DNA from: Occultella gossypii
GTDB taxonomy: Bacteria; Actinomycetota; Actinomycetes; Actinomycetales; Beutenbergiaceae
Assembly: GCF_019947135.1 (NCBI RefSeq)
Contig: NZ_JAGSHT010000007.1
Location: 62,001-126,000, forward strand
Length of the DNA: 64,000 bases
Direction of reading: 5' to 3'
A model generated the notes under the pieces. The model was not told the origin of the DNA. It worked only from the letters and a program-made list of their open reading frames with translations, and made no database searches. Position numbers and translations under genes: made by a program. Below are positions 1-64,000 of the stretch, piece by piece. Position 1 is the first letter of the stretch; every line of letters starts with the position of its first letter.

Positions 1-1
1 G

Positions 2-229
2 CTACGCGGCGTCGGAGAGGACGGTGCCGCTACGAGCAACACCCTCAGCCCTCGAGAACTCGAACTGCTGCGCGATCTCCCTTCGCCACTGTCGATCAGG
101 GACATCGCTGCGGCCCGCGGGGTCAGCATCAACACCACCAAGACGCACCTCAGCTCCGTGTACCGCAAGCTCGGCGTCTCGGGTCGGTTCGCCGCGATCC
201 GGGCGGGGCGTGACCGCGGACTGTTGTGA
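2..229 (+). CDS. LuxR-type regulator, C-terminal HTH fragment (5' end outside window)
   Basis: The reading frame is open from the window edge and ends at TGA 227-229. It encodes about 75 residues forming a classic LuxR/GerE helix-turn-helix: LSPRELELLRDL, then a DIAAARGVSINTTKTHL recognition region, then VYRKLGVSGRFAAI. This is the DNA-binding end of a response regulator or MalT-type activator; the sensing domain lies upstream and cannot be judged. The family binds promoter DNA as dimers. A strong hairpin follows the stop at 243-263, so this is the end of its transcription unit. Confidence 0.85.
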   Translation, partial: LRGVGEDGAATSNTLSPRELELLRDLPSPLSIRDIAAARGVSINTTKTHLSSVYRKLGVSGRFAAIRAGRDRGLL

Positions 230-242
230 CCGCGTCGTCTTG

Positions 243-263
243 GGCCACGGTCCGGCCGTGGCC
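243..263. terminator. Hairpin between luxR fragment and vanY-like gene
   Basis: An 8-bp perfect stem GGCCACGG/CCGTGGCC with a 5-base loop lies between two convergent genes. No T-run is visible, which is usual in high-GC actinomycetes. It probably terminates both genes. Confidence 0.6.
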
Positions 264-289
264 ACCCAGGACCCACATCGGCTGCGTCG

Positions 290-1216
290 TCAGCCGGTGT
301 AGGTCCAGTGCCACGGCTCCGCGGCCACCGTCTCGGTGAAGCCGAAGTCGCCGGCATTCGCGCGCATCCAGCCCAGCTCCTCGAAATCGAGGGTCAGGTC
401 CACGCTGATGCCCCAGCCGTGCTCGCTCAGCCCTGGCTCCGCGGCCGTGCCGCCCTCGTCGAGGGTGCCGAGTTGTTCGGCCAGCGCGACCTGCTCGTCG
501 TAGGTGCGGTACGCGGAGTTGATCTCGAACACGACCCCTGCGGCGAGCGCGGCGGCACGAACCTGTTCGAACGCGGCAGCCGCTTCGGCCACGAGCAGGT
601 AGGTGCCCTGGCCGCTGTCGATCGGGACGAGCGTGGCCGGGTCCAGCCGGCCGTTGTCGGAATCCGCGGCCGACGCCGCAGGCTCGCCCTGCGACTGTGA
701 CTGCGCGTCCTCCTGCTGAGCCGGTTCGCCGTCCGCAGGCCACTGCTCCTGCGCGGCGCCGTCCGCCTGGCCGTTCGGTGCCGGCGTGGAGCCCTTCGCC
801 AGCAACGTGTACGCGCCGGCCAGCACCATGGCGAGCACCACGAGGCCGCCCAGTACCGCCAGGACGCGGCGATGAGTGCGCCGGCCTGCGCGGGACGCCG
901 TCCGCCCCGCCGTAGTTCCGCGGCCGGTTCGTGCTGCCACGACCGGTCGGTGCCCTCGGCCGGCGGGCGGGCGCCGCGGCTGCGTGCCACGCCCGGGTGC
1001 AGGTGCGCGTGAGGACGCCGCAGGCCGGGTCGGCGACTGCGCCCTGACCGTACTCGCGCGCCGGGCCGTGACCTGTTCGCCCGGGCGGCGCGTGGCACGG
1101 GTGGACCCACCCGTGTCGGCACGTGGCAACGGCACCACGTGCGCCGAGCCGGAGCGCGATCGAGCCCTCGGGCGTACCGGACGGGGCCCGGTCTGCGGGC
1201 CTGCGCCGTCCACCAT
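290..1216 (-). CDS. Membrane-anchored VanY-like D-alanyl-D-alanine carboxypeptidase (M15B)
   Basis: The protein has 308 residues: an Arg/Pro-rich cytoplasmic N-terminus, one membrane segment around residues 118-140, an acidic Gln/Ala-rich linker, then a C-terminal peptidase domain. The M15B/VanY landmarks are present in order: SAYRTYDEQ, SEHGWGISVDL (zinc-binding His and Asp) and the terminal EPWHW (last zinc His). The family removes or trims terminal D-Ala of peptidoglycan stems outside the membrane. The start is set at ATG 1216 because a TATCCT box lies 6 bases before it; an in-frame ATG at 1252 would add 12 residues. No van resistance regulators are nearby, so a role in wall maturation is more likely than glycopeptide resistance. 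Confidence 0.85.
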   Translation of the reverse strand: MVDGAGPQTGPRPVRPRARSRSGSAHVVPLPRADTGGSTRATRRPGEQVTARRASTVRAQSPTRPAASSRAPAPGRGTQPRRPPAGRGHRPVVAARTGRGTTAGRTASRAGRRTHRRVLAVLGGLVVLAMVLAGAYTLLAKGSTPAPNGQADGAAQEQWPADGEPAQQEDAQSQSQGEPAASAADSDNGRLDPATLVPIDSGQGTYLLVAEAAAAFEQVRAAALAAGVVFEINSAYRTYDEQVALAEQLGTLDEGGTAAEPGLSEHGWGISVDLTLDFEELGWMRANAGDFGFTETVAAEPWHWTYTG

Positions 1217-1222
1217 GGCCAC

Positions 1223-1228
1223 AGGATA
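1223..1228 (-). promoter_or_regulatory. Putative -10 box, leaderless vanY-like gene
   Basis: TATCCT lies 6 bases before ATG 1216, the spacing expected for a leaderless transcript. No clear -35 box is seen. Confidence 0.45.
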
Positions 1229-1348
1229 GGCAGCGGCCGACCGGGCCGGCATCAGACCAGGGGTTGATCGCGGCGGAGCCGGGTCCCGACGTCGGCTGTC
1301 ACGCCCACCCGAGGGAATGATTCACGCCACACCCTTCTTGTCAGATAT

Positions 1349-2290
1349 ATGCGCCTACCTCCGGCATCGGCCGCGATCTCCACCGACGAGGCGGCCGCCA
1401 TCGACGAACTGCTGGGCCGGATGCGGTGGTCCGCGGGCGGGATCGAACGGCTGCAGCTGATGCCCGGGCACGCCCGCCGGGTACGCGGCGCGGGCGTCCG
1501 GTTCGTGTACGTGGTCTCCGGCACCGCCGTGCTGCCCGGGCTGCCCGTCGAGGCCGCTGCCGGGTCCGCGATCGCGACCACCGGGGATGTCCGGGTGCAG
1601 CCGGGTGACTTCGTGCTCCTGCCCCGTGGCGGCGCGTACGAGGTGCGCACCGAGCCGGCCGCGGCCGGGGCGAGCCTGGTCACCGGCACGCTCGCGCTGG
1701 CCGCGGCACCGTTCGAACGCATCACCGACCTGATGCCGGCGGTGCTGTTCAGCTGCGGGTTCCGGCTGGCCGAACCGGCCTACGGCGGCCTGCTGGGCAT
1801 GATCGACGCCGAGCTCGCCCGCGCCCGCCCCGGTGGCCCGGCCGTGCTCGACCGGCTGATCGACCTGGTGGTCTCCGCGGCGCTGCGAGCCTGGTTGGAA
1901 CGTGGCTGTGCGAGTGCGCGGACCTGGCTCACCCAGCTGCGCGATCCCCAGCTGCGCCGCGCCCTCGAGGCCATCCACGCCGAGCCGGGCTCACCCTGGA
2001 CGGTGACCGCCCTGGCCCGGGTCGCGAACGCGTCCCGCTCACAGTTCTCGGAACGCTTCCGGATCAGTGTCGGTGAGTCCCCGGCCCGGTACGTCACAGG
2101 CGTCCGGATGCGCCGGGCCGAGGAATTGCTGCTGGCCGGCCGGCCCGTCAGCGAGATCGCGTTCGGGCTCGGTTACGACTCGGACGAGGGCTTCAGTCGG
2201 GCGTTCCGCCGGCACAGCGGCAGCGCCCCCAGCGACTGGCGCCGCTCCCATCGGCGCGCCGCGACCGACGCGGTCCTCACCTCGGCCTGA
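1349..2290 (+). CDS. AraC-family regulator with N-terminal cupin
   Basis: A 313-residue transcription factor. Residues about 15-175 form a cupin_6-type sensor (LQLMPGHARRVR, FVYVVSGTA, then a VQPGDFVLLPRGG turn). Residues about 210-305 form the paired AraC HTH: ALEAIHAEPGSPWTVTALA, SRSQFSERFRISVGESPARY and the second helix pair EIAFGLGYDSDEGFSRAFRR. The cupin_6 class commonly controls neighbouring oxidoreductase or efflux genes. The convergent MFS exporter gene at 2327-3520 is a plausible target, though this is inference. No Shine-Dalgarno precedes ATG 1349, so the exact start is uncertain. It diverges from the vanY-like gene. Confidence 0.9.
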   Translation: MRLPPASAAISTDEAAAIDELLGRMRWSAGGIERLQLMPGHARRVRGAGVRFVYVVSGTAVLPGLPVEAAAGSAIATTGDVRVQPGDFVLLPRGGAYEVRTEPAAAGASLVTGTLALAAAPFERITDLMPAVLFSCGFRLAEPAYGGLLGMIDAELARARPGGPAVLDRLIDLVVSAALRAWLERGCASARTWLTQLRDPQLRRALEAIHAEPGSPWTVTALARVANASRSQFSERFRISVGESPARYVTGVRMRRAEELLLAGRPVSEIAFGLGYDSDEGFSRAFRRHSGSAPSDWRRSHRRAATDAVLTSA

Positions 2291-2300
2291 CCGCTCGAGG

Positions 2301-2319
2301 CGCCCGCCGCCGTCGGGCG
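2301..2319. terminator. Hairpin between convergent araC-like and MFS genes
   Basis: A 6-bp stem CGCCCG/CGGGCG with a 7-base loop sits in the 36-base gap between two convergent stop codons. It contains the motif CCGCCGTCGGGC that recurs at other gene ends in this window. Confidence 0.5.
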
Positions 2320-2326
2320 TTCGTGC

Positions 2327-3520
2327 TCAGCTGGTGCGCACCCGGGAGAAGATGAGCGTGCCGAGGGCCGCCGCGATGGCCGCGGCCAGGAACACCGCGC
2401 CCACGTCGAGGGTGTCGAACAGCAGACCACCGAACGCGGCGCCGAGTGCGATCGAGGTCTGGAACGTGGTGACGGTGAGCGCTCCCCCGCTCTCCAGCCG
2501 GTCCGGCGCCACGTGGCCCAACCAGGTCTGCACCATGGTGGGGACGGCACCGAAGCCGGTCCCCCAGGCCGCGATCGCGACGATCGTGACCGGCAGGCTG
2601 GTGCCCGCCACGGCGAGCGCCACGGTGCCCGCGGCCACCATGATCGGCACGACCACGAGCAGTGGTCGCAGGTGCCGGTCGGCGAGCAGCCCGGCGACCA
2701 GGTTGCCGACGAAGCTCGCTACCCCGTAACTCGCGAGCAGCACCGCGAGCAGGCCGGTGGTGATCCCGTCCACCTCGTCAAGCATCGGACGCACGTAGGT
2801 GAACGCCGCGAAGTGCCCGGTCACCAGCAGCGCGAGCGCGGCGAACCCGACGGCGATGATCGGCGTGGACAGTGTGGCCAGCAGCGGCCGGAGCCCGGAA
2901 CGCTCGCCCGCCTCCATCCGCGGGAGCGCGGTGAGCTGCAGGATCAGCGTCAGCGCACCGGCGAGGGCTGCGCCGAGGAACACAGCCTGCCAGCCGAGCT
3001 GCGCGCCGAGGTAGGCGCCGATCGGCACGGCCGCGACCGTGGCGAGCGAGACGCCGGTGTTCACGATCATCATCGCCCGGCCCAGCCGCTGCGGCGGCAC
3101 CAGCTGCGAGACCACGGCCAGCGACAGCGCCCAGAAGCCGGAGAGGGAGATGCCCAGGAGGGCTCGACCGAGGAGCATCAGGGCCAGGTTCGGCACCAGC
3201 GCGACGAGCACGTTCGAGGCGATCGACAGGCCGGTCAGGGCGATCATCACCCAGCGCCGGTCGATCGGCGGCAGGAGTGCCACGATCGCCGGCCCGGCCA
3301 GGATCCCGGCCACCGCGGTGGCGGTCACCAGCTGCCCGGCGACACCCTCGCTGACGCCGAGGCCGGCGGCGATCGGGGTGAGCAGGCTGGCCGGGAGGAA
3401 CTCGCTCGCGACGAGCGTGAAGATGCCGAGGCCGAGGGTGACCACGGCCCACCAGGAGGCGGGACGGGTGCTGCTCGGTGTGGTGGCCGCGGCGGTGCCG
3501 AGCGAGGTACCGGTGGACAT
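2327..3520 (-). CDS. MFS drug/sugar efflux transporter (DHA1-like)
   Basis: A 397-residue, 12-helix major facilitator protein. It resembles the AraJ/Cmx-like DHA1 exporters: WWAVVTLGLGIFTLVASEFLPASLLTPIA in helix 1, a loop with DRRW between helices 2 and 3, and LLGRALLGISLSGFWALS around helix 4. The start is the ATG at 3520, preceded by AAGGAG with good spacing; a longer open frame to 3667 lacks such a site and its extra residues look like antisense composition. Substrate cannot be told from sequence. It points toward the convergent AraC-type gene and lies downstream of the VapBC genes on the same strand, separated by 158 bases. Confidence 0.88.
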   Translation of the reverse strand: MSTGTSLGTAAATTPSSTRPASWWAVVTLGLGIFTLVASEFLPASLLTPIAAGLGVSEGVAGQLVTATAVAGILAGPAIVALLPPIDRRWVMIALTGLSIASNVLVALVPNLALMLLGRALLGISLSGFWALSLAVVSQLVPPQRLGRAMMIVNTGVSLATVAAVPIGAYLGAQLGWQAVFLGAALAGALTLILQLTALPRMEAGERSGLRPLLATLSTPIIAVGFAALALLVTGHFAAFTYVRPMLDEVDGITTGLLAVLLASYGVASFVGNLVAGLLADRHLRPLLVVVPIMVAAGTVALAVAGTSLPVTIVAIAAWGTGFGAVPTMVQTWLGHVAPDRLESGGALTVTTFQTSIALGAAFGGLLFDTLDVGAVFLAAAIAAALGTLIFSRVRTS

Positions 3521-3678
3521 GGGTCTCCTTCTGTCTGGGAGACCCAGCCTCGCCGGTGGCCGCGGCGCGCACCCGACCGTTCCTCGCCGGCAGCCGACCG
3601 TTCGTCCGTGGTTGTGCGCAGGCGGCGGCTCGGCAGTGCACGGTTCGGCCACCGGGCCGTGCCGCACCGTGCCGGGCT

Positions 3679-4083
3679 TCAGAGTCGGCGAACCTGAACG
3701 CCCACGGCGTCATAGGTGCTCGAGGCACGTCGATCGAGGCTCACCAGCCGTAGTCCGTGTTCGGCCGCCGTCGCCGCCACCACACCGTCGTACACCGCAC
3801 CACCCTTGACTCCGCGGGACGCGAGCTCCGCGACCAAGGACTGATGCCGTTCGGGTGCGAGGCCCACGATCGGGAACGGCAACGCCCCGAGGAGCTCACT
3901 CGCGCTGCGCGCGCTGAGACGGTGCGGCGCCGGCAGTCTGGTCAACACGCTGTAGGCCTCGACGATCACGTGAGCCGGCACGGCGACGATCTCCGACAGC
4001 GCGGCTCGCGCCGGTGTGTGGAACTCATGCCACCGCAGCACCGCCGGCACGAGGACACTGGTATCGCACGTCTCGCCGCCCAC
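3679..4083 (-). CDS. VapC-like PIN-domain toxin
   Basis: A 134-residue PIN-domain ribonuclease. The acidic metal-binding residues are in place: TCDTSVLVPAV (Asp near residue 7), HVIVEAYSVLTRL (Glu), GAVYDGVVAATA (Asp) and LVSLDRRA (last Asp). VapC toxins cut tRNA or rRNA and are silenced by a cognate antitoxin. The start codon is GTG at 4083, three bases after the antitoxin stop, so the two genes are translationally linked. Length and organisation match a standard VapBC pair. Confidence 0.88.
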   Translation of the reverse strand: MGGETCDTSVLVPAVLRWHEFHTPARAALSEIVAVPAHVIVEAYSVLTRLPAPHRLSARSASELLGALPFPIVGLAPERHQSLVAELASRGVKGGAVYDGVVAATAAEHGLRLVSLDRRASSTYDAVGVQVRRL

Positions 4084-4086
4084 TGC

Positions 4087-4332
4087 CTACCGCCGGGCTT
4101 CTTCGAGTGTCGCCCGGACGGTCTCGACTGTGAGCGCAGGCAGGTCATCGGCGGGGACAGCGATCGGAAGCCCATCGACGCGCTCCACCTCGACGTCGGT
4201 GGCGATCACCTCGATCTCGAGGCGACCATCCGCGTAGATGATCTCGATCGCGCGCCCCGGCGCAAGATCCATCGCATCCCGCAGTGCCTTCGGGACGACA
4301 ATCCTGCCGGCTGAATCAATGGTCGTTCTCAT
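4087..4332 (-). CDS. AbrB/MazE-type antitoxin (VapB-like)
   Basis: An 81-residue protein with an N-terminal SpoVT-AbrB swapped-hairpin domain: TTIDSAGRIVVPKALRDAM, then APGRAIEIIYADGRLEIE. The acidic C-terminal tail (EVERVDGLPI ... LTVETVRATLEEARR) is the usual toxin-binding part. It is predicted to bind and repress its own promoter and to neutralise the PIN-domain toxin encoded three bases downstream. A promoter with a TAGATT box lies 6 bases upstream of its ATG, so it is probably leaderless. Confidence 0.88.
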   Translation of the reverse strand: MRTTIDSAGRIVVPKALRDAMDLAPGRAIEIIYADGRLEIEVIATDVEVERVDGLPIAVPADDLPALTVETVRATLEEARR

Positions 4333-4338
4333 GCCATA

Positions 4339-4367
4339 AATCTACCATTTTCCCGCCATCATGCCAC
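4339..4367 (-). promoter_or_regulatory. Putative vapBC promoter
   Basis: On the minus strand GTGGCA (-35-like, 4367-4362) is followed after 17 bases by TAGATT (4344-4339), with a TGG extension before the -10. The ATG starts 6 bases later. The autoregulatory operator would be expected to overlap it. Confidence 0.5.
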
Positions 4368-4400
4368 CGCCGCAGCCGTGGCGAACGCGAGAGGCGTCGG

Positions 4401-5246
4401 CTACCGGCTCTCGCCGCGAACCGCGACGCCGGCCCTGGTCTCGACGCCGGACCCGAACGCGGCGCGCCGGGCCGCCCGACGCAGCGTGGCCAGCACCGGA
4501 TACCCGGCGACCGCGATCCCCACGGCTGTGGTGATCGCCCGTCCCAGGTCCCAGGGCAGGGAGGTGGCCAGGCTGTAGAGCAGGAACCGGTGCAGGTTCT
4601 CCCCCATCGGGGCGCCCGCCACGAACGAGATCTCGGTGCCGCTGCCGATCAGGAACGGCCAGAACGAGAGGTTCAGCGCCGTCCCGAACAGTACGGCGGC
4701 CAGGGCTCCGTACCCGGCCAGGAGCGCGATCTCCCATCGGCCCCGGAGCCGGCCCGGCAGCAGCCCGGCGCCCAGCCCCACCCACGAGGCCGCCAGCATC
4801 TGGAACGGCAGCCACGGTCCCACGCCGCCGGTCAGCAGGGCCGAGGCGAAGATCGTGGTGGAGCCGAGCAGGAAGCCGAACCCGGGGCCGAACACCCGCC
4901 CGCCGAGCACGACGAGGATGAACACGGTCTCGACCCCGCCGGTGCCCGCCGCGAGCGGACGCAGGATGGCTCCGACGGCGCTGAGGAGCCCGAGCACCGC
5001 GATCGCCTTCACGTCCAGGCCGCCGTCGTTGACCCCCACCAAGAGCACCGCGAGCCCGGCGGCCACCACCAGGGCGAGTACCACGGGGGCGGAGGTGGCA
5101 TCGTCGAGCGTGGCGCCGGCATCGACCAGCAGCGGCCAACCGAACGCCAGCACCCCGAGCGCGGAGGCGAGCGCGAGCGTGAGGCCCAACCGGCGCCCGA
5201 TCGGGACCGCGGTCACGTCGGCGCCGGGGCCGGCATCCCGCCTCAT
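4401..5246 (-). CDS. ECF transporter S component (cobalamin-specific, CbrT-like)
   Basis: A 281-residue integral membrane protein with about six hydrophobic segments, including GLTLALASALGVLAFGWP, VVLALVVAAGLAVLLVGV and a glycine-rich FGPGFGFLLGS loop. It is the substrate-binding S component of an energy-coupling-factor importer and the last gene of the four-gene operon. Its ATG overlaps the EcfA stop as ATGA. By sequence alone the substrate is open, but the cobalamin riboswitch upstream and the divergent cobalamin adenosyltransferase make vitamin B12 or a precursor the likely cargo. Confidence 0.82.
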   Translation of the reverse strand: MRRDAGPGADVTAVPIGRRLGLTLALASALGVLAFGWPLLVDAGATLDDATSAPVVLALVVAAGLAVLLVGVNDGGLDVKAIAVLGLLSAVGAILRPLAAGTGGVETVFILVVLGGRVFGPGFGFLLGSTTIFASALLTGGVGPWLPFQMLAASWVGLGAGLLPGRLRGRWEIALLAGYGALAAVLFGTALNLSFWPFLIGSGTEISFVAGAPMGENLHRFLLYSLATSLPWDLGRAITTAVGIAVAGYPVLATLRRAARRAAFGSGVETRAGVAVRGESR

Positions 5247-6907
5247 GGCGGTCCCTCGGCGGCCGCGCCCGCGGCCAGCGCCTCGCGCACGTCCGCGACC
5301 GTGAGCACGCCGACCGGGGCGAGGATCTTGGCGACCTGCGGGGCGAACGTGGGCGAGTCCCGCAGGACCTCTTCGGCCGGAGCGTCGGCGACCACCTCCC
5401 CCTCGGCGAGCAGCACCACCCGACCGGCCACCCGCGCCACGAACTCGACGTCATGGCTGGCCACGAGGATCGTGTGCCCGCCGGCGCGCAACTCACCGAG
5501 TGCCGCGACCAGGTGAGCCTTCGCGGTGTAGTCCAGGCCGCGGGTCGGTTCGTCCAGCAGCAGCACCCGTGGCGTCGCCGCCAGCTGGACGGCGACCGCG
5601 AGGGCGAGCCGCTGCCCCTCGGAGAGATCACGCGGGTGCCGTGCGGCGTCGATGCCCGGTGTCAGCGAGTCGAGGATCGAGGCAGTGGTCCCGGCCGCGG
5701 CCGTGGCCTGCTCATCGGCGGCGGCGCACTCGGCCGCCACGGTGGGCAGGTAGAGCAGGTCCGATGGTGCTTGCGGCACCAGGGCCACCTCGCGGCGCGC
5801 CACCGCGGGGATGAGGTCCGCCGGGTCGGTGCCATCGGCCAGGGTCGCGGTGCCACCCGACCGCCGACCGCGCCCGGACAGCGCCCAGAGCAGGGAGGAC
5901 TTCCCGGACCCGTTGCGCCCCATCAGGGCCACCACCTCGCCCGCGGGCAGTTCGAGGTCCACACCACGCACGGCGTGTGCGGCGCCGTACCGCACGTGCA
6001 GCCCGCGGGCCGCCAGCAATGCCGCAGAGCCCGACGGCGTCCGGTCGGCCCGGTCATTCGGCGCACCCGTGCGGGTGGTTCCCACCGCCGCGGCCAGGCC
6101 CGTGCGGACCCGCTCTCGTAGCGGCCCGGCCACCCGACGGGCATCACGCACCGAGAGCGGCAGCGGGTCCCACTGCGCCAACAGACCTAGTTCCACCACC
6201 GGTGGGGCCACAGCCGAGTGCGCGAGAACCGCCGCCGGCGCACCTGCCGTGGCCACGCCGTCGGGCGTCAACGAGATGACCGAATCGGCGAACTGGACCA
6301 CGCGTTCGAGCCGGTGCTCGGCGAGCAGCACGGTGATGCCGGAGTCGTGGACCAGCCGGGTGAGCGCGGCGAGCACGTCCTCCGCGGCGCCCGGATCGAG
6401 CGCGGAGGTGGGTTCGTCCAGGACCAGGATCCGCGGCTGGGCGGTGAGCACCGCAGCGATCGCGACGCGTTGCTGCTCCCCGCCGGAGAGGTCCGCGAGG
6501 GCGCGGCCGCGCAGCGGTGCCAGGCCGAGCAGGTCGAGCACCTCCTCCACGCGTTTGCGCATCAGCGCCGGGGCCACCCCGAGCTGCTCCATCGCGAACG
6601 CGAGCTCCTCCTCCACCGAATCGGTCACGAACGAGGCGAGCGGGTCCTGACCCACCACCCCCAGCACGTCCGCCAGATCGCGGGGCAGGTGGTCGCGGGT
6701 GTCCCGGCCGGCCACCAGCACGGTGCCGGAGAGCAGACCGCCACTGAAATGCGGCACTCGGGCACAGGCCGCCCCGAGCACCGTGGACTTGCCCGATCCC
6801 GTGGGCCCCACGACCAGGCACAGCTCGCCCTCGCCCACGGTGAAGCTGGCCGCACGCAACGCCGGCGTGCCGTCGTAGCTGACGGAGACGTCCTGGAATT
6901 CGATCAT
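5243..6907 (-). CDS. ecfA: ECF transporter ATPase, two fused nucleotide-binding domains (EcfA-A')
   Basis: A 554-residue protein with two ABC ATPase domains. Domain 1 has Walker A GPTGSGKST near residue 35, signature LSGGEQQR and Walker B LDEPTSALD. Domain 2 has Walker A GRNGSGKSS, a less canonical signature LSEGQRLALA and Walker B LDEPTRGLD. This fusion replaces the EcfA/EcfA' pair of group II or dedicated ECF importers and powers the membrane unit made by EcfT and the S component. The start at 6907 (MIEFQDVSVSYDG) overlaps the EcfT stop as ATGA; the open frame continues upstream to 7102 only as antisense-like sequence. Confidence 0.92.
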   Translation of the reverse strand: MIEFQDVSVSYDGTPALRAASFTVGEGELCLVVGPTGSGKSTVLGAACARVPHFSGGLLSGTVLVAGRDTRDHLPRDLADVLGVVGQDPLASFVTDSVEEELAFAMEQLGVAPALMRKRVEEVLDLLGLAPLRGRALADLSGGEQQRVAIAAVLTAQPRILVLDEPTSALDPGAAEDVLAALTRLVHDSGITVLLAEHRLERVVQFADSVISLTPDGVATAGAPAAVLAHSAVAPPVVELGLLAQWDPLPLSVRDARRVAGPLRERVRTGLAAAVGTTRTGAPNDRADRTPSGSAALLAARGLHVRYGAAHAVRGVDLELPAGEVVALMGRNGSGKSSLLWALSGRGRRSGGTATLADGTDPADLIPAVARREVALVPQAPSDLLYLPTVAAECAAADEQATAAAGTTASILDSLTPGIDAARHPRDLSEGQRLALAVAVQLAATPRVLLLDEPTRGLDYTAKAHLVAALGELRAGGHTILVASHDVEFVARVAGRVVLLAEGEVVADAPAEEVLRDSPTFAPQVAKILAPVGVLTVADVREALAAGAAAEGPP

Positions 6908-8025
6908 CGGGTGCTCCGCCCGGGTAGCACGGCCGGGAGCGCGGCGGCGCCGGCCGCGATCACGCCGCTCAGTGGCAGCGTGGGCCAGGTCAGCGGGCTC
7001 AGCGACGCCGAGACCGAGTCGGGTTCGAGGGCGGCTCCGAGACCGATCGCCGCGGCCACCGCCACCCCACAGGCGGCAACGAGGTTCTCCGGTAACCCCC
7101 ACGGGTCGGGCCGGTAGCGCGTCCGGCGCACCTGCCGTCCGGCCAGCACGGAGGCCACCACGGCGACCGCAGCGCCTGCCGCCAGCAGCGGCGGGCCGAG
7201 CCAGTCCGGCGCGGTGCCATCGAGCAGGCCGTAGGTGCCGATCAGCCCGGCCAGGAGCGCCACCAGCAGCAGCGCCCCGACCCGGCGGTCACCGCCGGGC
7301 CGGTGGCCACGGGCGTAACCGCGGGAGTCCATCGAGGCGGCGAGGGCGAGCGCCTGATCGAGGGCGTCCTGCAGCACCGGGATGAGCCGGCCGGCGAACG
7401 CGCGCGGCCCGCGCCCGTCCAGGCCGCGCAACAGCTGCGCCCGGCGCACCCGGGCGGCGGCGGAGAACAGCTGTGGGGTCACACTCACCGCGATCACGAC
7501 GGCGGTGCCGAGGTGATGCAGGGACGCCGGCAGGCAGCGCAGGGCCCGCTTCGGGTTGGCCAGCGCGTTCGCGGCGCCGAACGTGATGATCAGGGCGGCC
7601 AGGCGCAGGCCGGCGTAGACCGCACCGAGCAGCCCGGCGGCGTGCACCGGACCGAGCAGCTCGATGCTGTCCACCCAGCCGGGCAGCGGGATCCGGGGCA
7701 GGTCGACCAGCACGGGGCTGCCATCGGGCAGCCCGACGAGAACGTAGAAGGCCACCCGCACGGCGATCACCACCAGGCCGAGCCACAGGTAGGCACCGAA
7801 CGCGCGGGCCCACGGTGAGTCGTCCCGCCGGGTCACCACGACCAGGGTCACGGCGGCGAGCAGCAGGGCGATGACCAGCGGATTCTGGGTGCGGGTCAGC
7901 GCCACCGCGATACCCGCACCCCACGCCCACCAGGCCAGAGGGTGCAGGGACACCCGGTCCGTCCGCTCGGTCACGGGCGGGCCCGGGACCGGCGGTGGAC
8001 CGGGACTGCGCTGGAAGGTGGTCAT
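6904..8025 (-). CDS. ecfT: ECF transporter transmembrane component EcfT
   Basis: A 373-residue EcfT with a proline-rich N-terminus, hydrophobic segments at the start (LAWWAWGAGIAVALTRTQNPL) and a long cytoplasmic helical region. The two coupling motifs that dock the ATPases are visible: ARVRRAQLLRG and SMDSRGYARG. Two or more extra C-terminal membrane segments are present. It sits 13 bases after the secreted protein gene and overlaps ecfA, so the operon is tightly coupled. EcfT is the scaffold that transmits ATPase motion to the S component. Confidence 0.92.
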   Translation of the reverse strand: MTTFQRSPGPPPVPGPPVTERTDRVSLHPLAWWAWGAGIAVALTRTQNPLVIALLLAAVTLVVVTRRDDSPWARAFGAYLWLGLVVIAVRVAFYVLVGLPDGSPVLVDLPRIPLPGWVDSIELLGPVHAAGLLGAVYAGLRLAALIITFGAANALANPKRALRCLPASLHHLGTAVVIAVSVTPQLFSAAARVRRAQLLRGLDGRGPRAFAGRLIPVLQDALDQALALAASMDSRGYARGHRPGGDRRVGALLLVALLAGLIGTYGLLDGTAPDWLGPPLLAAGAAVAVVASVLAGRQVRRTRYRPDPWGLPENLVAACGVAVAAAIGLGAALEPDSVSASLSPLTWPTLPLSGVIAAGAAALPAVLPGRSTR

Positions 8026-8038
8026 GGCCGGTCGGCGC

Positions 8039-8698
8039 TCAGTCCTCCCGCTGGGCCGTGCGGCGGCGAGCCACCAGGACGGCCGCCAGGCCGACGACGA
8101 CGACCCCGGCGAGCCCGGCGATCACCCCGACGGGGGCACCGGAGCCCTGCTCGGTCTCGGCGTCGGTCGTGGACTCGGCCGGCTCTGCCGATCCGTCCAT
8201 GGTCTCGCCAGCACCCTCGGCACCCGCAGCCACGTCGGCGGCGGTCACGGTGGGCCCGGCGCTGCCGTCGAAGTAGCGCCAGCCCTCGTAGCTGCCGACG
8301 ACCGGGTCCGCCAGGTCCGCGCCGACCGTGGAGCTGACCCACTCGGCCCCCGGCTCCGCCGTCCAATAGGACCAGAAGCTGCCCTCGAACACCGTGGGGC
8401 ATGGGTCCGGTTGGGCGTTGACGGCACAGATCAGGCCGGCGCTGTCCTCCGCGAGGGTGAATCCGGCCAGTTCCAGCGCCTCCCGGCCCGACGCCGGGTC
8501 ACCCTCGGCGCAGCCGACCTCGACCGCACCGCCGACGTCGGTGAAGTCGACCACGACGGTGACGCCGTCGTCCGCGGTCAGGCAGCCGCCCGTGGGGGCC
8601 TGGCCGGCTTCCGCGCTCGCGGCGGTCGGCAACAGGGTGAGCAGGCCGAGTGCGATCGCGGCCGCGCAGCCGGTCGTGGAGATCTTGGGGTGTCTCAT
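8039..8698 (-). CDS. Secreted tail-anchored protein of ECF/B12 operon (SCO2322-like, DUF4430-like arrangement)
   Basis: A 219-residue protein, first gene after the cobalamin riboswitch. It has a Sec signal peptide (cleavage near TAASA/EAG), an extracellular domain of about 110 residues, a Ser/Thr/Glu-rich linker and a C-terminal membrane helix followed by RRR. The extracellular domain carries GVTVVVDFTD, REALELAGF, a Cys pair (LICAV ... PCPTV), FWSYW and SYEGWRY. This order resembles the SCO2322-type proteins found with ECF operons in Streptomyces. It also recalls DUF4430, which corresponds to the C-terminal domain of human transcobalamin. I infer a surface capture protein for cobalamin; neither fold nor ligand is shown here. 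Confidence 0.6.
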   Translation of the reverse strand: MRHPKISTTGCAAAIALGLLTLLPTAASAEAGQAPTGGCLTADDGVTVVVDFTDVGGAVEVGCAEGDPASGREALELAGFTLAEDSAGLICAVNAQPDPCPTVFEGSFWSYWTAEPGAEWVSSTVGADLADPVVGSYEGWRYFDGSAGPTVTAADVAAGAEGAGETMDGSAEPAESTTDAETEQGSGAPVGVIAGLAGVVVVGLAAVLVARRRTAQRED

Positions 8699-8820
8699 GG
8701 TGGAGCCTTCCGGGAGGGTGCCCGCGGGGTGGGCCCGCTCCCCCGGGTCCCGGGCATGAGCGCGCGGGATGAGGACTCGGGCTCCTCCCGCAGTCCACGA
8801 CGGGTCGAGCCTTCGATCCC

Positions 8821-8945
8821 GAGCAGGTGATCCGGCTCGTCGCCCGCATCGGTGCTGCGGGCGACCCACGGTTGCGGGACAGCGCCGGTTTCGGACCGGC
8901 TTCCCCTGATCTCGGGTCGACTGATTGTGTTGGCTGGAGTCTACG
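8821..8945 (-). promoter_or_regulatory. Cobalamin riboswitch
   Basis: The minus strand upstream of the secreted-protein gene carries the B12-box core. In order: GGGGAAGCCGG, loop TCCGAAA, CCGGCGCTG, TCCCGCAACCGTG, a GC-rich hairpin arm (GTCGCCCGC/GCGGGCGAC) and the 3' closing segment GAGCCGGATCACCTGCTC. These match the conserved GGGAA / CCGG-TGCGAAT-CCGG / CTGnCCCGCAACTGT / ACCTGC pattern of the RF00174 class. The 5' limit is uncertain; a TAGACT box at 8943-8938 could start the RNA near 8931. About 120 bases between aptamer and ATG would hold the expression platform. High cobalamin is expected to switch off the importer operon. Confidence 0.85.
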
Positions 8946-8996
8946 GCCGCGTGGCGACAACCGTGCGCGGGTGTGGCGGCGGTGTCATGCTGGGGC

Positions 8997-9545
8997 ATGG
9001 CCAGCATCTCGACCGGCACCGGGGACGACGGCACCACCGGACTGTTCCTCGGTGGCCGGGTGTCCAAGCGGGACGCCCAGGTGGAGGCCGGCGGCGACCT
9101 CGACGAGACCATCGCCGTGCTCGGGGTCGCTCGAGCCTGCTGCCACGACACCGAACTCGCCGCACTCGTGCTGCGGTTGCAGCGCGAACTCTTCGTCTGC
9201 GGCGCCGACCTGTCCACGAATCCGTTCCACCGGGACCGGCTCGAACCGGGAGTCTCCCTGGTGACGTCGGAGATGGTGACCGCCTTGGAGACCCTCATGG
9301 ACGATCTCCTCGAGCAGCGCCCGCTACGACCGGTGTTCATCGTGCCGGGCTCGAATCAGGTCAGCGCGGCCCTCGATCACGCCCGCACTGTGGCACGCCG
9401 GGCGGAGCGGCACGTGGTGGCCGCGCGCGCGTCGGGCGTCGAGGTGAACCACCAGCTGTCCACGTATCTGAACCGGTTCTCGGACCTGCTCTTCGTCCTG
9501 GCCCGGCACGCCGGCGGCGAGGACGAGCCGGCCAGCCACGACTGA
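8997..9545 (+). CDS. pduO: PduO-type ATP:cob(I)alamin adenosyltransferase
   Basis: A 182-residue homologue of the PduO-type adenosyltransferase that makes adenosylcobalamin from cob(I)alamin and ATP. The ATP-binding N-terminus is plain: TGTGDDGTTGLFLGGRVSK, then DLDETIAVLG. The later motifs FIVPGSNQVSAALDHARTV, ARRAERHVV and YLNRFSDLLFVLAR follow in the expected order. ATG 8997 is chosen because the protein then begins just before the ATP motif. It diverges from the riboswitch-controlled importer, so uptake and coenzyme formation sit together. The usual EAYGTVDE motif reads EAGGDLDE, a mild variation. Confidence 0.9.
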   Translation: MASISTGTGDDGTTGLFLGGRVSKRDAQVEAGGDLDETIAVLGVARACCHDTELAALVLRLQRELFVCGADLSTNPFHRDRLEPGVSLVTSEMVTALETLMDDLLEQRPLRPVFIVPGSNQVSAALDHARTVARRAERHVVAARASGVEVNHQLSTYLNRFSDLLFVLARHAGGEDEPASHD

Positions 9546-9556
9546 TCACGATCAGC

Positions 9557-10975
9557 TCAGTTATCCGTCCTGGCCGCCCGCCGTGCCGCGATCTCGGCGG
9601 TGATCTCCCGGAACCGCTCCTCGGTGAGCGGGTAGAAGAACATCACCGTCACGGAGAGCAGCAGGAAGCCACCGACCAGCCCGCCCGCCCATAGCTGGAT
9701 GTTCTGCGACACCCCGTCGGCCTGGGCCTCGCCGGCCGCCGCGGACGCGGCGCTGAACCCGGCCCAGGTGAGTGCGAACCCGCCGACGAACCCACCGAGT
9801 GCCTGCCCCATCTTCCGGGTGAACGAGAACGCGGCATAGGTGGTGCCCTCGGTCCGGTTCCCCGAGCGCCACTCGCCGTACTCGACGGTGTCCGCCTCGA
9901 GGGCCCACATGAGGGTGTTCACGCCGTTGACAGCGGTACCCATGAGGAAGAACGCGATCAGCCCCACCCACGGCGTGGTGTCCAGCGGCCCGAAGGCGAG
10001 CACCACGGCCCCCATGATGCCGACCGCTCCGAACGTGACGTAGCCGGTGCGCTTGCCCACCGTTCGCACCACCCGCGGGATCAGCGGGCCCACGAAGAAC
10101 AGCGGGAGCACCTGGGCCAGTGTGTTGAACGCGATGTACGTCGCGTTGCCCTGCACGTAGATGGCGATGTAGGAGCCGAGGGTGCTCATCGCCGTCAGGC
10201 CGGTGAGGAACAGCACCGCGCCACCGGAGAGCCACAGCAACGGCTTGTTGCCGCCGAGCGTCCTCATGCTGTCGAGGAAGCCGACGGTGACGCCCGGCCG
10301 GGTGACCTGCTCGCGGTTCGAGAAGACGAGGAACAGGTACAGGACCATGCCGACCGCCACGAAGATGCCCGTGGTCAGGAACAGGGACTGCTGGAGCGCA
10401 CCCGGATCCTCGGCGTTCCCCGAGATCTGCGGCGCGATCACGAAAGCCAGCGCGAGCACCGCCAGTGCGGCGCCGTACCCACGGAACACGGCCAGCTTGG
10501 CCCGCTCGGTGGGCACCTGGGTGAGCGACGGTGCCATCGACCCGTACGCGATGTTCACCAGCGTGTAGAAGATCGAACCCATCAGCAGGTACGTCACGTA
10601 CATGTAGACGATCGCCGCGGTGCCGGCGATGTCCGGGAACACGATCTTCGCCGAGTAGATCGCCCAGCTCGAGACCAGCAGCGGCAGCGAGAAGATCAGG
10701 ATGAAGGGGCGGAACTTGCCCATCTTTCCGGGCGTGCGCCCGTCGATGAGGCGGCCTGCGCCGAGGTCGGTGAACGCGTCGACGAAGCGGACCACCAGGA
10801 ACATTGTCCCGATCACCGCACCCTCGACGCCCACGACGTTCGTGTAGTACAGGATGAGGAACATCCCGGCCATGGTGAAACTCAGGTTGTTGGCCGCATC
10901 CCCGGCCGCGTAGCCGAGGTAGTTCTTCAGGGTCATCGCCCGCGGACCGGCCTCGGCGGGCATTGCTCCAGTCAT
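9557..10975 (-). CDS. GPH-family sugar:cation symporter (MFS)
   Basis: A 472-residue, 12-helix transporter of the glycoside-pentoside-hexuronide family (MelB/XynB/UidB type). Family features: YLGYAAGDAANNLSFTM at helix 1, VVRFVDAFTDLGAGRLIDG with the cation-site acids, and GKFRPFILIFS in the first inter-helix loop. ATG 10975 follows an AAGGAG site. It lies 35 bases downstream of the cytidylate-kinase-like gene, and both may be co-transcribed. The family imports glycosides or uronides with Na+ or H+; the neighbouring isomerase, dehydrogenase and GMC genes suggest a glycoside substrate. Confidence 0.92.
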   Translation of the reverse strand: MTGAMPAEAGPRAMTLKNYLGYAAGDAANNLSFTMAGMFLILYYTNVVGVEGAVIGTMFLVVRFVDAFTDLGAGRLIDGRTPGKMGKFRPFILIFSLPLLVSSWAIYSAKIVFPDIAGTAAIVYMYVTYLLMGSIFYTLVNIAYGSMAPSLTQVPTERAKLAVFRGYGAALAVLALAFVIAPQISGNAEDPGALQQSLFLTTGIFVAVGMVLYLFLVFSNREQVTRPGVTVGFLDSMRTLGGNKPLLWLSGGAVLFLTGLTAMSTLGSYIAIYVQGNATYIAFNTLAQVLPLFFVGPLIPRVVRTVGKRTGYVTFGAVGIMGAVVLAFGPLDTTPWVGLIAFFLMGTAVNGVNTLMWALEADTVEYGEWRSGNRTEGTTYAAFSFTRKMGQALGGFVGGFALTWAGFSAASAAAGEAQADGVSQNIQLWAGGLVGGFLLLSVTVMFFYPLTEERFREITAEIAARRAARTDN

Positions 10976-11010
10976 GTCGTCTCCTTCGACGAAGTCGGAA
11001 CCGGTCCTCC

Positions 11011-11646
11011 TCAGACCTGAGCGGGTCCGGCGAGCGCGCGGACTGTTTCGACGATGGCCCGGACCACACCGTCGATGGGCACCCTGCTGGTGTTGAACAC
11101 CATGTCGTACCGGTCCGGCAGACGCGGGTCCCAGCCGTAGAGGACCTTGGACATCTCGCCGCGCACGTCGTCCTCGCGCTGCTGGCGGGCGGCCGCCCGG
11201 TCGAGCGGGATTTCCGCCTGCTGAGCGGCGCGGGCGACCCGGTCCACGAGGGCACCGGTGAGCAGCACGTGCACCGTGTTCGGGCGGTCGGCGAGGATCA
11301 CGGTGGCGTTCCGGCCGACGATGACGCCGCCGGACTCGGCGTAACTCCGGACCGTCCGGTTGTTGTCCATGACCAGGTCGTACTTGTCCTGCTGGGTGGC
11401 CACCACGTCCCGCCCGTCGAAGCCACCGTAGGCGCCGCCCATCGCGGCGTAGACGGTGGCCAGCGTGGCGTTCTGCGCAAGCCTGTCCGGGCCGCCGCCC
11501 TCGATGTCCTCGGAACTGAACGCCTGGCCGTGGAACGGCAGTCCCAGAGCCTCGGCGACCTTCGTCCCCACGGCCTGCGCACCAGCGCCGTAGTGCTCGA
11601 ACAGCGTGACCACCGGCTTGCCGGCCGGTTGCCGATCGGCCTCCAT
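11011..11646 (-). CDS. Cytidylate-kinase-like family protein (PF13189-type)
   Basis: A 211-residue P-loop-like protein. It begins VVTLFEHYGAGAQAVGTKVAEALG, where the Walker loop is degenerate (YGAGAQAVG rather than GxxGxGKS). Later come GGVIVGRNATVIL, HVLLTGALVDRVARAAQQ and the kinase-like lid segment ARQQREDDVRGEMSKVLYGWD, then YDMVFNTSRVP. This fits the cytidylate-kinase-2 family. That family is common beside transporters and its substrate is generally unknown. ATG 11646 has a GGAGGGG site upstream. It directly precedes the GPH symporter gene; a kinase acting on an imported sugar or nucleoside is possible but unproven. Confidence 0.8.
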   Translation of the reverse strand: MEADRQPAGKPVVTLFEHYGAGAQAVGTKVAEALGLPFHGQAFSSEDIEGGGPDRLAQNATLATVYAAMGGAYGGFDGRDVVATQQDKYDLVMDNNRTVRSYAESGGVIVGRNATVILADRPNTVHVLLTGALVDRVARAAQQAEIPLDRAAARQQREDDVRGEMSKVLYGWDPRLPDRYDMVFNTSRVPIDGVVRAIVETVRALAGPAQV

Positions 11647-11826
11647 CGCGCTCACCCCTCCCGTGCCGGTGGCGACCTTGCCACCGGCGCCGCTCGTCGT
11701 CGAGACCTCGGTACCAGCATGCCGGAACCGGCTCCGAAATGTGTCCGGTTCGTGAAGGCTACGGGAACCTCCGCACGCCGGCGAGCGGACCAACGGCGGG
11801 TCGCCGGTGCCCGTCGGACATGACGA

Positions 11827-11860
11827 GGGGCGTCCTCCGGCGGTGACCGGAGGACGCCCC
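11827..11860. terminator. Strong terminator hairpin after sugar isomerase gene
   Basis: A perfect 14-bp stem GGGGCGTCCTCCGG/CCGGAGGACGCCCC with a 6-base loop lies 11 bases past the isomerase stop (minus strand). It separates the isomerase/dehydrogenase unit from the kinase/GPH unit. Confidence 0.8.
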
Positions 11861-11871
11861 TGCGGCGTGGC

Positions 11872-12876
11872 TCAGCGGGTGCTGAACGCGGCGTCGAACG
11901 CAGCCTCGGGCGCGTCGAACGCGAACTTCTTCACGAACTCGAGGGCCTCCGGGGCGCCCACCAGACGGTCCATCCCGGCGTCCTCCCACTCCACCGAGAT
12001 CGGTCCGTCGTAGCCGATGTGGTTGAGGGCCCGGAAGGCGTCCTCCCATGGCACGTCGCCGTGCCCGGTCGAGACGAAGTCCCAGCCACGGCGGGGGTCC
12101 GACCAGGGCAGGTGCGAGGACAGCCGGCCGTTACGCCCGTTCGTCATGCGCAGCTTCGTGTCCTTGCAGTCCACGTGGTAGATCCGGTCCGCGAAGTCGA
12201 CGAGGAAGGAGACGGGGTCGATCTGCTGCCAGACCATGTGGCTCGGGTCCCAGTTCAGACCGAACGCGTCCCGGTGGCCGATGGCCTCGAGGGTGCGCAC
12301 CGTGGACCAGTAGTCGTACGCGATCTCGCTGGGGTGGACCTCGTGGGCGAACCGGACACCGACCTCGTCGAACACGTCCAGGATCGGGTTCCACCGGTCC
12401 GCGAAGTCCTGGTAGCCGGCCTCGATGATCTCGTCGCGCACCGGCGGGAACATCGCCACGTACTTCCAGATCGCCGAGCCGGTGAACCCGACCACCGTCT
12501 TGACGCCGAGCCGGGCGGCGGCGCGGGCGGTGTTCTTCATCTCCTCGGCGGCCCGTTGCCGGACGCCCTCGGCGTCGCCGTCGCCCCAGATGGAATCGGG
12601 GAGCATCTCACGGTGCCGGATATCGATGGGGTCGTCGCAGACGGCCTGGCCCTTGAGGTGGTTGGAGATTGCCCAGACCTTCAGGTCGTACCGGGCCAGC
12701 AGGTCCAGCTTCTCCTGGACGTAGTCGTCGTCGGTCGCGGCGCGGTTCGGGTCGAGGTGATCGCCCCAACAGGCGATCTCAAGTCCGTCGTAGCCCCACT
12801 CGCTGGCGAGCCGGGCCACCTCCTCGAAGGGGAGGTCCGCCCACTGTCCGGTGAACAGGGTGATCGGTCGTGCCAT
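11872..12876 (-). CDS. Sugar phosphate isomerase/epimerase-like TIM barrel
   Basis: A 334-residue xylose-isomerase-like (AP endonuclease family 2) barrel. Likely metal ligands occur at strand ends: [44 protein letters not shown] and [11 protein letters not shown]. These supply the Glu, Asp and His set typical of IolE/epimerase-type enzymes. It lies 75 bases downstream of the Gfo/Idh/MocA gene and is followed by a strong terminator, so the pair forms an operon. Such pairs oxidise a sugar ring and then isomerise or cleave the keto-sugar. The exact substrate is not visible. Confidence 0.88.
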
Positions 12877-12951
12877 GGGAATTCTGCTCCTCGCTGCGGG
12901 GTTCTCTTCGGTCGGTTCGTGCTGGTCCGTGGTCGGCCAGGTCAGGTCGGG

Positions 12952-14133
12952 TCAGCCGGCGGTCGGGATGTCCAACCAGGTGCTCCCACCCTGGGCGCTC
13001 TCCTCGACTGCGGCAAGGACCCGCTGCACGGCGAGCCCGTCGGCGAAGGACGGTTCGGGCTGCTCGCCGGCGGAGACCGCGGTGACCAGGTCCACGACCT
13101 GATGGGTGAAGGCGTGCTCGTAACCGAGCCCGTGGCCGGCCGGCCACCAGGCGGAGATGAACGGGTGCTCCGGCTCGGTGACGAGGATCCGGCGGTAGCC
13201 GGCGGTGCGCGCGTCCTCGCCGGCGTCGAAGTACTCGAGGACGTTCAGGTCCTCGAGGTCGAACGCGAGGGATCCTGCCGAACCGTTGATCTCGAACCGC
13301 AGTCCGTTCTTGCGGCCCCACGCGAACCGGGTGGCCTCGAACGTCCCGATCGCGCCGCCGGCGAGCCGGGCCAGCCAGATGGCCGCGTCATCGACCGTCA
13401 CCGGCCCGAGCTCGGCTCCCCCGGTGCCGGCCAGGCCGGCGAACTCGGTGGCGACCGGCCGCTCCTTCACGAACGTCTCGGTGAGCCCCACGACGCCGGT
13501 GATCGCCTGGCCCGTCACGAACTGGATCAGGTCGGTGATGTGGGCGCCGATGTCCCCGAGTGCGCCCGACCCCGCCTTGGTCTTGTCCAGGCGCCAGGAC
13601 AGCGGGGCGCTGGAGTCCGCGATCCAGTCCTGGAGATACTGGGCCCGCACCTGCCGGATGGTGCCGAGGCGGCCCTCGGCGATGAGCTGGCGGGCGAGTT
13701 GGACGGCGGGGACCCGGCGGTAGGTGAAGCCCACCATCGCGAGCACACCGTTGGCCCGGGCCGCCTCCGCGGCCGCGGCCATCTGCTCGGCCTCGGCGAC
13801 GGTGTTCGCGAGCGGCTTCTCGCAGAGCACGTGCTTGCCGGCGTCGAGCGCGGCGATCGCGATCTCGGCGTGGGTGTCACCCGGGGTGCACACGTCCACC
13901 AGGTCCACGTCGTCGCGGGTGATCGCAGTGCGCCAGTCCGTCTCGGTGTCCCGCCAGTCCAGCTTCGCCGCCGCCGCGGCCAACGCCTCCGGGTTCCGCC
14001 CACAGATGACCTGCTGGATCGGCGTGAGCGGCAGATCGAAGAAGCGGGGCGCGTTGCGCCACGCCTGCGAATGTGCGGCGCCCATGAAGGCGTACCCGAT
14101 CATCGCGACGTTCAAGGGTGGACTGGCGGTCAT
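12952..14133 (-). CDS. Gfo/Idh/MocA-family sugar dehydrogenase
   Basis: A 393-residue NAD(P)-dependent oxidoreductase. The N-terminal Rossmann strand VAMIGYAFMGAAHSQAW carries a G-x-x-F-M-G dinucleotide motif. It is followed by VDVCTPGDTHAEIA and the family hallmark GKHVLCEKPLA, whose Lys is catalytic. The C-terminal GFO_IDH_MocA domain contains GDIGAHITDLIQFVTG with the substrate His/Asp. ATG 14133 follows AGGAGAG. Gene order is dehydrogenase then isomerase (11872-12876). Upstream lies the damaged tract and the divergent GMC oxidoreductase. The open frame extends upstream into poly-proline/glycine coding that is an artefact of that tract. Confidence 0.92.
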   Translation of the reverse strand: MTASPPLNVAMIGYAFMGAAHSQAWRNAPRFFDLPLTPIQQVICGRNPEALAAAAAKLDWRDTETDWRTAITRDDVDLVDVCTPGDTHAEIAIAALDAGKHVLCEKPLANTVAEAEQMAAAAEAARANGVLAMVGFTYRRVPAVQLARQLIAEGRLGTIRQVRAQYLQDWIADSSAPLSWRLDKTKAGSGALGDIGAHITDLIQFVTGQAITGVVGLTETFVKERPVATEFAGLAGTGGAELGPVTVDDAAIWLARLAGGAIGTFEATRFAWGRKNGLRFEINGSAGSLAFDLEDLNVLEYFDAGEDARTAGYRRILVTEPEHPFISAWWPAGHGLGYEHAFTHQVVDLVTAVSAGEQPEPSFADGLAVQRVLAAVEESAQGGSTWLDIPTAG

Positions 14134-14170
14134 CGAATTCTCTCTCCTCGGTGGTGTTCTCTCATGCGGT

Positions 14171-14306
14171 GGGGGCGGGGGGGGGGGGGGGGGGGGGCCG
14201 CCCCCCCCCCCCCCCCCCCCGGCCCCCCCCCCCCCCCCCCCCACCCCCCCCACCCCCCCCCCGGGGCGCCCGCGGGGGGGGCCCCCCCCGGCGTCCGCGC
14301 GGGCGG
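14171..14306. other. Poly-G then poly-C block, probable sequencing/assembly artefact
   Basis: From 14171 the left flank runs into a nearly pure G tract of about 27 bases. After CCG at 14198-14200 follow about 80 bases of nearly pure C with a few G or A. A short mixed G/C stretch then leads back to normal coding sequence. G extending rightward from the left flank and C extending leftward from the right flank is what two-colour sequencing reads give when signal drops out on both strands. The N-terminal FAD-binding segment of the GMC protein, expected exactly here, is missing. I therefore regard the block as a gap filled with false bases. Confidence 0.8.
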
Positions 14307-14319
14307 GGCGCCGGCCCGC

Positions 14320-15822
14320 CGCAACGCCGAGCTGCGCGGCGATCACCTGCGCGGCAAACGGAACGCCGTGTACTCCCCGACGGTCGGGCCCGGTCCCGGG
14401 TACCCGCGGGAACTGGATACCGCCGCCGGCCCGATCGAGGTCGACGCGGCGACCGACGCCGGCCTGTACGGGCTGAACGCCGACGTCCTCGGTGGCGGCA
14501 CCCGGGTCTGGCAGGGCATGGCGTGGCGGTTCCTGCCGGAGGACTTCCGGATGCGGCAGGTCTACGGCAATCCCGAGGGCGCGAGCCTGGCGGACTGGCC
14601 GGTGGACTACGCCGAGCTGGAGCCCTACTACACGCGGGCCGAGGCCGAGCTGGGCGTCAGTGGCGCCGAGGGCTCACTCACCGCGCGGACGCCGCGCTCG
14701 GGCGGCTACCCGATGCCGGCCATGGGCAGCGAGCCGGCCCGCGAACTCCTCGCCCGGGCGGCGGAGGGCCTCGGGTGGGGCTGGGGTCCGATCCCGCTCG
14801 CCCTGAACAGCGTCCCGCACGCCGGCCGCCCGGCCTGCGTGCGGTGCGCGCAGTGCGTGGGTCACGCCTGTCCTGTCGACGCGAAGAACGGGGCGCACAA
14901 CACGGTCATCCCGCTCGCGCTCGCCACCGGCCGCTGCGACCTGCTCCAGGACGCCGAGGTCATCGAGGTCCGCGACGGGCACGGCGCCGCCGGGGTCACC
15001 GTGATGGTCGGGGCGTCGGGACCAGCGCCGGTCGCACTCGACGTGGCCGCGGACGTGGTGGTGGTCTCCGCGGGCGCGGTGGAGACCCCCCGACTGCTGC
15101 TCGCCTCCGGCCTGGGCAACGACCAGCTCGGCCGGCACCTGCACGACCACCGGTTCGTGAGCATCCTCGGCACCGTCGACGAGCCGGTCAAGCCCTACGT
15201 CGGCCCCGGCCACAGCATCGCCACCCTCGACCACGTGCACGCGGCCACCGTCCCATGGGGTGGCGGCGTCCTCGTGGACCTGATGAGCCTGCTGCCGCTG
15301 ACCTCCGCGGGTTCGCCCGCGCCGGGCGTGCCCGAGTGGGGTGCCGCTCACAAGGAGTGGATGCGGACGGGCAGGGCGCACGTGTTCGGGGTGTTCGGGA
15401 TGGGCCAGGAGATCCCGGTCGCCACGTCCCGGGTCGGCCTGAGCCCCCGGGTCCGGGACCGGTGGGGACGCCCGGGCGCGACCCTGCGCAAGGACGTCCA
15501 CCCGGCCTCGCTGGAGATCGACGACGGCATGGCCCGCGAGGGCGCGACGTGGCTGAGCGCGGCCGGTGCGGCGGGCGTGCGCCGGCTGGTCGGGACCGCG
15601 ACGGCGTCGGCGGCGGGCGAGCACTCGTGCGGCACCGCGCGGATGGGCACCTCGCCGCAGACGTCCGCGACCGATCCCTACGGTCGCCTGCACGGGGCGC
15701 GCCGGGTGGTCGTCTGCGACTCCTCGCTGCACCCCACGAACGGCTCCGTGAACCCGACGCTGACGATCATGGCGAACGCGTTCCGGGTGGCCGAGCATCT
15801 CGTGGCGCACTGGCCGGGCTGA
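14320..15822 (+). CDS. GMC-family FAD oxidoreductase, 5' end lost in artefact
   Basis: About 500 residues remain of a protein usually near 560-570. The N-terminal Rossmann motif GxGxxG is absent because the preceding sequence is the false poly-G/C block. Present are: NADVLGGGTRVWQGMAWRF (flavin-covering segment), a Cys cluster CVRCAQCVGHACPVDAKNG, the FAD-binding VSAGAVETPRLLLASG, and the C-terminal active site HSCGTARMG ... GSVNPTLTIMANAFR. The Cys cluster is typical of the gluconate/glucoside dehydrogenase branch. It diverges from the Gfo/Idh/MocA gene. I infer oxidation of a sugar or glycoside hydroxyl. The true start cannot be given. Confidence 0.85.
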   Translation, partial: RNAELRGDHLRGKRNAVYSPTVGPGPGYPRELDTAAGPIEVDAATDAGLYGLNADVLGGGTRVWQGMAWRFLPEDFRMRQVYGNPEGASLADWPVDYAELEPYYTRAEAELGVSGAEGSLTARTPRSGGYPMPAMGSEPARELLARAAEGLGWGWGPIPLALNSVPHAGRPACVRCAQCVGHACPVDAKNGAHNTVIPLALATGRCDLLQDAEVIEVRDGHGAAGVTVMVGASGPAPVALDVAADVVVVSAGAVETPRLLLASGLGNDQLGRHLHDHRFVSILGTVDEPVKPYVGPGHSIATLDHVHAATVPWGGGVLVDLMSLLPLTSAGSPAPGVPEWGAAHKEWMRTGRAHVFGVFGMGQEIPVATSRVGLSPRVRDRWGRPGATLRKDVHPASLEIDDGMAREGATWLSAAGAAGVRRLVGTATASAAGEHSCGTARMGTSPQTSATDPYGRLHGARRVVVCDSSLHPTNGSVNPTLTIMANAFRVAEHLVAHWPG

Positions 15823-15828
15823 GGTTCG

Positions 15829-16386
15829 TCAGCCGCGCAGGCCGACGCAGTCGTGCTGCCAGAACACGTCCGCGTACACGAGCGCCCCGGTCATCCAGTC
15901 CCGGTGTGCCGGCAGCGTCACCACCTGGAACGCGGCCGGCGGGATCCGCACCGAGGGCGCCGTGTTGCCTCGGGTGGCACCGGGGACGAACCCGAGCCGC
16001 GGGTAGTACCCGGGATCGCCCTCGAGGAAGACCGCCGGCAACCCGACGTCGGCCGCCGCCGAGAGCGCCGCCCGCACCAGGGCGGACCCGACCCGCCGCC
16101 CCTGGTGGGACGGCGCGACCGAGAGCGGGCTCAGCACGCCGACCTCCACGAGCTCGCGTGGTGCGTCCAGCCAGGACCGCGTGACCAGCACCTGCCCGAC
16201 GACGACGCCGGCGGCCTCCGCGACGAACGCGAGCCCGTCACGCCCGCACCGGCCGGCGCGCAGCGCGCTCTCGAGGGCGGCGACCCGCTCCCCCTCGCCG
16301 CCGAAGGCGGCCCGGATCACCTGCCCGACGGCGTCCCGCTCGCCTGGGCGCTCGCGGCGGATCTCGGTCGGTTCGTTCGGTTCCAC
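15829..16386 (-). CDS. GNAT-family N-acetyltransferase (YhbS-like)
   Basis: A 185-residue acetyltransferase. It has IRRERPGERDAVGQVIRAAF at the N-terminus, the central strand VEVGVLSPLSVAPSHQGRRVGSALV with the acetyl-CoA-binding Q/R-x-x-G-x-G/A motif, and VFLEGDPGYYPRLGFVPG, a hallmark of the YhbS group. The GTG start at 16386 fits the family N-terminus and has a TACCGT box 7 bases before it, so it is probably leaderless. It converges on the GMC gene with six bases between stops. The substrate is unknown. Confidence 0.87.
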   Translation of the reverse strand: MEPNEPTEIRRERPGERDAVGQVIRAAFGGEGERVAALESALRAGRCGRDGLAFVAEAAGVVVGQVLVTRSWLDAPRELVEVGVLSPLSVAPSHQGRRVGSALVRAALSAAADVGLPAVFLEGDPGYYPRLGFVPGATRGNTAPSVRIPPAAFQVVTLPAHRDWMTGALVYADVFWQHDCVGLRG

Positions 16387-16393
16387 CCGCGGC

Positions 16394-16399
16394 ACGGTA
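16394..16399 (-). promoter_or_regulatory. Putative -10 box of GNAT gene
   Basis: TACCGT lies 7 bases before the GTG start at 16386, consistent with a leaderless transcript. Confidence 0.4.
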
Positions 16400-16504
16400 G
16401 GTGCCCGCGGAACGCGGGAACAAGGCCTTTTCCCGCACGGGGGACAGCAGCCACGGTGAGCGGCAGTCCCCAAGCACCTCCGCCATCGGGCATCGACGAT
16501 GGAG

Positions 16505-16545
16505 CACGGGGCGCCGGGTCCTTGGTGGATTCCCGGCGCCCCGTG
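16505..16545. terminator. Terminator of the E1/lipoyl operon
   Basis: A 14-bp perfect stem CACGGGGCGCCGGG/CCCGGCGCCCCGTG with a 13-base loop lies just past the stop of the lipoyl-protein gene (minus strand). Confidence 0.8.
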
Positions 16546-16553
16546 GCCTGTTC

Positions 16554-16787
16554 CTACTCGACGCGCGCGATGGGCGCGCCCTGGACGACGGCCTCGTCCT
16601 CGGCCACGAGCAGGCGGACGGTGCCCGCGACGGGGGCGGTCACCTCGGCGTCGACCTTGTCCACCTGGACCTCGCCGAGCAGTTGACCGGAGGCCACGGT
16701 GTCGCCATCGGCGACGAACCAGGTGGCCAGCACCCCCTCGGTCTCGGGTTTGGTCTGGTCCAGGACGGGAAAGACGACGTCGGTCAT
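16554..16787 (-). CDS. Freestanding lipoyl carrier protein
   Basis: A 77-residue protein that is just one lipoyl/biotinyl domain. It has VLDQTKPETEGVLATWFV, GQLLGEVQVDKVDAEVTAP with the lipoylatable Lys in the DK turn, and AGTVRLLVAEDEAVVQG. There is no peripheral-subunit-binding or acyltransferase domain, so it is only the swinging arm of an E2. Its ATG overlaps the E1beta stop as ATGA and a terminator follows. It presumably receives the acyl group made by the E1 alpha/beta pair upstream; the final acyl acceptor and the E3 must be encoded elsewhere. Confidence 0.88.
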   Translation of the reverse strand: MTDVVFPVLDQTKPETEGVLATWFVADGDTVASGQLLGEVQVDKVDAEVTAPVAGTVRLLVAEDEAVVQGAPIARVE

Positions 16788-17824
16788 GACAGGACGCTCC
16801 GGATGGCCGCCTCGATGCGGTCGTGGCGGGGCAGGACGGCGTACTCGAGGGATCGGGCGTACGGGATCGGTACATCCGGGACGGCAACCCGCCGCACCGC
16901 GGTGAGTAGCGTCGGGTCGGTCTCGACCACACCGGCCACGACCTCCCCGGACAGTCCGAACGAGAGGTAGTCCTCGTCGACGACGACGAGCCGGCGGGTC
17001 TTGGCCACCGACGCCAGGATCGCCTCCCGGTCCAGCGGGACCAGGGAGCGCAGGTCCAGGACCTCCACGTCGACGCCCTCGCCGGCGAGCGTGTCCGCGA
17101 CATCGAGTGCATGGTGCACCGAGAGCGAGAGGGTGACCACGGTGACGTCGGACCCGGCCCGAGCGACGGCGGCCTTCCCGATCGGGACCGTGTACTCACC
17201 CTCGGGAACCAGGTCGATGGACCGCCGGTTCTTGGCCATCCACGGCAGGCCCATGATGCCCTTGTGGAACATGTAGACCACGGGTGAGTCGTCGCGGATG
17301 GCGGAGGTCATCAGGCCCTTCGCGTCCGCCGGGTTGGACGGGACGACCACCTTCATCCCGGGTAGGTGGGCGAACGTGCCCCAGAGGGTCTGGGAGTGCT
17401 GCCCACCGTCGGAGTAGCCGCCACCGACGGCCGTGGTGAGCACCATCGGGACCTTCACGCGGCCGCCGGAGAAGTAGCCGATCTTGGCCATGTGGTTGTA
17501 GATCTGGTCCAGGCACACGCCCATGAAGTCGGCGAACATGAGCTCGGCGATCGGCCGCATGCCCTCGGTCGCGGCGCCGACGGCGAGGCCGATGAACCCG
17601 GTCTCCGAGATCGGGGTGTCGATGATCCGTTTCGGGCCGAACTGCTCCAGCAGGCCGGTGGTCGAGGAGAAGATGCCTCCGTAGGCGCCGACGTCCTCGC
17701 CGAGATAGAAGACGGACTCGTCGCGTTCCATCTCCTGCGCGATGGCCTCGACCATCGCCTTGGAGGTGCTCAGCCGCCGCCCGCCCTGGGCCTGCGGCGC
17801 CTGCTCGGTGTCGGTGAGAGTCAT
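16784..17824 (-). CDS. 2-oxoacid/acetoin dehydrogenase E1 component, beta subunit
   Basis: A 346-residue transketolase-like beta subunit. Features include the N-terminal AMVEAIAQEMERDESVFYLG, GEDVGAYGGIF, the conserved TPISETGFIGLAVGAA, MFADFMGVCLDQIYN, a GGYSDGGQHSQTLWG loop and the C-terminal DLRSLVPLDREAI. It pairs with the alpha subunit encoded immediately upstream (ATGA overlap) to bind thiamine diphosphate in an alpha2beta2 enzyme. Sequence resembles pyruvate and acetoin dehydrogenase E1s; the substrate is not resolvable here. The following gene supplies the lipoyl arm. Confidence 0.9.
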   Translation of the reverse strand: MTLTDTEQAPQAQGGRRLSTSKAMVEAIAQEMERDESVFYLGEDVGAYGGIFSSTTGLLEQFGPKRIIDTPISETGFIGLAVGAATEGMRPIAELMFADFMGVCLDQIYNHMAKIGYFSGGRVKVPMVLTTAVGGGYSDGGQHSQTLWGTFAHLPGMKVVVPSNPADAKGLMTSAIRDDSPVVYMFHKGIMGLPWMAKNRRSIDLVPEGEYTVPIGKAAVARAGSDVTVVTLSLSVHHALDVADTLAGEGVDVEVLDLRSLVPLDREAILASVAKTRRLVVVDEDYLSFGLSGEVVAGVVETDPTLLTAVRRVAVPDVPIPYARSLEYAVLPRHDRIEAAIRSVLS

Positions 17825-18846
17825 GACCGCGCCTCCTCGGCGAACACGTACAGAGCGACGTCGGCCGGATCGGGCTCGGGGCTGTCCTTGGCGAACGCGA
17901 TGGCGTCCTCGACCTGCTCGCTCGCCTGCGCGCGGACCCGGGTGACGGTGGCGTCGTCCAGCACCCCCGCGGACCTGAGCCGGTCCTCGTACGCGGGGAT
18001 CGGGTCGTGGCCGGCGACGTCGGCGAGGTCGGGCCGGTAGCCCTGGGCGTCGCCCTCGAAATGGCCCCACATCCTCAGGGTGTGCACCTCGATCAGGCTC
18101 GGCCCGCTCCCGGCGCGGGCCCGCGCCACGGCACGTCCGGCGGCCTCGTGGACGGCCTCGACGTCGTTGCCCTCGACCCGGTGCCCGGGGATGCCGTACG
18201 CGGCCGCCCGGTCGGCGTTGTTCGGGATCGACGTGGACGCCGAGCGAGGCACCGAGATGCCCCAGTCGTTGTCCTCGACGACGAACACGACGGGCAGGTT
18301 CCATAGCGCCGCGAGGTTCAGGGACTCGTGGAAGGCGCCCTGGTTCGCCGCGCCCTCCCCCGTGACGGCGACCGCGATCGCGTCAGTGCCGCGGCTTCGG
18401 AACGCGAACGCCATGCCGAGCGCAGGCGGGTAACCCTCGGCGATGATCCCGGAGCAGGAGAAGTGGGTGTCCGGGTCGAACAGGTGCATGTGCCCGCCGC
18501 GCCCGCGGCCGAGCCCGGTGGTGCGGCCGAAGATCTCCGCAGCCATGGGGCGCAGCGCCATGCCGTGGGCGATGGCGAAGTGGTGCGGGCGGTGGGTGGC
18601 CGTCACCGCGTCGTCGGCGGTGAGGTGTGCGCAGACACCGGCGGAGACGGGCTCCTGCCCGGCGGCCAGGTGCATCTCGCCGGGGATGAGCCCCTTGCCG
18701 ATGTCGAAGCCCGGTCCCTTGTCTGCGTGGTACTCACGCAGGATCGCTTCCTCGAAGGTGCGCACGAGCACCATCGAGGAGTACATCCCGAGGCGGGCCT
18801 CGGCGCTGAGCTCCGGCACCGCCGGCGCAGGTGTGGTCGTCGACAT
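17821..18846 (-). CDS. 2-oxoacid/acetoin dehydrogenase E1 component, alpha subunit
   Basis: A 341-residue thiamine diphosphate-dependent E1 alpha. Landmarks: RTFEEAILREYH at the start, GEMHLAAGQEPVSAGVCAHL, the HRPHHFAIAHG segment, GRGRGGHMHLF, and the thiamine motif GEGAANQGAFHESLNLAALW closing with VVEDN. ATG 18846 follows GGAGG. It is the first enzyme gene of an IclR-E1alpha-E1beta-lipoyl unit; the IclR gene ends 78 bases upstream on the same strand. No E2 acyltransferase or E3 dehydrogenase gene is present. Acetoin or a branched or sugar-derived 2-oxoacid is a possible substrate. Confidence 0.9.
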   Translation of the reverse strand: MSTTTPAPAVPELSAEARLGMYSSMVLVRTFEEAILREYHADKGPGFDIGKGLIPGEMHLAAGQEPVSAGVCAHLTADDAVTATHRPHHFAIAHGMALRPMAAEIFGRTTGLGRGRGGHMHLFDPDTHFSCSGIIAEGYPPALGMAFAFRSRGTDAIAVAVTGEGAANQGAFHESLNLAALWNLPVVFVVEDNDWGISVPRSASTSIPNNADRAAAYGIPGHRVEGNDVEAVHEAAGRAVARARAGSGPSLIEVHTLRMWGHFEGDAQGYRPDLADVAGHDPIPAYEDRLRSAGVLDDATVTRVRAQASEQVEDAIAFAKDSPEPDPADVALYVFAEEARS

Positions 18847-18924
18847 GTTGCCTCCGTTGGCTGGTCGTTCCCCTCTGGGCATCCAGCCTCACTGCGCGCC
18901 TCGCGGGTGGCAACGTGCGTTATT

Positions 18925-19674
18925 TCAGATGGTGATAGCGCCCTCGTCGGTGCTCAGCGCGATCAGGGTGGCGGCACGGGTCAGCCGCGCGGCGCGGGCG
19001 AGCACGTCGGCGCCGCGGTGCGCGGGCACGGACACCGCGACGGCGGCCACCGTCGTCGCCGACGGCACCGGCGCGGCGATGCAGACGGTGCCGAGCGAGT
19101 ACTCCTCCCGGTCCAGCCGGAACCGCGACTCCGTGCCGAGCTGGCGCAGCAGCGCGCGCCGGTCGGTGAGGGTACGCGGCGTGAGGTCCTCGAGCGAGTG
19201 GGACTCGAGGTAGTCCCGTCGGGCGTCGTCGGGCAGCACCGAGAGCACCGCCTTGCCGAGCGCCGTGGCGTGAGCGGCGTCGTGGAAGCCCACCCACAGG
19301 TCCGCCCGCGGGGCCGTCGGGCTGTCGACGATGTCCCGGAGCTGGATCTCGCCGTCCACGAGCACGGACAGGTAGGCCGCGGCGCCGAGGTCGGCGTGCA
19401 GTCCGCTGAGGATCTCGTGCGCCCGGTCGGTGCGCAGGCCGCCCACCTTCGTGCCGCGGAGCCGGTCCACGTGGTCGCCGATCACGTACCCCTCGGCGGT
19501 GCGGGTCAGGTAGTCCTCGTGCACGAGCGTGCGGAGCAGGTGGTAGACGGTCGGCAGCGCCGTGCCGGTTCGGCTCGCGAGCTGCTTGGCGGTGACCGGC
19601 ACGTCCGACTCGGCCACCTCATCGAGCAGCCGCAGGGCTCGCACTACCGAGTGGATGATGGTCGGCTCCGCCAC
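18925..19674 (-). CDS. IclR-family transcriptional regulator
   Basis: A 249-residue regulator. The N-terminal winged helix spans about residues 5-65: SVVRALRLLDEVAE, VTAKQLASRTGTALPTVYHLLRTLV. The C-terminal effector domain includes LSVLVDGEIQLRDIV, HATALGKAVLSVLPDD and the final SVPAHRG ... LARAARLTRAA. The GTG start at 19674 has a near-perfect AAAGGAGGT ribosome site; upstream ATGs lack one. It sits directly upstream of the E1/lipoyl genes on the same strand and very likely controls them in response to a small carboxylate or related effector (inference). It diverges from the PadR gene. Confidence 0.92.
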   Translation of the reverse strand: MAEPTIIHSVVRALRLLDEVAESDVPVTAKQLASRTGTALPTVYHLLRTLVHEDYLTRTAEGYVIGDHVDRLRGTKVGGLRTDRAHEILSGLHADLGAAAYLSVLVDGEIQLRDIVDSPTAPRADLWVGFHDAAHATALGKAVLSVLPDDARRDYLESHSLEDLTPRTLTDRRALLRQLGTESRFRLDREEYSLGTVCIAAPVPSATTVAAVAVSVPAHRGADVLARAARLTRAATLIALSTDEGAITI

Positions 19675-19991
19675 GAGGACCTCCTTTGACGGGAGCGTAG
19701 CCCGCGTGCGCCCGGCGGGCAGCCCGATCGGGCCGGCCCTCGGTGCCGCCAACGTGTCATCGTGCGGCCCATCGCCGCGAATGCGCCGCACGATCGCACT
19801 CTCGGCCCGGCTCCCGCCGGCGAGGGTGCGGTTGTGCCGCTCACGAGCCGGTTCCGCCGCACGATCGCACGTTCGGTGGGCCGGCCGAGCGATTCGACAC
19901 GCCGACGGCGCACCGCGCAGTACCGCGCATCCCGCAGTAGTGTGCAGTGCATTGGGCGGCCGAGGGTCGCCCGCTCGATCAAGGAGTGGCG
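19675..19991. promoter_or_regulatory. 317-base divergent intergenic region with a 15-bp direct repeat
   Basis: This holds the promoters of the IclR (minus) and PadR (plus) genes; no open frame with coding character was found. GCCGCACGATCGCAC occurs twice, at 19785-19799 and 19856-19870, 71 bases apart, each centred on the palindrome CGATCG. Near the PadR gene CGCAGTA appears twice within 21 bases (about 19915-19940). Either could be operator half-sites. The PadR gene itself has AAGGAG seven bases before its ATG. Confidence 0.4.
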
Positions 19992-20321
19992 ATGGACACG
20001 ACTCAGATGCTCAAGGGCGTGCTCGACCTGGCCGTGCTCGCCGTGGTCAGGGCCGAGGACGGCTACGGCTACGACGTGGTCCGGCGGCTGCGCGGCGCCG
20101 GACTGACCGACGTGGGCGACGCCTCGGTATACGGCACCCTGCGGCGCCTGTACGCCGCCGGTGCGCTCACCAGTTACGTGGTGCCCTCGGACGAGGGGCC
20201 GCACCGCAAGTACTACGGCATCACCCCGCAGGGCCGGGCCTCCCTGGACCTGCAGACCAAGCAGTGGCACGAGTTCGCGCACACCATGACCGATCTTCTC
20301 GACCTGGCGGAGGCACACTGA
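19992..20321 (+). CDS. PadR-family transcriptional regulator
   Basis: A 109-residue PadR winged-helix protein: MLKGVLDLAVLAVVRAEDGYGYDVVRRL, VGDASVYGTLRRLYAAGAL, HRKYYGITPQGRASL and a short dimerisation helix with KQWHEFAHTM. PadR proteins repress membrane-stress or transporter genes. ATG 19992 follows AAGGAG. Its stop overlaps the start of the next gene (TGATG), a DUF1700-like membrane protein, which is the commonest PadR partner. Confidence 0.93.
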   Translation: MDTTQMLKGVLDLAVLAVVRAEDGYGYDVVRRLRGAGLTDVGDASVYGTLRRLYAAGALTSYVVPSDEGPHRKYYGITPQGRASLDLQTKQWHEFAHTMTDLLDLAEAH

Positions 20322-21532
20322 TGTCCACCCTGACGCAATCGGACGCCGTGGCCGCCTACGCCGCCGCCGTCCGGGACCACCTGGCCGCGCTCGACGCGGA
20401 GACCCTGGACGAGCTCACCGGCGGACTTGAGGCGGACCTCACCGACGCCCTCCTCGACCAGGTCGCCGGCCCCACCGCGCTGGCGGGGCTAGATGCCTCG
20501 GCCCTGGCCGCCCGGTTCGGGGATCCGGGCACGTATGCCGAGGAGCTGCGCGAGGCCGCCGGGATCGAACTGCCGCCCGCCGGGCCACGCCCGCGCCGCA
20601 CGCTCGGCCAGGTGTTCGCCGACGCGGGCACCGAGTTGGCGACCGACTGGCGCCGCTTGGCCGCCGAGAACCGCTGGGTGCGGGCCGTCGCCGGGTTCGT
20701 CGCGTCGTTGCGTCCGGTGTGGTGGCTGCTGCGCGCCTGGGTGGTCTTCGTGATCCTGGGCGCCATGGTGGGCTCGGGACCGGTGCCGCATTCGCTCGGG
20801 GCCTGGCTGTTCCTGATCGCACTCGTGGTGGCGAGCGTGCAGTGGGGCCGGGGTGCCTTCGGGCAGGGCCGCCGGGTCCATGCGCTCCTGCTGACCGGCA
20901 GCACCATCTGCGCGATCGCCGCGCTGCCGGTCTTCGCGGCCTCCGCCTCGCACATCGCCCAGGGCGGCAACGGCGGCTACCACTCGGGGTGGGACGACGG
21001 GTATCGCAGCGGCGTCGCGTCAGCCACGAACGACGGGGTGCGGGTCGGCGGCGTGGAGGCAACGAACCTGTTCGTCTACGGCCCGGACGGCCTGCCGATC
21101 GCCGACGCGCGCATCGTCGACCAGGACGGGAATCCCGTGGTGCTCACCGAGCCCGAGATGGGCCGACCGTGGACGCAGTGGGACGGCGAGTGGACCTGGG
21201 GCGACGTGCCGCTCGGGGCGACCGACCCCCAGGTCCCGCTGAACACATTCCCGTACAGCTTCTACGCGTTGGACGACTTCGAGCCGAACGACGACGGGCT
21301 CCTTGAGCCCGCCCCCGACACCCTCGTGATCGAACCGGCCTGGCCGGCGGCGTCCCTGTTCCCGCTCGAGAGCGCGACGACCGGCGACCCGGCCACCGAT
21401 CCGGAGGCGACGCCGACCGACGGTGCGGCGGAGCCGACCGATCCGGTCGACGATGCCACCGCGACGCCCGAGGCCCCCACCGCGGAGCCGAGCGCATCCG
21501 GCGAGGAGGCGTCGCCGTCGGGCACTCCGTGA
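20321..21532 (+). CDS. DUF1700/HAAS-like membrane protein, PadR partner
   Basis: A 403-residue protein translationally coupled to PadR. Residues 5-80 form the HAAS-like helical domain that follows PadR genes: YAAAVRDHLAALDAETLDELTGGLEADLTDALL ending in LAARFGDPGTYAEELREAAG. Three to four membrane segments follow (WWLLRAWVVFVILGAMVG, LGAWLFLIALVVASVQWG, LLLTGSTICAIAALPVF). A long extracytoplasmic region with SGWDDGYRSG and a Thr/Pro/Glu/Ala-rich low-complexity C-terminus completes it. It probably acts with PadR in envelope sensing. The extracellular part matches no family I recognise. Confidence 0.8.
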   Translation: MSTLTQSDAVAAYAAAVRDHLAALDAETLDELTGGLEADLTDALLDQVAGPTALAGLDASALAARFGDPGTYAEELREAAGIELPPAGPRPRRTLGQVFADAGTELATDWRRLAAENRWVRAVAGFVASLRPVWWLLRAWVVFVILGAMVGSGPVPHSLGAWLFLIALVVASVQWGRGAFGQGRRVHALLLTGSTICAIAALPVFAASASHIAQGGNGGYHSGWDDGYRSGVASATNDGVRVGGVEATNLFVYGPDGLPIADARIVDQDGNPVVLTEPEMGRPWTQWDGEWTWGDVPLGATDPQVPLNTFPYSFYALDDFEPNDDGLLEPAPDTLVIEPAWPAASLFPLESATTGDPATDPEATPTDGAAEPTDPVDDATATPEAPTAEPSASGEEASPSGTP

Positions 21533-21548
21533 CGGACGGGCGCCGGCC

Positions 21549-22043
21549 CTACGCCTCGCGCCGAGCCGCGATCGCCGCGGCCTGGGCGCGCAGCGCCTCA
21601 CTCGTGAGAGCGACCCACTCGGCGATCGCGGCGAGCTGATCCGGAGAGAAGTGCGCGGTCACCTCGGCCATGGCCGCACCGAGGCCCGCGAACGCCTCGG
21701 CCACCCGGGGGTCGCCGGGCCGCGACGCCGTGACCACGAGGCGGCGCCGGTCCCCCGGGTCCCGCTCGCGGCCGGCCAGCCCGGCGCGCTCGAGGCGGTC
21801 CACGAGCCCGGTCACCGCGCCGGCCGTGAGGGCGGTGCGCTCGGCCAGTTCGCCTGCGGACATCGGCCCCTCCCGGCCCAGGATGCCGAGCGCCTTGTGG
21901 TCCGCGGCGGACAGCCCCATCAGGGAGCCGATCGCCTCGTGGAAGAGGACGACGGCGTCGCTCAGCTCCGCCCCGAGCCGGTCCGGCTCGGGCATCTGGT
22001 CGGGCCTCTGGCCGGGCAGTGCGTCGTTCTTCACGTCGGGCAT
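21549..22043 (-). CDS. MarR-family transcriptional regulator
   Basis: A 164-residue winged-helix regulator: MGLSAADHKALGILGREGPMSAGELAERTALTAGAVTGLVDRLERAGLAGRERDPGDRRRLVV shows the MarR DNA-binding helices and the DxRRRLV wing. ATG 22043 is chosen because GGAGG lies 8 bases before it; an alternative GTG at 22058 is less well placed. It converges on the PadR-partner gene with 16 bases between stops and diverges from a small membrane protein gene. Repeats in the shared promoter look like its operator, so that membrane protein is the probable target. Confidence 0.92.
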   Translation of the reverse strand: MPDVKNDALPGQRPDQMPEPDRLGAELSDAVVLFHEAIGSLMGLSAADHKALGILGREGPMSAGELAERTALTAGAVTGLVDRLERAGLAGRERDPGDRRRLVVTASRPGDPRVAEAFAGLGAAMAEVTAHFSPDQLAAIAEWVALTSEALRAQAAAIAARREA

Positions 22044-22070
22044 GGTCACATCCTCCACCTTCTGATATCT

Positions 22071-22097
22071 TTTAGTCTACTCAACCATTTAGACGAC
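22071..22097. promoter_or_regulatory. Putative MarR operator
   Basis: Two direct copies TTTAGTCTAC (22071-22080) and TTTAGACGAC (22088-22097) lie 17 bases apart between the MarR and membrane-protein genes. AGTCTA and TAGACG also form an imperfect inverted repeat across them. The A/T-rich sequence stands out against its surroundings. Confidence 0.45.
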
Positions 22098-22112
22098 TGA
22101 AAGGCTAGCGAG

Positions 22113-22637
22113 ATGCGGTGGAGCGGTGCTTGGAGCGAAGCGATCGGGATCTTCGGGACGGCCGGCGGATTCTTCGTCCGGCACTACCCGATCGTGTTCG
22201 CGTTCGGGGCGGTGGCGTCGGTGCAGCGGTTCCTCGCCGTCGGTGGGGGCGAGCGGTTCGCGTGGGCGGGCGGCGTCGGCGGCGAGGTGGTGACGGCGGG
22301 GGTGCGGGTGCTGTTCCTGGTCTGGGTGATCCGGCGCGCGTTCGCGGACACCGACGTGCCGTGGTCGGAGGTGGGCGCCCGGCTGAGCCGGTTCGTCGAC
22401 GGTCGCACCGGCGTGCTGCTCGCCAGCGCCGCGCTCCTGGTGGCCCTGACCATCGTCGCGAAGGTGATCCCCGACGCCATCGGAACGGGCCTGGACACCT
22501 CTGCGCGGGCGACCTACCAGTCCTGGGAGCTGGCGATCAAGAACGTGACGGTCATCCCGTTCACGATGGTCTGGTTGACGATGCTGGCGCGGCACGCGCT
22601 CACGGTGCCGGTCCCGACGGCGGTCCCGGCCGGGTGA
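22113..22637 (+). CDS. Small integral membrane protein, MarR-associated
   Basis: A 174-residue protein with about four hydrophobic segments (YPIVFAFGAVASVQRFL, VVTAGVRVLFLVWVI, TGVLLASAALLVALTIVAKVI, VIPFTMVWLTMLARHAL). I do not recognise the family. ATG 22113 follows AAAGG. It diverges from the MarR gene across a probable operator, so its expression is probably MarR-controlled. Such pairs often concern solvent, antibiotic or phenolic stress, but no function can be assigned from sequence. Confidence 0.7.
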   Translation: MRWSGAWSEAIGIFGTAGGFFVRHYPIVFAFGAVASVQRFLAVGGGERFAWAGGVGGEVVTAGVRVLFLVWVIRRAFADTDVPWSEVGARLSRFVDGRTGVLLASAALLVALTIVAKVIPDAIGTGLDTSARATYQSWELAIKNVTVIPFTMVWLTMLARHALTVPVPTAVPAG

Positions 22638-22667
22638 GCGGCCCTGTCGGCCATCTGACGGCGGGCG

Positions 22668-22673
22668 TAGTCT
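22668..22673 (+). promoter_or_regulatory. Putative -10 box of NAD-epimerase gene
   Basis: TAGTCT lies 6 bases before ATG 22680, consistent with a leaderless transcript. Confidence 0.45.
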
Positions 22674-22679
22674 CGGCGC

Positions 22680-23525
22680 ATGCACATCGCGGTGACCGGG
22701 GCGTCCGGCAAGCTGGGTCGGGTTGTGGTGACGTACCTGCGGGAGGCGGGGCACGCCGTCGTCGCCCTGGATCGGTACGGCGAGCGCGGGCCCGGCTTCA
22801 CGCGGGTGGACCTGACCGACCACGGGCAGGTGGTGGATGCGTTGGCCGGCATCGACGACACCCACGACGGACTGGATGCCCTCGTGCACCTCGCAGCGAT
22901 CCCGGCGCCCGGCCTGGCCAGCGACGTCGCCACGTTCGAGAACAACATCCTGTCCACGTTCCACGTGTTCCAGGCCGCCAGGCGTCTCGGGATCGCCAAT
23001 ATCGCGTACGCCTCCAGCGAGACCGTGCTCGGACTCCCGTTCGACACGCCGCCCCCGTACCTCCCGGTGGACGAGGAGTACCCGGCGCGGCCCGAGTCGA
23101 CCTACTCCCTCGTGAAGCACCTCGAGGAGACGATGGCGATCGAACTGACCCGCTGGGACCCGGCACTGAAGATCATCGCACTGCGGTTCTCCAACGTGAT
23201 GTACCCCGAGGACTATGAGGCGTTCCCGTTCGACGCGGACCCGCTCGCGCGCAAGTGGAACCTGTGGTCCTACATCGATGCGCGCGACGGCGCGCAGGCC
23301 GTGCTGCGCGCACTCGAGCTCGAGGCGGCCGGGTTCGACCGGTTCATCATCGCCTCCCCGGACACGGTGACGACGCGCCCGAACGCCGACCTCGTGGCCG
23401 AGGTCTTCCCGGACGTGCCGATAACGCGCGACCTGGGCGAACACGACACCATGCTCTCGATCGACAAGGCCCGCCGTGTCCTCGGCTATGCGCCGCTGCA
23501 CTCGTGGCGGGACGGTCGACGCTGA
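22680..23525 (+). CDS. NAD-dependent epimerase/dehydratase (extended SDR)
   Basis: A 281-residue short-chain dehydrogenase of the extended type. The nucleotide-binding motif GASGKLGRVV is at residues 7-16. An Asp for NAD selectivity is in ALDRYGE, followed by DALVHLAAIPAPG and the catalytic YSLVK motif preceded by YASSETVLG. The C-terminal substrate domain (RDGAQAVLRALELEAAGFDRFII) is short. Its target is probably a nucleotide sugar or a free sugar acid; uronate-dehydrogenase-like relatives have similar size. It has its own apparently leaderless promoter and converges on the ABC exporter operon with six bases between stops. Confidence 0.88.
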   Translation: MHIAVTGASGKLGRVVVTYLREAGHAVVALDRYGERGPGFTRVDLTDHGQVVDALAGIDDTHDGLDALVHLAAIPAPGLASDVATFENNILSTFHVFQAARRLGIANIAYASSETVLGLPFDTPPPYLPVDEEYPARPESTYSLVKHLEETMAIELTRWDPALKIIALRFSNVMYPEDYEAFPFDADPLARKWNLWSYIDARDGAQAVLRALELEAAGFDRFIIASPDTVTTRPNADLVAEVFPDVPITRDLGEHDTMLSIDKARRVLGYAPLHSWRDGRR

Positions 23526-23531
23526 CGGCAC

Positions 23532-24344
23532 TCAGGTGAGCAGCAGCTTCCCGATCCGGCGAGTGGTGGCCCAGAGGCCGAAGGCGGAGAACACCGCCAG
23601 GTAGGCGACGTGGACCAGCAGGCCCGCGTGCAGGTCCCCCATGGTCAGAGCGCGGACCAGGTCGACCCCGTGATAGAGCGGCGTCGCCTGCACCACCCAC
23701 TGCAGCACCGGCGGGTAGGTGGCGAGCGGGTAGAACGTCGCCGAGAACAGGAACATCGGCAGGATCGCGAGCTGCACGTAGTCCATGTCGTTCCACGACC
23801 GCATGTAGGTGGTGGCCGCCATGCCGACGGCGGCGAAGCCGAGCCCGATCAACGTGCACGCGGGGATCGCGAGCAGCGCCCACCAGGACGGGACGAACCC
23901 GGCCACGGCCGCGACGAGCAGGAACGCCGCCGAGTAGATCAGGCCGCGCAGCAGGGCCCAGGAGATCTCCCCCGCCGCGATGTCCCACGGCCGAAGCGGG
24001 GTGGACAGCACCGACCGGTAGAGCTTGGAGTGCTTGAGCTTGTAGAAGACGTTCCCGGTGGAGTCGTACACGGCGCCGTTCATGGCCGACGTGGCCATCA
24101 TCGCCGGCGCGACGAACACCGCGTACGGGATCTCGCGGCCGTCGACCTCGACCGAGCCGACCAGCGCCCCGATGCCCACGCCCATCGCGAACAGGTAGAA
24201 CACCGGCTCGAAGAATCCGGAGACGAAGGTGAGCCAGTAGTGCCTGGCGGCGCGCAGGTTGCGCTCCACGAGCGCCGCGGGGCGGGCCAGCGCCACCGGG
24301 AACGGCAGTGCCCGGCGGGACGGGGCGGCGCTGGTCGTGGCCAC
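23532..24344 (-). CDS. ABC-2 type exporter permease (second)
   Basis: A 270-residue ABC-2 permease with about six membrane segments. Features include ALVERNLRAARHYWLTFVSGFFEPVFYLFAMGVGIG at the N-terminus, GREIPYAVFVAPAMMATSAMNGAVYDSTGN, LLRGLIYSAAFLLVAAV and the late SATFYPLATYPPVLQWVVQATPLYHGVDL. It resembles DrrB/NodJ proteins. Its GTG start at 24344 directly follows the TGA of the first permease. Together with that permease and the ATPase upstream it forms a heteromeric exporter. Confidence 0.9.
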   Translation of the reverse strand: MATTSAAPSRRALPFPVALARPAALVERNLRAARHYWLTFVSGFFEPVFYLFAMGVGIGALVGSVEVDGREIPYAVFVAPAMMATSAMNGAVYDSTGNVFYKLKHSKLYRSVLSTPLRPWDIAAGEISWALLRGLIYSAAFLLVAAVAGFVPSWWALLAIPACTLIGLGFAAVGMAATTYMRSWNDMDYVQLAILPMFLFSATFYPLATYPPVLQWVVQATPLYHGVDLVRALTMGDLHAGLLVHVAYLAVFSAFGLWATTRRIGKLLLT

Positions 24345-25253
24345 TCAGACCACCATCCGGCGCCGTAGCGCGCGCACCGCGAGCAGGTACCCGACGCCGG
24401 CCCAGAGCGCGAGGTAGGCGACGTGCACGGCGAACCGCCACGGCTCGAGCCAGAGCGCCGAGTCCGGGCCCAGGCCGAGCGCCCGGGTGAGCGCGACCGT
24501 GTGGGTCAGCGGCGAGACCCACCCGAACACCTGCAGCCCGACCGGCAGCTGAGTGAGCGGGAAGAACGTCCCGGAGAACAGGAACAACGGCATGATGATG
24601 AACCGCTGGAGCACGTTGAAGCCCTGCTCGCTGTCGATGGTCGCCGAGAACGCGTAGATCGGGGTCGCGAACGCGAGCCCGCCGAGCACCGCGGCGGGCA
24701 CCGCGACCAGGGCGAGGGCAGAGTCCATGGCCCGCAGGGCCAGCGCGACGCCCACGAACACCCCGGCGACGAGGGTCAGGCGCATCAACACGTAGACGAG
24801 GTGGCCACGGACCAGGTCCACCACGCGCAGCGGCGTCACCAGCATCGCGTCGTAGGTGTGCAGCCACTTGATCGCGCCGAACACGTTGTAGGTGGTCTCC
24901 GCGGACGCCGTCATCATCGCCTGTGCGGCCACCAGCCCGGTCGCGACGAAGGCCACGTACGGCACCCCGGGCACGGCCGTGCGGTCCCCTGAGTCGATGA
25001 GCGCGCCGAGCCCGTAGCCCATCCCGGCGAGGTAGAGCAGCGGGGCCAGGAACGAGGAGATCACCGTGGAGCGCCAGATCCGCTTGTAGACGGCGAACCA
25101 GTAACCGAACACGGCCCGCCAGCCGCCCCCGGGAGGGCGCGGCGCCGGACCCACCTCGCGCTCGGGATCCTCGACGGCGGAACCTCCTCCTAGGGCGACC
25201 TCACCCGGGGAGCCGGGCCGCGCCGTCGGGCTCTGCTTGTCCGCCCGGCTCAT
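24345..25253 (-). CDS. ABC-2 type exporter permease (first)
   Basis: A 302-residue ABC-2 permease with a polar N-terminus of about 40 residues, then GYWFAVYKRIWRSTVISSFLAPLLYLAGMGYGLG, VAFVATGLVAAQAMMTAS, LMRLTLVAGVFVGVALAL and FSGTFFPLTQLPVGLQVFGWVSPLTHTVALTRALGL, the classic DrrB-like pattern. Its ATG overlaps the ATPase stop as ATGA. The partner permease follows without a gap. Such DrrA/B/C-like systems export drugs, lipids or polysaccharide; the cargo is unknown. Confidence 0.9.
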   Translation of the reverse strand: MSRADKQSPTARPGSPGEVALGGGSAVEDPEREVGPAPRPPGGGWRAVFGYWFAVYKRIWRSTVISSFLAPLLYLAGMGYGLGALIDSGDRTAVPGVPYVAFVATGLVAAQAMMTASAETTYNVFGAIKWLHTYDAMLVTPLRVVDLVRGHLVYVLMRLTLVAGVFVGVALALRAMDSALALVAVPAAVLGGLAFATPIYAFSATIDSEQGFNVLQRFIIMPLFLFSGTFFPLTQLPVGLQVFGWVSPLTHTVALTRALGLGPDSALWLEPWRFAVHVAYLALWAGVGYLLAVRALRRRMVV

Positions 25254-26170
25254 TCGACCAGGCTCCGCCCGGTCAGCCGCAGGAACACGTCCTCGAGCGA
25301 CGCGCGGCGCACCAGCGCCGAGAGCGGGTGGACGCCGCGCGCGGCGACCGTCTCGAGGGCACCGTCGCCGTCATGGACGTAGAGCAGGAGCCGGTCGGCG
25401 AGGACCTCGACCCGCTCGGCGATGCCGGCGACGTCCGCGACCCGCTCGGCGTGATCGGCGGCGTCGAAGCGCAGTTCGAGGACCTCACGCGAGGCGTGCT
25501 GGGCGATCAAAGACCGGGGCGAACCCTCCGCGACGATCCGGCCGCGGTCCATCACCACGAGCCGGTCGCAGAGCTGCTCCGCCTCGTCCATGTAGTGCGT
25601 GGTCAGCACGAGCGTGACGCCGTCCCGCTTGAGCCGGAACAGCCGGTCCCACAGGACGTGCCGGGCCTGCGGGTCCAGGCCGGTGGTCGGCTCGTCCAGG
25701 AGCAGCAGGCTCGGCTCGTTGATGAGCGCGCGAGCGATGGTCAGCCGGCGTTTCATCCCGCCGGACAGCGATTCGACGACGGCGTCCGTTTTCTCGGTCA
25801 GCTGCGCGAACTCGAGCAGGGGTCCGGTGCGGGCACGCACCTGCTCGCGGGAGAGACCGAAGTAGCGGCCGTAGACGAGGAGGTTCTCGCGCACCCGCAG
25901 CTCCTCGTCGAGGGCGTCGGTCTGCGGAACCACGCCCAGGCGCGCCTTGATCGCCGGCGCATGCGTGGCGGGATCCATGCCGAACACCCGCAACTGACCG
26001 CCGGAGACCGGGGAGGTGGCGCCGATCATGCGCATCGTGGAGGTCTTGCCGGCGCCGTTCGGGCCGAGGAAGCCGAACGACTCCCCCGCGGCGACCTCGA
26101 CGTCGATGCCGTCGACGGCGACGAAGTCACCGAACGTCTTGCGCAGACCGGTGCCGCGGATCAGGGACAT
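25250..26170 (-). CDS. ABC exporter ATPase (DrrA/NodI-like)
   Basis: A 306-residue ATPase. Walker A FLGPNGAGKTSTMRM lies near residues 35-48, the signature is ESLSGGMKRRLTIARAL, Walker B LLLDEPTTGLDPQARHVLWD, and the switch His is in LVLTTHYMDEAEQLCDRL. The C-terminal tail (REVLELRFDAADHAERVADV) is the DrrA-type regulatory extension. It heads a three-gene operon with two permeases. A perfect 14-bp palindrome lies 25 bases upstream of its ATG, so the operon is probably under a dimeric repressor. Confidence 0.93.
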   Translation of the reverse strand: MSLIRGTGLRKTFGDFVAVDGIDVEVAAGESFGFLGPNGAGKTSTMRMIGATSPVSGGQLRVFGMDPATHAPAIKARLGVVPQTDALDEELRVRENLLVYGRYFGLSREQVRARTGPLLEFAQLTEKTDAVVESLSGGMKRRLTIARALINEPSLLLLDEPTTGLDPQARHVLWDRLFRLKRDGVTLVLTTHYMDEAEQLCDRLVVMDRGRIVAEGSPRSLIAQHASREVLELRFDAADHAERVADVAGIAERVEVLADRLLLYVHDGDGALETVAARGVHPLSALVRRASLEDVFLRLTGRSLVE

Positions 26171-26194
26171 GGCTCTATGTCACCACCTCGGTTG

Positions 26195-26208
26195 GATTGC
26201 TAGCAATC
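26195..26208. promoter_or_regulatory. Perfect palindromic operator upstream of ABC exporter operon
   Basis: GATTGCTAGCAATC is a perfect 14-bp palindrome lying in an AT-richer patch between the ABC exporter start (26170) and the DUF3046 stop (26216). The position fits an operator overlapping the exporter promoter. The cognate regulator (TetR, MarR or PadR type) cannot be named. Confidence 0.6.
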
Positions 26209-26215
26209 TAACACC

Positions 26216-26446
26216 CTAACGACTCTTGGACCTGTGGTCGCCGGTGCGGTGGTGCCAGCGCACCGATTCCGGGAGTTCGTTGACGGTGCAGATCGCCTCC
26301 CACACCCGCTGCGGGCTCTCCCCGTCCGCGAGTGCCTCGTTCGCGGTGCGTCCGTTCAGCGGCGCGAGGACGAGGTCCTGCGCCAGGGAGGCGCCGTAGC
26401 GACCGAACGTGTCCTCCATGGCGGCCCAGAACTCGGAGTGCTTCAC
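26216..26446 (-). CDS. DUF3046 family protein
   Basis: A 76-residue actinobacterial protein of unknown function. The family pattern is clear: HSEFWAAMEDTFGRYGASLAQDLVLAPLNGRTANEALADG then PQRVWEAICTVNELPESVRW. The GTG start at 26446 has a TACGCT box 7 bases before it. In many actinomycetes this gene sits close to recA/recX and lhr; here it diverges from lhr. Confidence 0.88.
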   Translation of the reverse strand: MKHSEFWAAMEDTFGRYGASLAQDLVLAPLNGRTANEALADGESPQRVWEAICTVNELPESVRWHHRTGDHRSKSR

Positions 26447-26453
26447 GCGGGCC

Positions 26454-26459
26454 AGCGTA
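26454..26459 (-). promoter_or_regulatory. Putative -10 box of DUF3046 gene
   Basis: TACGCT lies 7 bases before the GTG start at 26446, consistent with a leaderless transcript. Confidence 0.4.
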
Positions 26460-26519
26460 GGTCACCGCGGTGACAACGCGTGCGCTCCGGGCGGTCCGAT
26501 GTCGGCGGCCCGGGGCAGA

Positions 26520-31379
<4,860 letters not shown>

Positions 31380-31385
31380 TCTTCG

Positions 31386-32171
31386 ATGCCTGAGGGCGAT
31401 GTCTTGTTGCGGGTCGCACGGCGACTCAGCCTCGCGCTGGGCGAACGGCCACTGGTGCGCGGCGAACTGCGCTGGCCCAGCCTCGCCGGTCACGACCTGA
31501 CCGGCCTGCGTTCGGTGGGCACCGTCTCCTACGGCAAGCACCTGCTCACCCGGCTGGACGACGGCCGCACGCTGCACACCCACCTGCGCATGGACGGTTC
31601 CTGGCAGGTCCGGCACACGGCCGACCCACCCGAGCCACTGCGGCGACCGAACGTCCGCGCCGTGCTCGGCACGGACCAGTGGACCTGCGTCGGCCTGCAA
31701 CTGGGCATGATGGACCTGGTCCGCACCCGCGACGAGAGCTCGCTGCTGCGGCAGCTCGGCCCGGACCTGATGGCCGACGAACCCGACTTCGAGCGCGCCG
31801 TCATCAACCTCCGCGCCGCGCCGGAACGGCCGATCGGTGAAGCACTTCTGGACCAGTCCGTGGCGGCGGGAATCGGGACGATCTACCTGGCCGAGACTCT
31901 CTGGGCGCACCGGGTCAACCCGTGGCGCGCCGTCTCGGGCGTGAACAGGCCGCGCGAGCTCTTCGAGACGGCGCACCGGCTGATGCGTCGCTCGGCGGAC
32001 GGCCCGTCCCTGACCGCCACCGGGGACACCCGCGCCGGACACACCACCCACGTGCACGGGCGCGAAGGCCGGGGCTGCCGGCGCTGCCGGACCCTGATCG
32101 TGGTCGCCCCGATCGGCGTGGAACCGATGACCAGGCCGGCCTACTACTGCCCCACCTGCCAACCGGACTGA
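31386..32171 (+). CDS. nei2: Fpg/Nei-family DNA glycosylase/AP lyase (Nei2-like)
   Basis: A 261-residue endonuclease VIII-type enzyme. The N-terminal MPEGD supplies the catalytic Pro2 and Glu3. GKHLLTRLDDGRTLHTHLRMDG holds the active-site Lys and strand, and ALLDQSVAAGIGTIYLAE is the H2TH region. The C-terminal zinc finger is CRRC ... YYCPTC. It removes oxidised pyrimidines from DNA. ATG 31386 comes 6 bases after lhr, so the two are co-transcribed. Closest in arrangement to mycobacterial Nei2. Confidence 0.93.
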   Translation: MPEGDVLLRVARRLSLALGERPLVRGELRWPSLAGHDLTGLRSVGTVSYGKHLLTRLDDGRTLHTHLRMDGSWQVRHTADPPEPLRRPNVRAVLGTDQWTCVGLQLGMMDLVRTRDESSLLRQLGPDLMADEPDFERAVINLRAAPERPIGEALLDQSVAAGIGTIYLAETLWAHRVNPWRAVSGVNRPRELFETAHRLMRRSADGPSLTATGDTRAGHTTHVHGREGRGCRRCRTLIVVAPIGVEPMTRPAYYCPTCQPD

Positions 32172-32178
32172 GCCTGCC

Positions 32179-33192
32179 TCAGCGATGCGGCCCCGCGCCG
32201 ACCGAGTCGCGAACGGTCAGCCGGCCTTCGATCCGCGCATCCGGATCCGAGTTCGGGTGGCCGAGACCGGCAAGGAGGCGCACCGTCGCGAGCCTGCTCG
32301 CCTGTTCGAGCTCGGTGCTGATCGTGGTGAGTGCGGGGGTGACCAGCACGGCCGCGAACGTGTCGTCGAACCCGACCACACTCAGGTCCTCCGGCACCCG
32401 GAGCCCACGATCGCGCGCCTCCAACAGCACGCCGAAGGCGATCAGGTCATTGAACGTCAGCACCGCGGTGCAGCGGCCCTCCAGTTGCGCGAGCGCCTCC
32501 CGGCCGCCGTCGATCGTCGGCTCGACCGAGGCCACGACCTGCAGCCGCGCGGCGCTCGCAGCCACCTCCCGCTCGAGCAGGGCGAGCCGATATCCGCTCA
32601 GCCACGAGTCCTGCGGGCCGGCGATGAAGCCGAGGTCCCGATGTCCCCGACCGACGAGCAGCTCGATCGCGGCGCGGGTCGCGGCCCTGACGTCGGGAAT
32701 CACCGAGTCCCGGCCGGCTACCTCACGATTGACCAGGACGATCGGCGTCCCACCCACGGTGGCCAGCGCCTCGGGGGTCACCCGAGCCGAGCAGGAGACC
32801 GCGCCGTCGACGAGCGGCAGCAGTCGCTCGAGAATGGTCGTGACCGGTGTCGCGAGATCATGGGTGTCGGAGACGACGACGGTGTAGCCGACCTTCGCGG
32901 CGGCGTCCGTGACGCCGCGGACGGCGCCGGCGAAGACCGGGTTCGCGCTGTCGTGGACGAGCAGCCCGATCAGTTGCGTCGTGCCGGTCGCCACGGCTCG
33001 TGCGAACGGGTTGGCGCGATAGCCCAGCTCGTCCGCGACGGCCAGGATGCGGCGCTCGCTGTCCGCGCTCAGTCGCCCGGGCTGGTTCAGGGCGAGCGAG
33101 ACGGCGGCCGCGCTGACGCCCGCGGTCCTGGCGATGTCATAGATCGTGGTCCGACGACGGGGCGTCGCAGCGTCGTTCGGCGTCCTCGGCAT
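32179..33192 (-). CDS. LacI-family transcriptional regulator
   Basis: A 337-residue repressor. The N-terminal HTH and hinge are TTIYDIARTAGVSAAAVSLALN, GRLSADSERRILAVADELGYRANPFARA. The periplasmic-binding-like sugar domain includes LIGLLVHDSANPVFAGAVRG, GRGHRDLGFIAGPQDSWLSGYRLAL and LSVVGFDDTFAAVLVTPALTTIS. ATG 33192 follows GGGAGG. It diverges from the dehydratase and heparinase-like genes across a promoter with a matching palindrome, so it most likely represses them until an oligosaccharide or sugar acid is present. Confidence 0.93.
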   Translation of the reverse strand: MPRTPNDAATPRRRTTIYDIARTAGVSAAAVSLALNQPGRLSADSERRILAVADELGYRANPFARAVATGTTQLIGLLVHDSANPVFAGAVRGVTDAAAKVGYTVVVSDTHDLATPVTTILERLLPLVDGAVSCSARVTPEALATVGGTPIVLVNREVAGRDSVIPDVRAATRAAIELLVGRGHRDLGFIAGPQDSWLSGYRLALLEREVAASAARLQVVASVEPTIDGGREALAQLEGRCTAVLTFNDLIAFGVLLEARDRGLRVPEDLSVVGFDDTFAAVLVTPALTTISTELEQASRLATVRLLAGLGHPNSDPDARIEGRLTVRDSVGAGPHR

Positions 33193-33286
33193 CTGGCCTC
33201 CCGGTGGTCGTCGCGACGGCTCCCGCCCGGTGCTGATCCACCGCGGTCGGCTCGAGCGTACGTCACGGCCGGCCGGTCGGAAAGTC

Positions 33287-33337
33287 TTGACAGGACCAGT
33301 CGTGCATGGCTCAATTGCACCGTGTCAACCGGTTAAC
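33287..33337 (+). promoter_or_regulatory. Promoter and LacI-type operator of the dehydratase/heparinase unit
   Basis: A TTGACA -35 (33287-33292), 17-base spacer and CTCAAT -10 (33310-33315) precede the near-palindrome GTCAACCGGTTAAC (33324-33337), which has the AACCGGTT core typical of LacI operators. Binding just past the start point would block transcription of the plus-strand genes. Confidence 0.65.
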
Positions 33338-33363
33338 AGACTCGACTCGACGGTGAGGATGCG

Positions 33364-34536
33364 GTGAGGCTGCGCTCGATGACCACCTACATCTGCGACG
33401 CGTACCGCACCAACTGGGTGTTCGTACGGCTCGAGACCGACGACGGCCGCTACGGCTGGGGTGAGGCGACCCTGGAGTACCGCGAGCACGTCGTGGAGGA
33501 AGCGATCCGCTACCTCGAGGCCGGGCTCGCGGATGTCGAACTGCAGGACATCCAAGCGTGGTGGCAGCGCGCCTACCGCGACGCGTACTGGCGCGGCGGC
33601 GCGGTCCTGACGAGCGCACTCTCCGCGGTCGAGATGGCGCTCTGGGACCTCAAGGGCAAGGCGCTCGGCGTCCCGGTGCACCAGCTCCTCGGCGGGGCGG
33701 TCCGCCAGGACGTCGAGTGCTACGCCAACGCCTGGTTCGCCGGTGCGACCACGCCCGCCGAGTTCGCGCAGCGGGCACGCACCGCCGTCGACTGGGGCTA
33801 CCGAGCCTTGAAGTGGGACCCGTTCGGATCGGCCTTCCGCAGCCTCGACCGTGCGGAGCTGCGCGACGCCCTCGCAGTGGTGGAGGCGGTCGCGACGGAG
33901 GTCGGCCACGATGCGTCACTGATCGTCGAGGCGCACGGCAGGTTCGAGATGCCCACGGCGCTGCGGGTGGCGCGGGCACTGGAACCCTTCGACCTGCTGT
34001 GGCTCGAGGAGCCGCTGATCCCCGGGAACCTCGCGAACGCAGCCGAGCTGCGGTCCGCGACCGCAACCCCGATCGGGCTCGGCGAGCGGCTGTACACGCG
34101 CTGGGACTTCGTGGAGGTGTTCCAACGACACGCTGCCGACGTGGTGCAGCCCGACGTCTCGCACGTCGGCGGGATCTGGGAGGCGCGCGCCGTCGCAACG
34201 ATCGCGGAGATGTGGCAGATCCCGTTCATGCCGCACAACCCCTCGGGCCCGGTCGCGCACGCGGCAACGCTCCAGCTGGCGGGCTGCGTCCCGAACTTCG
34301 GCCTGCTCGAGACGATGGCGACCGATGTGCCGTGGCGACGCGACGTCGTCATCGACGAGCCCCCGATCGTCGCCGGTCGCGCCGCCATCCCCGACCGGCC
34401 GGGCCTGGGCGTCGAGCTCGACCTCGAGGCGATGTCCCGGCATCCGTACGTGCGCCACGACCTGCGCCACTACAGCGGTGACCTCACCCGGATCCGCCCG
34501 GAAGACGCCGTCGGGCTCCACGAACAGTCCCGATAG
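33364..34536 (+). CDS. Enolase-superfamily sugar-acid dehydratase (MR/MLE, galactonate-dehydratase-like)
   Basis: A 390-residue mandelate racemase/muconate lactonising enzyme homologue. N-terminal capping domain: FVRLETDDGRYGWGEATLEYREHVVEEAI, ALSAVEMALWDLKGKALGVPVHQLLGG. Barrel metal ligands: LIVEAHGRF, LLWLEEPLIPGN and IGLGERLY. A His in the late motif FMPHNPSGPVAHAATLQLAG could be the general acid or base, as in galactonate/mannonate dehydratases. The first ligand is Glu in EAH where DxH is more usual. The start is the GTG at 33364 after GAGG; ATG 33379 is an alternative. It is the first gene of the LacI-controlled unit, followed by the secreted heparinase-like protein. Likely role: dehydration of a sugar acid from polysaccharide breakdown. 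Confidence 0.9.
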   Translation: MRLRSMTTYICDAYRTNWVFVRLETDDGRYGWGEATLEYREHVVEEAIRYLEAGLADVELQDIQAWWQRAYRDAYWRGGAVLTSALSAVEMALWDLKGKALGVPVHQLLGGAVRQDVECYANAWFAGATTPAEFAQRARTAVDWGYRALKWDPFGSAFRSLDRAELRDALAVVEAVATEVGHDASLIVEAHGRFEMPTALRVARALEPFDLLWLEEPLIPGNLANAAELRSATATPIGLGERLYTRWDFVEVFQRHAADVVQPDVSHVGGIWEARAVATIAEMWQIPFMPHNPSGPVAHAATLQLAGCVPNFGLLETMATDVPWRRDVVIDEPPIVAGRAAIPDRPGLGVELDLEAMSRHPYVRHDLRHYSGDLTRIRPEDAVGLHEQSR

Positions 34537-34608
34537 GAATCAAACCTCGGGCCGCAACCGCTGCCCAGTCACCCGCCGCCGACGACCAGTGATGGAGCTG
34601 AACGCACC

Positions 34609-37600
34609 GTGCGAACACCGAACCGACCACGCCCCGCGCGCCGTAGGAGGCCCTCGATCCTGGCGATGATGACGGCGGCGACGCTCGTCCTTGTCTCGGC
34701 CATCGGGATCGGGAGCCCGGCGCGCGCCGATGACATCCCGGTGATCGACGCCCCCGAGGATGTCGCCTCGCTCGTCGGCGCGCATCCGCGACTCATGCTC
34801 GGTGATGCCGACGTGGCGCGCATCCTGGCCGAGATCGGCACCGACCCCTTCGCCGAGCGGCTGCACGAGGAGCTGATCGATGCGGCGGACGGGTTGCTCA
34901 CCGAGCCGGTGTCCACCTACGAGTTCCCGGACGGCCGCACGCTGCTGCTCGTCGCGCGGGAGGTACTGCACCGCTCCTACGTGCTGTCGATGGCCTACCG
35001 GCTGACCGGGGATGAGGCCTACGCCCAGCGTGCCTACGACGAGCTCGCCGCGGTGGCCGCCTTCAGCGACTGGAACCCGGTGAGCTTCCTGTCGACGGCG
35101 GAACTGCTGCACGCGTACGCGGTCTCCTACGACTGGCTGTACACGTGGATGGACGCCGAGCAGCGCACCGTCCTGCGTACGGCGATCGTCACGCTCGGGC
35201 TGGCCCCCGCCCAGGACCACTATGACGCCGAGACGTCGTGGACCCGGGCGAAGCACAACTGGAACGTGGTGTGCAACAGCGCGATCGTCATCGCGTCCTT
35301 GGCGATCGCGGACGAGGAACCGGAGCTGGCGAACTCGATGATCGCGCAGGCACTGGACCGGCTGCCGGTCGCGCTCGCGGAGTACGGCCCGGACGGCGGG
35401 TACACCGAGGGCATCGTGTACTGGGGTTACGCCACCCGCTACCTGGTGCCTCTGATGGCTTCGCTGGAGAGCGCCGTCGGGGACGACTTCGGGATCTCCG
35501 AGCTCCCCGGGCTGGACCGCACCCTCGACTTCCCGCTCCACATGACGGGCCCGACCGGGCTGGGTTTCAACTACTACGACGCCGCGGCGAGCTCGCCGGA
35601 GGGCGGCTCTGTCGGTGCCTGGCTGGCGGCCCGCTACGACGACCCGGTGTACGCGTGGCTCGCCGAGGAGCTCGCCCGCACAAACAACCTCACCTACCCA
35701 CCGTTCTACCTGCTGTGGCAGGGCCTGCAGGATTCGACCTCGCCCGCGGATGCGGGCACGCCCCTGGATCGCCGGTTCGAACGGCTGCAGACCTATCTGG
35801 CGCGCAGCGGATGGGACCCGATGGCGAACTTCTTCGGGTTCAAGGCGGGGCAGAACGGCGTCAACCACAGCCACCTCGACCTCGGCAGCTTCGTCATCGA
35901 CTCGATGGGGATGCGGTGGGCGAGCGAGCTCGGCCCGGACAACTACGGATTACCCGGGTACTCATCCGCCGGTCCGGACGGGCCGCGCTGGACCTACTAC
36001 CGCACCCGCACCGAGGGTCAGAACACGCTGGTGCTCAATCCTGGTTCCGGCGGCGGGCAGGCGCTCGATGCGACCGGGACCATCGTGGCCACGGGCTCGA
36101 GCCCCGGAGGCAGCTTCGTGGTCTCCGACCTCACCCAGGCCTACGCCGGCCTCGGCGTCACGAACTGGGACCGCGGCGTCGCGCTGATCGACGACCGTTC
36201 CCGGTTCCTGATCCAGGACGAGGTGACCGCCACCGAGCCCGTCGAGCCGTGGTGGTTCATGCACACCGCCGCCGCGGTCGACGTCGCGCCGGATGGCCTG
36301 TCCGCGATCCTGACCATCGACGGCCGCCAGATGAGCGCCCGGCTGCTCGAGGGTCCGCCCGGGGCACAGCTGTCCGTGATGGACGCGGTGCCGCTGCCGA
36401 CCTCGCCCGCCCCTGCCGGCCAGAACGTCAACGCCGGAACGCGCAAGCTCGTCGTCACCGGCGAGGAGAGCGCCGACTTCCGGATCTCGGTGCTGCTGGA
36501 GCCACTCCCGACCAGCGCGGATCCTGAACCCGCCCCCACGCCCACGCCGATGGCGGGCTGGACGGTGCCGCCGGCGCCGACGGCGTCCCTGGCATCGGTC
36601 ACGGTCGACGGCGAGCCGCTCGACGGCTTCTCCGCAGACTCCCACAGCTACGTGATCGAGCGCCCCGCCGCGAGCGGCGTGCCGGTCATCGAAGCGGTCG
36701 GCGCGGCCGGAGCGGACGTTCACGTCGAGCAGGCGGCACAGGTGCCCGGCACCGCAGTGATCTGCGTCGGCGCCGCGCCTTCGTGCTCGGCCAGGTACAC
36801 GATCGACCTGCTCGATCCGTTCCAGGCCCCGGTCGTCGCGAGCGTCGTCGGCGTCAACCCGGCGGAGCGCGCCATCGACGACGATCTGGCGACGTTCTGG
36901 TCGGCTCAGGGCCGAGGCCAGTGGATCCAGCTCAACCTGCCCGAGGCGCGCACGGTCAACGGGGTCTCACTGGCGTGGAGCCAGGGGGCCGCGCGCGAGT
37001 ACTCGTTCAGGATCGAGACGTCCGTGGACGGTGTGACCTGGACCGAGGCACTCACCTCGACCTCTTCCGGCACGACGGCGGAACCGGAACCACACCCCTT
37101 CACGCCCGTCACCGCACGGTACGTCCGGCTGACCGGATACGGCAGCAACGCCAACGAGTGGAACTCGCTCGCCGACTTCCGGCTTGTCGCCGACGGGCAG
37201 AACTGGCCGGGCGCGGCGGTCGGCGAGGCCGAGCTGACCGGGGTGCTCGCCGAGATACCGAGCGAGCTCGCGCTGCGCACCGTGACACGACCGAGCCTGG
37301 TGGCGACCTACTCCGATGGCAGCACGATCGAACTCGGGGCCGACGACGTCGAACTCGTCAGTTCTGCGCCGGACGTCGCGGAGGTGGTCGGCGGCGCAAT
37401 CGTCGCCCTGGCGCCGGGCGAAGCCGTGATCCGAGGCCGCCACCGTGACGAGGCGGGACACCTCGCGTTCGTGCACGCCGCGGTCCGCGTCGTCGACCCG
37501 GGGCAGCAGACGATCGTCGCCGGCCGGGACGGCTTCATCCGCGACGGCGAGTACGCCGACGGCCGCTACGGTCGGCTGCCCTCGATGACCGTCAAGAACG

Positions 37601-38406
37601 ACCCGCGCACCGTGGGCGGCACCCGGCAGGCCCTCGCCGCGTTCGACCTGTCCACGATCGAGGCCGGGTCGGTGGTCTCGGCAGAGCTGACCGTCACGGC
37701 CGGGGTCTCCGCCGACCGCACGATGCAGATCGACGTCGTGACCGCGGGGACCGACTGGACGGAGTCCACCCTGTCGTGGAACACGCGTCCACCGATCGGC
37801 ACCCAACCGGTCGGCTCCTTCCTGGCACCCGAGACCCAGCAAGCGATCACGGTCGACGTGACCACCGCCGTCGAACAGGCAGCCGGTGACGAGCTGGGGC
37901 TCGCGTTCGTGCAGTCCCCCACCGACCCACAGCGCGCCGGGGCGACCATCGCGAGCCGGGAGTCAGGGGCGACGGCTCCGGTGCTCACGGTCACGCTGGC
38001 CGTCGAGAACCCCTGCACACGGACCCTGACCGGGCCGGTGGCCGGGGCGGTCACGGTGGCCGACGACGAGGTCCTGTGCCTGGATGACGCGCAACTGCGA
38101 GGGTCGGTCACCATCGCCGCCGGCGGTGCCCTGCGGGCGCAGGACTCCGCGATACGCGGACCACTCGACGCCACCGGTGCGGGCCTGATCGACCTGCTCG
38201 ACACCGAGGTACAGGGACCGATCACACTCACCGGGGGCACCGGCACCGCGTGGTTGCAGGACAGCACCGTCACCGGGCCGGTCGAACTAGTCGACGCCGT
38301 GGGCGAGGTCGTCCTCATCGGGATGACGGTCAACGGCACGCTCAGTTGCAGGTCGACGACTCCCCTGGTGCTCGCGCCCGGCGAGGTCAGGAACAACACC
38401 TGCTGA
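34609..38406 (+). CDS. Giant secreted heparinase II/III-like polysaccharide lyase with discoidin and DNRLRE modules
   Basis: A 1265-residue exported protein. A signal peptide (RRRR, hydrophobic core, ARA/DD near residue 40) precedes an alpha/alpha-barrel of residues about 55-370 with AKHNWNVVCNSA and GYTEGIVYWGYA. A heparinase II/III-type beta-sheet domain follows (about 385-620, GVNHSHLDLGSFVID). A PTPTP linker (about 637) leads to a cadherin-like sandwich (660-720), an F5/8 type C discoidin domain (about 748-860, FWSAQGRGQWIQLNL), an Ig-like segment (870-960), a DNRLRE domain (about 965-1137) and a C-terminal repeat-like beta region ending in Cys. The start is GTG 34609 after GGAG. It probably cleaves an acidic extracellular polysaccharide; the extra modules should bind polymer. 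A strong terminator follows. Confidence 0.85.
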   Translation: MRTPNRPRPARRRRPSILAMMTAATLVLVSAIGIGSPARADDIPVIDAPEDVASLVGAHPRLMLGDADVARILAEIGTDPFAERLHEELIDAADGLLTEPVSTYEFPDGRTLLLVAREVLHRSYVLSMAYRLTGDEAYAQRAYDELAAVAAFSDWNPVSFLSTAELLHAYAVSYDWLYTWMDAEQRTVLRTAIVTLGLAPAQDHYDAETSWTRAKHNWNVVCNSAIVIASLAIADEEPELANSMIAQALDRLPVALAEYGPDGGYTEGIVYWGYATRYLVPLMASLESAVGDDFGISELPGLDRTLDFPLHMTGPTGLGFNYYDAAASSPEGGSVGAWLAARYDDPVYAWLAEELARTNNLTYPPFYLLWQGLQDSTSPADAGTPLDRRFERLQTYLARSGWDPMANFFGFKAGQNGVNHSHLDLGSFVIDSMGMRWASELGPDNYGLPGYSSAGPDGPRWTYYRTRTEGQNTLVLNPGSGGGQALDATGTIVATGSSPGGSFVVSDLTQAYAGLGVTNWDRGVALIDDRSRFLIQDEVTATEPVEPWWFMHTAAAVDVAPDGLSAILTIDGRQMSARLLEGPPGAQLSVMDAVPLPTSPAPAGQNVNAGTRKLVVTGEESADFRISVLLEPLPTSADPEPAPTPTPMAGWTVPPAPTASLASVTVDGEPLDGFSADSHSYVIERPAASGVPVIEAVGAAGADVHVEQAAQVPGTAVICVGAAPSCSARYTIDLLDPFQAPVVASVVGVNPAERAIDDDLATFWSAQGRGQWIQLNLPEARTVNGVSLAWSQGAAREYSFRIETSVDGVTWTEALTSTSSGTTAEPEPHPFTPVTARYVRLTGYGSNANEWNSLADFRLVADGQNWPGAAVGEAELTGVLAEIPSELALRTVTRPSLVATYSDGSTIELGADDVELVSSAPDVAEVVGGAIVALAPGEAVIRGRHRDEAGHLAFVHAAVRVVDPGQQTIVAGRDGFIRDGEYADGRYGRLPSMTVKNDPRTVGGTRQALAAFDLSTIEAGSVVSAELTVTAGVSADRTMQIDVVTAGTDWTESTLSWNTRPPIGTQPVGSFLAPETQQAITVDVTTAVEQAAGDELGLAFVQSPTDPQRAGATIASRESGATAPVLTVTLAVENPCTRTLTGPVAGAVTVADDEVLCLDDAQLRGSVTIAAGGALRAQDSAIRGPLDATGAGLIDLLDTEVQGPITLTGGTGTAWLQDSTVTGPVELVDAVGEVVLIGMTVNGTLSCRSTTPLVLAPGEVRNNTC

Positions 38407-38424
38407 CGCGGACCTGCGAAGACA

Positions 38425-38457
38425 CCGATGGCCCCGGCGCAATGCCGGGGCCATCGG
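38425..38457. terminator. Bidirectional terminator between heparinase-like gene and clgR
   Basis: A perfect 14-bp stem CCGATGGCCCCGGC/GCCGGGGCCATCGG with a 5-base loop lies between convergent stops at 38406 and 38476. Confidence 0.85.
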
Positions 38458-38475
38458 TTCGAGACGTCAATGGGA

Positions 38476-38787
38476 TCAGACGGTGGCGAGATCCTCGTCG
38501 CGGCCGAGCTGATAGGCGAAGTCCGCGGGAATGGTGTCCGGGATCGCGATGCCCTCGACGAGTGCGACGCGGTCGGAGACCTCGCGCAGCACCACCGAGA
38601 GTGGGATGTTCAGAGCCGTGCAGATCGAGGAGAGCAACTCCGAGGAGGCCTCCTTCTGGCCCCGCTCGACCTCCGAGAGGTAGCCGAGGGAGACCCGTGC
38701 TGCCGAGGACACCTCGCGCAGAGTTCGTCCCTGACGTTGGCGTGCGCCCCGAAGGACATCACCGATCTCTCGCCGTAGTACCACCAT
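38476..38787 (-). CDS. clgR: ClgR-like XRE-family regulator
   Basis: A 103-residue helix-turn-helix protein: [47 protein letters not shown] is the XRE domain with the ClgR-type sequence. A short tail follows. ATG 38787 has AGGAGGG upstream. The pgsA-cinA-clgR order is conserved in actinobacteria, where ClgR activates clp protease and related stress genes. Size and context agree, so the assignment is strong though based on homology. Confidence 0.9.
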
Positions 38788-38945
38788 GGTGCGTCCCTCC
38801 TCTCGCGCTGTTGCCTTTGCCGTAGTCCTACCGTACCCCGACGGTGCGACGGGTGCGTTGCGCACCGTGGACGAACGATGGGGGTGTCGCCCCTTCGGTG
38901 CCCCGGTCGCCGGCCGGGCATTCACTGGCGTCATGTTGTGCTTCA

Positions 38946-39446
38946 TTACCCTTCCCAACGCCGCGGCCGCCCCGCTTGTTCCCCGGCCTGGCGAAGCAGT
39001 GCGAGGGCGAGCGCCACGGTGGCGGACCGGACCGCGGGACGGGCGCCCGCGAGGTGGTAGCCGCGCACGGCACGCCAGGTCGGCGTGGTGCACGCGACGA
39101 ACACGGTGCCGGCCGGCTGCCCGTCGGCCGGCCCGGGCCCGGCCACGCCGGTGGTGCCCAGCCCGATCTCGGCACCGAGTGCCGCCCGCACGCCGTCGGC
39201 CATCTCGAGCGCCACCTGCGGGTGGACAGGTCCGTGGGTGGCGAGCAGGTCCGCGTCGACGCCGAGCAGCGAGGCTTTGACGTCGGTCGCGTAGGCCACC
39301 ACGCCGCCGCGCAGCACCGCGGAGACGCCGGGAACCGAGACAAGCTCGGCCGCGAGCGCCCCGCCGGTGAGGGACTCCGCGACCGCGACGGTGCGGCCTA
39401 CTTCGATCAGCCGCGCGACGATCGCCGCGGTGCCGTGAGCGGGCAT
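38946..39446 (-). CDS. cinA: CinA C-terminal domain protein (nicotinamide-nucleotide amidase, PncC-type)
   Basis: A 166-residue stand-alone CinA C-terminal domain: [65 protein letters not shown]. The family deamidates nicotinamide mononucleotide in NAD salvage. ATG 39446 begins 6 bases after the pgsA stop; a TTG at 39455 overlapping that stop is a possible alternative. It is co-transcribed with pgsA and lies 158 bases upstream of clgR. Confidence 0.92.
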
Positions 39447-39451
39447 CCGCG

Positions 39452-40084
39452 TCAATGGGCGTCCGGTGCGGCCGCGGCGGCGCCGCCCGACCGGGCCGAC
39501 TGCCAGGCCTTCCAGCAGTAGTCCACGCCGGTCACCACGGTGACCGCGAGCGCGGCCAGCATGATCACGAACGCGATGATCCGCAGGACGTCACCGAAGG
39601 CCAGGTCGGCCAGGGCGACCGTGAGCAGCATCAGCGAGATGAAGACGATCTGCAGGACGGTCTTGAGCTTGCCGCCCTTGGAGGCGGGCATCACGACGCC
39701 GCGACGGACCATCACGAACCGCAGCACCGTGATCCCGATCTCGCGGACCAGGATCGCGATCGTGGCCCACCACGGCATCAGGCCGGAGTCGATGATGGAC
39801 AGCATCACCATCGCGGTCCCGGTGAGCAGCTTGTCCGCGAACGGGTCGGCGATCTTGCCGAAGTTCGTCACGATGCCCCGGCTGCGGGCGATCTGGCCGT
39901 CGAGCCGGTCGGTGTAGGCCGCGACCAGGAACACCACGAGCGCAGCGACCCGGGCCGCGGTCGAGTCCTGCCAGAGCAGGACCGCGAAGACCGGGACGAG
40001 GACGACCCGCACCATCGTCAAGACATTGGGCAGGTTCCAGACCTCGGCGGTCGCCGCATCGCTGGACCGGGATTCACTCGTCAC
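39452..40084 (-). CDS. pgsA: CDP-diacylglycerol--glycerol-3-phosphate 3-phosphatidyltransferase
   Basis: A 210-residue integral membrane enzyme with the complete CDP-alcohol phosphotransferase motif in [10 protein letters not shown] followed by [10 protein letters not shown], giving D-x2-D-G-x2-A-R-x8-G-x3-D-x3-D (about residues 57-84). It begins [19 protein letters not shown], typical of PgsA. It makes phosphatidylglycerophosphate for phosphatidylglycerol and cardiolipin. The GTG at 40084 is chosen as start because TACCCT lies 6 bases upstream; a GTG at 40120 would add 12 residues. It diverges from the CapA-like gene. Confidence 0.94.
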
Positions 40085-40090
40085 GCGATC

Positions 40091-40096
40091 AGGGTA
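40091..40096 (-). promoter_or_regulatory. Putative -10 box of pgsA
   Basis: TACCCT lies 6 bases before the GTG start at 40084, consistent with a leaderless transcript, and decides the start used here. Confidence 0.45.
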
Positions 40097-40141
40097 CGGG
40101 ACCGGGGCCGAACCGGGCACAGACGCGGCACCGCGCGGACA

Positions 40142-40147
40142 TACACT
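40142..40147 (+). promoter_or_regulatory. Putative -10 box of capA-like gene
   Basis: TACACT lies 6 bases before the GTG start at 40154, consistent with a leaderless transcript. Confidence 0.45.
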
Positions 40148-40153
40148 CTTCCG

Positions 40154-41485
40154 GTGTCTGAGTCCCCCACCCAGCGTCGACGCCGACGCCGTCGCCGCGG
40201 CCTCCCGCTCCCAGCGATCCTGCTGATCCTGGCGCTGAGCCTCGGCGTCGGTGGCGCGGTCGCGGCCTGGCAGCCGTGGAACGCCGGCGGCTCGTCCGAC
40301 CCTACCGGCGAGCCGACCACCGAGCCCGGCGAGCCGAGCAGCACGAGCGAGCCGACGCCGTCAGCCACCACTCCTGAACCCCAGGCGGACGCCGTCTTCA
40401 CGATCGGCGCCGCCGGCGACGTGCTGCCGCACGACACCGTGATCCGCAACGCCCGGACCGACGGCGGATACGACTTCACGCCCATGCTGGAGGCGACCCG
40501 GCCGTGGAGCTCGGGCGTGGACCTGGCGCTGTGCAACATGGAGGTGCCGCTCTCGCTGCCGGACGAGACGCCGTCGGGCTATCCCCTGTTCGGCGCGCCC
40601 ACCCAGATCGCGGGCAACCTCGCCGACCTCGGCTGGGACGGGTGCTCCACCGGCACGAACCACTCCCTCGACCGCGGCTACGACAACCTCGCCTACACGC
40701 TCGACACCTTCGACGAGGCGGGCCTCGGCCACGCCGGCTCGGCCCGGAGCGCCGAGGAGGAGCTCGCGCCGCAGTTCTACGAGCTGGAGCGGGAGGGTCA
40801 GACGATCCGGATCGCCCAGATCGGTGCGACCTACGGCACCAACGGCCTGCCGATCCCCGCTGACGCCCCCTGGGCGGTCACGATCATCGACGCCGGCGCG
40901 CTGATCGCGCAGGCGACGGCGGCGCGCGAGGCGGGGGCGGACCTGGTCGTGGCGACGCTGCACTGGGGCTACGAGTACCAGAACTCCCCCGCCGACGATC
41001 AGGTCGCGGTCGCCGAGGCTCTCGCCGCCTCCGGGCAGGTGGACCTCATCATCGGCAACCACCCGCACGTGCCCCAGCCGATGGCGCTGCTGGAGGGCGG
41101 CCCGGACGGCTCCGGCATGTGGGTCGCCTACTCGCTGGGGAACTTCATCTCCAACCAGGACGACCTGTGCTGCGTCCCGCAGACCGGCACCGGGCTGTTC
41201 CTGACCGCGACCGTGGTCAAGCCCGCCGACGGCCCGGCCCGGGTGACCGGCCTGGAATGGACCCCGATGACCGTGGACCGGGTCGGCGCCCAGCGGGTCT
41301 ACCCGCTGCCCGCGCTCCTGGCCGGGGACACGCCGTCGGGTCTCACGCTGTCCTCCGGGACCCTGGAGAGCCGGCAGTCCCTCGTGGATCAGGTGATGGC
41401 GAACTCGAGCGGCGCCGAGTTCGCCGAGCGGACCGAGCCGCCGACACCCACGGGTGACGAGGCCGCGGTGGTCCCCCGCTCCTGA
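40154..41485 (+). CDS. CapA-family membrane-anchored metallophosphatase-like protein
   Basis: A 443-residue protein: eight consecutive Arg after residue 7, one membrane anchor (PAILLILALSLGVGGAVAAW), a Thr/Pro/Ser-rich spacer, then a PGA_cap (CapA) domain. Motifs: TIGAAGDVLPHD, LALCNMEVPLS, CSTGTNHSLDRGYDNLAYTLDTFDEAGL, VVATLHWGYEY and IIGNHPHVPQPMALLEG, giving the Asp/His/Asn set of the calcineurin-like fold. The family is linked to poly-gamma-glutamate capsule export, but no capBC genes are near, so another envelope role is equally possible. GTG 40154 is preceded by a TACACT box. It converges on ftsK. Confidence 0.9.
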   Translation: MSESPTQRRRRRRRRGLPLPAILLILALSLGVGGAVAAWQPWNAGGSSDPTGEPTTEPGEPSSTSEPTPSATTPEPQADAVFTIGAAGDVLPHDTVIRNARTDGGYDFTPMLEATRPWSSGVDLALCNMEVPLSLPDETPSGYPLFGAPTQIAGNLADLGWDGCSTGTNHSLDRGYDNLAYTLDTFDEAGLGHAGSARSAEEELAPQFYELEREGQTIRIAQIGATYGTNGLPIPADAPWAVTIIDAGALIAQATAAREAGADLVVATLHWGYEYQNSPADDQVAVAEALAASGQVDLIIGNHPHVPQPMALLEGGPDGSGMWVAYSLGNFISNQDDLCCVPQTGTGLFLTATVVKPADGPARVTGLEWTPMTVDRVGAQRVYPLPALLAGDTPSGLTLSSGTLESRQSLVDQVMANSSGAEFAERTEPPTPTGDEAAVVPRS

Positions 41486-41568
41486 GTGGAACCAGGGGCG
41501 TCCACCGGCCTCAGCCGGAGCGCAGGCCGAAGAGGTCCAAGCGCGGCAAGGCCTCACGCCCGCCGGAG

Positions 41569-44292
41569 TCAGTTCCGGTCGGTGAGGTCCCAGGCGTCCT
41601 CGGAGCCGTCCTCGTCGTCCGAGTCGTAGTAGTCCACGGCCTGCTCGCGCTCGGCGAGGTCTGCGGCCACGAGGTCTGCGGGGCCGTCGTCGTAGGCGGG
41701 TTCGTCGTCGACGTCCGCCGCGGGTGCGGGACCGTCGCCGCGCAGCATCGCGAGCGTGGCGGGCAGGTCGTCGGGCTGGACCAGCACGTCGCGGGCCTTG
41801 GATCCCTCGGAGGGCCCGACGATCTCGCGGGACTCGAGCAGGTCCATCAGCCGGCCGGCCTTGGCGAACCCGACGCGGAGCTTGCGCTGCAGCATCGAGG
41901 TGGACCCGAACTGCGTGGTGACCACCAGCTCGGCCGCCTGCAGCAGCAGGTCGAGGTCGTCGCCGATATCCTCGTCGACCTGCTTCTTCGCCGCGGACAC
42001 CACGATGTCCTCGCGATAGGTCGGCTTGAGCTGGCTCTTCACGTGCTCGACGACGGCGTGCACCTCGGTCTCGCTGACCCAGGCCCCCTGGACCCGCATC
42101 GGCTTGGATGCCCCCATCGGCAGGAACAGCGCATCGCCCTGCCCGATGAGCTTCTCCGCGCCCGGCTGGTCCAGGACCACGCGGGAGTCGGCGAGCGAGG
42201 AGGTCGCGAACGCGAGCCGGGACGGCACGTTGGCCTTGATCAGGCCGGTGACCACATCCACGCTCGGGCGCTGGGTGGCCAGCACCAGGTGGATGCCGGC
42301 GGCGCGGGCGAGCTGGGTGATCCGCTGGATGGAGGCCTCCACGTCCCGCGGGGCGACCATCATCAGGTCGGCGAGCTCGTCGACCACGACGAGCAGGTAC
42401 GGGTACGGCGCGATCTTGCGCTCACTGCCGGGCAGCGGCTTCACCTTGCCGGCGCGCACCCCCGCGTTGAAGTCGTCGATGTGCTTGTACCCGAACGCGG
42501 CGAGGTCGTCGTAGCGGGCGTCCATCTCCCGGACCACCCACTCGAGTGCCTCGGCGGCCTTCTTCGGGTTCGTGATGATCGGCGTGATCAGGTGCGGGAT
42601 GCCCTCGTAGATGGTCAGCTCGACCCGCTTCGGGTCGACCAGCACCATCCGCACCTCCTCGGGGGTGGCGCGCATCATGATCGAGGTGATCATCGAGTTC
42701 ACGAACGAGGACTTACCGGCACCGGTGGCGCCCGCGACGAGGATGTGCGGCATCTTCGCGAGGTTCGCCACCACGTAGCCGCCCTCGACGTCCTTGCCGA
42801 CGCCGATCACCATCGGGTGCTCGTTGCGGCGGGCCACGGCGGAGCGCAGCACGTCGCCGAGGACGACGATCTCGCGGTCGGCGTTCGGGATCTCGATACC
42901 GATCGCCTTCTTGCCCGGGATCGGGGACAGGATCCGCACGTCCGCGCTGGCGACGGCGTAGGCGATGTTCTTGCTGAGCGCGGTGACCCGCTCGACCTTC
43001 ACCCCGGAGCCGAGCTCGACCTCGTAGCGGGTGACCGTCGGGCCCCGGGTGAAGCCGGTGACCTGGGCGTCCACGCCGAAGTCGGTGAGCACGGTGGTCA
43101 GTGCCTCGACGACCCGGTCGTTCGCGGGCGAGCGGAGCTTGTGCGGGGCGCCCTGGACGAGCGTCTCGTCGCCGGGGAGCGTGTAGGTCAGGCCCGGGTC
43201 GAGGACCAGCTGCTCGGCGCGGGCAGGCAGCGCCTGGGTGGGCGGCGCGACCAGATCCTCGGGTGCGGCCGGCTCCTCGGCCGGCTCGTCGAACGGCTCG
43301 ACGGCGGCCGGTTCCGGCGCGGCGGCGGCCTTACCTGCCCGGGTGTTGCGGCTGCGGCCGCGGGGAGCCTCGGCGGGCTCGTCACCGGGTTCGGTCTCGT
43401 GCGGGTGGACGAACGCCTCATCACCGGTATAGGCGCCGGGCTCGACGGCGGGGGCGCCCTTCGCCTTCGGCTTACGACGGCGGGGCCTTCCGTTGAGTTC
43501 CTCGGTCGCGTCGGGGTCCGGGGCGCCCTGGGCGTCGTCGGCCTCGCGGGCGTCGATGTCGGCGCCGGTGACCCAGTCGACGCCCTGGCGGATCCGGCGC
43601 GGGATGGCGGCGACCGGGGTGGCCGTCACCACGAGCAGGCCGAAGAACGCCAGCAGCACCAGCAGGGGCACCGTCACCCAGATGGTCAGGGCGGCCGAGA
43701 GCGGGTTGGCCGCCACGAAACCGATCAGGCCACCCGCGGCGAACACGTCCTGCCAGGCGGGAGGTGCGGGCAGCCCGGAGGCCACCTGGACCAGTCCGCA
43801 GGCAGCCACCGTGATGGCGCTCAGGCCGATGAACACCCGGCCGTTGACCTCCCTGCGTTCCGGGTGACGCATCAGGCGCACGGCGATGAGGACGAGGATC
43901 ACGGGGATCACGATGGCGAGCACACCGACGAGGCCGGCGGCGGCGGCGTGGACGATCTCCCCGGCGGTACCGGACAGGCCGAACCACTCACGCACGGCGA
44001 CGATCACGGCGAGGGCGAGCAGCAGGAAGGCGATGCCGTCCCTGCGATGGGCGGGGTCGAGGTTGCGGGCTCCGGATCCGATGCTGCGCGCCGTCCCTCC
44101 GACTAGGTGGGCGAGTCCCATCCAGATCCCGCGCACGATGCGCACGGGCAGCGGTGACTGCTGCTGCTGCGCCGGCCTCTTGCGCCCACTCCCGCCGGAA
44201 CGCGAGGTGGAGCCCGCCCGACTCGCGGCCGGCGAACTCTTCTTGCGTCCAGGTGAGGCGGACCGTCCGGGGGAAGTCGTACGGGTCGCCAT
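41569..44292 (-). CDS. ftsK: DNA translocase FtsK/SpoIIIE
   Basis: A 907-residue translocase. A basic Ser-rich N-terminus leads to four to five membrane helices (residues about 80-240), then an acidic/Pro linker to about residue 390. The motor follows: [25 protein letters not shown], Walker [16 protein letters not shown] (about residue 520), Walker [14 protein letters not shown] and [21 protein letters not shown]. The C-terminal gamma DNA-reading domain contains [26 protein letters not shown]. It pumps chromosome ends through the division septum. ATG 44292 fits the family; the only purine-rich site lies rather far upstream. The linker is shorter than in E. coli FtsK, as usual for actinobacteria. 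Confidence 0.96.
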
Positions 44293-44469
44293 GATGTGTT
44301 GGTTGTCCTCTCGGGTCAGGCGTGCCGAGACAAGCCTGTCGGCTCTACTCAACCAAAGATCCGCCGTCGAGTCCGGGATGACACGCACACCGACCCCGGC
44401 GCGCGGGTGTGCTGGATCACGCTCCCATCGCGAGCGGCGAGCCGATCACGGGCGCCCGCGGGCCGGCCC

Positions 44470-44889
44470 TCACACCGTGAGGAGGCCGATCCCCAGCGTG
44501 ATGAGCCCGGCGATGAGCGACAGTGCGCCCAGGTAGAGGACCGCGATCCAGCGGCTCGGCCGCTCCCGGCCCTTTCCCATGGCGGAGAAGAAGAACCCGG
44601 CCGGCATGGCGATCGCCGCGACCAGCACCCCGGTGCCGGCGAGCCAGCGCCAGAACCCGGCCAGCGCCGTCGTCTCGGTGAGCAGCAGGCAGACCAGGCC
44701 GAACACGATGAGGACGCCGGCGTGGGCGTGCCCGGCGCGGTAGAACGCGGTCTGGAATCCGGTGGTGGGCACCTTGCCGGTGACCACCTTCATCAGGAAG
44801 TAGCCGCCACTGGTCACGGTCACGGCGGCGAGGATCGCAACGCCGGCCGTCGTCGTGGCGGCCTGGGACAACTCGATCATGGCGATCAT
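44470..44889 (-). CDS. Small four-helix membrane protein, TetR-associated
   Basis: A 139-residue protein with four membrane segments: TTTAGVAILAAVTVTSGGYFLM, HAGVLIVFGLVCLLLTETTALAG, WLAGTGVLVAAIAMPAGFFFSAM and VLYLGALSLIAGLITLGIGLL. A conserved-looking FYRAGHAHAGVL motif with two His follows the first. I do not recognise the family. ATG 44889 has GGAG 10 bases upstream. It diverges from a TetR-family gene across overlapping inverted repeats, so TetR control is likely. Confidence 0.75.
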   Translation of the reverse strand: MIAMIELSQAATTTAGVAILAAVTVTSGGYFLMKVVTGKVPTTGFQTAFYRAGHAHAGVLIVFGLVCLLLTETTALAGFWRWLAGTGVLVAAIAMPAGFFFSAMGKGRERPSRWIAVLYLGALSLIAGLITLGIGLLTV

Positions 44890-44910
44890 CCGATCTCTGC
44901 TCCGGTTTAC

Positions 44911-44927
44911 TAACATCGTTATCTAAC
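44911..44927. promoter_or_regulatory. Putative TetR operator
   Basis: Overlapping inverted repeats TAACATCGTTA (44911-44921) and GTTATCTAAC (44918-44927) lie in the divergent promoter between the membrane protein and TetR genes. Their AT-rich sequence is unlike the surroundings. Confidence 0.55.
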
Positions 44928-44953
44928 GCTGTGAGAAAACCTGTGTCAAGCCC

Positions 44954-44959
44954 TAGACT
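44954..44959 (+). promoter_or_regulatory. Putative -10 box of tetR-like gene
   Basis: TAGACT lies 6 bases before ATG 44966, consistent with a leaderless transcript. Confidence 0.45.
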
Positions 44960-44965
44960 CGACTC

Positions 44966-45532
44966 ATGGCCCGCCCCCGCACCCATGACGAGACCCTCCG
45001 CACGAGCCTGCTCGAGCACGCCTCCAGGGCGCTCTCGGCCACGGGACCGGACGGCATGTCGCTGCGGGCGGTGACCGCCGCCGCCGGCACCACAACGGCC
45101 GCCGTCTACACCCTGTTCGGTGGGCGTGACGGGCTGATCGCGGCGGTCGTGGACGAGGGGTTCGAGCGGTTCGGCCGGCACCTGGCGGCCGTGCCCCGTA
45201 CGGGCGACCCGGGCGCGGACCTGTTCGCACTCGGGCTGGCCTACCGCGAGAGCGCGTTGGCCGACCCGCACTTCTACCGGGTGATGTTCGCGGCCGACGG
45301 CGTCCGCCGGTCCAAGGACACCCTGGCCGAGCCGACCTTCGGTGTCCTGCGCGACGCCGTCGCCCGGCTTCCTTCTGACGCGGTCGGCGAGGCCGGGCCC
45401 GAGCCGATGGCCCTGCGCCTGTGGGGCCTCGTGCACGGACTGGTCAGCCTCGAGCTTGCCGGCCTGCTGCCGGGCGACGAGCGCGAGCACGCCCACCGCT
45501 ACGCCGGGGCGCTCCGGCCCTCGGCACGATGA
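44966..45532 (+). CDS. TetR/AcrR-family transcriptional regulator
   Basis: A 188-residue repressor. The N-terminal HTH spans residues 8-58: LRTSLLEHASRALSATGPDGMSLRAVTAAAGTTTAAVYTLFGGRDGLIAAVV. The C-terminal domain has the TetR_C WHG-like features LAYRESALADPHFYRVMF and LRLWGLVHGLVSLELAG. It diverges from the four-helix membrane protein and probably represses it and itself. It converges on rnj with 64 bases between stops. Confidence 0.92.
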   Translation: MARPRTHDETLRTSLLEHASRALSATGPDGMSLRAVTAAAGTTTAAVYTLFGGRDGLIAAVVDEGFERFGRHLAAVPRTGDPGADLFALGLAYRESALADPHFYRVMFAADGVRRSKDTLAEPTFGVLRDAVARLPSDAVGEAGPEPMALRLWGLVHGLVSLELAGLLPGDEREHAHRYAGALRPSAR

Positions 45533-45596
45533 ATCCCGGCAGGCGAGAACCCCGGCACTCGCGTACCGGGGTCCTCACACGTTCAGCGCCTCAGGC

Positions 45597-47282
45597 TCAG
45601 GCTTCGACGACGACCGGGATGATCATCGGCCGGCGGCGCAGGCGGGTCGAGGCCCAGCGACCCACGACCCGGCGGATGACCTGCTGCAACTGGTGAGCGT
45701 CCGCGGTGCCCCCGGCGGTCGCCTCGGACAGCGCCTTGGTCAGCTCGGGGACGATCTCGGCGAGCTTCGCGTCGTCCTCGGCCACCCCGCGGGCGTGCAG
45801 CTGCGGGCCGGAGACCACCTTGCCCGTCGAGGAGTCCACCACCGCGAAGATCGAGATGAAGCCCTCCTCGCCGAGGATCCGGCGGTCCTTGAGCTCGGCC
45901 TCGGTGACGCCACCGACGGAGGAGCCGTCCACGTACACGTAACCGCACGGCACCGCGCCGGCGATGCGCGCCTTGCCCTTGATCAGGTCGACGACCACGC
46001 CGTCCTCGGCGAGCACGACCCGCTCCGGCGGCACCCCGGTGGCGACGGCGAGCGCCCCGTTGGCGACCAGGTGGCGGATCTCACCGTGCACCGGCATCAC
46101 GTTCTTCGGGCGCACGATGTTGTAGCAGTACAGCAGTTCGCCGGCGGAGGCGTGCCCGGAGACGTGCACGCGCGCGTTGGACTGGTGGATCACCTTCGCA
46201 CCGAGCCGGATCAGGCCGTTGATGATCCGGAACACGGCGTTCTCGTTGCCCGGGATCAGCGAGGACGCGAGGATCACGGTGTCCCCCGGGCCGACCGAGA
46301 CGCGGTGGTCCCGGTTCGCGATCCGGGACAGCGCGGCCATCGGCTCACCCTGCGAGCCGGTGCACATGAGCACCACCCGGTCGTCGGGCAGGTCGTCGAT
46401 CTTCTTCACGTCGATGAGGACGCCGTCGGGAACGTGCAGGTAGCCGAGCTCGGCGGCGATGGTCATGTTCCGCACCATCGACCGGCCGACCAGCGCCACC
46501 CGGCGCCCGTGCGCGTTCGCGGCATCGAGGACCTGCTGCACGCGGTGCACGTGCGAGGAGAACGAGGCCACCACGATCCGGCCGTCGGCCCGCGTGAAGA
46601 CCCCGTCCAGCACGGGTCCGATGTCCCGCTCGGACACGGTGAAGCCGGGCACCTCGGCGTTGGTGGAGTCGACCATGAACAGGTCGATGCCCTCCTCGCC
46701 GAGGCGGGCGAACGCGCGCAGGTCCGTGATCCGCCCATCGAGGGGCAGCTGGTCCATCTTGAAGTCGCCCGTGTGCAGGATCGATCCGGCCGGCGTCCGC
46801 ACGGCCACCGCGAGCGCGTCCGGGATGGAGTGGTTCACGGCCACGAACTCAAGGTCGAACGCGCCGAACTTGCGCCGCTGGCCCTCGGAGACCGTCTGCA
46901 GGTTCGGGGTGATGCGGTGTTCCTTCAGCTTCGCCTCGAGGAACGCGAGGGTGAGCTGGGAACCCACCAGCGGGATGTCCCGCCGTAGCCGCAGCAGGTA
47001 GGGCACCGCGCCGATGTGATCCTCGTGGCCGTGCGTGAGCACGATCGCCTCGATGTCGTCCATGCGGTCGGAGATGTAGTCGAAGTCGGGCAGGATCAGG
47101 TCCACGCCGGGCTGGTGGTCCTCGGGGAACAGCACCCCGCAGTCGATGATCAGGAGCTTGCCGTCGTACTCGAACACCGTCATGTTGCGGCCGACCTCGC
47201 CGAGGCCCCCGAGGGGGACGATGCGAAGTGCGCCGGGCGCGAGCGGCCCGGGGAGCTGAAGGTCGGGGTGGGGATGGCTCAT
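45597..47282 (-). CDS. rnj: Ribonuclease J
   Basis: A 561-residue metallo-beta-lactamase/beta-CASP ribonuclease. Metal site HGHEDHIGAVPYLL is near residues 82-90, and HTGDFKMDQ, MVDSTNAEVPGFT and the beta-CASP motifs (ASFSSHVHRVQQVLDAA, MCTGSQGEPMAALSRIA, HVSGHASAGELL, MPVHGE) follow in order, then the C-terminal RNase J domain. It degrades and matures RNA by 5' exonuclease and endonuclease activity. Its ATG overlaps the dapA stop as ATGA; the dapA-rnj pair is conserved in actinobacteria. Confidence 0.96.
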   Translation of the reverse strand: MSHPHPDLQLPGPLAPGALRIVPLGGLGEVGRNMTVFEYDGKLLIIDCGVLFPEDHQPGVDLILPDFDYISDRMDDIEAIVLTHGHEDHIGAVPYLLRLRRDIPLVGSQLTLAFLEAKLKEHRITPNLQTVSEGQRRKFGAFDLEFVAVNHSIPDALAVAVRTPAGSILHTGDFKMDQLPLDGRITDLRAFARLGEEGIDLFMVDSTNAEVPGFTVSERDIGPVLDGVFTRADGRIVVASFSSHVHRVQQVLDAANAHGRRVALVGRSMVRNMTIAAELGYLHVPDGVLIDVKKIDDLPDDRVVLMCTGSQGEPMAALSRIANRDHRVSVGPGDTVILASSLIPGNENAVFRIINGLIRLGAKVIHQSNARVHVSGHASAGELLYCYNIVRPKNVMPVHGEIRHLVANGALAVATGVPPERVVLAEDGVVVDLIKGKARIAGAVPCGYVYVDGSSVGGVTEAELKDRRILGEEGFISIFAVVDSSTGKVVSGPQLHARGVAEDDAKLAEIVPELTKALSEATAGGTADAHQLQQVIRRVVGRWASTRLRRRPMIIPVVVEA

Positions 47283-48193
47283 GTAGTGACTTCCTCAAGT
47301 AGTCCGTGGGCGCGCAAGACGGCGCGCAGGTCAGAGATCTCGGTGTCGCTCGGCTCCACGAGGGGCAAGCGGACGGTGGCGCGGGCAATGATGCCCTGCA
47401 GGGCGAGCGCGGCCTTGGCCATCACGGCCCCCTGGCCGCCGCCCATCAGTGCGTCCAGGACCGGCGTGAGGCCGGCGGACAGGTCGCGAGCCGTTGCGAG
47501 GTCGCCCGCGTCGATGGCGCGGACCATGTCGACGTAACGGCCGGCGACGACGTGCCCGACGACGCTCACCACGCCGGAGGCGCCGTGGGTCAGCCAGGCC
47601 AGGTTCAGCGCGTCGTCGCCGGAGTAGAACTCCAGGCCGGTTCGGCGCATCCGCTCGAACCCCTGGGCGACGTCACCGGTGGCGTCCTTGACGGCCAGCA
47701 CCCGGGGGTGCTCGGCGAGCCGATCGAGGATCTCGTCGCCGATGGCGACGCCGGTACGGCCTGGGATGTCGTAGAGCATGACCGGCAGGTCGACGGAGTC
47801 GACCACGGCTCGGATGTGCTGGTAGACGCCCTCCTGCGAGGGCCGGTTGTAGTAGGGGCTCACCACGAGCAGGCCGTGGGCCCCGGTGCGCTGCGCGGCC
47901 TCGGCGATCCGGACCGCGTGCGCGGTGTCGTTCGAGCCCGCCCCCGCGATGATCATCGCCTCCGCACCGACCTCGTCGACGATCGCGGCGACCAGCTCGT
48001 CCTTCTCCGGCTGGTGCGTCGTCGGGGACTCCCCCGTGGTCCCGTTCAGGACCAGCGCATCGCAGCCCGACTTGACCAGGTGCCGGGCGAGTCGACGGGA
48101 CGACGGGATGTCGATGCTGCCGTCGGAGTTCATCGGGGTGACCATCGCCACCGAGACGGACCCGAACGTGCGCGAAGGGCTCAGGCTGGGCAT
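47279..48193 (-). CDS. dapA: 4-hydroxy-tetrahydrodipicolinate synthase
   Basis: A 304-residue aldolase-type barrel. Catalytic features: NGTTGESPTT (binding Thr pair), PVMLYDIPGRTG with the active-site Tyr near 139, AVKDATGD with the Schiff-base Lys near 167, and FYSGDDALNL. It condenses pyruvate with aspartate semialdehyde at the entry to lysine and diaminopimelate synthesis. ATG 48193 has a TACCGT box 6 bases upstream. The operon partner is rnj. dapB, usually near, lies 15 kb away at 63184-63954. Confidence 0.96.
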   Translation of the reverse strand: MPSLSPSRTFGSVSVAMVTPMNSDGSIDIPSSRRLARHLVKSGCDALVLNGTTGESPTTHQPEKDELVAAIVDEVGAEAMIIAGAGSNDTAHAVRIAEAAQRTGAHGLLVVSPYYNRPSQEGVYQHIRAVVDSVDLPVMLYDIPGRTGVAIGDEILDRLAEHPRVLAVKDATGDVAQGFERMRRTGLEFYSGDDALNLAWLTHGASGVVSVVGHVVAGRYVDMVRAIDAGDLATARDLSAGLTPVLDALMGGGQGAVMAKAALALQGIIARATVRLPLVEPSDTEISDLRAVLRAHGLLEEVTT

Positions 48194-48199
48194 GGGATG

Positions 48200-48205
48200 A
48201 CGGTA
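48200..48205 (-). promoter_or_regulatory. Putative -10 box of dapA-rnj
   Basis: TACCGT lies 6 bases before ATG 48193, consistent with a leaderless transcript. Confidence 0.45.
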
Positions 48206-48301
48206 CCGCTTGCGCGCCTCCGCAGGCGTATCGGACCACCGATCAGGTCCGCCGGCCGTGCCTGCTGGGCATCCTTGGACGCCACCGCGCCCGGTAGCGC
48301 C

Positions 48302-48307
48302 TAGCCT
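48302..48307 (+). promoter_or_regulatory. Putative -10 box of GNAT gene
   Basis: TAGCCT lies 6 bases before ATG 48314, consistent with a leaderless transcript. Confidence 0.4.
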
Positions 48308-48313
48308 GGGTGG

Positions 48314-48868
48314 ATGACTTCGCAGAGCTCCCACGGCGGACACTCCCACGGCCTCACGGCCGACGTCTCGGTCCGGCCCTCGCTGGCGGAGGACGCCGCG
48401 ACCCTCGGCGCCATCCAGGTCGCGGCGTGGCGTGCGGCACACGCCACGGTCATCCCGGCGGAGGTCCTCGCCGGGCTCGAGCCGGACGTGTTCGCGGGCG
48501 CGTGGCGCTCGGCCATCACTGCCCCGCCGACGGCGAAGCACCGGTTGTTGACGGCGTGTGCCGGTCCCGAGGTGGTCGGCTTCGCAGCCCTCGCACCCGC
48601 CCCCGAATCGAACGACACCGGTGAGATCGTCGCCCTGTACGTGGACCCCGAGCACGTGCGCGAGGGGCACGGCTCGCGGCTGCTCGCCGCGTGCACCGAC
48701 ATCCTCGGCAGCACGAGCGCCAGCCTGGTGCGCACCTGGGTGCTCGAGGGCGACGCCGCCAGGGAGGACTTCCTGGGCACCGCCGGGTTCGAGCCGCTCG
48801 GGGTCCGGCGCGTGCTCGAGGTCGCGGGCACCCAGGTACCCGAGTCGGCCTGGGCCGCGACGCTCTGA
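48314..48868 (+). CDS. GNAT-family N-acetyltransferase
   Basis: A 184-residue acetyltransferase: SVRPSLAEDAATLGAIQVAAWRAAHATVIP at the N-terminus, then EIVALYVDPEHVREGHGSRLLAACTDIL with the acetyl-CoA pyrophosphate-binding loop, and VLEGDAAREDFLGTAGFEPLGVRRVLEV as the terminal strand-helix-strand. The His-rich start (SSHGGHSHGL) is unusual and may bind metal or be disordered. It diverges from dapA and has its own promoter. Substrate unknown. Confidence 0.85.
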   Translation: MTSQSSHGGHSHGLTADVSVRPSLAEDAATLGAIQVAAWRAAHATVIPAEVLAGLEPDVFAGAWRSAITAPPTAKHRLLTACAGPEVVGFAALAPAPESNDTGEIVALYVDPEHVREGHGSRLLAACTDILGSTSASLVRTWVLEGDAAREDFLGTAGFEPLGVRRVLEVAGTQVPESAWAATL

Positions 48869-48939
48869 CGCGACCGAACAACCGATCCGGCGTCACCCGA
48901 CGAAACCACCGACCGGCCCACGCCGGACCGCCGGAGCCA

Positions 48940-49005
48940 GCGACCGCCGTCGGGCAAGACGCCGGAGCCTCAACCGACCGCCCGAGTCGGCGACCGCCGT
49001 CGGGC
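48940..49005. repeat. Two 16-bp direct repeats, the second inside a terminator hairpin
   Basis: GCGACCGCCGTCGGGC occurs at 48940-48955 and again at 48990-49005, exactly 50 bases apart. The core CCGCCGTCGGGC also occurs at the gene ends near 2307 and 62004. Confidence 0.55.
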
Positions 49006-49006
49006 G
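48979..49006. terminator. Terminator hairpin between GNAT gene and sugar operon
   Basis: CGCCCGA pairs with TCGGGCG and, after a GT bulge, CGGC pairs with GCCG around a GACC loop. It lies between convergent stops at 48868 and 49020. Confidence 0.65.
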
Positions 49007-49019
49007 TGGGGCCTGAGAC

Positions 49020-50168
49020 CTAACCGACCGCCGCGGTCCGGCCCGCCCCGAGCAGGTGGTCGCGCACCGCGCCCCAGCCGGCCAGCCGCTCCCGTACCGC
49101 GGGGTCGGTCTCGTCGGCGAGGGCCCGCTCCCGGGCCCGCTCGAGCAGGTCGTCGATCGCCACCGGCAGGCCGGCTCGCGCGGAGGAGATCGCGGCCTCG
49201 ACCATGGCCAGGCTGAGCACGTTCTCGTGGATGTGCCCGCGCGGGCGGGGCGTGGTCGCCGGGGCATCGAGGGCCGACAGGAACGCGTCCCAGGCGCCGG
49301 CGATGCCGGACCTGGCCCGGCTCGCTCCCGCCGCCGAGGCACGCGGGTCGAGGTCCGGAGCCCCGTCGAGCACCGGCTCGGACTCGCCGTCCCAGAGCAC
49401 CGTGCCGCCGGCGCCGTTCAGCCGCCAGGCACCGTTCCAGGACGTCTCGGCGCCGTCGCTGCACCAGCTGGCGTTGTAGGTGTACTGCGCACCGGAGTCC
49501 ATCTCGAACGTCGCCACCGCGGCCGCGTCCCCGCGGTACCAGCTCCAGGGTGGGTTGAACGAGCGGCAGTACACGCTGACCGGTTCGGCGCCGAGCACGT
49601 AGCGAGCGGTGTCGAACGGGTGGATCGCCATGTCCAGCAGCAGGGGGTGGTCCATCTCCTCCCGGAAGCCGCCGAAGTGCGGTGCCCGGTAGAAGTCGGT
49701 CTGGCCGATCCCGAGCCCGCCGAGGCTCGCGCCGTGGGCCGCGAGCGCGTCCACGTGCGGGTTGTACCGGCGGGACTGGCTGACCAGCACGAGCCGGTCA
49801 TAGACCTCGGCACCCGCGCACAGGGACAATGCCTGCGCGAGGGTCTGCGCCGCCGGCTTCTCCCCGATCACCGCGCAGCCGGCCCGCAGCGCGGTGGCGG
49901 TGACGGCGTGGTGCGCGGCCGGGATGGTGGCATCCATCACCACGTCCGCGCCGGTGGCCGCGATCAGGTCGGCCAGACCGGCAATGTCGGTGCCGACCAG
50001 CACGCCGGGTCCCTCGAGGGTCCCGGCCGCAGCGGCCGCGGCCGCCGCGTCGACGTCGAGGATGCCGACGACGCGGGCGCCCGGGGTCGCGGCGATGGTG
50101 TCGATCCACTTGCGGCCCATGTTGCCCGCGCCCGCCACGACCACCCGGCGCTCGGACGTAGCGGTCAT
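49020..50168 (-). CDS. Gfo/Idh/MocA-family oxidoreductase
   Basis: A 382-residue dehydrogenase. The Rossmann motif [17 protein letters not shown] starts at residue 9. [12 protein letters not shown] precedes [12 protein letters not shown] with the catalytic-type Lys in EKP. The substrate domain includes [21 protein letters not shown], where a His/Asp pair sits in the active-site position. Its ATG overlaps the ThuA-like gene stop. It closes a five-gene operon with a CUT1 transporter and precedes a terminator. ThuA/Gfo pairs oxidise disaccharides or glycosides to 3-keto forms in rhizobia; a similar role is plausible here. Confidence 0.9.
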
Positions 50169-50944
50169 CGCACCGGCTCGGGCGTGCTCGTGAGGGCGGA
50201 CCAGTCCTGCTGCTCCCCCACCCGGACCAGACCCGGCAACGTTCGCTGCGACACCTCCGGGCGGGCCCAGTCGACGGCGTTGGCGATCACGCGGCGGACG
50301 TCGCGGTGGTGGTACACGGGGTACTCCTGGTCGCCGGGTGAGAAGTAGAAGATCTTCCCACGCCCGCGGCGGTACACCAGCCCGCTGCGGAACACCTCGC
50401 CGCCGGCGAACGTGCTCAGGAACACCGTCTCGTCCGGCACCGGCACGTCGAAGAACTCTCCGTACATCTCCTGGGCGTCGATGACGATCGGGTGCGGCAC
50501 CCCGGCCGCGATCGGGTGGTCGGGTGCGACGGTCCAGACGAGTTCCCGCTCCGCGTCGTTGCGCCACCGCAGGCTGCAGGTCGTGCCCATCAGCCGCTTG
50601 AAGATCTTCGAGAAGTGCCCGGAGTGCAGCACCACCAGGCCCATCCCGGCCAGCACGTGCTGCTGGACCCGGTCGACCACCTCGTCGGAGACCTCCCGGT
50701 GCGCCTTGTGCCCCCACCAGGTGAGCACGTCGGTGGCGGCGAGGACCTCCTCGGTGAGCCCGTGCTCCGGGTCGTCGAGGGTGGCGGTGCCGACCTCGAC
50801 GGGCACCTGCGCCTGTTCTGTGATGCCGGCCGCGATCGCCCCGTGCATCCCATCCGGGTAGAGCGCGGCCACATGCTCCTCGAGCTGCTCGTGCCGGTTC
50901 TCGCCCCAGACGAGCACGCGGAGCGGGGTATCGGATTCGGTCAT
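50165..50944 (-). CDS. ThuA-domain protein (trehalose-utilisation-like)
   Basis: A 259-residue ThuA-like protein of the class I glutamine-amidotransferase-like fold: [53 protein letters not shown], and late [34 protein letters not shown]. The His-rich motifs are family hallmarks. In rhizobia ThuA acts on 3-keto disaccharides with a Gfo/Idh partner ThuB, and here the Gfo/Idh/MocA gene overlaps directly. It is 36 bases downstream of the permease gene. Confidence 0.9.
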
Positions 50945-50980
50945 GGGTGTTCCCTTCGGTTTGCGGGCCGGCGAGCGTGC

Positions 50981-51961
50981 TCAGCCCTTGATGGCGCCGA
51001 TCATGACGCCGCTGGAGAAGTGCCTCTGGACGAACGGGTAGACGATCAGCACCGGCACCATGGCCAGCACCACGACGGCCATCTGGATCGCGAGGCCGGC
51101 CGTCTGGCCCCCGTCGAGGCTGGACGGGTCGAACGTGGTGCCCGGCACCGCCTGCCCCTGGAGCACGTAGGAGCGCAGCACCAGCTGCAGCGGCCACTTG
51201 GCCGAGTCGTTGATGTAGAGCACCGCGTTGAAGAACGCGTTCCAGTAGGCGACCCCGTAGAACAGGCCGACCACCGCGATCACGGCCTTGGACAGCGGCA
51301 GCACGATCTGGCCGAGGATGCGCCACTCGCTGGCGCCGTCGATCCGGGCGCTGTCGAGGATGCCCCGGTCGATGTTCATGAAGAAGTTCCGCATGATCAG
51401 GATGTTGAACGCGGAGACGGCGGTGGGCAGGATCAGCGCCCACAGCGAGTCGATCAGGCCGAGCCCGGCCACGACCAGGTAGGTCGGGATCATCCCGGCC
51501 CCGAAGAACATGGTGATGAGCAGCATGAACAGGATCGGCCGGTGGCCGAGGGACCCGGGCCGGGACAGCCCGTAGGCGGTGAGGATCGCCACCGCCAGGC
51601 TGAGCGCCGTCCCGACCGCGGTGACGAACACGCTCACCCCGACCGCGCGGGTGACCACGCCGCCGGCGATGATGTCGGTGTAGGCCTTGAAGGTCAGTTC
51701 ACCGGGCACCAGGACCAGGCCGCCGGCGTCGTTGATCGCCGCCTGGGTGGACAGGCTGGTGACCACGACCGTCCACAGCGGCACGAGCACGGCCAGCACG
51801 ATCAGGGTCAGGGCGGTCGTCTTGGCGGTCTTGGCGACCGGGCCCGGCTCCGCCTCGTACGGCGGCCGATCGGGGTGCCGACGGCGGCGCCCGGGTCCAC
51901 GTGCCGCGGCACCTCCCGGGCCGCTCGCCCGGGCGGACGTTCTGGGGACTGTCGTGGTCAT
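50981..51961 (-). CDS. CUT1 sugar ABC transporter permease (LplC/YtcP-like)
   Basis: A 326-residue permease. After a polar Arg/Pro-rich N-terminus of about 45 residues come six membrane segments and the ABC permease EAA loop in DSARIDGASEWRILGQIVLPLSKAV. MRNFFMNIDRGILDSA precedes it, typical of the LplC/YtcP branch that works with 500-600-residue binding proteins. Its ATG overlaps the stop of the partner permease. No ATPase gene is nearby, so a shared MsmK/UgpC-type ATPase is expected. Confidence 0.92.
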   Translation of the reverse strand: MTTTVPRTSARASGPGGAAARGPGRRRRHPDRPPYEAEPGPVAKTAKTTALTLIVLAVLVPLWTVVVTSLSTQAAINDAGGLVLVPGELTFKAYTDIIAGGVVTRAVGVSVFVTAVGTALSLAVAILTAYGLSRPGSLGHRPILFMLLITMFFGAGMIPTYLVVAGLGLIDSLWALILPTAVSAFNILIMRNFFMNIDRGILDSARIDGASEWRILGQIVLPLSKAVIAVVGLFYGVAYWNAFFNAVLYINDSAKWPLQLVLRSYVLQGQAVPGTTFDPSSLDGGQTAGLAIQMAVVVLAMVPVLIVYPFVQRHFSSGVMIGAIKG

Positions 51962-52947
51962 CGTTGGTACACCCCTGCCTCACCGAACACGTGCGCGATC
52001 TTGTTGGCCCCGAGCACCAGGATCAGGCTCACGGTGCCCTTGATCAGGCCGGCCGCGGCCGCATAGCTCCAGTCGCCGTAGACGATGCCCGAGTAGTACA
52101 CGAACGTGTCCAGCACCTCGGCGGCCCCGGCGCCGACGGCGTCGCGCTGCAGGATCAACTGCTCGAACCCGACCGTCAGGGCGTCGCCGAGCCGCAGGAT
52201 CAGGAGCAGGATGATCACCGGCCGGAGCGCCGGCAGGGTCACGTGCCAGATCCTTCGCCAGGCCCCCGCGCCGTCCACGGCGGCCGCCTCGTACTGCGAG
52301 CGGTCCACCGTGGACAGCGCCGCGAGGAACACGATCATGCCCCAGCCGGCGTCCTTCCAGACCTGCTGGGAGGTGATCAGGAGCAGGAACGTGTCCGGGT
52401 TCGTCATGACCTCGACGGCCTCGAGCCCACGGGAGCGCAGGAACTGGTTCACCAGCCCGGCGCCGCCGAGGATCTGCTGGAAGATCGAGACGACGATGAC
52501 CCACGAGAAGAAGTGCGGCAGGTACACGATCGACTGGATCGCGGTACGGACCCGCCGGGTGAGCACGCTGTTCAGCAGGATCGCCATCGCGATCGGCACC
52601 GGGAAGAAGAACACCAGCTGGAACCCGGTGATGATCAGCGTGTTGCTGACCGCGTGCCAGAACCGTGGGTCGGCGACGACCCGCTGGAAGTTCCACCAGC
52701 CGACGAAGTCCGAGCCGAGGATCCCCACGTAGGGCGAGTAGTCCATCCAGGCGATGACGTTTCCGAGCATCGGGGCGTACATGAACACCGCGAGCAGGAT
52801 GATCACCGGCGCGCACATGAGCAGCAGCGGATAGTCCTCGCGCAGCCGGGACAGGGACGGGCGCTTGCGGCGCGGTGCGGTCCTCACCTCCGGAGCCGGC
52901 GCGGCGGCCCGCTCGCGCCGCCGCGCCGCCTGCGGGGCAGCCGTCAC
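51958..52947 (-). CDS. CUT1 sugar ABC transporter permease (LplB/YteP-like)
   Basis: A 329-residue permease with six membrane segments. The N-terminal YPLLLMCAPVIILLAVFMYAPMLGNVIAW and the EAA loop QYEAAAVDGAGAWRRIWHVTLPALRPV are diagnostic of the LplB group. Its ATG overlaps the binding-protein stop and its stop overlaps the next permease start, so the three transport genes are translationally chained. Substrates of this branch include oligo-uronides, rhamnogalacturonan pieces and glycan oligosaccharides. Confidence 0.92.
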   Translation of the reverse strand: MTAAPQAARRRERAAAPAPEVRTAPRRKRPSLSRLREDYPLLLMCAPVIILLAVFMYAPMLGNVIAWMDYSPYVGILGSDFVGWWNFQRVVADPRFWHAVSNTLIITGFQLVFFFPVPIAMAILLNSVLTRRVRTAIQSIVYLPHFFSWVIVVSIFQQILGGAGLVNQFLRSRGLEAVEVMTNPDTFLLLITSQQVWKDAGWGMIVFLAALSTVDRSQYEAAAVDGAGAWRRIWHVTLPALRPVIILLLILRLGDALTVGFEQLILQRDAVGAGAAEVLDTFVYYSGIVYGDWSYAAAAGLIKGTVSLILVLGANKIAHVFGEAGVYQR

Positions 52948-54593
52948 TGCTCGTCCAGGTACTCGGCGTAGAACTCGCGCAGCTGCTCACCACCGGCCGA
53001 GCGCCAGTTCTCGACCGCCGCGTCCAGGGCCGAGATGTCGCTGCGGCCACGCGCGATGTCCATCTCGAGGTCGATGAAGGGCTGCTCGAGAGCCCCGAAC
53101 TCCGGCGGCTCCACGATCTGCTGGGTGTAGAACACCGGGTCGACGGCGTACTCCATCGCGCCGGCCATCCAGGTGGCGAAGTCCTCGACGTAGGAGGGGT
53201 ACTGCACCTGGGAGGCGACGATCGGCGGCCGGGTGATCCAGGTGTAGGTCCGCGCCACCTCGCGCAGTCCGGTCTCGTTGAGCGTCGGCACGTTCGCCTC
53301 GTCGAGGTCGTGGTGCACGCCCTCGGCGCCGTACTCGAGGAGCATCTGCTCCTTCGTGCCGAACGGGGCCGCGAAGTAGTTCGCGAGGGCGAGCTGCTCC
53401 TCGAGGCGCTCGGTGTCGTCGGTCTGCTTGATGAAGGTGAACAGGTTCGACGGGGTGCCCTTGAAGATCACGGGCGTCCCGCCGTCGCCGGCGAACGCCG
53501 GGACCGGCTGCTGGTTGTAGCCGGGGTTGCCGGCGTAGGCCTCCCGGGTCGCACTCAGCCAGCCACCCGCGCCGTCGGGCGTGATGAGGACCTCGCCGGA
53601 GATGAACCGCTGCCGTGCCTGCTGTTCGTTACCTGCGACCGCGTCCGGGTGGACCACGCCCGCCGCGAACAGCTCCGCCTGGAACTCCAGTGCTTGGCGG
53701 TACGCCTCGCTCTCCACCCGGTGCACCAGGTTGCCGCCTTCGAGGATCCACTTGTCCGGGACCCGGAACATGAGCTGGGCTCCGGCCCACATGTCGTTCA
53801 TGGCCCAGCGGTTCGCGCCGGGGTCGGTCAGCTCGAGGGCGAGGTCGAGGAACTCCTGTGCGTTCGCCGGCGCCACCTCGATGCCGAGCTCCGAGGTGAG
53901 GTCGTGCCGGTAGAAGATCACCGAGTTGATCAGGTCGCTCGGGTACGGCAGGCCGTACAGCTTGCCGTTGAAGACGCAGCAGCGCCACGCATCCGAGGAG
54001 ATGTTGGCCAGGTTCGGGTACTTCGAGATCTTGTCCCCGGCCAGGTAGGGCGTCAGGTCGGCGAACAGGTTCTCGGCCGCCTGACCGAAGCGCGGCGGCA
54101 GGGTCCAGGACGGGATGGTGACGAAGTCGGGCACGCTGGACTCGGCGGCCAGCACCGCCTGGAGCTTCTCGCCGTAGGCGTTGCCGTCGGTGATCTGGAA
54201 CCGGAAGTCGGCGTTGATCTCCTCGTTCACGGTGACCATGTAGCTGTTGTCCGGAAGGCCGGGTGGCACCGTGGACCACAGCGGGGTCATCGCGGTGAAG
54301 GAGCTGCCGCGGCCGGGAACCTCCTCCACCGAAGCCACGAACTCGTCCGGGAAGCTCAGGTAGCCGGGGGTCGAGCCGTCGACGCTCGGGAAGTCCGGGG
54401 TGACGATGTCCCGCGGGATGTAGTCCGGGATCACCGAGTCGACGTCGACGGCAGCGCCGCCGCCGGACGGGCCCGATTCGGATCCCGTGGGGCCGGAGCC
54501 GCACGCGGCGAGCAGCGGCACGGCTGCGGCGCTGCCCGCGGCCAGGGTGAGGAACGAACGCCGAGCGATACGCGTCGGTTGGCGGGGATTCAT
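52944..54593 (-). CDS. Sugar ABC transporter solute-binding lipoprotein (LipO/YtcQ-like)
   Basis: A 549-residue binding protein. A twin-arginine-like signal (ARRSFLTLAAG) ends in lipobox LLAAC with Cys 31, so it is a surface lipoprotein. The mature part has a Gly/Ser spacer, then the large two-lobed fold with NADFRFQITDGNAYGEKLQAVL, AENLFADLTPYLAG and KLYGLPYPSDLINSVIFYRHDL. Length over 500 residues marks the family that binds larger oligosaccharides. It is the first gene of the operon, which diverges from the GHL6-like gene over 171 bases containing a CTTGT/ACAAG inverted repeat. Confidence 0.92.
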   Translation of the reverse strand: MNPRQPTRIARRSFLTLAAGSAAAVPLLAACGSGPTGSESGPSGGGAAVDVDSVIPDYIPRDIVTPDFPSVDGSTPGYLSFPDEFVASVEEVPGRGSSFTAMTPLWSTVPPGLPDNSYMVTVNEEINADFRFQITDGNAYGEKLQAVLAAESSVPDFVTIPSWTLPPRFGQAAENLFADLTPYLAGDKISKYPNLANISSDAWRCCVFNGKLYGLPYPSDLINSVIFYRHDLTSELGIEVAPANAQEFLDLALELTDPGANRWAMNDMWAGAQLMFRVPDKWILEGGNLVHRVESEAYRQALEFQAELFAAGVVHPDAVAGNEQQARQRFISGEVLITPDGAGGWLSATREAYAGNPGYNQQPVPAFAGDGGTPVIFKGTPSNLFTFIKQTDDTERLEEQLALANYFAAPFGTKEQMLLEYGAEGVHHDLDEANVPTLNETGLREVARTYTWITRPPIVASQVQYPSYVEDFATWMAGAMEYAVDPVFYTQQIVEPPEFGALEQPFIDLEMDIARGRSDISALDAAVENWRSAGGEQLREFYAEYLDEQ

Positions 54594-54697
54594 CTGTGGA
54601 TCACCTTCACTTCGTCGTGGCGTGGGGTCTGCGAACCGCTCGGACGCCGAACGGACTGTCGAAGCGGTTCGCTGATAGTTTGCAGTCGCAATGTAAT

Positions 54698-54710
54698 CTT
54701 GTCAAACAAG
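54698..54710. promoter_or_regulatory. Putative operator between binding-protein and GHL6-like genes
   Basis: CTTGTCAAACAAG is an inverted repeat with five-base arms CTTGT/ACAAG, lying in the AT-rich middle of the divergent promoter region. A GntR- or LacI-type regulator encoded elsewhere is plausible; no regulator gene is in the locus. Confidence 0.5.
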
Positions 54711-54764
54711 TTCTCTGGCAAGCCAAGATCTACACACACCGTCACGCGAAGGAGCGCACACCTC

Positions 54765-56978
54765 ATGACCGGCGCCGCATCCGATCCCTGGTTCACCCAG
54801 GTCCGCCGCTGGGGTCAGACGAACCTCACCGAACTGGACCCCACGCGGTACCCCAACGACCTCTGGCGCGAACAGTGGCGGACCACCGGGATCGACGCGG
54901 TGATCGTCAACGCCGGTGGCATCGTCGCCTACTACCCCACCGCCATCGAGGATCACGCCCGCGCCCGGCATCTCGGCGACCGGGACCTCTTCGGTGAGGT
55001 CGTCGCCGATGCCCGGGCGGCCGGCCTGGCCGTCGTGGCGCGGATGGACTCCTCCCGGGTGGGTGCCGACGCCGCGGCGCGCCGGCCCGAGTGGCTGGCC
55101 CGCGATGGGTCGGGAGCGCCGTACCGAGCCGGCGACCTGACGGTGGCGTGCGTGAACAGCCCGTACTACTCCGAGCACCTGCCGGCCGTGCTCGCGGAGA
55201 TCATCACGGCCTACCGGCCCGACGGCTTCGCCGACAACAGCTGGGCGGGCCTGGACCGCCGTCGGGTCTGCCACTGCGAGCACTGCCGTACGGGCTTCCG
55301 CGACGCGACCGGGTTCGCCCTGCCCACCGTGATCGACCATACGGATGCCACCTACCGGTCCTGGTACCGCTGGAACGTGGCCCGCCGGAGCCGGATCTGG
55401 ACCGAGAACGCCCGGATCGTGCGTGACCTCGGCGGCGCGGACTGCCTCTGGCTGGGCATGCTGCCCGGCTCGGTCACCGCCCAGGTGGACCGGTTCATCG
55501 ACGCCCGCGCCCTGCTCTCCGACGCCCGCCTCGCGCTGCTGGACCACCAGTTCCGGGGCCGGCGAGGCTTCGAGGACAACGCCGAGACCGGGCGCAGGCA
55601 CACCGAGCTGATGCCCGCCGGGTCCGTCCTGGCCGAGTCGATGGCGATGTACCGGTCGGGCAACCCGGTGTTCCGGCTCGCGTCCGTGCCCGCCGGCGAG
55701 GCGACCCTGTGGATGGCGGCGGGCGCCGCGGGCGGCATCGACCCGTGGTGGCACCACATCGGCGCGGTCCATGGCGACCGGCGCCAGTACGACCGGGCCG
55801 GGAAGCACTTCGCGTGGCACCGGCGCAACGAGGCCCACCTGCGTGACCGCACCCCGGTGGCCCGGGTGGCGCTGGTCTGGTCGGAGCTGAATGCCGCCGT
55901 GTACGGCGGGGAGGACGCCGTCTCCCGCACGACGACCCCGGCGGACGGGTTCCGCCGGGCCCTGCTCACGGCCCGGATCCCGGCCACCCCCCTGCACATC
56001 GACGACCTGGCGGCTCGGGGGCATCGGTTCACCACGGTGGTGCTGCCGCAGCTGGCCGTGCTCACCGCCGCGCAACGCGACGCCGTCGCCTCGTTCGTCG
56101 CGGCGGACGGCAACCTGATCGCCTCCGGACCGCTCGGCGCCCTCGACGAGAACGGGGACCCGGCTCCGGCCGGACCGCTCGCCGAGATCCTCGGCACCCG
56201 CCCGCTCGGCACGGCCAGCGGGCAGACGGGCCCGCACACCGGCGGCTTCGAGGACGCCCGCCGGCACACCTACCTCGAGCGGACCACCGACTGGCCCGAG
56301 TCGGCCGCGGCCATCTGGTCCGCGCTCGCCGGTACCGACCTGATCGGTTTCGGCGGCCGCCTGGACCACGTGACGGCCCAGCCCGGCGCGCACGTTCTGG
56401 CCACCGCAGTCCCGGCCTTCGGTGTCTACCCACCCGAGACCTCGTGGCGTCCGCCCGTGTCGGAGCCGGCACTGCCTGCGATCGTGGTCACCGAGGGTAC
56501 GGGCGGGCGCGGGCGCACCGTCCACCTCGCCGCCGACCTCGACCGGTGCGCGGGCCGCAACGATCTCGCCGACCACCACCACCTGCTCGCCGGCCTCGTC
56601 CGGTGGACCCTCCAGGGACCCGAGCCCGTGCTCCTGGAGGGACCGGGCCGGATCGACCTGCGGCCGTACCGGCAGGGCGAGCGGTGGGTGATCCACCTCC
56701 TGGACGCCGGCCGCTCGGAGGCCACCCCCGGCACCGTCGAGGACCTGTGGAGCATCGGGCCGTACCGGCTCGGGGTCCATGACCCGGACGGGGCGCTCAC
56801 CCATGCCCACGGCCTCGTCTCCGGGGACCCGTTGGTGACCCGGCGGGACGGGCCTCGCCTCTGGGTGTCGATACCCGCCCTGACCGGCCACGAGGTGATC
56901 GTGGTGACACCCGGTGCCCAGGAGTCTCTCGGCACCGGCGGGACGGCGCGCGGGGCCGGGTCGCCGCGCGGAAAATAG
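54765..56978 (+). CDS. GHL6-like hypothetical glycoside hydrolase with beta-galactosidase trimerisation-like domain
   Basis: A 737-residue cytoplasmic protein (no signal peptide). Residues about 10-330 look like a TIM-barrel of the hypothetical glycosyl hydrolase 6 type: DAVIVNAGGIVAYYPT, RAAGLAVVARMDSSRV, PDGFADNSWAGLDRR with a metal-like CHCEHC motif, and LLDHQFRGRRGFEDNAETGRR. Residues about 380-530 resemble the beta-galactosidase trimerisation fold (VVLPQLAVLTAAQRDAVASFVAADGNLIASG). The C-terminus is a beta-sandwich. ATG 54765 follows AAGGAG. Divergence from the sugar transporter suggests it hydrolyses the imported oligosaccharide. Catalytic residues cannot be assigned. Confidence 0.75.
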   Translation: MTGAASDPWFTQVRRWGQTNLTELDPTRYPNDLWREQWRTTGIDAVIVNAGGIVAYYPTAIEDHARARHLGDRDLFGEVVADARAAGLAVVARMDSSRVGADAAARRPEWLARDGSGAPYRAGDLTVACVNSPYYSEHLPAVLAEIITAYRPDGFADNSWAGLDRRRVCHCEHCRTGFRDATGFALPTVIDHTDATYRSWYRWNVARRSRIWTENARIVRDLGGADCLWLGMLPGSVTAQVDRFIDARALLSDARLALLDHQFRGRRGFEDNAETGRRHTELMPAGSVLAESMAMYRSGNPVFRLASVPAGEATLWMAAGAAGGIDPWWHHIGAVHGDRRQYDRAGKHFAWHRRNEAHLRDRTPVARVALVWSELNAAVYGGEDAVSRTTTPADGFRRALLTARIPATPLHIDDLAARGHRFTTVVLPQLAVLTAAQRDAVASFVAADGNLIASGPLGALDENGDPAPAGPLAEILGTRPLGTASGQTGPHTGGFEDARRHTYLERTTDWPESAAAIWSALAGTDLIGFGGRLDHVTAQPGAHVLATAVPAFGVYPPETSWRPPVSEPALPAIVVTEGTGGRGRTVHLAADLDRCAGRNDLADHHHLLAGLVRWTLQGPEPVLLEGPGRIDLRPYRQGERWVIHLLDAGRSEATPGTVEDLWSIGPYRLGVHDPDGALTHAHGLVSGDPLVTRRDGPRLWVSIPALTGHEVIVVTPGAQESLGTGGTARGAGSPRGK

Positions 56979-57018
56979 AGGCGGGACATGTCGGTGGCTG
57001 GACGTAACCTCGGGGGCG

Positions 57019-60000
57019 ATGATCGACGCACCACACACCCCCGAGACCGCGCCCGTTCCCGAGGCGTCGCCGCTGCCTGCCCCGGTCCCGACCGACCCGG
57101 CTCGCCGGCTCGACTGGCGGCGCCTGCGTCGGCCTGCGGCTGCCATCGCCCTGGTCGCGCTCACGATCGGCGCCCTCGGCCAGGTGCTCGGCACGGCTGC
57201 GGCCGGCCGGTTGGCCGAGAACGCCACGCTCGCGGGGCTCGCGCTGCTCGCGCTGTGCGTGGTGGGCGGCGCGCTGCTCGACGGCGTCGGCCAGGTGATC
57301 TGGGCAGGTGTGGTGGACCGGGCCGAAGGAAAGCTCCGTAGCGACCTGCTCAGCGCGGCCCTGCGTCAGCCGCTCGCTGCGCTCTCCGAGCAGGCCGTGG
57401 GCGAGGTACTCGACCGGGTCGACGACGACACCCACGCCGTCGGGACCCTGGTGCGCCGTCAGCTCTGGGGCGCGGGTCGCACCGTCGCCGGCACCGTGCC
57501 CATGTGGATCGTCGCCGGCCTCACCTGGTGGCCGTCGTGGTTCCTGTTCCCGCTGCTCGCCGTGGTCGTCTGGTTCGTGACCCGGAAGATGCTCGACGAG
57601 ATCGCACGCCGCAAGGTGATCGAGGAGATGGCCTGGACCGACCACGCCGCGGCATTCGAGGAGGCCGTCGCCGCCCGCAACGACCTGCGCACGAGCCTCG
57701 GTCAGGCGTTCGCGGTGCGCCGCCTGGCTCAGCTCTCGGCGCTCGTCCACGACAAGTTCCACAAGGTGGTGCGGGTCGAGGAGCGGCTGATCCGGCGGGC
57801 CGGCCTGCTGACCTACTCGCTGCTGGCCGCGATCGCCGTGGTCAGCGCGGTGATCGCTGCCGACGGTGGCCTGTCCGTGCAGCAGTTGGTGACGCTGTTC
57901 CTGGTCACCGCGATGTTCATCGGACAGATCGACAACCTGGTCCACCACCTGCCCGATATCCAGGAAGGGCTCGGCGCGGTGCTGCGGTTGCGGCAGATGC
58001 TGGCCCTGGAGCCCGAACCCGAGGGCGGGGACGACGTCCCGGCCGGGTCGCTCGACCTGACCTTGCGCGACCTGGAGTTCTCCTACGCCGAGGGCACCTT
58101 CGCGCTCAGCGGCGTCGACCTGCGGGTCCCGGCGGGCGAGACGGTCGCGCTCGTGGGCCGGACCGGCTCCGGCAAGTCGACGCTGGCCGCGCTGCTGTCC
58201 CGGGCCGTGGAGCCGGAGCGTGGCATGGTGTTCCTCGGTGGCGCCGACGTCCGCGACCTCGACCTGCAGAAGCTGCGTCGCGCCGTCGGGGTGGTCACCC
58301 AGCGCACGGAGATACTGGCCGGGACGCTTGCCGAGAACATCGCGCTGTTCGCCGACGTCCCGCGCAAGGACATCGAAGCGGCGGTCCGTGAGCTCGGGCT
58401 GACCGACTGGGCGTCCGGTATGCCCGATGGCCTGGACACCCTCCTCGGCCCCGGTGGTACCACGCTGTCCGCCGGCGAGGAGCAGCTGGTCGCGTTCGCA
58501 CGTCTGCTCGTCCGGGACGTGCAACTGGTGGTCCTTGACGAGGCCACCGCCCGGATGGACCCGCTCACCGAGGCCCGCGTGGTGGCCGCGTCGGACCGTC
58601 TGCTCAGCGGGCGCACCGGCGTCCTGGTCGCCCACCGTCTCGGCACCATCGAGCGAGCCGGGCTGGTGGCCGTGCTCGATCACGGCCGGGTGGTGCAGCA
58701 GGGACCGCGCGCCGAGCTCGCCCGGACGCCGGGCCCGTTCCGCACGCTGGTGGAGGCCGGCGCGAGCGACGGCTCGCTGGACGACGAGGACTACGAGAAG
58801 GACGGTGCCTCCGACAACAAGCTCGACGCCAACCGGGCCGACGCCGGCGCCGGCGCGGAATCAGGCGACACGCTCCAGCTGAGCGCAACCGACGAGGAGA
58901 TGTCAGCGCGTTCCGGTGGTGGGCCGAGCGCGCCGAACGCTGCGGAGTCGGTCGGCGGACGCCGCCGGACCGGCACCCCGCCGGACGTCCCCGAGCCCGG
59001 CACGGGGCCCAGCCTGGCCCGCGGCATCCTCAACGCCATGCTGGTGCGGCCGCGGTGGGGGCTGTTCGCCGCCCTCCTGTTCCTGCTGGCGAGCCTCGTC
59101 GCGGCGCAGGGTGCGCTCAGCGGCTACCTCTGGGGCCGCACGGTCCAGCAGGTCCAGACCGGCACGGTTCCCGTGGTGCTCGTCGTGGCGCTCGCGGTGC
59201 TGCTGCTCTCGCAGCCGCTGATCCTGTCCCGAGCCATCGGCCTGTACCCGCGCTGGTGGGTCGAGGTCCTGCTGCGGATCCGGATGACCGTCATGTACGG
59301 ACAGACCCGGCAGCACCGGCTGCCCGCCACGCCGCCGGGCGAGGTCGTGGCCCGAGCGATGGACGCGGACCGGTTCGCCCGGTACGCGGACCGGTGGGTC
59401 GACTTCGTCAACGGTCTCCTGATCGTGGTGGTGACCGCGCTGATCAGCGGGACCTGGACCGCGGGCGCCGTGCTCCTGGCCGTGATGGTGGTCTCCGCCG
59501 CGGCCTCGGCGATCGGCAGGCCGATCGCGGGCCGCTCGGCGACCGCGTCGTCCGCGGCCCGGGCCCGCTTCGGCCGGGCCCTCGTCTCCGCGCTGGACTC
59601 GGCCCGCACGGTGAAACTCGCAGCCCGCACCCCGGACGTGCGCCGGCACCTCGGCGAGGTGGACTCGGGCCGGGTGCGTGCGGCGATCTTCGAGCACCGC
59701 GTCCAGGCCGTGCTCGACTCGGTCCCGATGGTCACCCTCTACCTGGGCGTCGTCGTGGCGTGGGGGTTCCTGCTCACCGGCCGGTGGGACCTGGCCACCA
59801 CCCTGCTCGTCGCCAACGCCGTGATGGGGTTCGCGTGGTTCGGGGTCGTCGCCGGCGCCGTGATCACCGAAGCGCCGGGCACCCGGGCGTGGCAGGTCGC
59901 CACCGCGCGGTTCGCCGACGGCGCCGACCTGGTGGCCGCCCGGACCGGGGTCGACCTGGTCACCGGCGCCGCGCCCGCGCCCACGGCGCCCCAGCACGAA

Positions 60001-60684
60001 CCGCTCGAGCGCCTCGAACTGCGCCACCTGAGTGCGGTGCACGACGACGGCACGATCGGCGTCTACGACGTCGACCTCGAGATCCGGCGGGGCGAGCTCG
60101 TCCTGCTGCTCGGGCAGGTCGGCTCGGGCAAGTCGTCCCTGCTCTCCTCGCTCGCCGGCCTGGTGGAGCACACCGGTGACGTCCGGTGGAACGGGGTCGC
60201 GGTGAGCGACGCGCAGGCGTTCCTACGGCCGGCCCAGGTCGCGCACGTGGCTCAGGTGCCGCGGGTGCTGTCCGGCACGTTCTCCGACAACGTCCGCCTG
60301 GACCACGCCCGTGACCTCGACGGCCCGATCCGCGGCGCGCGGCTGACGCAGGACGTGGAGGAGGCGGGTGGGCCCCACGCACTGGTGGGGCACCGCGGCG
60401 TGCGCCTGTCCGGCGGTCAGGTGCAACGCCTCGCACTCGCGCGCGCCCTCGCCGCGGACACCGAGCTCCTGCTCGCCGACGACGTCTCCAGCGCCTTGGA
60501 CGCCACGACCGAGATCGAGCTGTGGGCCGCCCTGCGCGAACGGGGCACCACCGTGGTCGGCGCGACGTCGAAGCGAGCCGCCCTGGCTCGGGCGGACCGC
60601 GTCGTGGTGCTGGTCGACGGCACCGTGGCCGAGGTTGGACCCTGGGACCAGCTCGCGCCGAGGTGGAGCCACCTCGCCGGTTGA
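57019..60684 (+). CDS. Fused heterodimer-type ABC exporter (TMD-NBD-TMD-NBD)
   Basis: A 1221-residue protein containing two complete exporter halves. Half 1: six helices, Walker A LVGRTGSGKSTLAALL (about 378-393), signature LSAGEEQLVAFARLL, Walker B LVVLDEATARMD. A charged linker covers about 575-655. Half 2: six helices from about 672, Walker A LLGQVGSGKSSLLSSL (about 1031), signature LSGGQVQRLALARAL, Walker B LLLADDVSSALD. Half 2 has Asp where the catalytic Glu should be, and half 1 has the altered signature LSAGE. These fall in the same composite site, as in heterodimeric multidrug exporters. The nearest layout I know is mycobacterial Rv0194. The start at ATG 57019 lacks a clear ribosome site. 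Confidence 0.9.
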   Translation: MIDAPHTPETAPVPEASPLPAPVPTDPARRLDWRRLRRPAAAIALVALTIGALGQVLGTAAAGRLAENATLAGLALLALCVVGGALLDGVGQVIWAGVVDRAEGKLRSDLLSAALRQPLAALSEQAVGEVLDRVDDDTHAVGTLVRRQLWGAGRTVAGTVPMWIVAGLTWWPSWFLFPLLAVVVWFVTRKMLDEIARRKVIEEMAWTDHAAAFEEAVAARNDLRTSLGQAFAVRRLAQLSALVHDKFHKVVRVEERLIRRAGLLTYSLLAAIAVVSAVIAADGGLSVQQLVTLFLVTAMFIGQIDNLVHHLPDIQEGLGAVLRLRQMLALEPEPEGGDDVPAGSLDLTLRDLEFSYAEGTFALSGVDLRVPAGETVALVGRTGSGKSTLAALLSRAVEPERGMVFLGGADVRDLDLQKLRRAVGVVTQRTEILAGTLAENIALFADVPRKDIEAAVRELGLTDWASGMPDGLDTLLGPGGTTLSAGEEQLVAFARLLVRDVQLVVLDEATARMDPLTEARVVAASDRLLSGRTGVLVAHRLGTIERAGLVAVLDHGRVVQQGPRAELARTPGPFRTLVEAGASDGSLDDEDYEKDGASDNKLDANRADAGAGAESGDTLQLSATDEEMSARSGGGPSAPNAAESVGGRRRTGTPPDVPEPGTGPSLARGILNAMLVRPRWGLFAALLFLLASLVAAQGALSGYLWGRTVQQVQTGTVPVVLVVALAVLLLSQPLILSRAIGLYPRWWVEVLLRIRMTVMYGQTRQHRLPATPPGEVVARAMDADRFARYADRWVDFVNGLLIVVVTALISGTWTAGAVLLAVMVVSAAASAIGRPIAGRSATASSAARARFGRALVSALDSARTVKLAARTPDVRRHLGEVDSGRVRAAIFEHRVQAVLDSVPMVTLYLGVVVAWGFLLTGRWDLATTLLVANAVMGFAWFGVVAGAVITEAPGTRAWQVATARFADGADLVAARTGVDLVTGAAPAPTAPQHEPLERLELRHLSAVHDDGTIGVYDVDLEIRRGELVLLLGQVGSGKSSLLSSLAGLVEHTGDVRWNGVAVSDAQAFLRPAQVAHVAQVPRVLSGTFSDNVRLDHARDLDGPIRGARLTQDVEEAGGPHALVGHRGVRLSGGQVQRLALARALAADTELLLADDVSSALDATTEIELWAALRERGTTVVGATSKRAALARADRVVVLVDGTVAEVGPWDQLAPRWSHLAG

Positions 60685-60786
60685 GGCTCGGCCCGGGTGA
60701 TCCCGCCGACCGGGATCGGCCCTCACGACCGACGCGGAGCGATCTATCTCACATCCGGGAACCGAGATGCCCACAGCCTCGTTCTA

Positions 60787-60819
60787 GGTCACGAACTGGT
60801 CACGAGCGACTGCTAATAT
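60787..60819 (+). promoter_or_regulatory. Direct repeats and -10-like box upstream of yqhA
   Basis: GGTCACGA occurs at 60787-60794 and 60798-60805, 11 bases apart (one helical turn). TAATAT at 60814-60819, preceded by TGC, could be an extended -10. The repeats look like an activator or repressor site in the -35 region. Confidence 0.45.
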
Positions 60820-60884
60820 CGGCGCGCTCCCCCGCCGTCAGTGGGGGCACGACCCCACCGACGGACCGAGAGGAAACCCCCGGC

Positions 60885-61511
60885 ATGCTCAAGCGAGCCG
60901 ACCGTAACTCCAGCCACCCCGCAGCCTCGTCCCTTGGCTATCTGATCTTCCTGTCCCGATGGCTGCAGGCGCCGCTGTACCTGGGCCTGATCGTGGCTCA
61001 GGCAGCGTACGTATGGATGTTCATGCAGGAGCTGTGGCACCTGATCACCGAGGTCTTCTCCGGCCACCCGATGGAGGAGGCGGACACCATGCTGATCGTG
61101 CTCGGACTCGTGGACGTCGTGATGATCTCGAACCTCCTGATCATGGTGATCATCGGCGGGTACGAGACGTTCGTCTCGCGGATCCGGCTCGACGACCACC
61201 CGGATCAGCCGGAGTGGCTCTCCCACGTGAACGCGAACGTGCTGAAGACGAAGCTCGCGATGTCGATCATCGGGATCTCCTCGATCCATCTGCTCCGCAC
61301 GTTCATCGAGAGCAACAACACCCGACCCGAGGTGATGCTCTGGCAGACCGTCATCCACATCGCGTTCATCCTCTCGGCGCTCGCACTGGCGTGGATCGAC
61401 CGGATGTCGCTCACCTCCCACCAGCGGGCCGCGCACGCACGGTCCGCGGCCGGCGCAGCCGCTCCGGCCGACGATCCGGCCGACGGTCGGCCTCTCGAGT
61501 CCCAGCACTGA
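60885..61511 (+). CDS. yqhA: YqhA/UPF0114-family membrane protein
   Basis: A 208-residue protein matching the YqhA (TIGR00645) family. Its features are FLSRWLQAPLYLGLIVAQAAYVWMFMQEL, LIVLGLVDVVMISNLLIMVIIGGYETFVSRI and KTKLAMSIIGISSIHLLRTFIE, with four membrane segments. The C-terminus is an Ala-rich tail. Function is not established. ATG 60885 follows AGAGGA. It has its own promoter region with an 8-bp direct repeat and is followed by a strong terminator. Confidence 0.92.
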   Translation: MLKRADRNSSHPAASSLGYLIFLSRWLQAPLYLGLIVAQAAYVWMFMQELWHLITEVFSGHPMEEADTMLIVLGLVDVVMISNLLIMVIIGGYETFVSRIRLDDHPDQPEWLSHVNANVLKTKLAMSIIGISSIHLLRTFIESNNTRPEVMLWQTVIHIAFILSALALAWIDRMSLTSHQRAAHARSAAGAAAPADDPADGRPLESQH

Positions 61512-61550
61512 GCCGCCGCGGCCTCATCCGTCTGGATGAGGACGGCGGCT
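61511..61550 (+). terminator. Terminator of yqhA
   Basis: A composite hairpin: AGCCGCCG pairs with CGGCGGCT outside, and CCTCATCC with GGATGAGG inside around a GTCT loop. It begins at the yqhA stop codon. Confidence 0.75.
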
Positions 61551-61649
61551 CGCCAGGACTGTCCGACGACCACCCGGATGAGCGCCGTCCACCCTTGGGG
61601 GGAGGCCAGGATCGTCCGGGCGACGGACGCGCCGCAACGGCAAGATTCC

Positions 61650-61655
61650 TAGGCT
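61650..61655 (+). promoter_or_regulatory. Putative -10 box of small membrane protein gene
   Basis: TAGGCT lies 6 bases before ATG 61662, consistent with a leaderless transcript. Confidence 0.4.
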
Positions 61656-61661
61656 GGAGCC

Positions 61662-62003
61662 ATGAGCCAGACCAGAATCCCAGGCACTCGGCAGCCCACC
61701 GTGATCTCGCCGCGCGGCTCCTGGCTGGGCACCGGCACCGGGCTCGGCATGGCCGTGGGCGTGGCGCTCGGCAACATCGTCGTGGACATCGCGGTAGGGG
61801 TCGCGGCAGGCGCGTTGCTCGGGATCGGGCTGGGCATCGTCCTGGAGCGCGCGGACCGCCGGCGGCGTGACCGGGAGCACCTGATCGCGGCCTCCGCCAC
61901 CGAGGCGGCGGCAGCCGGTCCGGGTGCCGCGGAAACGGCGCCGAACGATCCGGCCCCGACCCGTGGCGTCGACGTGGCGACCTCATTCACGACGGCGAGC
62001 TGA
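61662..62003 (+). CDS. Small glycine-rich membrane protein of unknown function
   Basis: A 113-residue protein with a hydrophobic centre (residues about 22-62) full of small residues in G-x3-G spacing: GTGTGLGMAVGVALGNIVVDIAVGVAAGALLGIGLG. This suggests two packed membrane helices, like glycine-zipper proteins. A basic stretch RADRRRRDRE follows, then an Ala/Pro-rich tail. I do not recognise a family. It has its own promoter-like box and converges on the sigma factor gene. Confidence 0.65.
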   Translation: MSQTRIPGTRQPTVISPRGSWLGTGTGLGMAVGVALGNIVVDIAVGVAAGALLGIGLGIVLERADRRRRDREHLIAASATEAAAAGPGAAETAPNDPAPTRGVDVATSFTTAS

Positions 62004-62040
62004 CCGCCGTCGGGCACCGACACCGTCGGTAGGAGCACCG

Positions 62041-63024
62041 TCAGGCGGTCGGGGCGTCCACCACCGGCGGGAGTCCGAAGGTCTCGAACAGCGAGGTGTC
62101 GAAGAACGCGGCGACGTGCCGCACGCCCCCGCCGGAGCACTCGACCACGTGAAGGTGGAACGGGTGATGGCGGCCGTCCTCGCCGCGCATGTAGAGCCCG
62201 TAGGCCGGCTGCCCGTTCGCCCGGGTGGGCACCAGCAGCATGTCCCCCGGCCCGGAGGCCGGGCACTGGGTGGCGATCAGCTCACCGATGGTCTCCGGAC
62301 CGGTGTACCAGCCCTCGAACGGCGGCATCTCCCAGACCGCGTCCGCGGTGAAGAGCTCCACCAGGCCCGCGATGTCGTAACGCTCGAACCCGTCGACATA
62401 GCGGGCCAGCAGCTCCCGCTCGGCGGCGGAGTGCGGCTCGAGCGCGTCCTCTCGCGTCGGCGCGGCCTGCGCCACCTTCTCCCGGGCCCGCTGCAGCAGA
62501 CTGTTCACGGCGGCGACGCTCTGACCGGTCGCCTCTGCGACCTCGGCGGCACGCCACGCCAGGACGTCCCGCAGGATCAGCACGGCACGCTGCCGCGGCG
62601 GCAGGAGCTGCAGCGCGGCCACGAAGGCCAGTCGCACCGATTCCCGGGACTCGGCCACGTCCCCCGGGTCGTCGTGACCGAGCGCACCGTCCGGGGCCGG
62701 CTCGAGCCAGAGGATGTCCTGCTCCACCAATGGCGCGTCGGCGGCGGTGCTCGGAGCACCGAGCCCGGTCGGCAGCGGCCGGCGCTGCCGCGACTCCAGC
62801 GCGGACAGGCAGGTGTTCGTCGCGATCTTGTGGATCCAGGTCCGTACCGAGGAGGCGCCGGCGAACCGGGCGTAGCCGCGCCACGCGCGCAGCATGGTCT
62901 CCTGGGCGAGGTCCTCGGCATCGTGGACCGAGCCCATCATCCGGTAGCAGTGGGCGAAGATCTCGCGCTCGTAAGGAGCGATGATCTCGGCGAACTCGGC
63001 ATCGACAGATCGCGTCGTTGACAT
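62041..63024 (-). CDS. SigG-like ECF sigma factor with SnoaL-like C-terminal domain
   Basis: A 327-residue sigma-70 factor. Region 2: FAHCYRMMGSVHDAEDLAQETMLRAWRGYARFAGASSVRTWIHKIATNTCLSALE. Region 4: ALQLLPPRQRAVLILRDVLAWRAAEVAEATGQSVAAVNSLLQRAREKVAQ. Residues about 205-320 form a SnoaL-like (NTF2-fold) domain: ELLARYVDGFERYDIAGLVELFTADAVWEMPP, WYTGPETIGELI. The pattern fits the TIGR02960/SigG group. In such factors the tail replaces a separate anti-sigma factor. ATG 63024 has a TAGCAT box 7 bases upstream. Target promoters are unknown. Confidence 0.92.
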   Translation of the reverse strand: MSTTRSVDAEFAEIIAPYEREIFAHCYRMMGSVHDAEDLAQETMLRAWRGYARFAGASSVRTWIHKIATNTCLSALESRQRRPLPTGLGAPSTAADAPLVEQDILWLEPAPDGALGHDDPGDVAESRESVRLAFVAALQLLPPRQRAVLILRDVLAWRAAEVAEATGQSVAAVNSLLQRAREKVAQAAPTREDALEPHSAAERELLARYVDGFERYDIAGLVELFTADAVWEMPPFEGWYTGPETIGELIATQCPASGPGDMLLVPTRANGQPAYGLYMRGEDGRHHPFHLHVVECSGGGVRHVAAFFDTSLFETFGLPPVVDAPTA

Positions 63025-63031
63025 GATCGGA

Positions 63032-63037
63032 ATGCTA
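63032..63037 (-). promoter_or_regulatory. Putative -10 box of sigma factor gene
   Basis: TAGCAT lies 7 bases before ATG 63024, consistent with a leaderless transcript. Confidence 0.4.
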
Positions 63038-63112
63038 ACCCCGACCCCCGACACCCGAACAGGGCAATCCCGGTCCGGTCCGACCGCCGGGGTCATCGGG
63101 CCGATTCGAAGG

Positions 63113-63175
63113 GTCCCGGGGACGCCGGGCTGGGGGTCCGGGACGCCGGTCCCGGGGGTTCCGGGACGCCGGGGT
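63113..63175. repeat. Three imperfect tandem GC repeats between sigma factor gene and dapB
   Basis: GGGACGCCGG recurs at 63119-63128, 63140-63149 and 63163-63172 within units of about 21-23 bases that also share GGTCC/GGTTCC. They may form hairpins acting as terminator of dapB. Confidence 0.55.
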
Positions 63176-63183
63176 CGGCCGGA

Positions 63184-63954
63184 TCAGCCGAGATCCAGGT
63201 ACCCGTCCAGCCCGACGGTGAGCCCCGGGTGCTCGGGCACGGCGCGCGCCGCCAGTAGCACGCCCGGCATGAACGAGGACCGTTCGAAGCTGTCCGTGCG
63301 GATCGTCAGCTGCTCCCCCGGGTTGCCGAACAGCACCTCCTCGTGCGCGACCAGGCCGCGCAGCCGGACGGCGTGCACGTGCACGCCGTCGACGACGGCG
63401 CCGCGGGCGCCGTCGAGGGAGGTCTCCGTGGCGTCCGGGCCGGCGGCCAGGCCCGCCTCGGCGCGGGCGGCGGCGATCGCGCGGGCCGTGTGCACGGCCG
63501 TACCGGACGGTGCGTCCACCTTGTTCGGGTGGTGCAGCTCGATGACCTCGGCCGACTCGAAGTAGCGGGCCGCCTGGGCGGCGAAGCGCATCGCGAGCAC
63601 CGCGGAGAGTGCGAAGTTCGGGGCGATCAGGACGCCGAGGCCGCGACCGTCCTCGGCGAGGTGGCTACGCACCCGGCCCAGGGACTCCTCGGTCCAGCCG
63701 GTGGTCCCGACCACTGCGTGCAGGCCTGCGTCAATGAGGGCGTGCACGTTCGCCTCGGTGGCGGACGGCACGGTGAAGTCCACGGCCACCGAGGCCCCGC
63801 TGCCGGCCAGGGTCGCCACGTCGTCACCGACGTCGAGCCGAGGCCCGAGAACGAGATCGGCCGCGTTCTCGACGGCCTCGCAGACGGTCGATCCCATCCG
63901 CCCGGCGGCTCCGAGGACGGCGATTGTCAGGGGCGCAGCGGCAGTGTTCGGCAT
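63184..63954 (-). CDS. dapB: 4-hydroxy-tetrahydrodipicolinate reductase
   Basis: A 256-residue reductase: TIAVLGAAGRMGSTVCEAV is the NAD(P)H site, VAVDFTVPSATEANVHALID and VVGTTGW follow, and IELHHPNKVDAPSGTAVHTA carries the catalytic His pair and Lys near residue 140. It reduces the DapA product toward diaminopimelate and lysine. The start is ATG 63954 because TAGCAT lies 7 bases before it; an ATG at 63963 adds three residues. It lies 15 kb from dapA, separated by the sugar transporter, exporter and sigma factor genes. Confidence 0.95.
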   Translation of the reverse strand: MPNTAAAPLTIAVLGAAGRMGSTVCEAVENAADLVLGPRLDVGDDVATLAGSGASVAVDFTVPSATEANVHALIDAGLHAVVGTTGWTEESLGRVRSHLAEDGRGLGVLIAPNFALSAVLAMRFAAQAARYFESAEVIELHHPNKVDAPSGTAVHTARAIAAARAEAGLAAGPDATETSLDGARGAVVDGVHVHAVRLRGLVAHEEVLFGNPGEQLTIRTDSFERSSFMPGVLLAARAVPEHPGLTVGLDGYLDLG

Positions 63955-63961
63955 GATCGCC

Positions 63962-63967
63962 ATGCTA
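63962..63967 (-). promoter_or_regulatory. Putative -10 box of dapB
   Basis: TAGCAT lies 7 bases before ATG 63954 and overlaps the alternative ATG at 63963, favouring the shorter protein. Confidence 0.45.
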
Positions 63968-64000
63968 GCCGCGCGCCCGCCGACTCCTCGCCTCAGGCAG

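Follow-up and report, generated by a model that had tools for sequence, protein, structure and literature searches.

A transcobalamin-beta-like protein encoded in a putative vitamin B12 ECF importer operon of the actinobacterium Occultella gossypii

The window, that is, the whole stretch of 64,000 nucleotides that was analyzed, comes from the soil actinobacterium Occultella gossypii. Between positions 4401 and 9545 it carries an operon on the minus strand with the genes in the order P0001, EcfT, a double EcfA and an S component, preceded by a cobalamin riboswitch and with a PduO gene diverging from it. The features are as follows:

8997..9545, plus strand: PduO-type cob(I)alamin adenosyltransferase, divergent (PF01923, 156.7 bits, cut-off 24; TIGR00636, 142.1 bits)
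8805..8929, minus strand: cobalamin riboswitch aptamer, RF00174-like, in the operon leader (29.1 bits; orthologous leaders; paired stems)
8039..8698, minus strand: P0001, predicted exported and C-terminally membrane-anchored transcobalamin-beta-like protein, a canonical-order relative of the SCO2322 family
8249..8587, minus strand: beta domain of P0001, residues 38-150 (four conserved cysteines; high-pLDDT model)
8060..8131, minus strand: C-terminal hydrophobic segment of P0001, then a basic tail
6904..8025, minus strand: EcfT, transmembrane coupling subunit (CbiQ, PF02361, 35.2 bits, cut-off 25)
5243..6907, minus strand: EcfA-EcfA', a single chain carrying two ABC ATPase domains (ABC_tran match in two stretches)
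4401..5246, minus strand: S component, the membrane subunit that binds the substrate, with a predicted specificity for cobalamin (ECF_trnsprt, PF12822, 43.4 bits, cut-off 30.7; co-occurrence of its profile A6 with the beta protein)

All of the parts that an earlier note on this DNA had read from the sequence were recovered, namely a predicted exported protein of the tail-anchored type, EcfT, a fused EcfA, an S component and the divergent PduO. With its EcfT, its pair of ATPase domains and its S component encoded together, the operon has the make-up of a group I ECF importer, the kind with a dedicated module. The best NCBIfam matches of the EcfA chain were ECF ATPase models, with scores below their cut-offs. 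For PduO, the ATG at 8997 is a better placed start than the TTG at 8925, since residue 28 of the longer frame, where the match to the family sets in, lies three codons past that ATG, and position 8925 falls within the riboswitch.

The riboswitch match on the minus strand scored 29.1 bits (E 1.1e-5 for 451 bases scanned), which is 2.4 bits short of the Rfam gathering score of RF00174 (31.5 bits), and a scan of the whole 64-kb window gave no riboswitch match over threshold. The conserved core of RF00174 and its paired stems are present, the two nearest orthologous leaders passed the gathering score (L049, 32.3 bits; L050, 32.5 bits), and an alignment of nine leaders shows that 4 of the 28 predicted pairs keep pairing despite changes on both sides. 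Given these orthologues and conserved pairs, the match was taken as more than chance; the riboswitch proposed earlier thus held in its core, stems and orthologues, and failed the literal score threshold. When matches to RF00174, RF01482 or RF01689 over gathering were counted, cobalamin-class riboswitches were found at 8 of 13 same-family loci, at 6 of 13 further relatives, and at 8/13 and 4/7 of the SCO2322 loci in two sets. At seven loci that are more distant and whose partner protein is short or resembles a lipoprotein, none was found over gathering, so their ligand could differ.

P0001 comprises a hydrophobic segment at the N-terminus, the beta domain with its four conserved cysteines, and a hydrophobic C-terminal stretch followed by a basic tail, and from these features the protein is probably exported. 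Its structural model reached a pLDDT of at least 90 in 121 of 219 residues, with ten-residue means of 93-98 in the beta domain from residue 41 onward. In the model, a helix (71-77) is followed by two short strands (82-84 and 90-93), which might correspond to the cobalamin-contacting beta-hairpin inserted after the helix in the transcobalamin-type domain. A Foldseek search of the PDB placed cobalamin-bound rat transcobalamin (probability 0.98 and 0.97) and RUMGNA_00854 (0.97 and 0.90) at ranks 1-4, with E-values of only 0.02-0.21; rank 5 had a probability of 0.12, and nothing else was convincing among the best 50 of 124 matches. At the sequence level, neither P0001 nor its alignment retrieved any match from the PDB, and a search of plasmids with P0001 gave two weak Embleya matches.

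The DUF4430 comparison was made with a profile from 21 of the 32 loci with a DUF4430 match, those omitted having the strand of the frame misread or lying at a contig end. The P0001-type profile scored 24.4 against these 21 sequences, the maximum over 200 column shuffles being 20.5, and the two groups aligned with their elements in the same order; the hhalign probability of this comparison was only 22%. The resemblance to the C-terminal domain of transcobalamin suggested in the earlier note was therefore supported by the predicted fold and weakly by the DUF4430 profiles. The search with PF14478 (DUF4430) suggested there gave no match: the Pfam profile matched neither P0001, at E-values up to 1, nor any protein of its own genome. 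Judged by the model, P0001 has a predicted beta-grasp fold like that of the transcobalamin C-terminal domain.

The relation to the SCO2322 family, also raised earlier, was at first sight partial, as the family model (NF040672) matched only residues 108-143 of P0001 with 23.1 bits, and the full-family cut-off of 85 was not reached. P0001 shares with this family the place as first gene of the ECF operon, the FWSYW...GWRY half and the spacing of the four cysteines; the two halves of SCO2322 are, in contrast, reversed in order. When whole P0001-type and SCO2322 profiles were compared, the latter drawn from 17 permuted sequences, 40 columns aligned (E 1.5e-12), corresponding to the FWSYW...GWRY half in natural order, and the alignment grew to 93 columns once the halves of SCO2322 were swapped. 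The halves cross-matched with E-values of 2.5e-6 and 7.3e-15, whereas halves in the same position failed to match (E 0.54 and 0.29), and none of 200 column shuffles scored as high as the weaker of these two cross-matches. An unrelated second half of SCO2322 was ruled out by these cross-matches and shuffles. By profile comparison, then, the NCBI family SCO2322 is the domain of P0001 in circularly permuted form, with its halves in opposite order, which explains the partial family match. Permuted SCO2322 proteins were sought in viral contigs and none were found, and a plasmid search with one SCO2322 protein gave no match.

Furthermore, of the 48 SCO2322 genes that scored over the family cut-off, 30 have a gene for an alpha/alpha toroid, the SCO2321 family membrane protein (NF053823), at most 2 kb upstream in the same orientation. 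This position just upstream suggests that SCO2321 and SCO2322 represent a transcobalamin split over two genes, and by analogy the two proteins would clamp on the corrinoid. No toroid was found in the Occultella genome with PF13243, nor with the custom profile A4 in this genome or 23 same-family relatives; hence half of a transcobalamin-type site would be missing in this lineage. Two toroid-SCO2322 pairs (L079 and L081) had no ECF genes within the stretch examined, and two toroids (L078 and L082) end in LPxTG-like anchors.

To our knowledge, ECF importers have been described as needing the S component alone for substrate binding, and we know of no extracellular partner used by ECF-CbrT in transport. 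The earlier note had called P0001 an uncommon extra part. This did not hold, since in a sample of 59 related genomes the beta protein was encoded next to this S component (profile A6) in 27 of the 27 testable genomes that have the latter. An ECF module was encoded at 33 of 37 loci around P0001-like or SCO2322-like genes, a count that includes as misses L064 (a tail-only match) and L065 (no profile match), two weak candidates that were dropped as relatives of P0001. Among the near relatives, EcfT and EcfA were present in 22/22 and EcfS in 20/22 within the stretch examined. The order SCO2322-type gene, EcfT, EcfA and S component is also that of the window; it is a feature of the SCO2322 loci seen here and not NCBI's definition of NF040672. 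Some relatives combine a lipoprotein-like version of the partner with a single-chain ECF transporter. Sequence searches with the S component found no significant solved relative, and its model was poor (mean pLDDT 67), Foldseek being uninformative and giving no link to CbrT from this model.

Surface capture of corrinoids is the best-supported function for P0001, and we consider it fairly probable that the operon encodes an ECF-type vitamin B12 importer in which P0001 serves as a corrinoid-capturing partner of the S component. The genome encodes MetH as well as a protein that combines a B12-binding with a MeaB domain; with such B12-binding enzymes present and CbiC absent, the host probably imports B12. 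The riboswitch would turn the operon down once coenzyme suffices. After export, P0001 would stay on the outside of the membrane, anchored by its C-terminal segment, and its beta domain would most likely capture cobalamin or cobinamide and pass it on to the S component. Release of the corrinoid from the S component into the cell would be driven by EcfT together with the double ATPase, and PduO would convert it to adenosylcobalamin. In many other Actinobacteria, the SCO2321 toroid and the beta protein may grip the corrinoid between them, like the two domains of transcobalamin, whereas in the lineage of the window the beta domain would act alone. We give an even chance to the broader proposal that a two-piece surface transcobalamin (SCO2321 toroid plus SCO2322 beta, the latter in two strand orders that are circular permutations of each other) is a general requirement of B12 ECF importers in Actinobacteria, and that this lineage has reduced it to a minimal, toroid-free form delivering corrinoids directly to the S component.

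P0001 could instead bind no ligand itself and be an accessory to the S component, either a lid or an assembly factor, docking on its outer face to open or stabilize it, somewhat like CbiN, which assists CbiM in cobalt transport. Such a role would agree with the co-occurrence with the S component in all 27 testable genomes, with the toroid not being found in this lineage and with a hydrophobic segment that would keep P0001 beside the transporter. It is nevertheless rather unlikely, as P0001 has a predicted fold like that of a domain known to bind corrinoids and the gene elsewhere adjoins that of the toroid, matching the two domains of transcobalamin.

Import of another substrate, cobalt or a non-corrinoid, for which P0001 would be specific, is a reading we hold to be improbable. 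CbiQ, the match of EcfT, is named for cobalt transport, and this reading also draws on the S component without a significant solved relative and on the seven distant loci without a riboswitch. Nevertheless, CbiC was found in none of 16 same-family genomes examined, including that of O. gossypii, so that cobalt is not needed for corrin synthesis in O. gossypii; PduO lies adjacent and divergent in 22/22 relatives, and cobalamin-class riboswitches precede many such operons. That P0001 and the toroid are merely co-regulated surface proteins, for example a corrinoid store without a transport role, as the ECF-free pairs and LPxTG-like anchors might suggest, is equally improbable given the ECF module at most of the loci.

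The principle of the preferred reading was proposed for other bacteria by Burroughs et al. (2007; PMC1796856), who described a transcobalamin-type SLBB domain beside CbiQ and CbiO genes; the literature searches made here turned up no account of it in Actinobacteria. P0001 resembles the transcobalamin beta, SLBB and DUF4430 domains in predicted fold, element order, predicted export and EcfT/EcfA-type neighbors, and differs from the transcobalamin-type SLBB/DUF4430 proteins in being missed by PF14478, in being actinobacterial, in its four conserved cysteines and in a lineage where the toroid was not found. As far as the excerpted account of ECF-CbrT from Lactobacillus delbrueckii goes (Santos et al., 2018; PMC5997447), its nrdJ-cbrS-cbrT-pduO cluster shares with the window ECF-type B12 import, a nearby pduO and a further gene next to the S component (cbrS, named there without description), whereas here EcfT and EcfA belong to the same operon. 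The excerpted text on acI Actinobacteria (PMC5301498) places an ECF module behind cobalamin/AdoCbl riboswitches and infers B12 import in Actinobacteria in a similar way; a partner protein is not mentioned in it.

If the preferred reading is true, a partner that accompanies the S component in all testable genomes sampled would revise the picture of ECF transport for B12 in Actinobacteria, including Streptomyces-type genomes. It would also give a function to the NCBI families SCO2321 and SCO2322, named only after Streptomyces coelicolor genes, and circular permutation would explain why a profile search detects just half of the link between P0001 and SCO2322. These proteins would then offer a bacterial split form in which the action of transcobalamin and the origin of the animal B12 carriers may be studied.

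The operon lies on the minus strand of the window, where four closely packed genes follow one another from 8698 to 4401, encoding P0001 (the predicted exported, C-terminally anchored transcobalamin-beta-like protein, 219 aa), EcfT, a double ATPase and the S component, with a PduO adenosyltransferase gene divergent from them. The end of P0001 is separated from EcfT by 13 bases, and 4-base overlaps were present at both the EcfT/EcfA and EcfA/S junctions. The Pfam matches were CbiQ in EcfT (35.2 bits, cut-off 25), ABC_tran in two stretches of the double ATPase, ECF_trnsprt in the S component (43.4 bits, cut-off 30.7) and Cob_adeno_trans in PduO (156.7 bits, cut-off 24). The identification of this operon as a B12 importer is strong. 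A second copy of P0001 was not found in the genome. The following features of the window were considered here:

8039-8698 (-), P0001
8793-8809 (-), CTCGACCCGTCGTGGAC, located 3' of the aptamer
3679-4332 (-), downstream of the operon, two small genes whose translations read as resembling an AbrB-type antitoxin and a PIN-domain toxin
12019-15822 (+ frame), an open frame containing a homopolymer-like run of glycine/proline at which two unrelated frames are apparently joined, possibly by a sequencing or assembly artefact

The co-occurrence of the beta protein (a P0001-like or SCO2322-like domain) with the transporter was analyzed in fetched relative loci (L-numbers) and searched genomes (G-numbers). 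The beta protein, EcfT, EcfA and a divergent PduO were present in 22/22 loci of relatives, and EcfS in 20 of them, the remaining two stretches ending early. Around P0001-like or SCO2322-like genes, the ECF module (EcfT, EcfA and EcfS) was found in 33 of 37 loci; L064 and L065, among those without it, are weak matches not counted as relatives, and L079 and L081 carry a toroid (alpha/alpha toroid, SCO2321 family) and SCO2322, with ECF genes absent from the stretch examined. Furthermore, the S-component profile (E 1e-10 or better) matched 28 of 59 related genomes, and a beta-like open frame adjoined the S component in 27 of these, the weakest match being that of L172 (E 1e-3); in the 28th, G038, the contig starts within EcfA. 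The beta-like protein was more distant in 7 of the 27 (E 1e-8 to 1e-3), with a lipobox-like motif before it in frame in six and in another frame in L172. These results do not support the suggestion of the earlier note that the protein would be an uncommon extra part for this transporter class. G018 contains a second, broken-looking S-like frame with no partner seen.

Single frames of 964-1018 codons with EcfT-like, both ATPase and S-like domains were observed in L174:6914-9952 (-), L177:4916-7807 (+) and L178:6833-9886 (-), directly downstream of a gene for a lipoprotein-like beta protein; these are apparently single-chain ECF transporters. Additionally, translations of L140:5381-6481 and L141:5617-6830 read as a DUF4430 lipoprotein-like gene adjoining a gene whose product, a small membrane protein, is possibly an S component, a pair that recalls cbrS-cbrT.

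No credible Pfam domain was detected in P0001, and the NCBIfam SCO2322 family (NF040672) matched residues 108-143 only (23.1 bits, cut-off 85). The AlphaFold2 model of P0001, built with 22 sequences, had a mean pLDDT of 80.6, with 121 residues at or above 90 spanning the domain. Among the best 50 of 124 Foldseek matches in the PDB, the first were two of rat transcobalamin, one containing cobalamin (probability 0.98) and the other glutathionylcobalamin (0.97), followed by two chains of RUMGNA_00854 (0.97 and 0.90), all at modest E-values (0.023, 0.037, 0.069 and 0.21). The likeness of the fold to transcobalamin is concluded from the four top matches being all of one kind and from the subsequent gap, since the probability falls to 0.12 at the fifth. 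The PDB entry 3u7z is a DUF4430 protein. The P0001-type profile aligned with that of 21 DUF4430 sequences in a stretch of 70 columns that starts at the helix and ends with the last strand, with a probability of 22% and a score of 24.4 vs. at most 20.5 in 200 column shuffles. The likeness to the transcobalamin C-terminal domain proposed previously was borne out by the predicted fold (Foldseek ranks 1-4) and, weakly, by a profile score above all shuffles, and the evidence that P0001 is akin to the transcobalamin beta domain is good.

The relationship with SCO2322 involves a circular permutation. The canonical order, that of P0001 and the relatives closest to it, places the elements [VTVVVDF - GREALE - LIC - PDPC] before [FWSYW - EGWRY], whereas in SCO2322 proteins (permuted order) [YRYWSYW - EGWRF] precede [RVAVVID - VL - LICGIDGYP - C]. 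The two profiles aligned over 40 columns unrotated (E 1.5e-12) vs. 93 columns with the halves swapped (E 6.8e-18). Opposite halves matched each other (E 2.5e-6 and 7.3e-15; for the weaker, a score of 32.3 vs. 23.9 for the best of 200 shuffles), whereas halves in the same position did not (E 0.54 and 0.29). The four cysteines, counted from the first strand, lie at -6 to -2, 18-23, 45-51 and 54-60 in the canonical form (22/22 sequences) and at -11, 26-29, 53-62 and 63-72 in the permuted form (17/17), so that their spacing corresponds. The rotated SCO2322 profile scored 28.4 against DUF4430 (shuffle maximum 17.8).

The family encoded upstream of SCO2322 genes showed weak SQHop_cyclase/Prenyltrans matches in L075, L079, L081, L066 and L076 and none in the other members scanned. 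The NCBIfam SCO2321 family matched the three toroids scanned with it, L066 with 586.9 bits (cut-off 300) and L075 and L084 under the cut-off. In the PDB, the toroid profile found squalene-hopene cyclases (E 1.9e-16) and not transcobalamin. A toroid was located at most 2 kb upstream, on the same strand, of 30 of the 48 SCO2322 genes over cut-off in 148 genomes of the class, and in 15/20 weaker places; three of the 18 without it (G061, G077 and G078) lie within 500 bases of the contig start on the upstream side. The toroid accompanies both domain orders, since a canonical-order beta protein, a toroid and ECF genes were also found together in L063, L151-L157, L159, L160, L163 and L164, and in L158 with the toroid placed after the ECF genes. 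The toroid profile had no match in the O. gossypii genome or in 23 same-family genomes. Besides its SCO2322 locus, G143 has another ECF locus, L158, in which a canonical-order beta protein is encoded and a toroid and a DUF4430-like frame follow the ECF genes. Two tandem toroid-beta pairs precede one ECF module in L157:6185-10561, and the toroid proteins of L078:2335-3891 and L082:2386-3855 read as ending in LPxTG-like sortase signals.

The cobalamin riboswitch proposed for the leader is taken as real, but with a borderline score: no Rfam match exceeded gathering in the whole-window scan, and RF00174 gave 29.1 bits (E 1.1e-5) on a restricted 451 bases, 2.4 bits under gathering. Nine aligned leaders showed two-sided changes that preserve pairing at 4 of the 28 predicted pairs, but with a small covariation term (-0.4 kcal/mol). 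Aptamers of the cobalamin class that exceed gathering (RF00174, RF01482 or RF01689) were present in 8/13 same-family loci, 6/13 further relatives, 8/13 SCO2322 loci and 4/7 additional SCO2322 loci; none was found in L062 and L063 among the additional loci scanned, or in 9 of 10 loci around more distant S components (L175 excepted), nor in any of the seven with the more distant partner proteins. The CTCGACCCGTCGTGGAC stretch is unchanged in eight of the nine leaders over their reach, that of L057 having one change, and is perhaps part of the expression platform. In three relatives, c-di-AMP riboswitches lie about 5 kb or less from the importer (L094:1120-1305, L099:4521-4668 and L101:4455-4602).

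Burroughs et al. (2007; PMC1796856) proposed that B12 is scavenged by secreted domains resembling transcobalamin, toroid fusions among them, whose genes accompany CbiO/CbiQ-like ones; the organisms concerned were low-GC Gram-positives, planctomycetes and some euryarchaea. Excerpts of other sources mention a circularly permuted E1 UFD domain, but no such case in the transcobalamin-type clade (beta-grasp review, PMC1949818), an nrdJ-cbrS-cbrT-pduO cluster (PMC5997447), an "additional lipoprotein component of putative cobalamin ECF transporter" in Lacticaseibacillus (PMC9963975) and cobalamin import by ECF inferred in acI (PMC5301498). No literature was found under the name SCO2322, and for SCO2320, 2321 and 2323-2325 a single paper was listed, which concerns a cell-penetrating peptide. 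Among the titles and abstracts listed, which cover few subscription papers, none describes this system in Actinobacteria.

CbiC, the sole corrin-ring enzyme searched, had no match in any of 16 same-family genomes, including that of O. gossypii, and matched in 2/23 genomes overall. The O. gossypii genome has two B12-binding matches, one being MetH and the other a protein that also carries a MeaB domain. A putative function of P0001 in corrinoid capture is likely.
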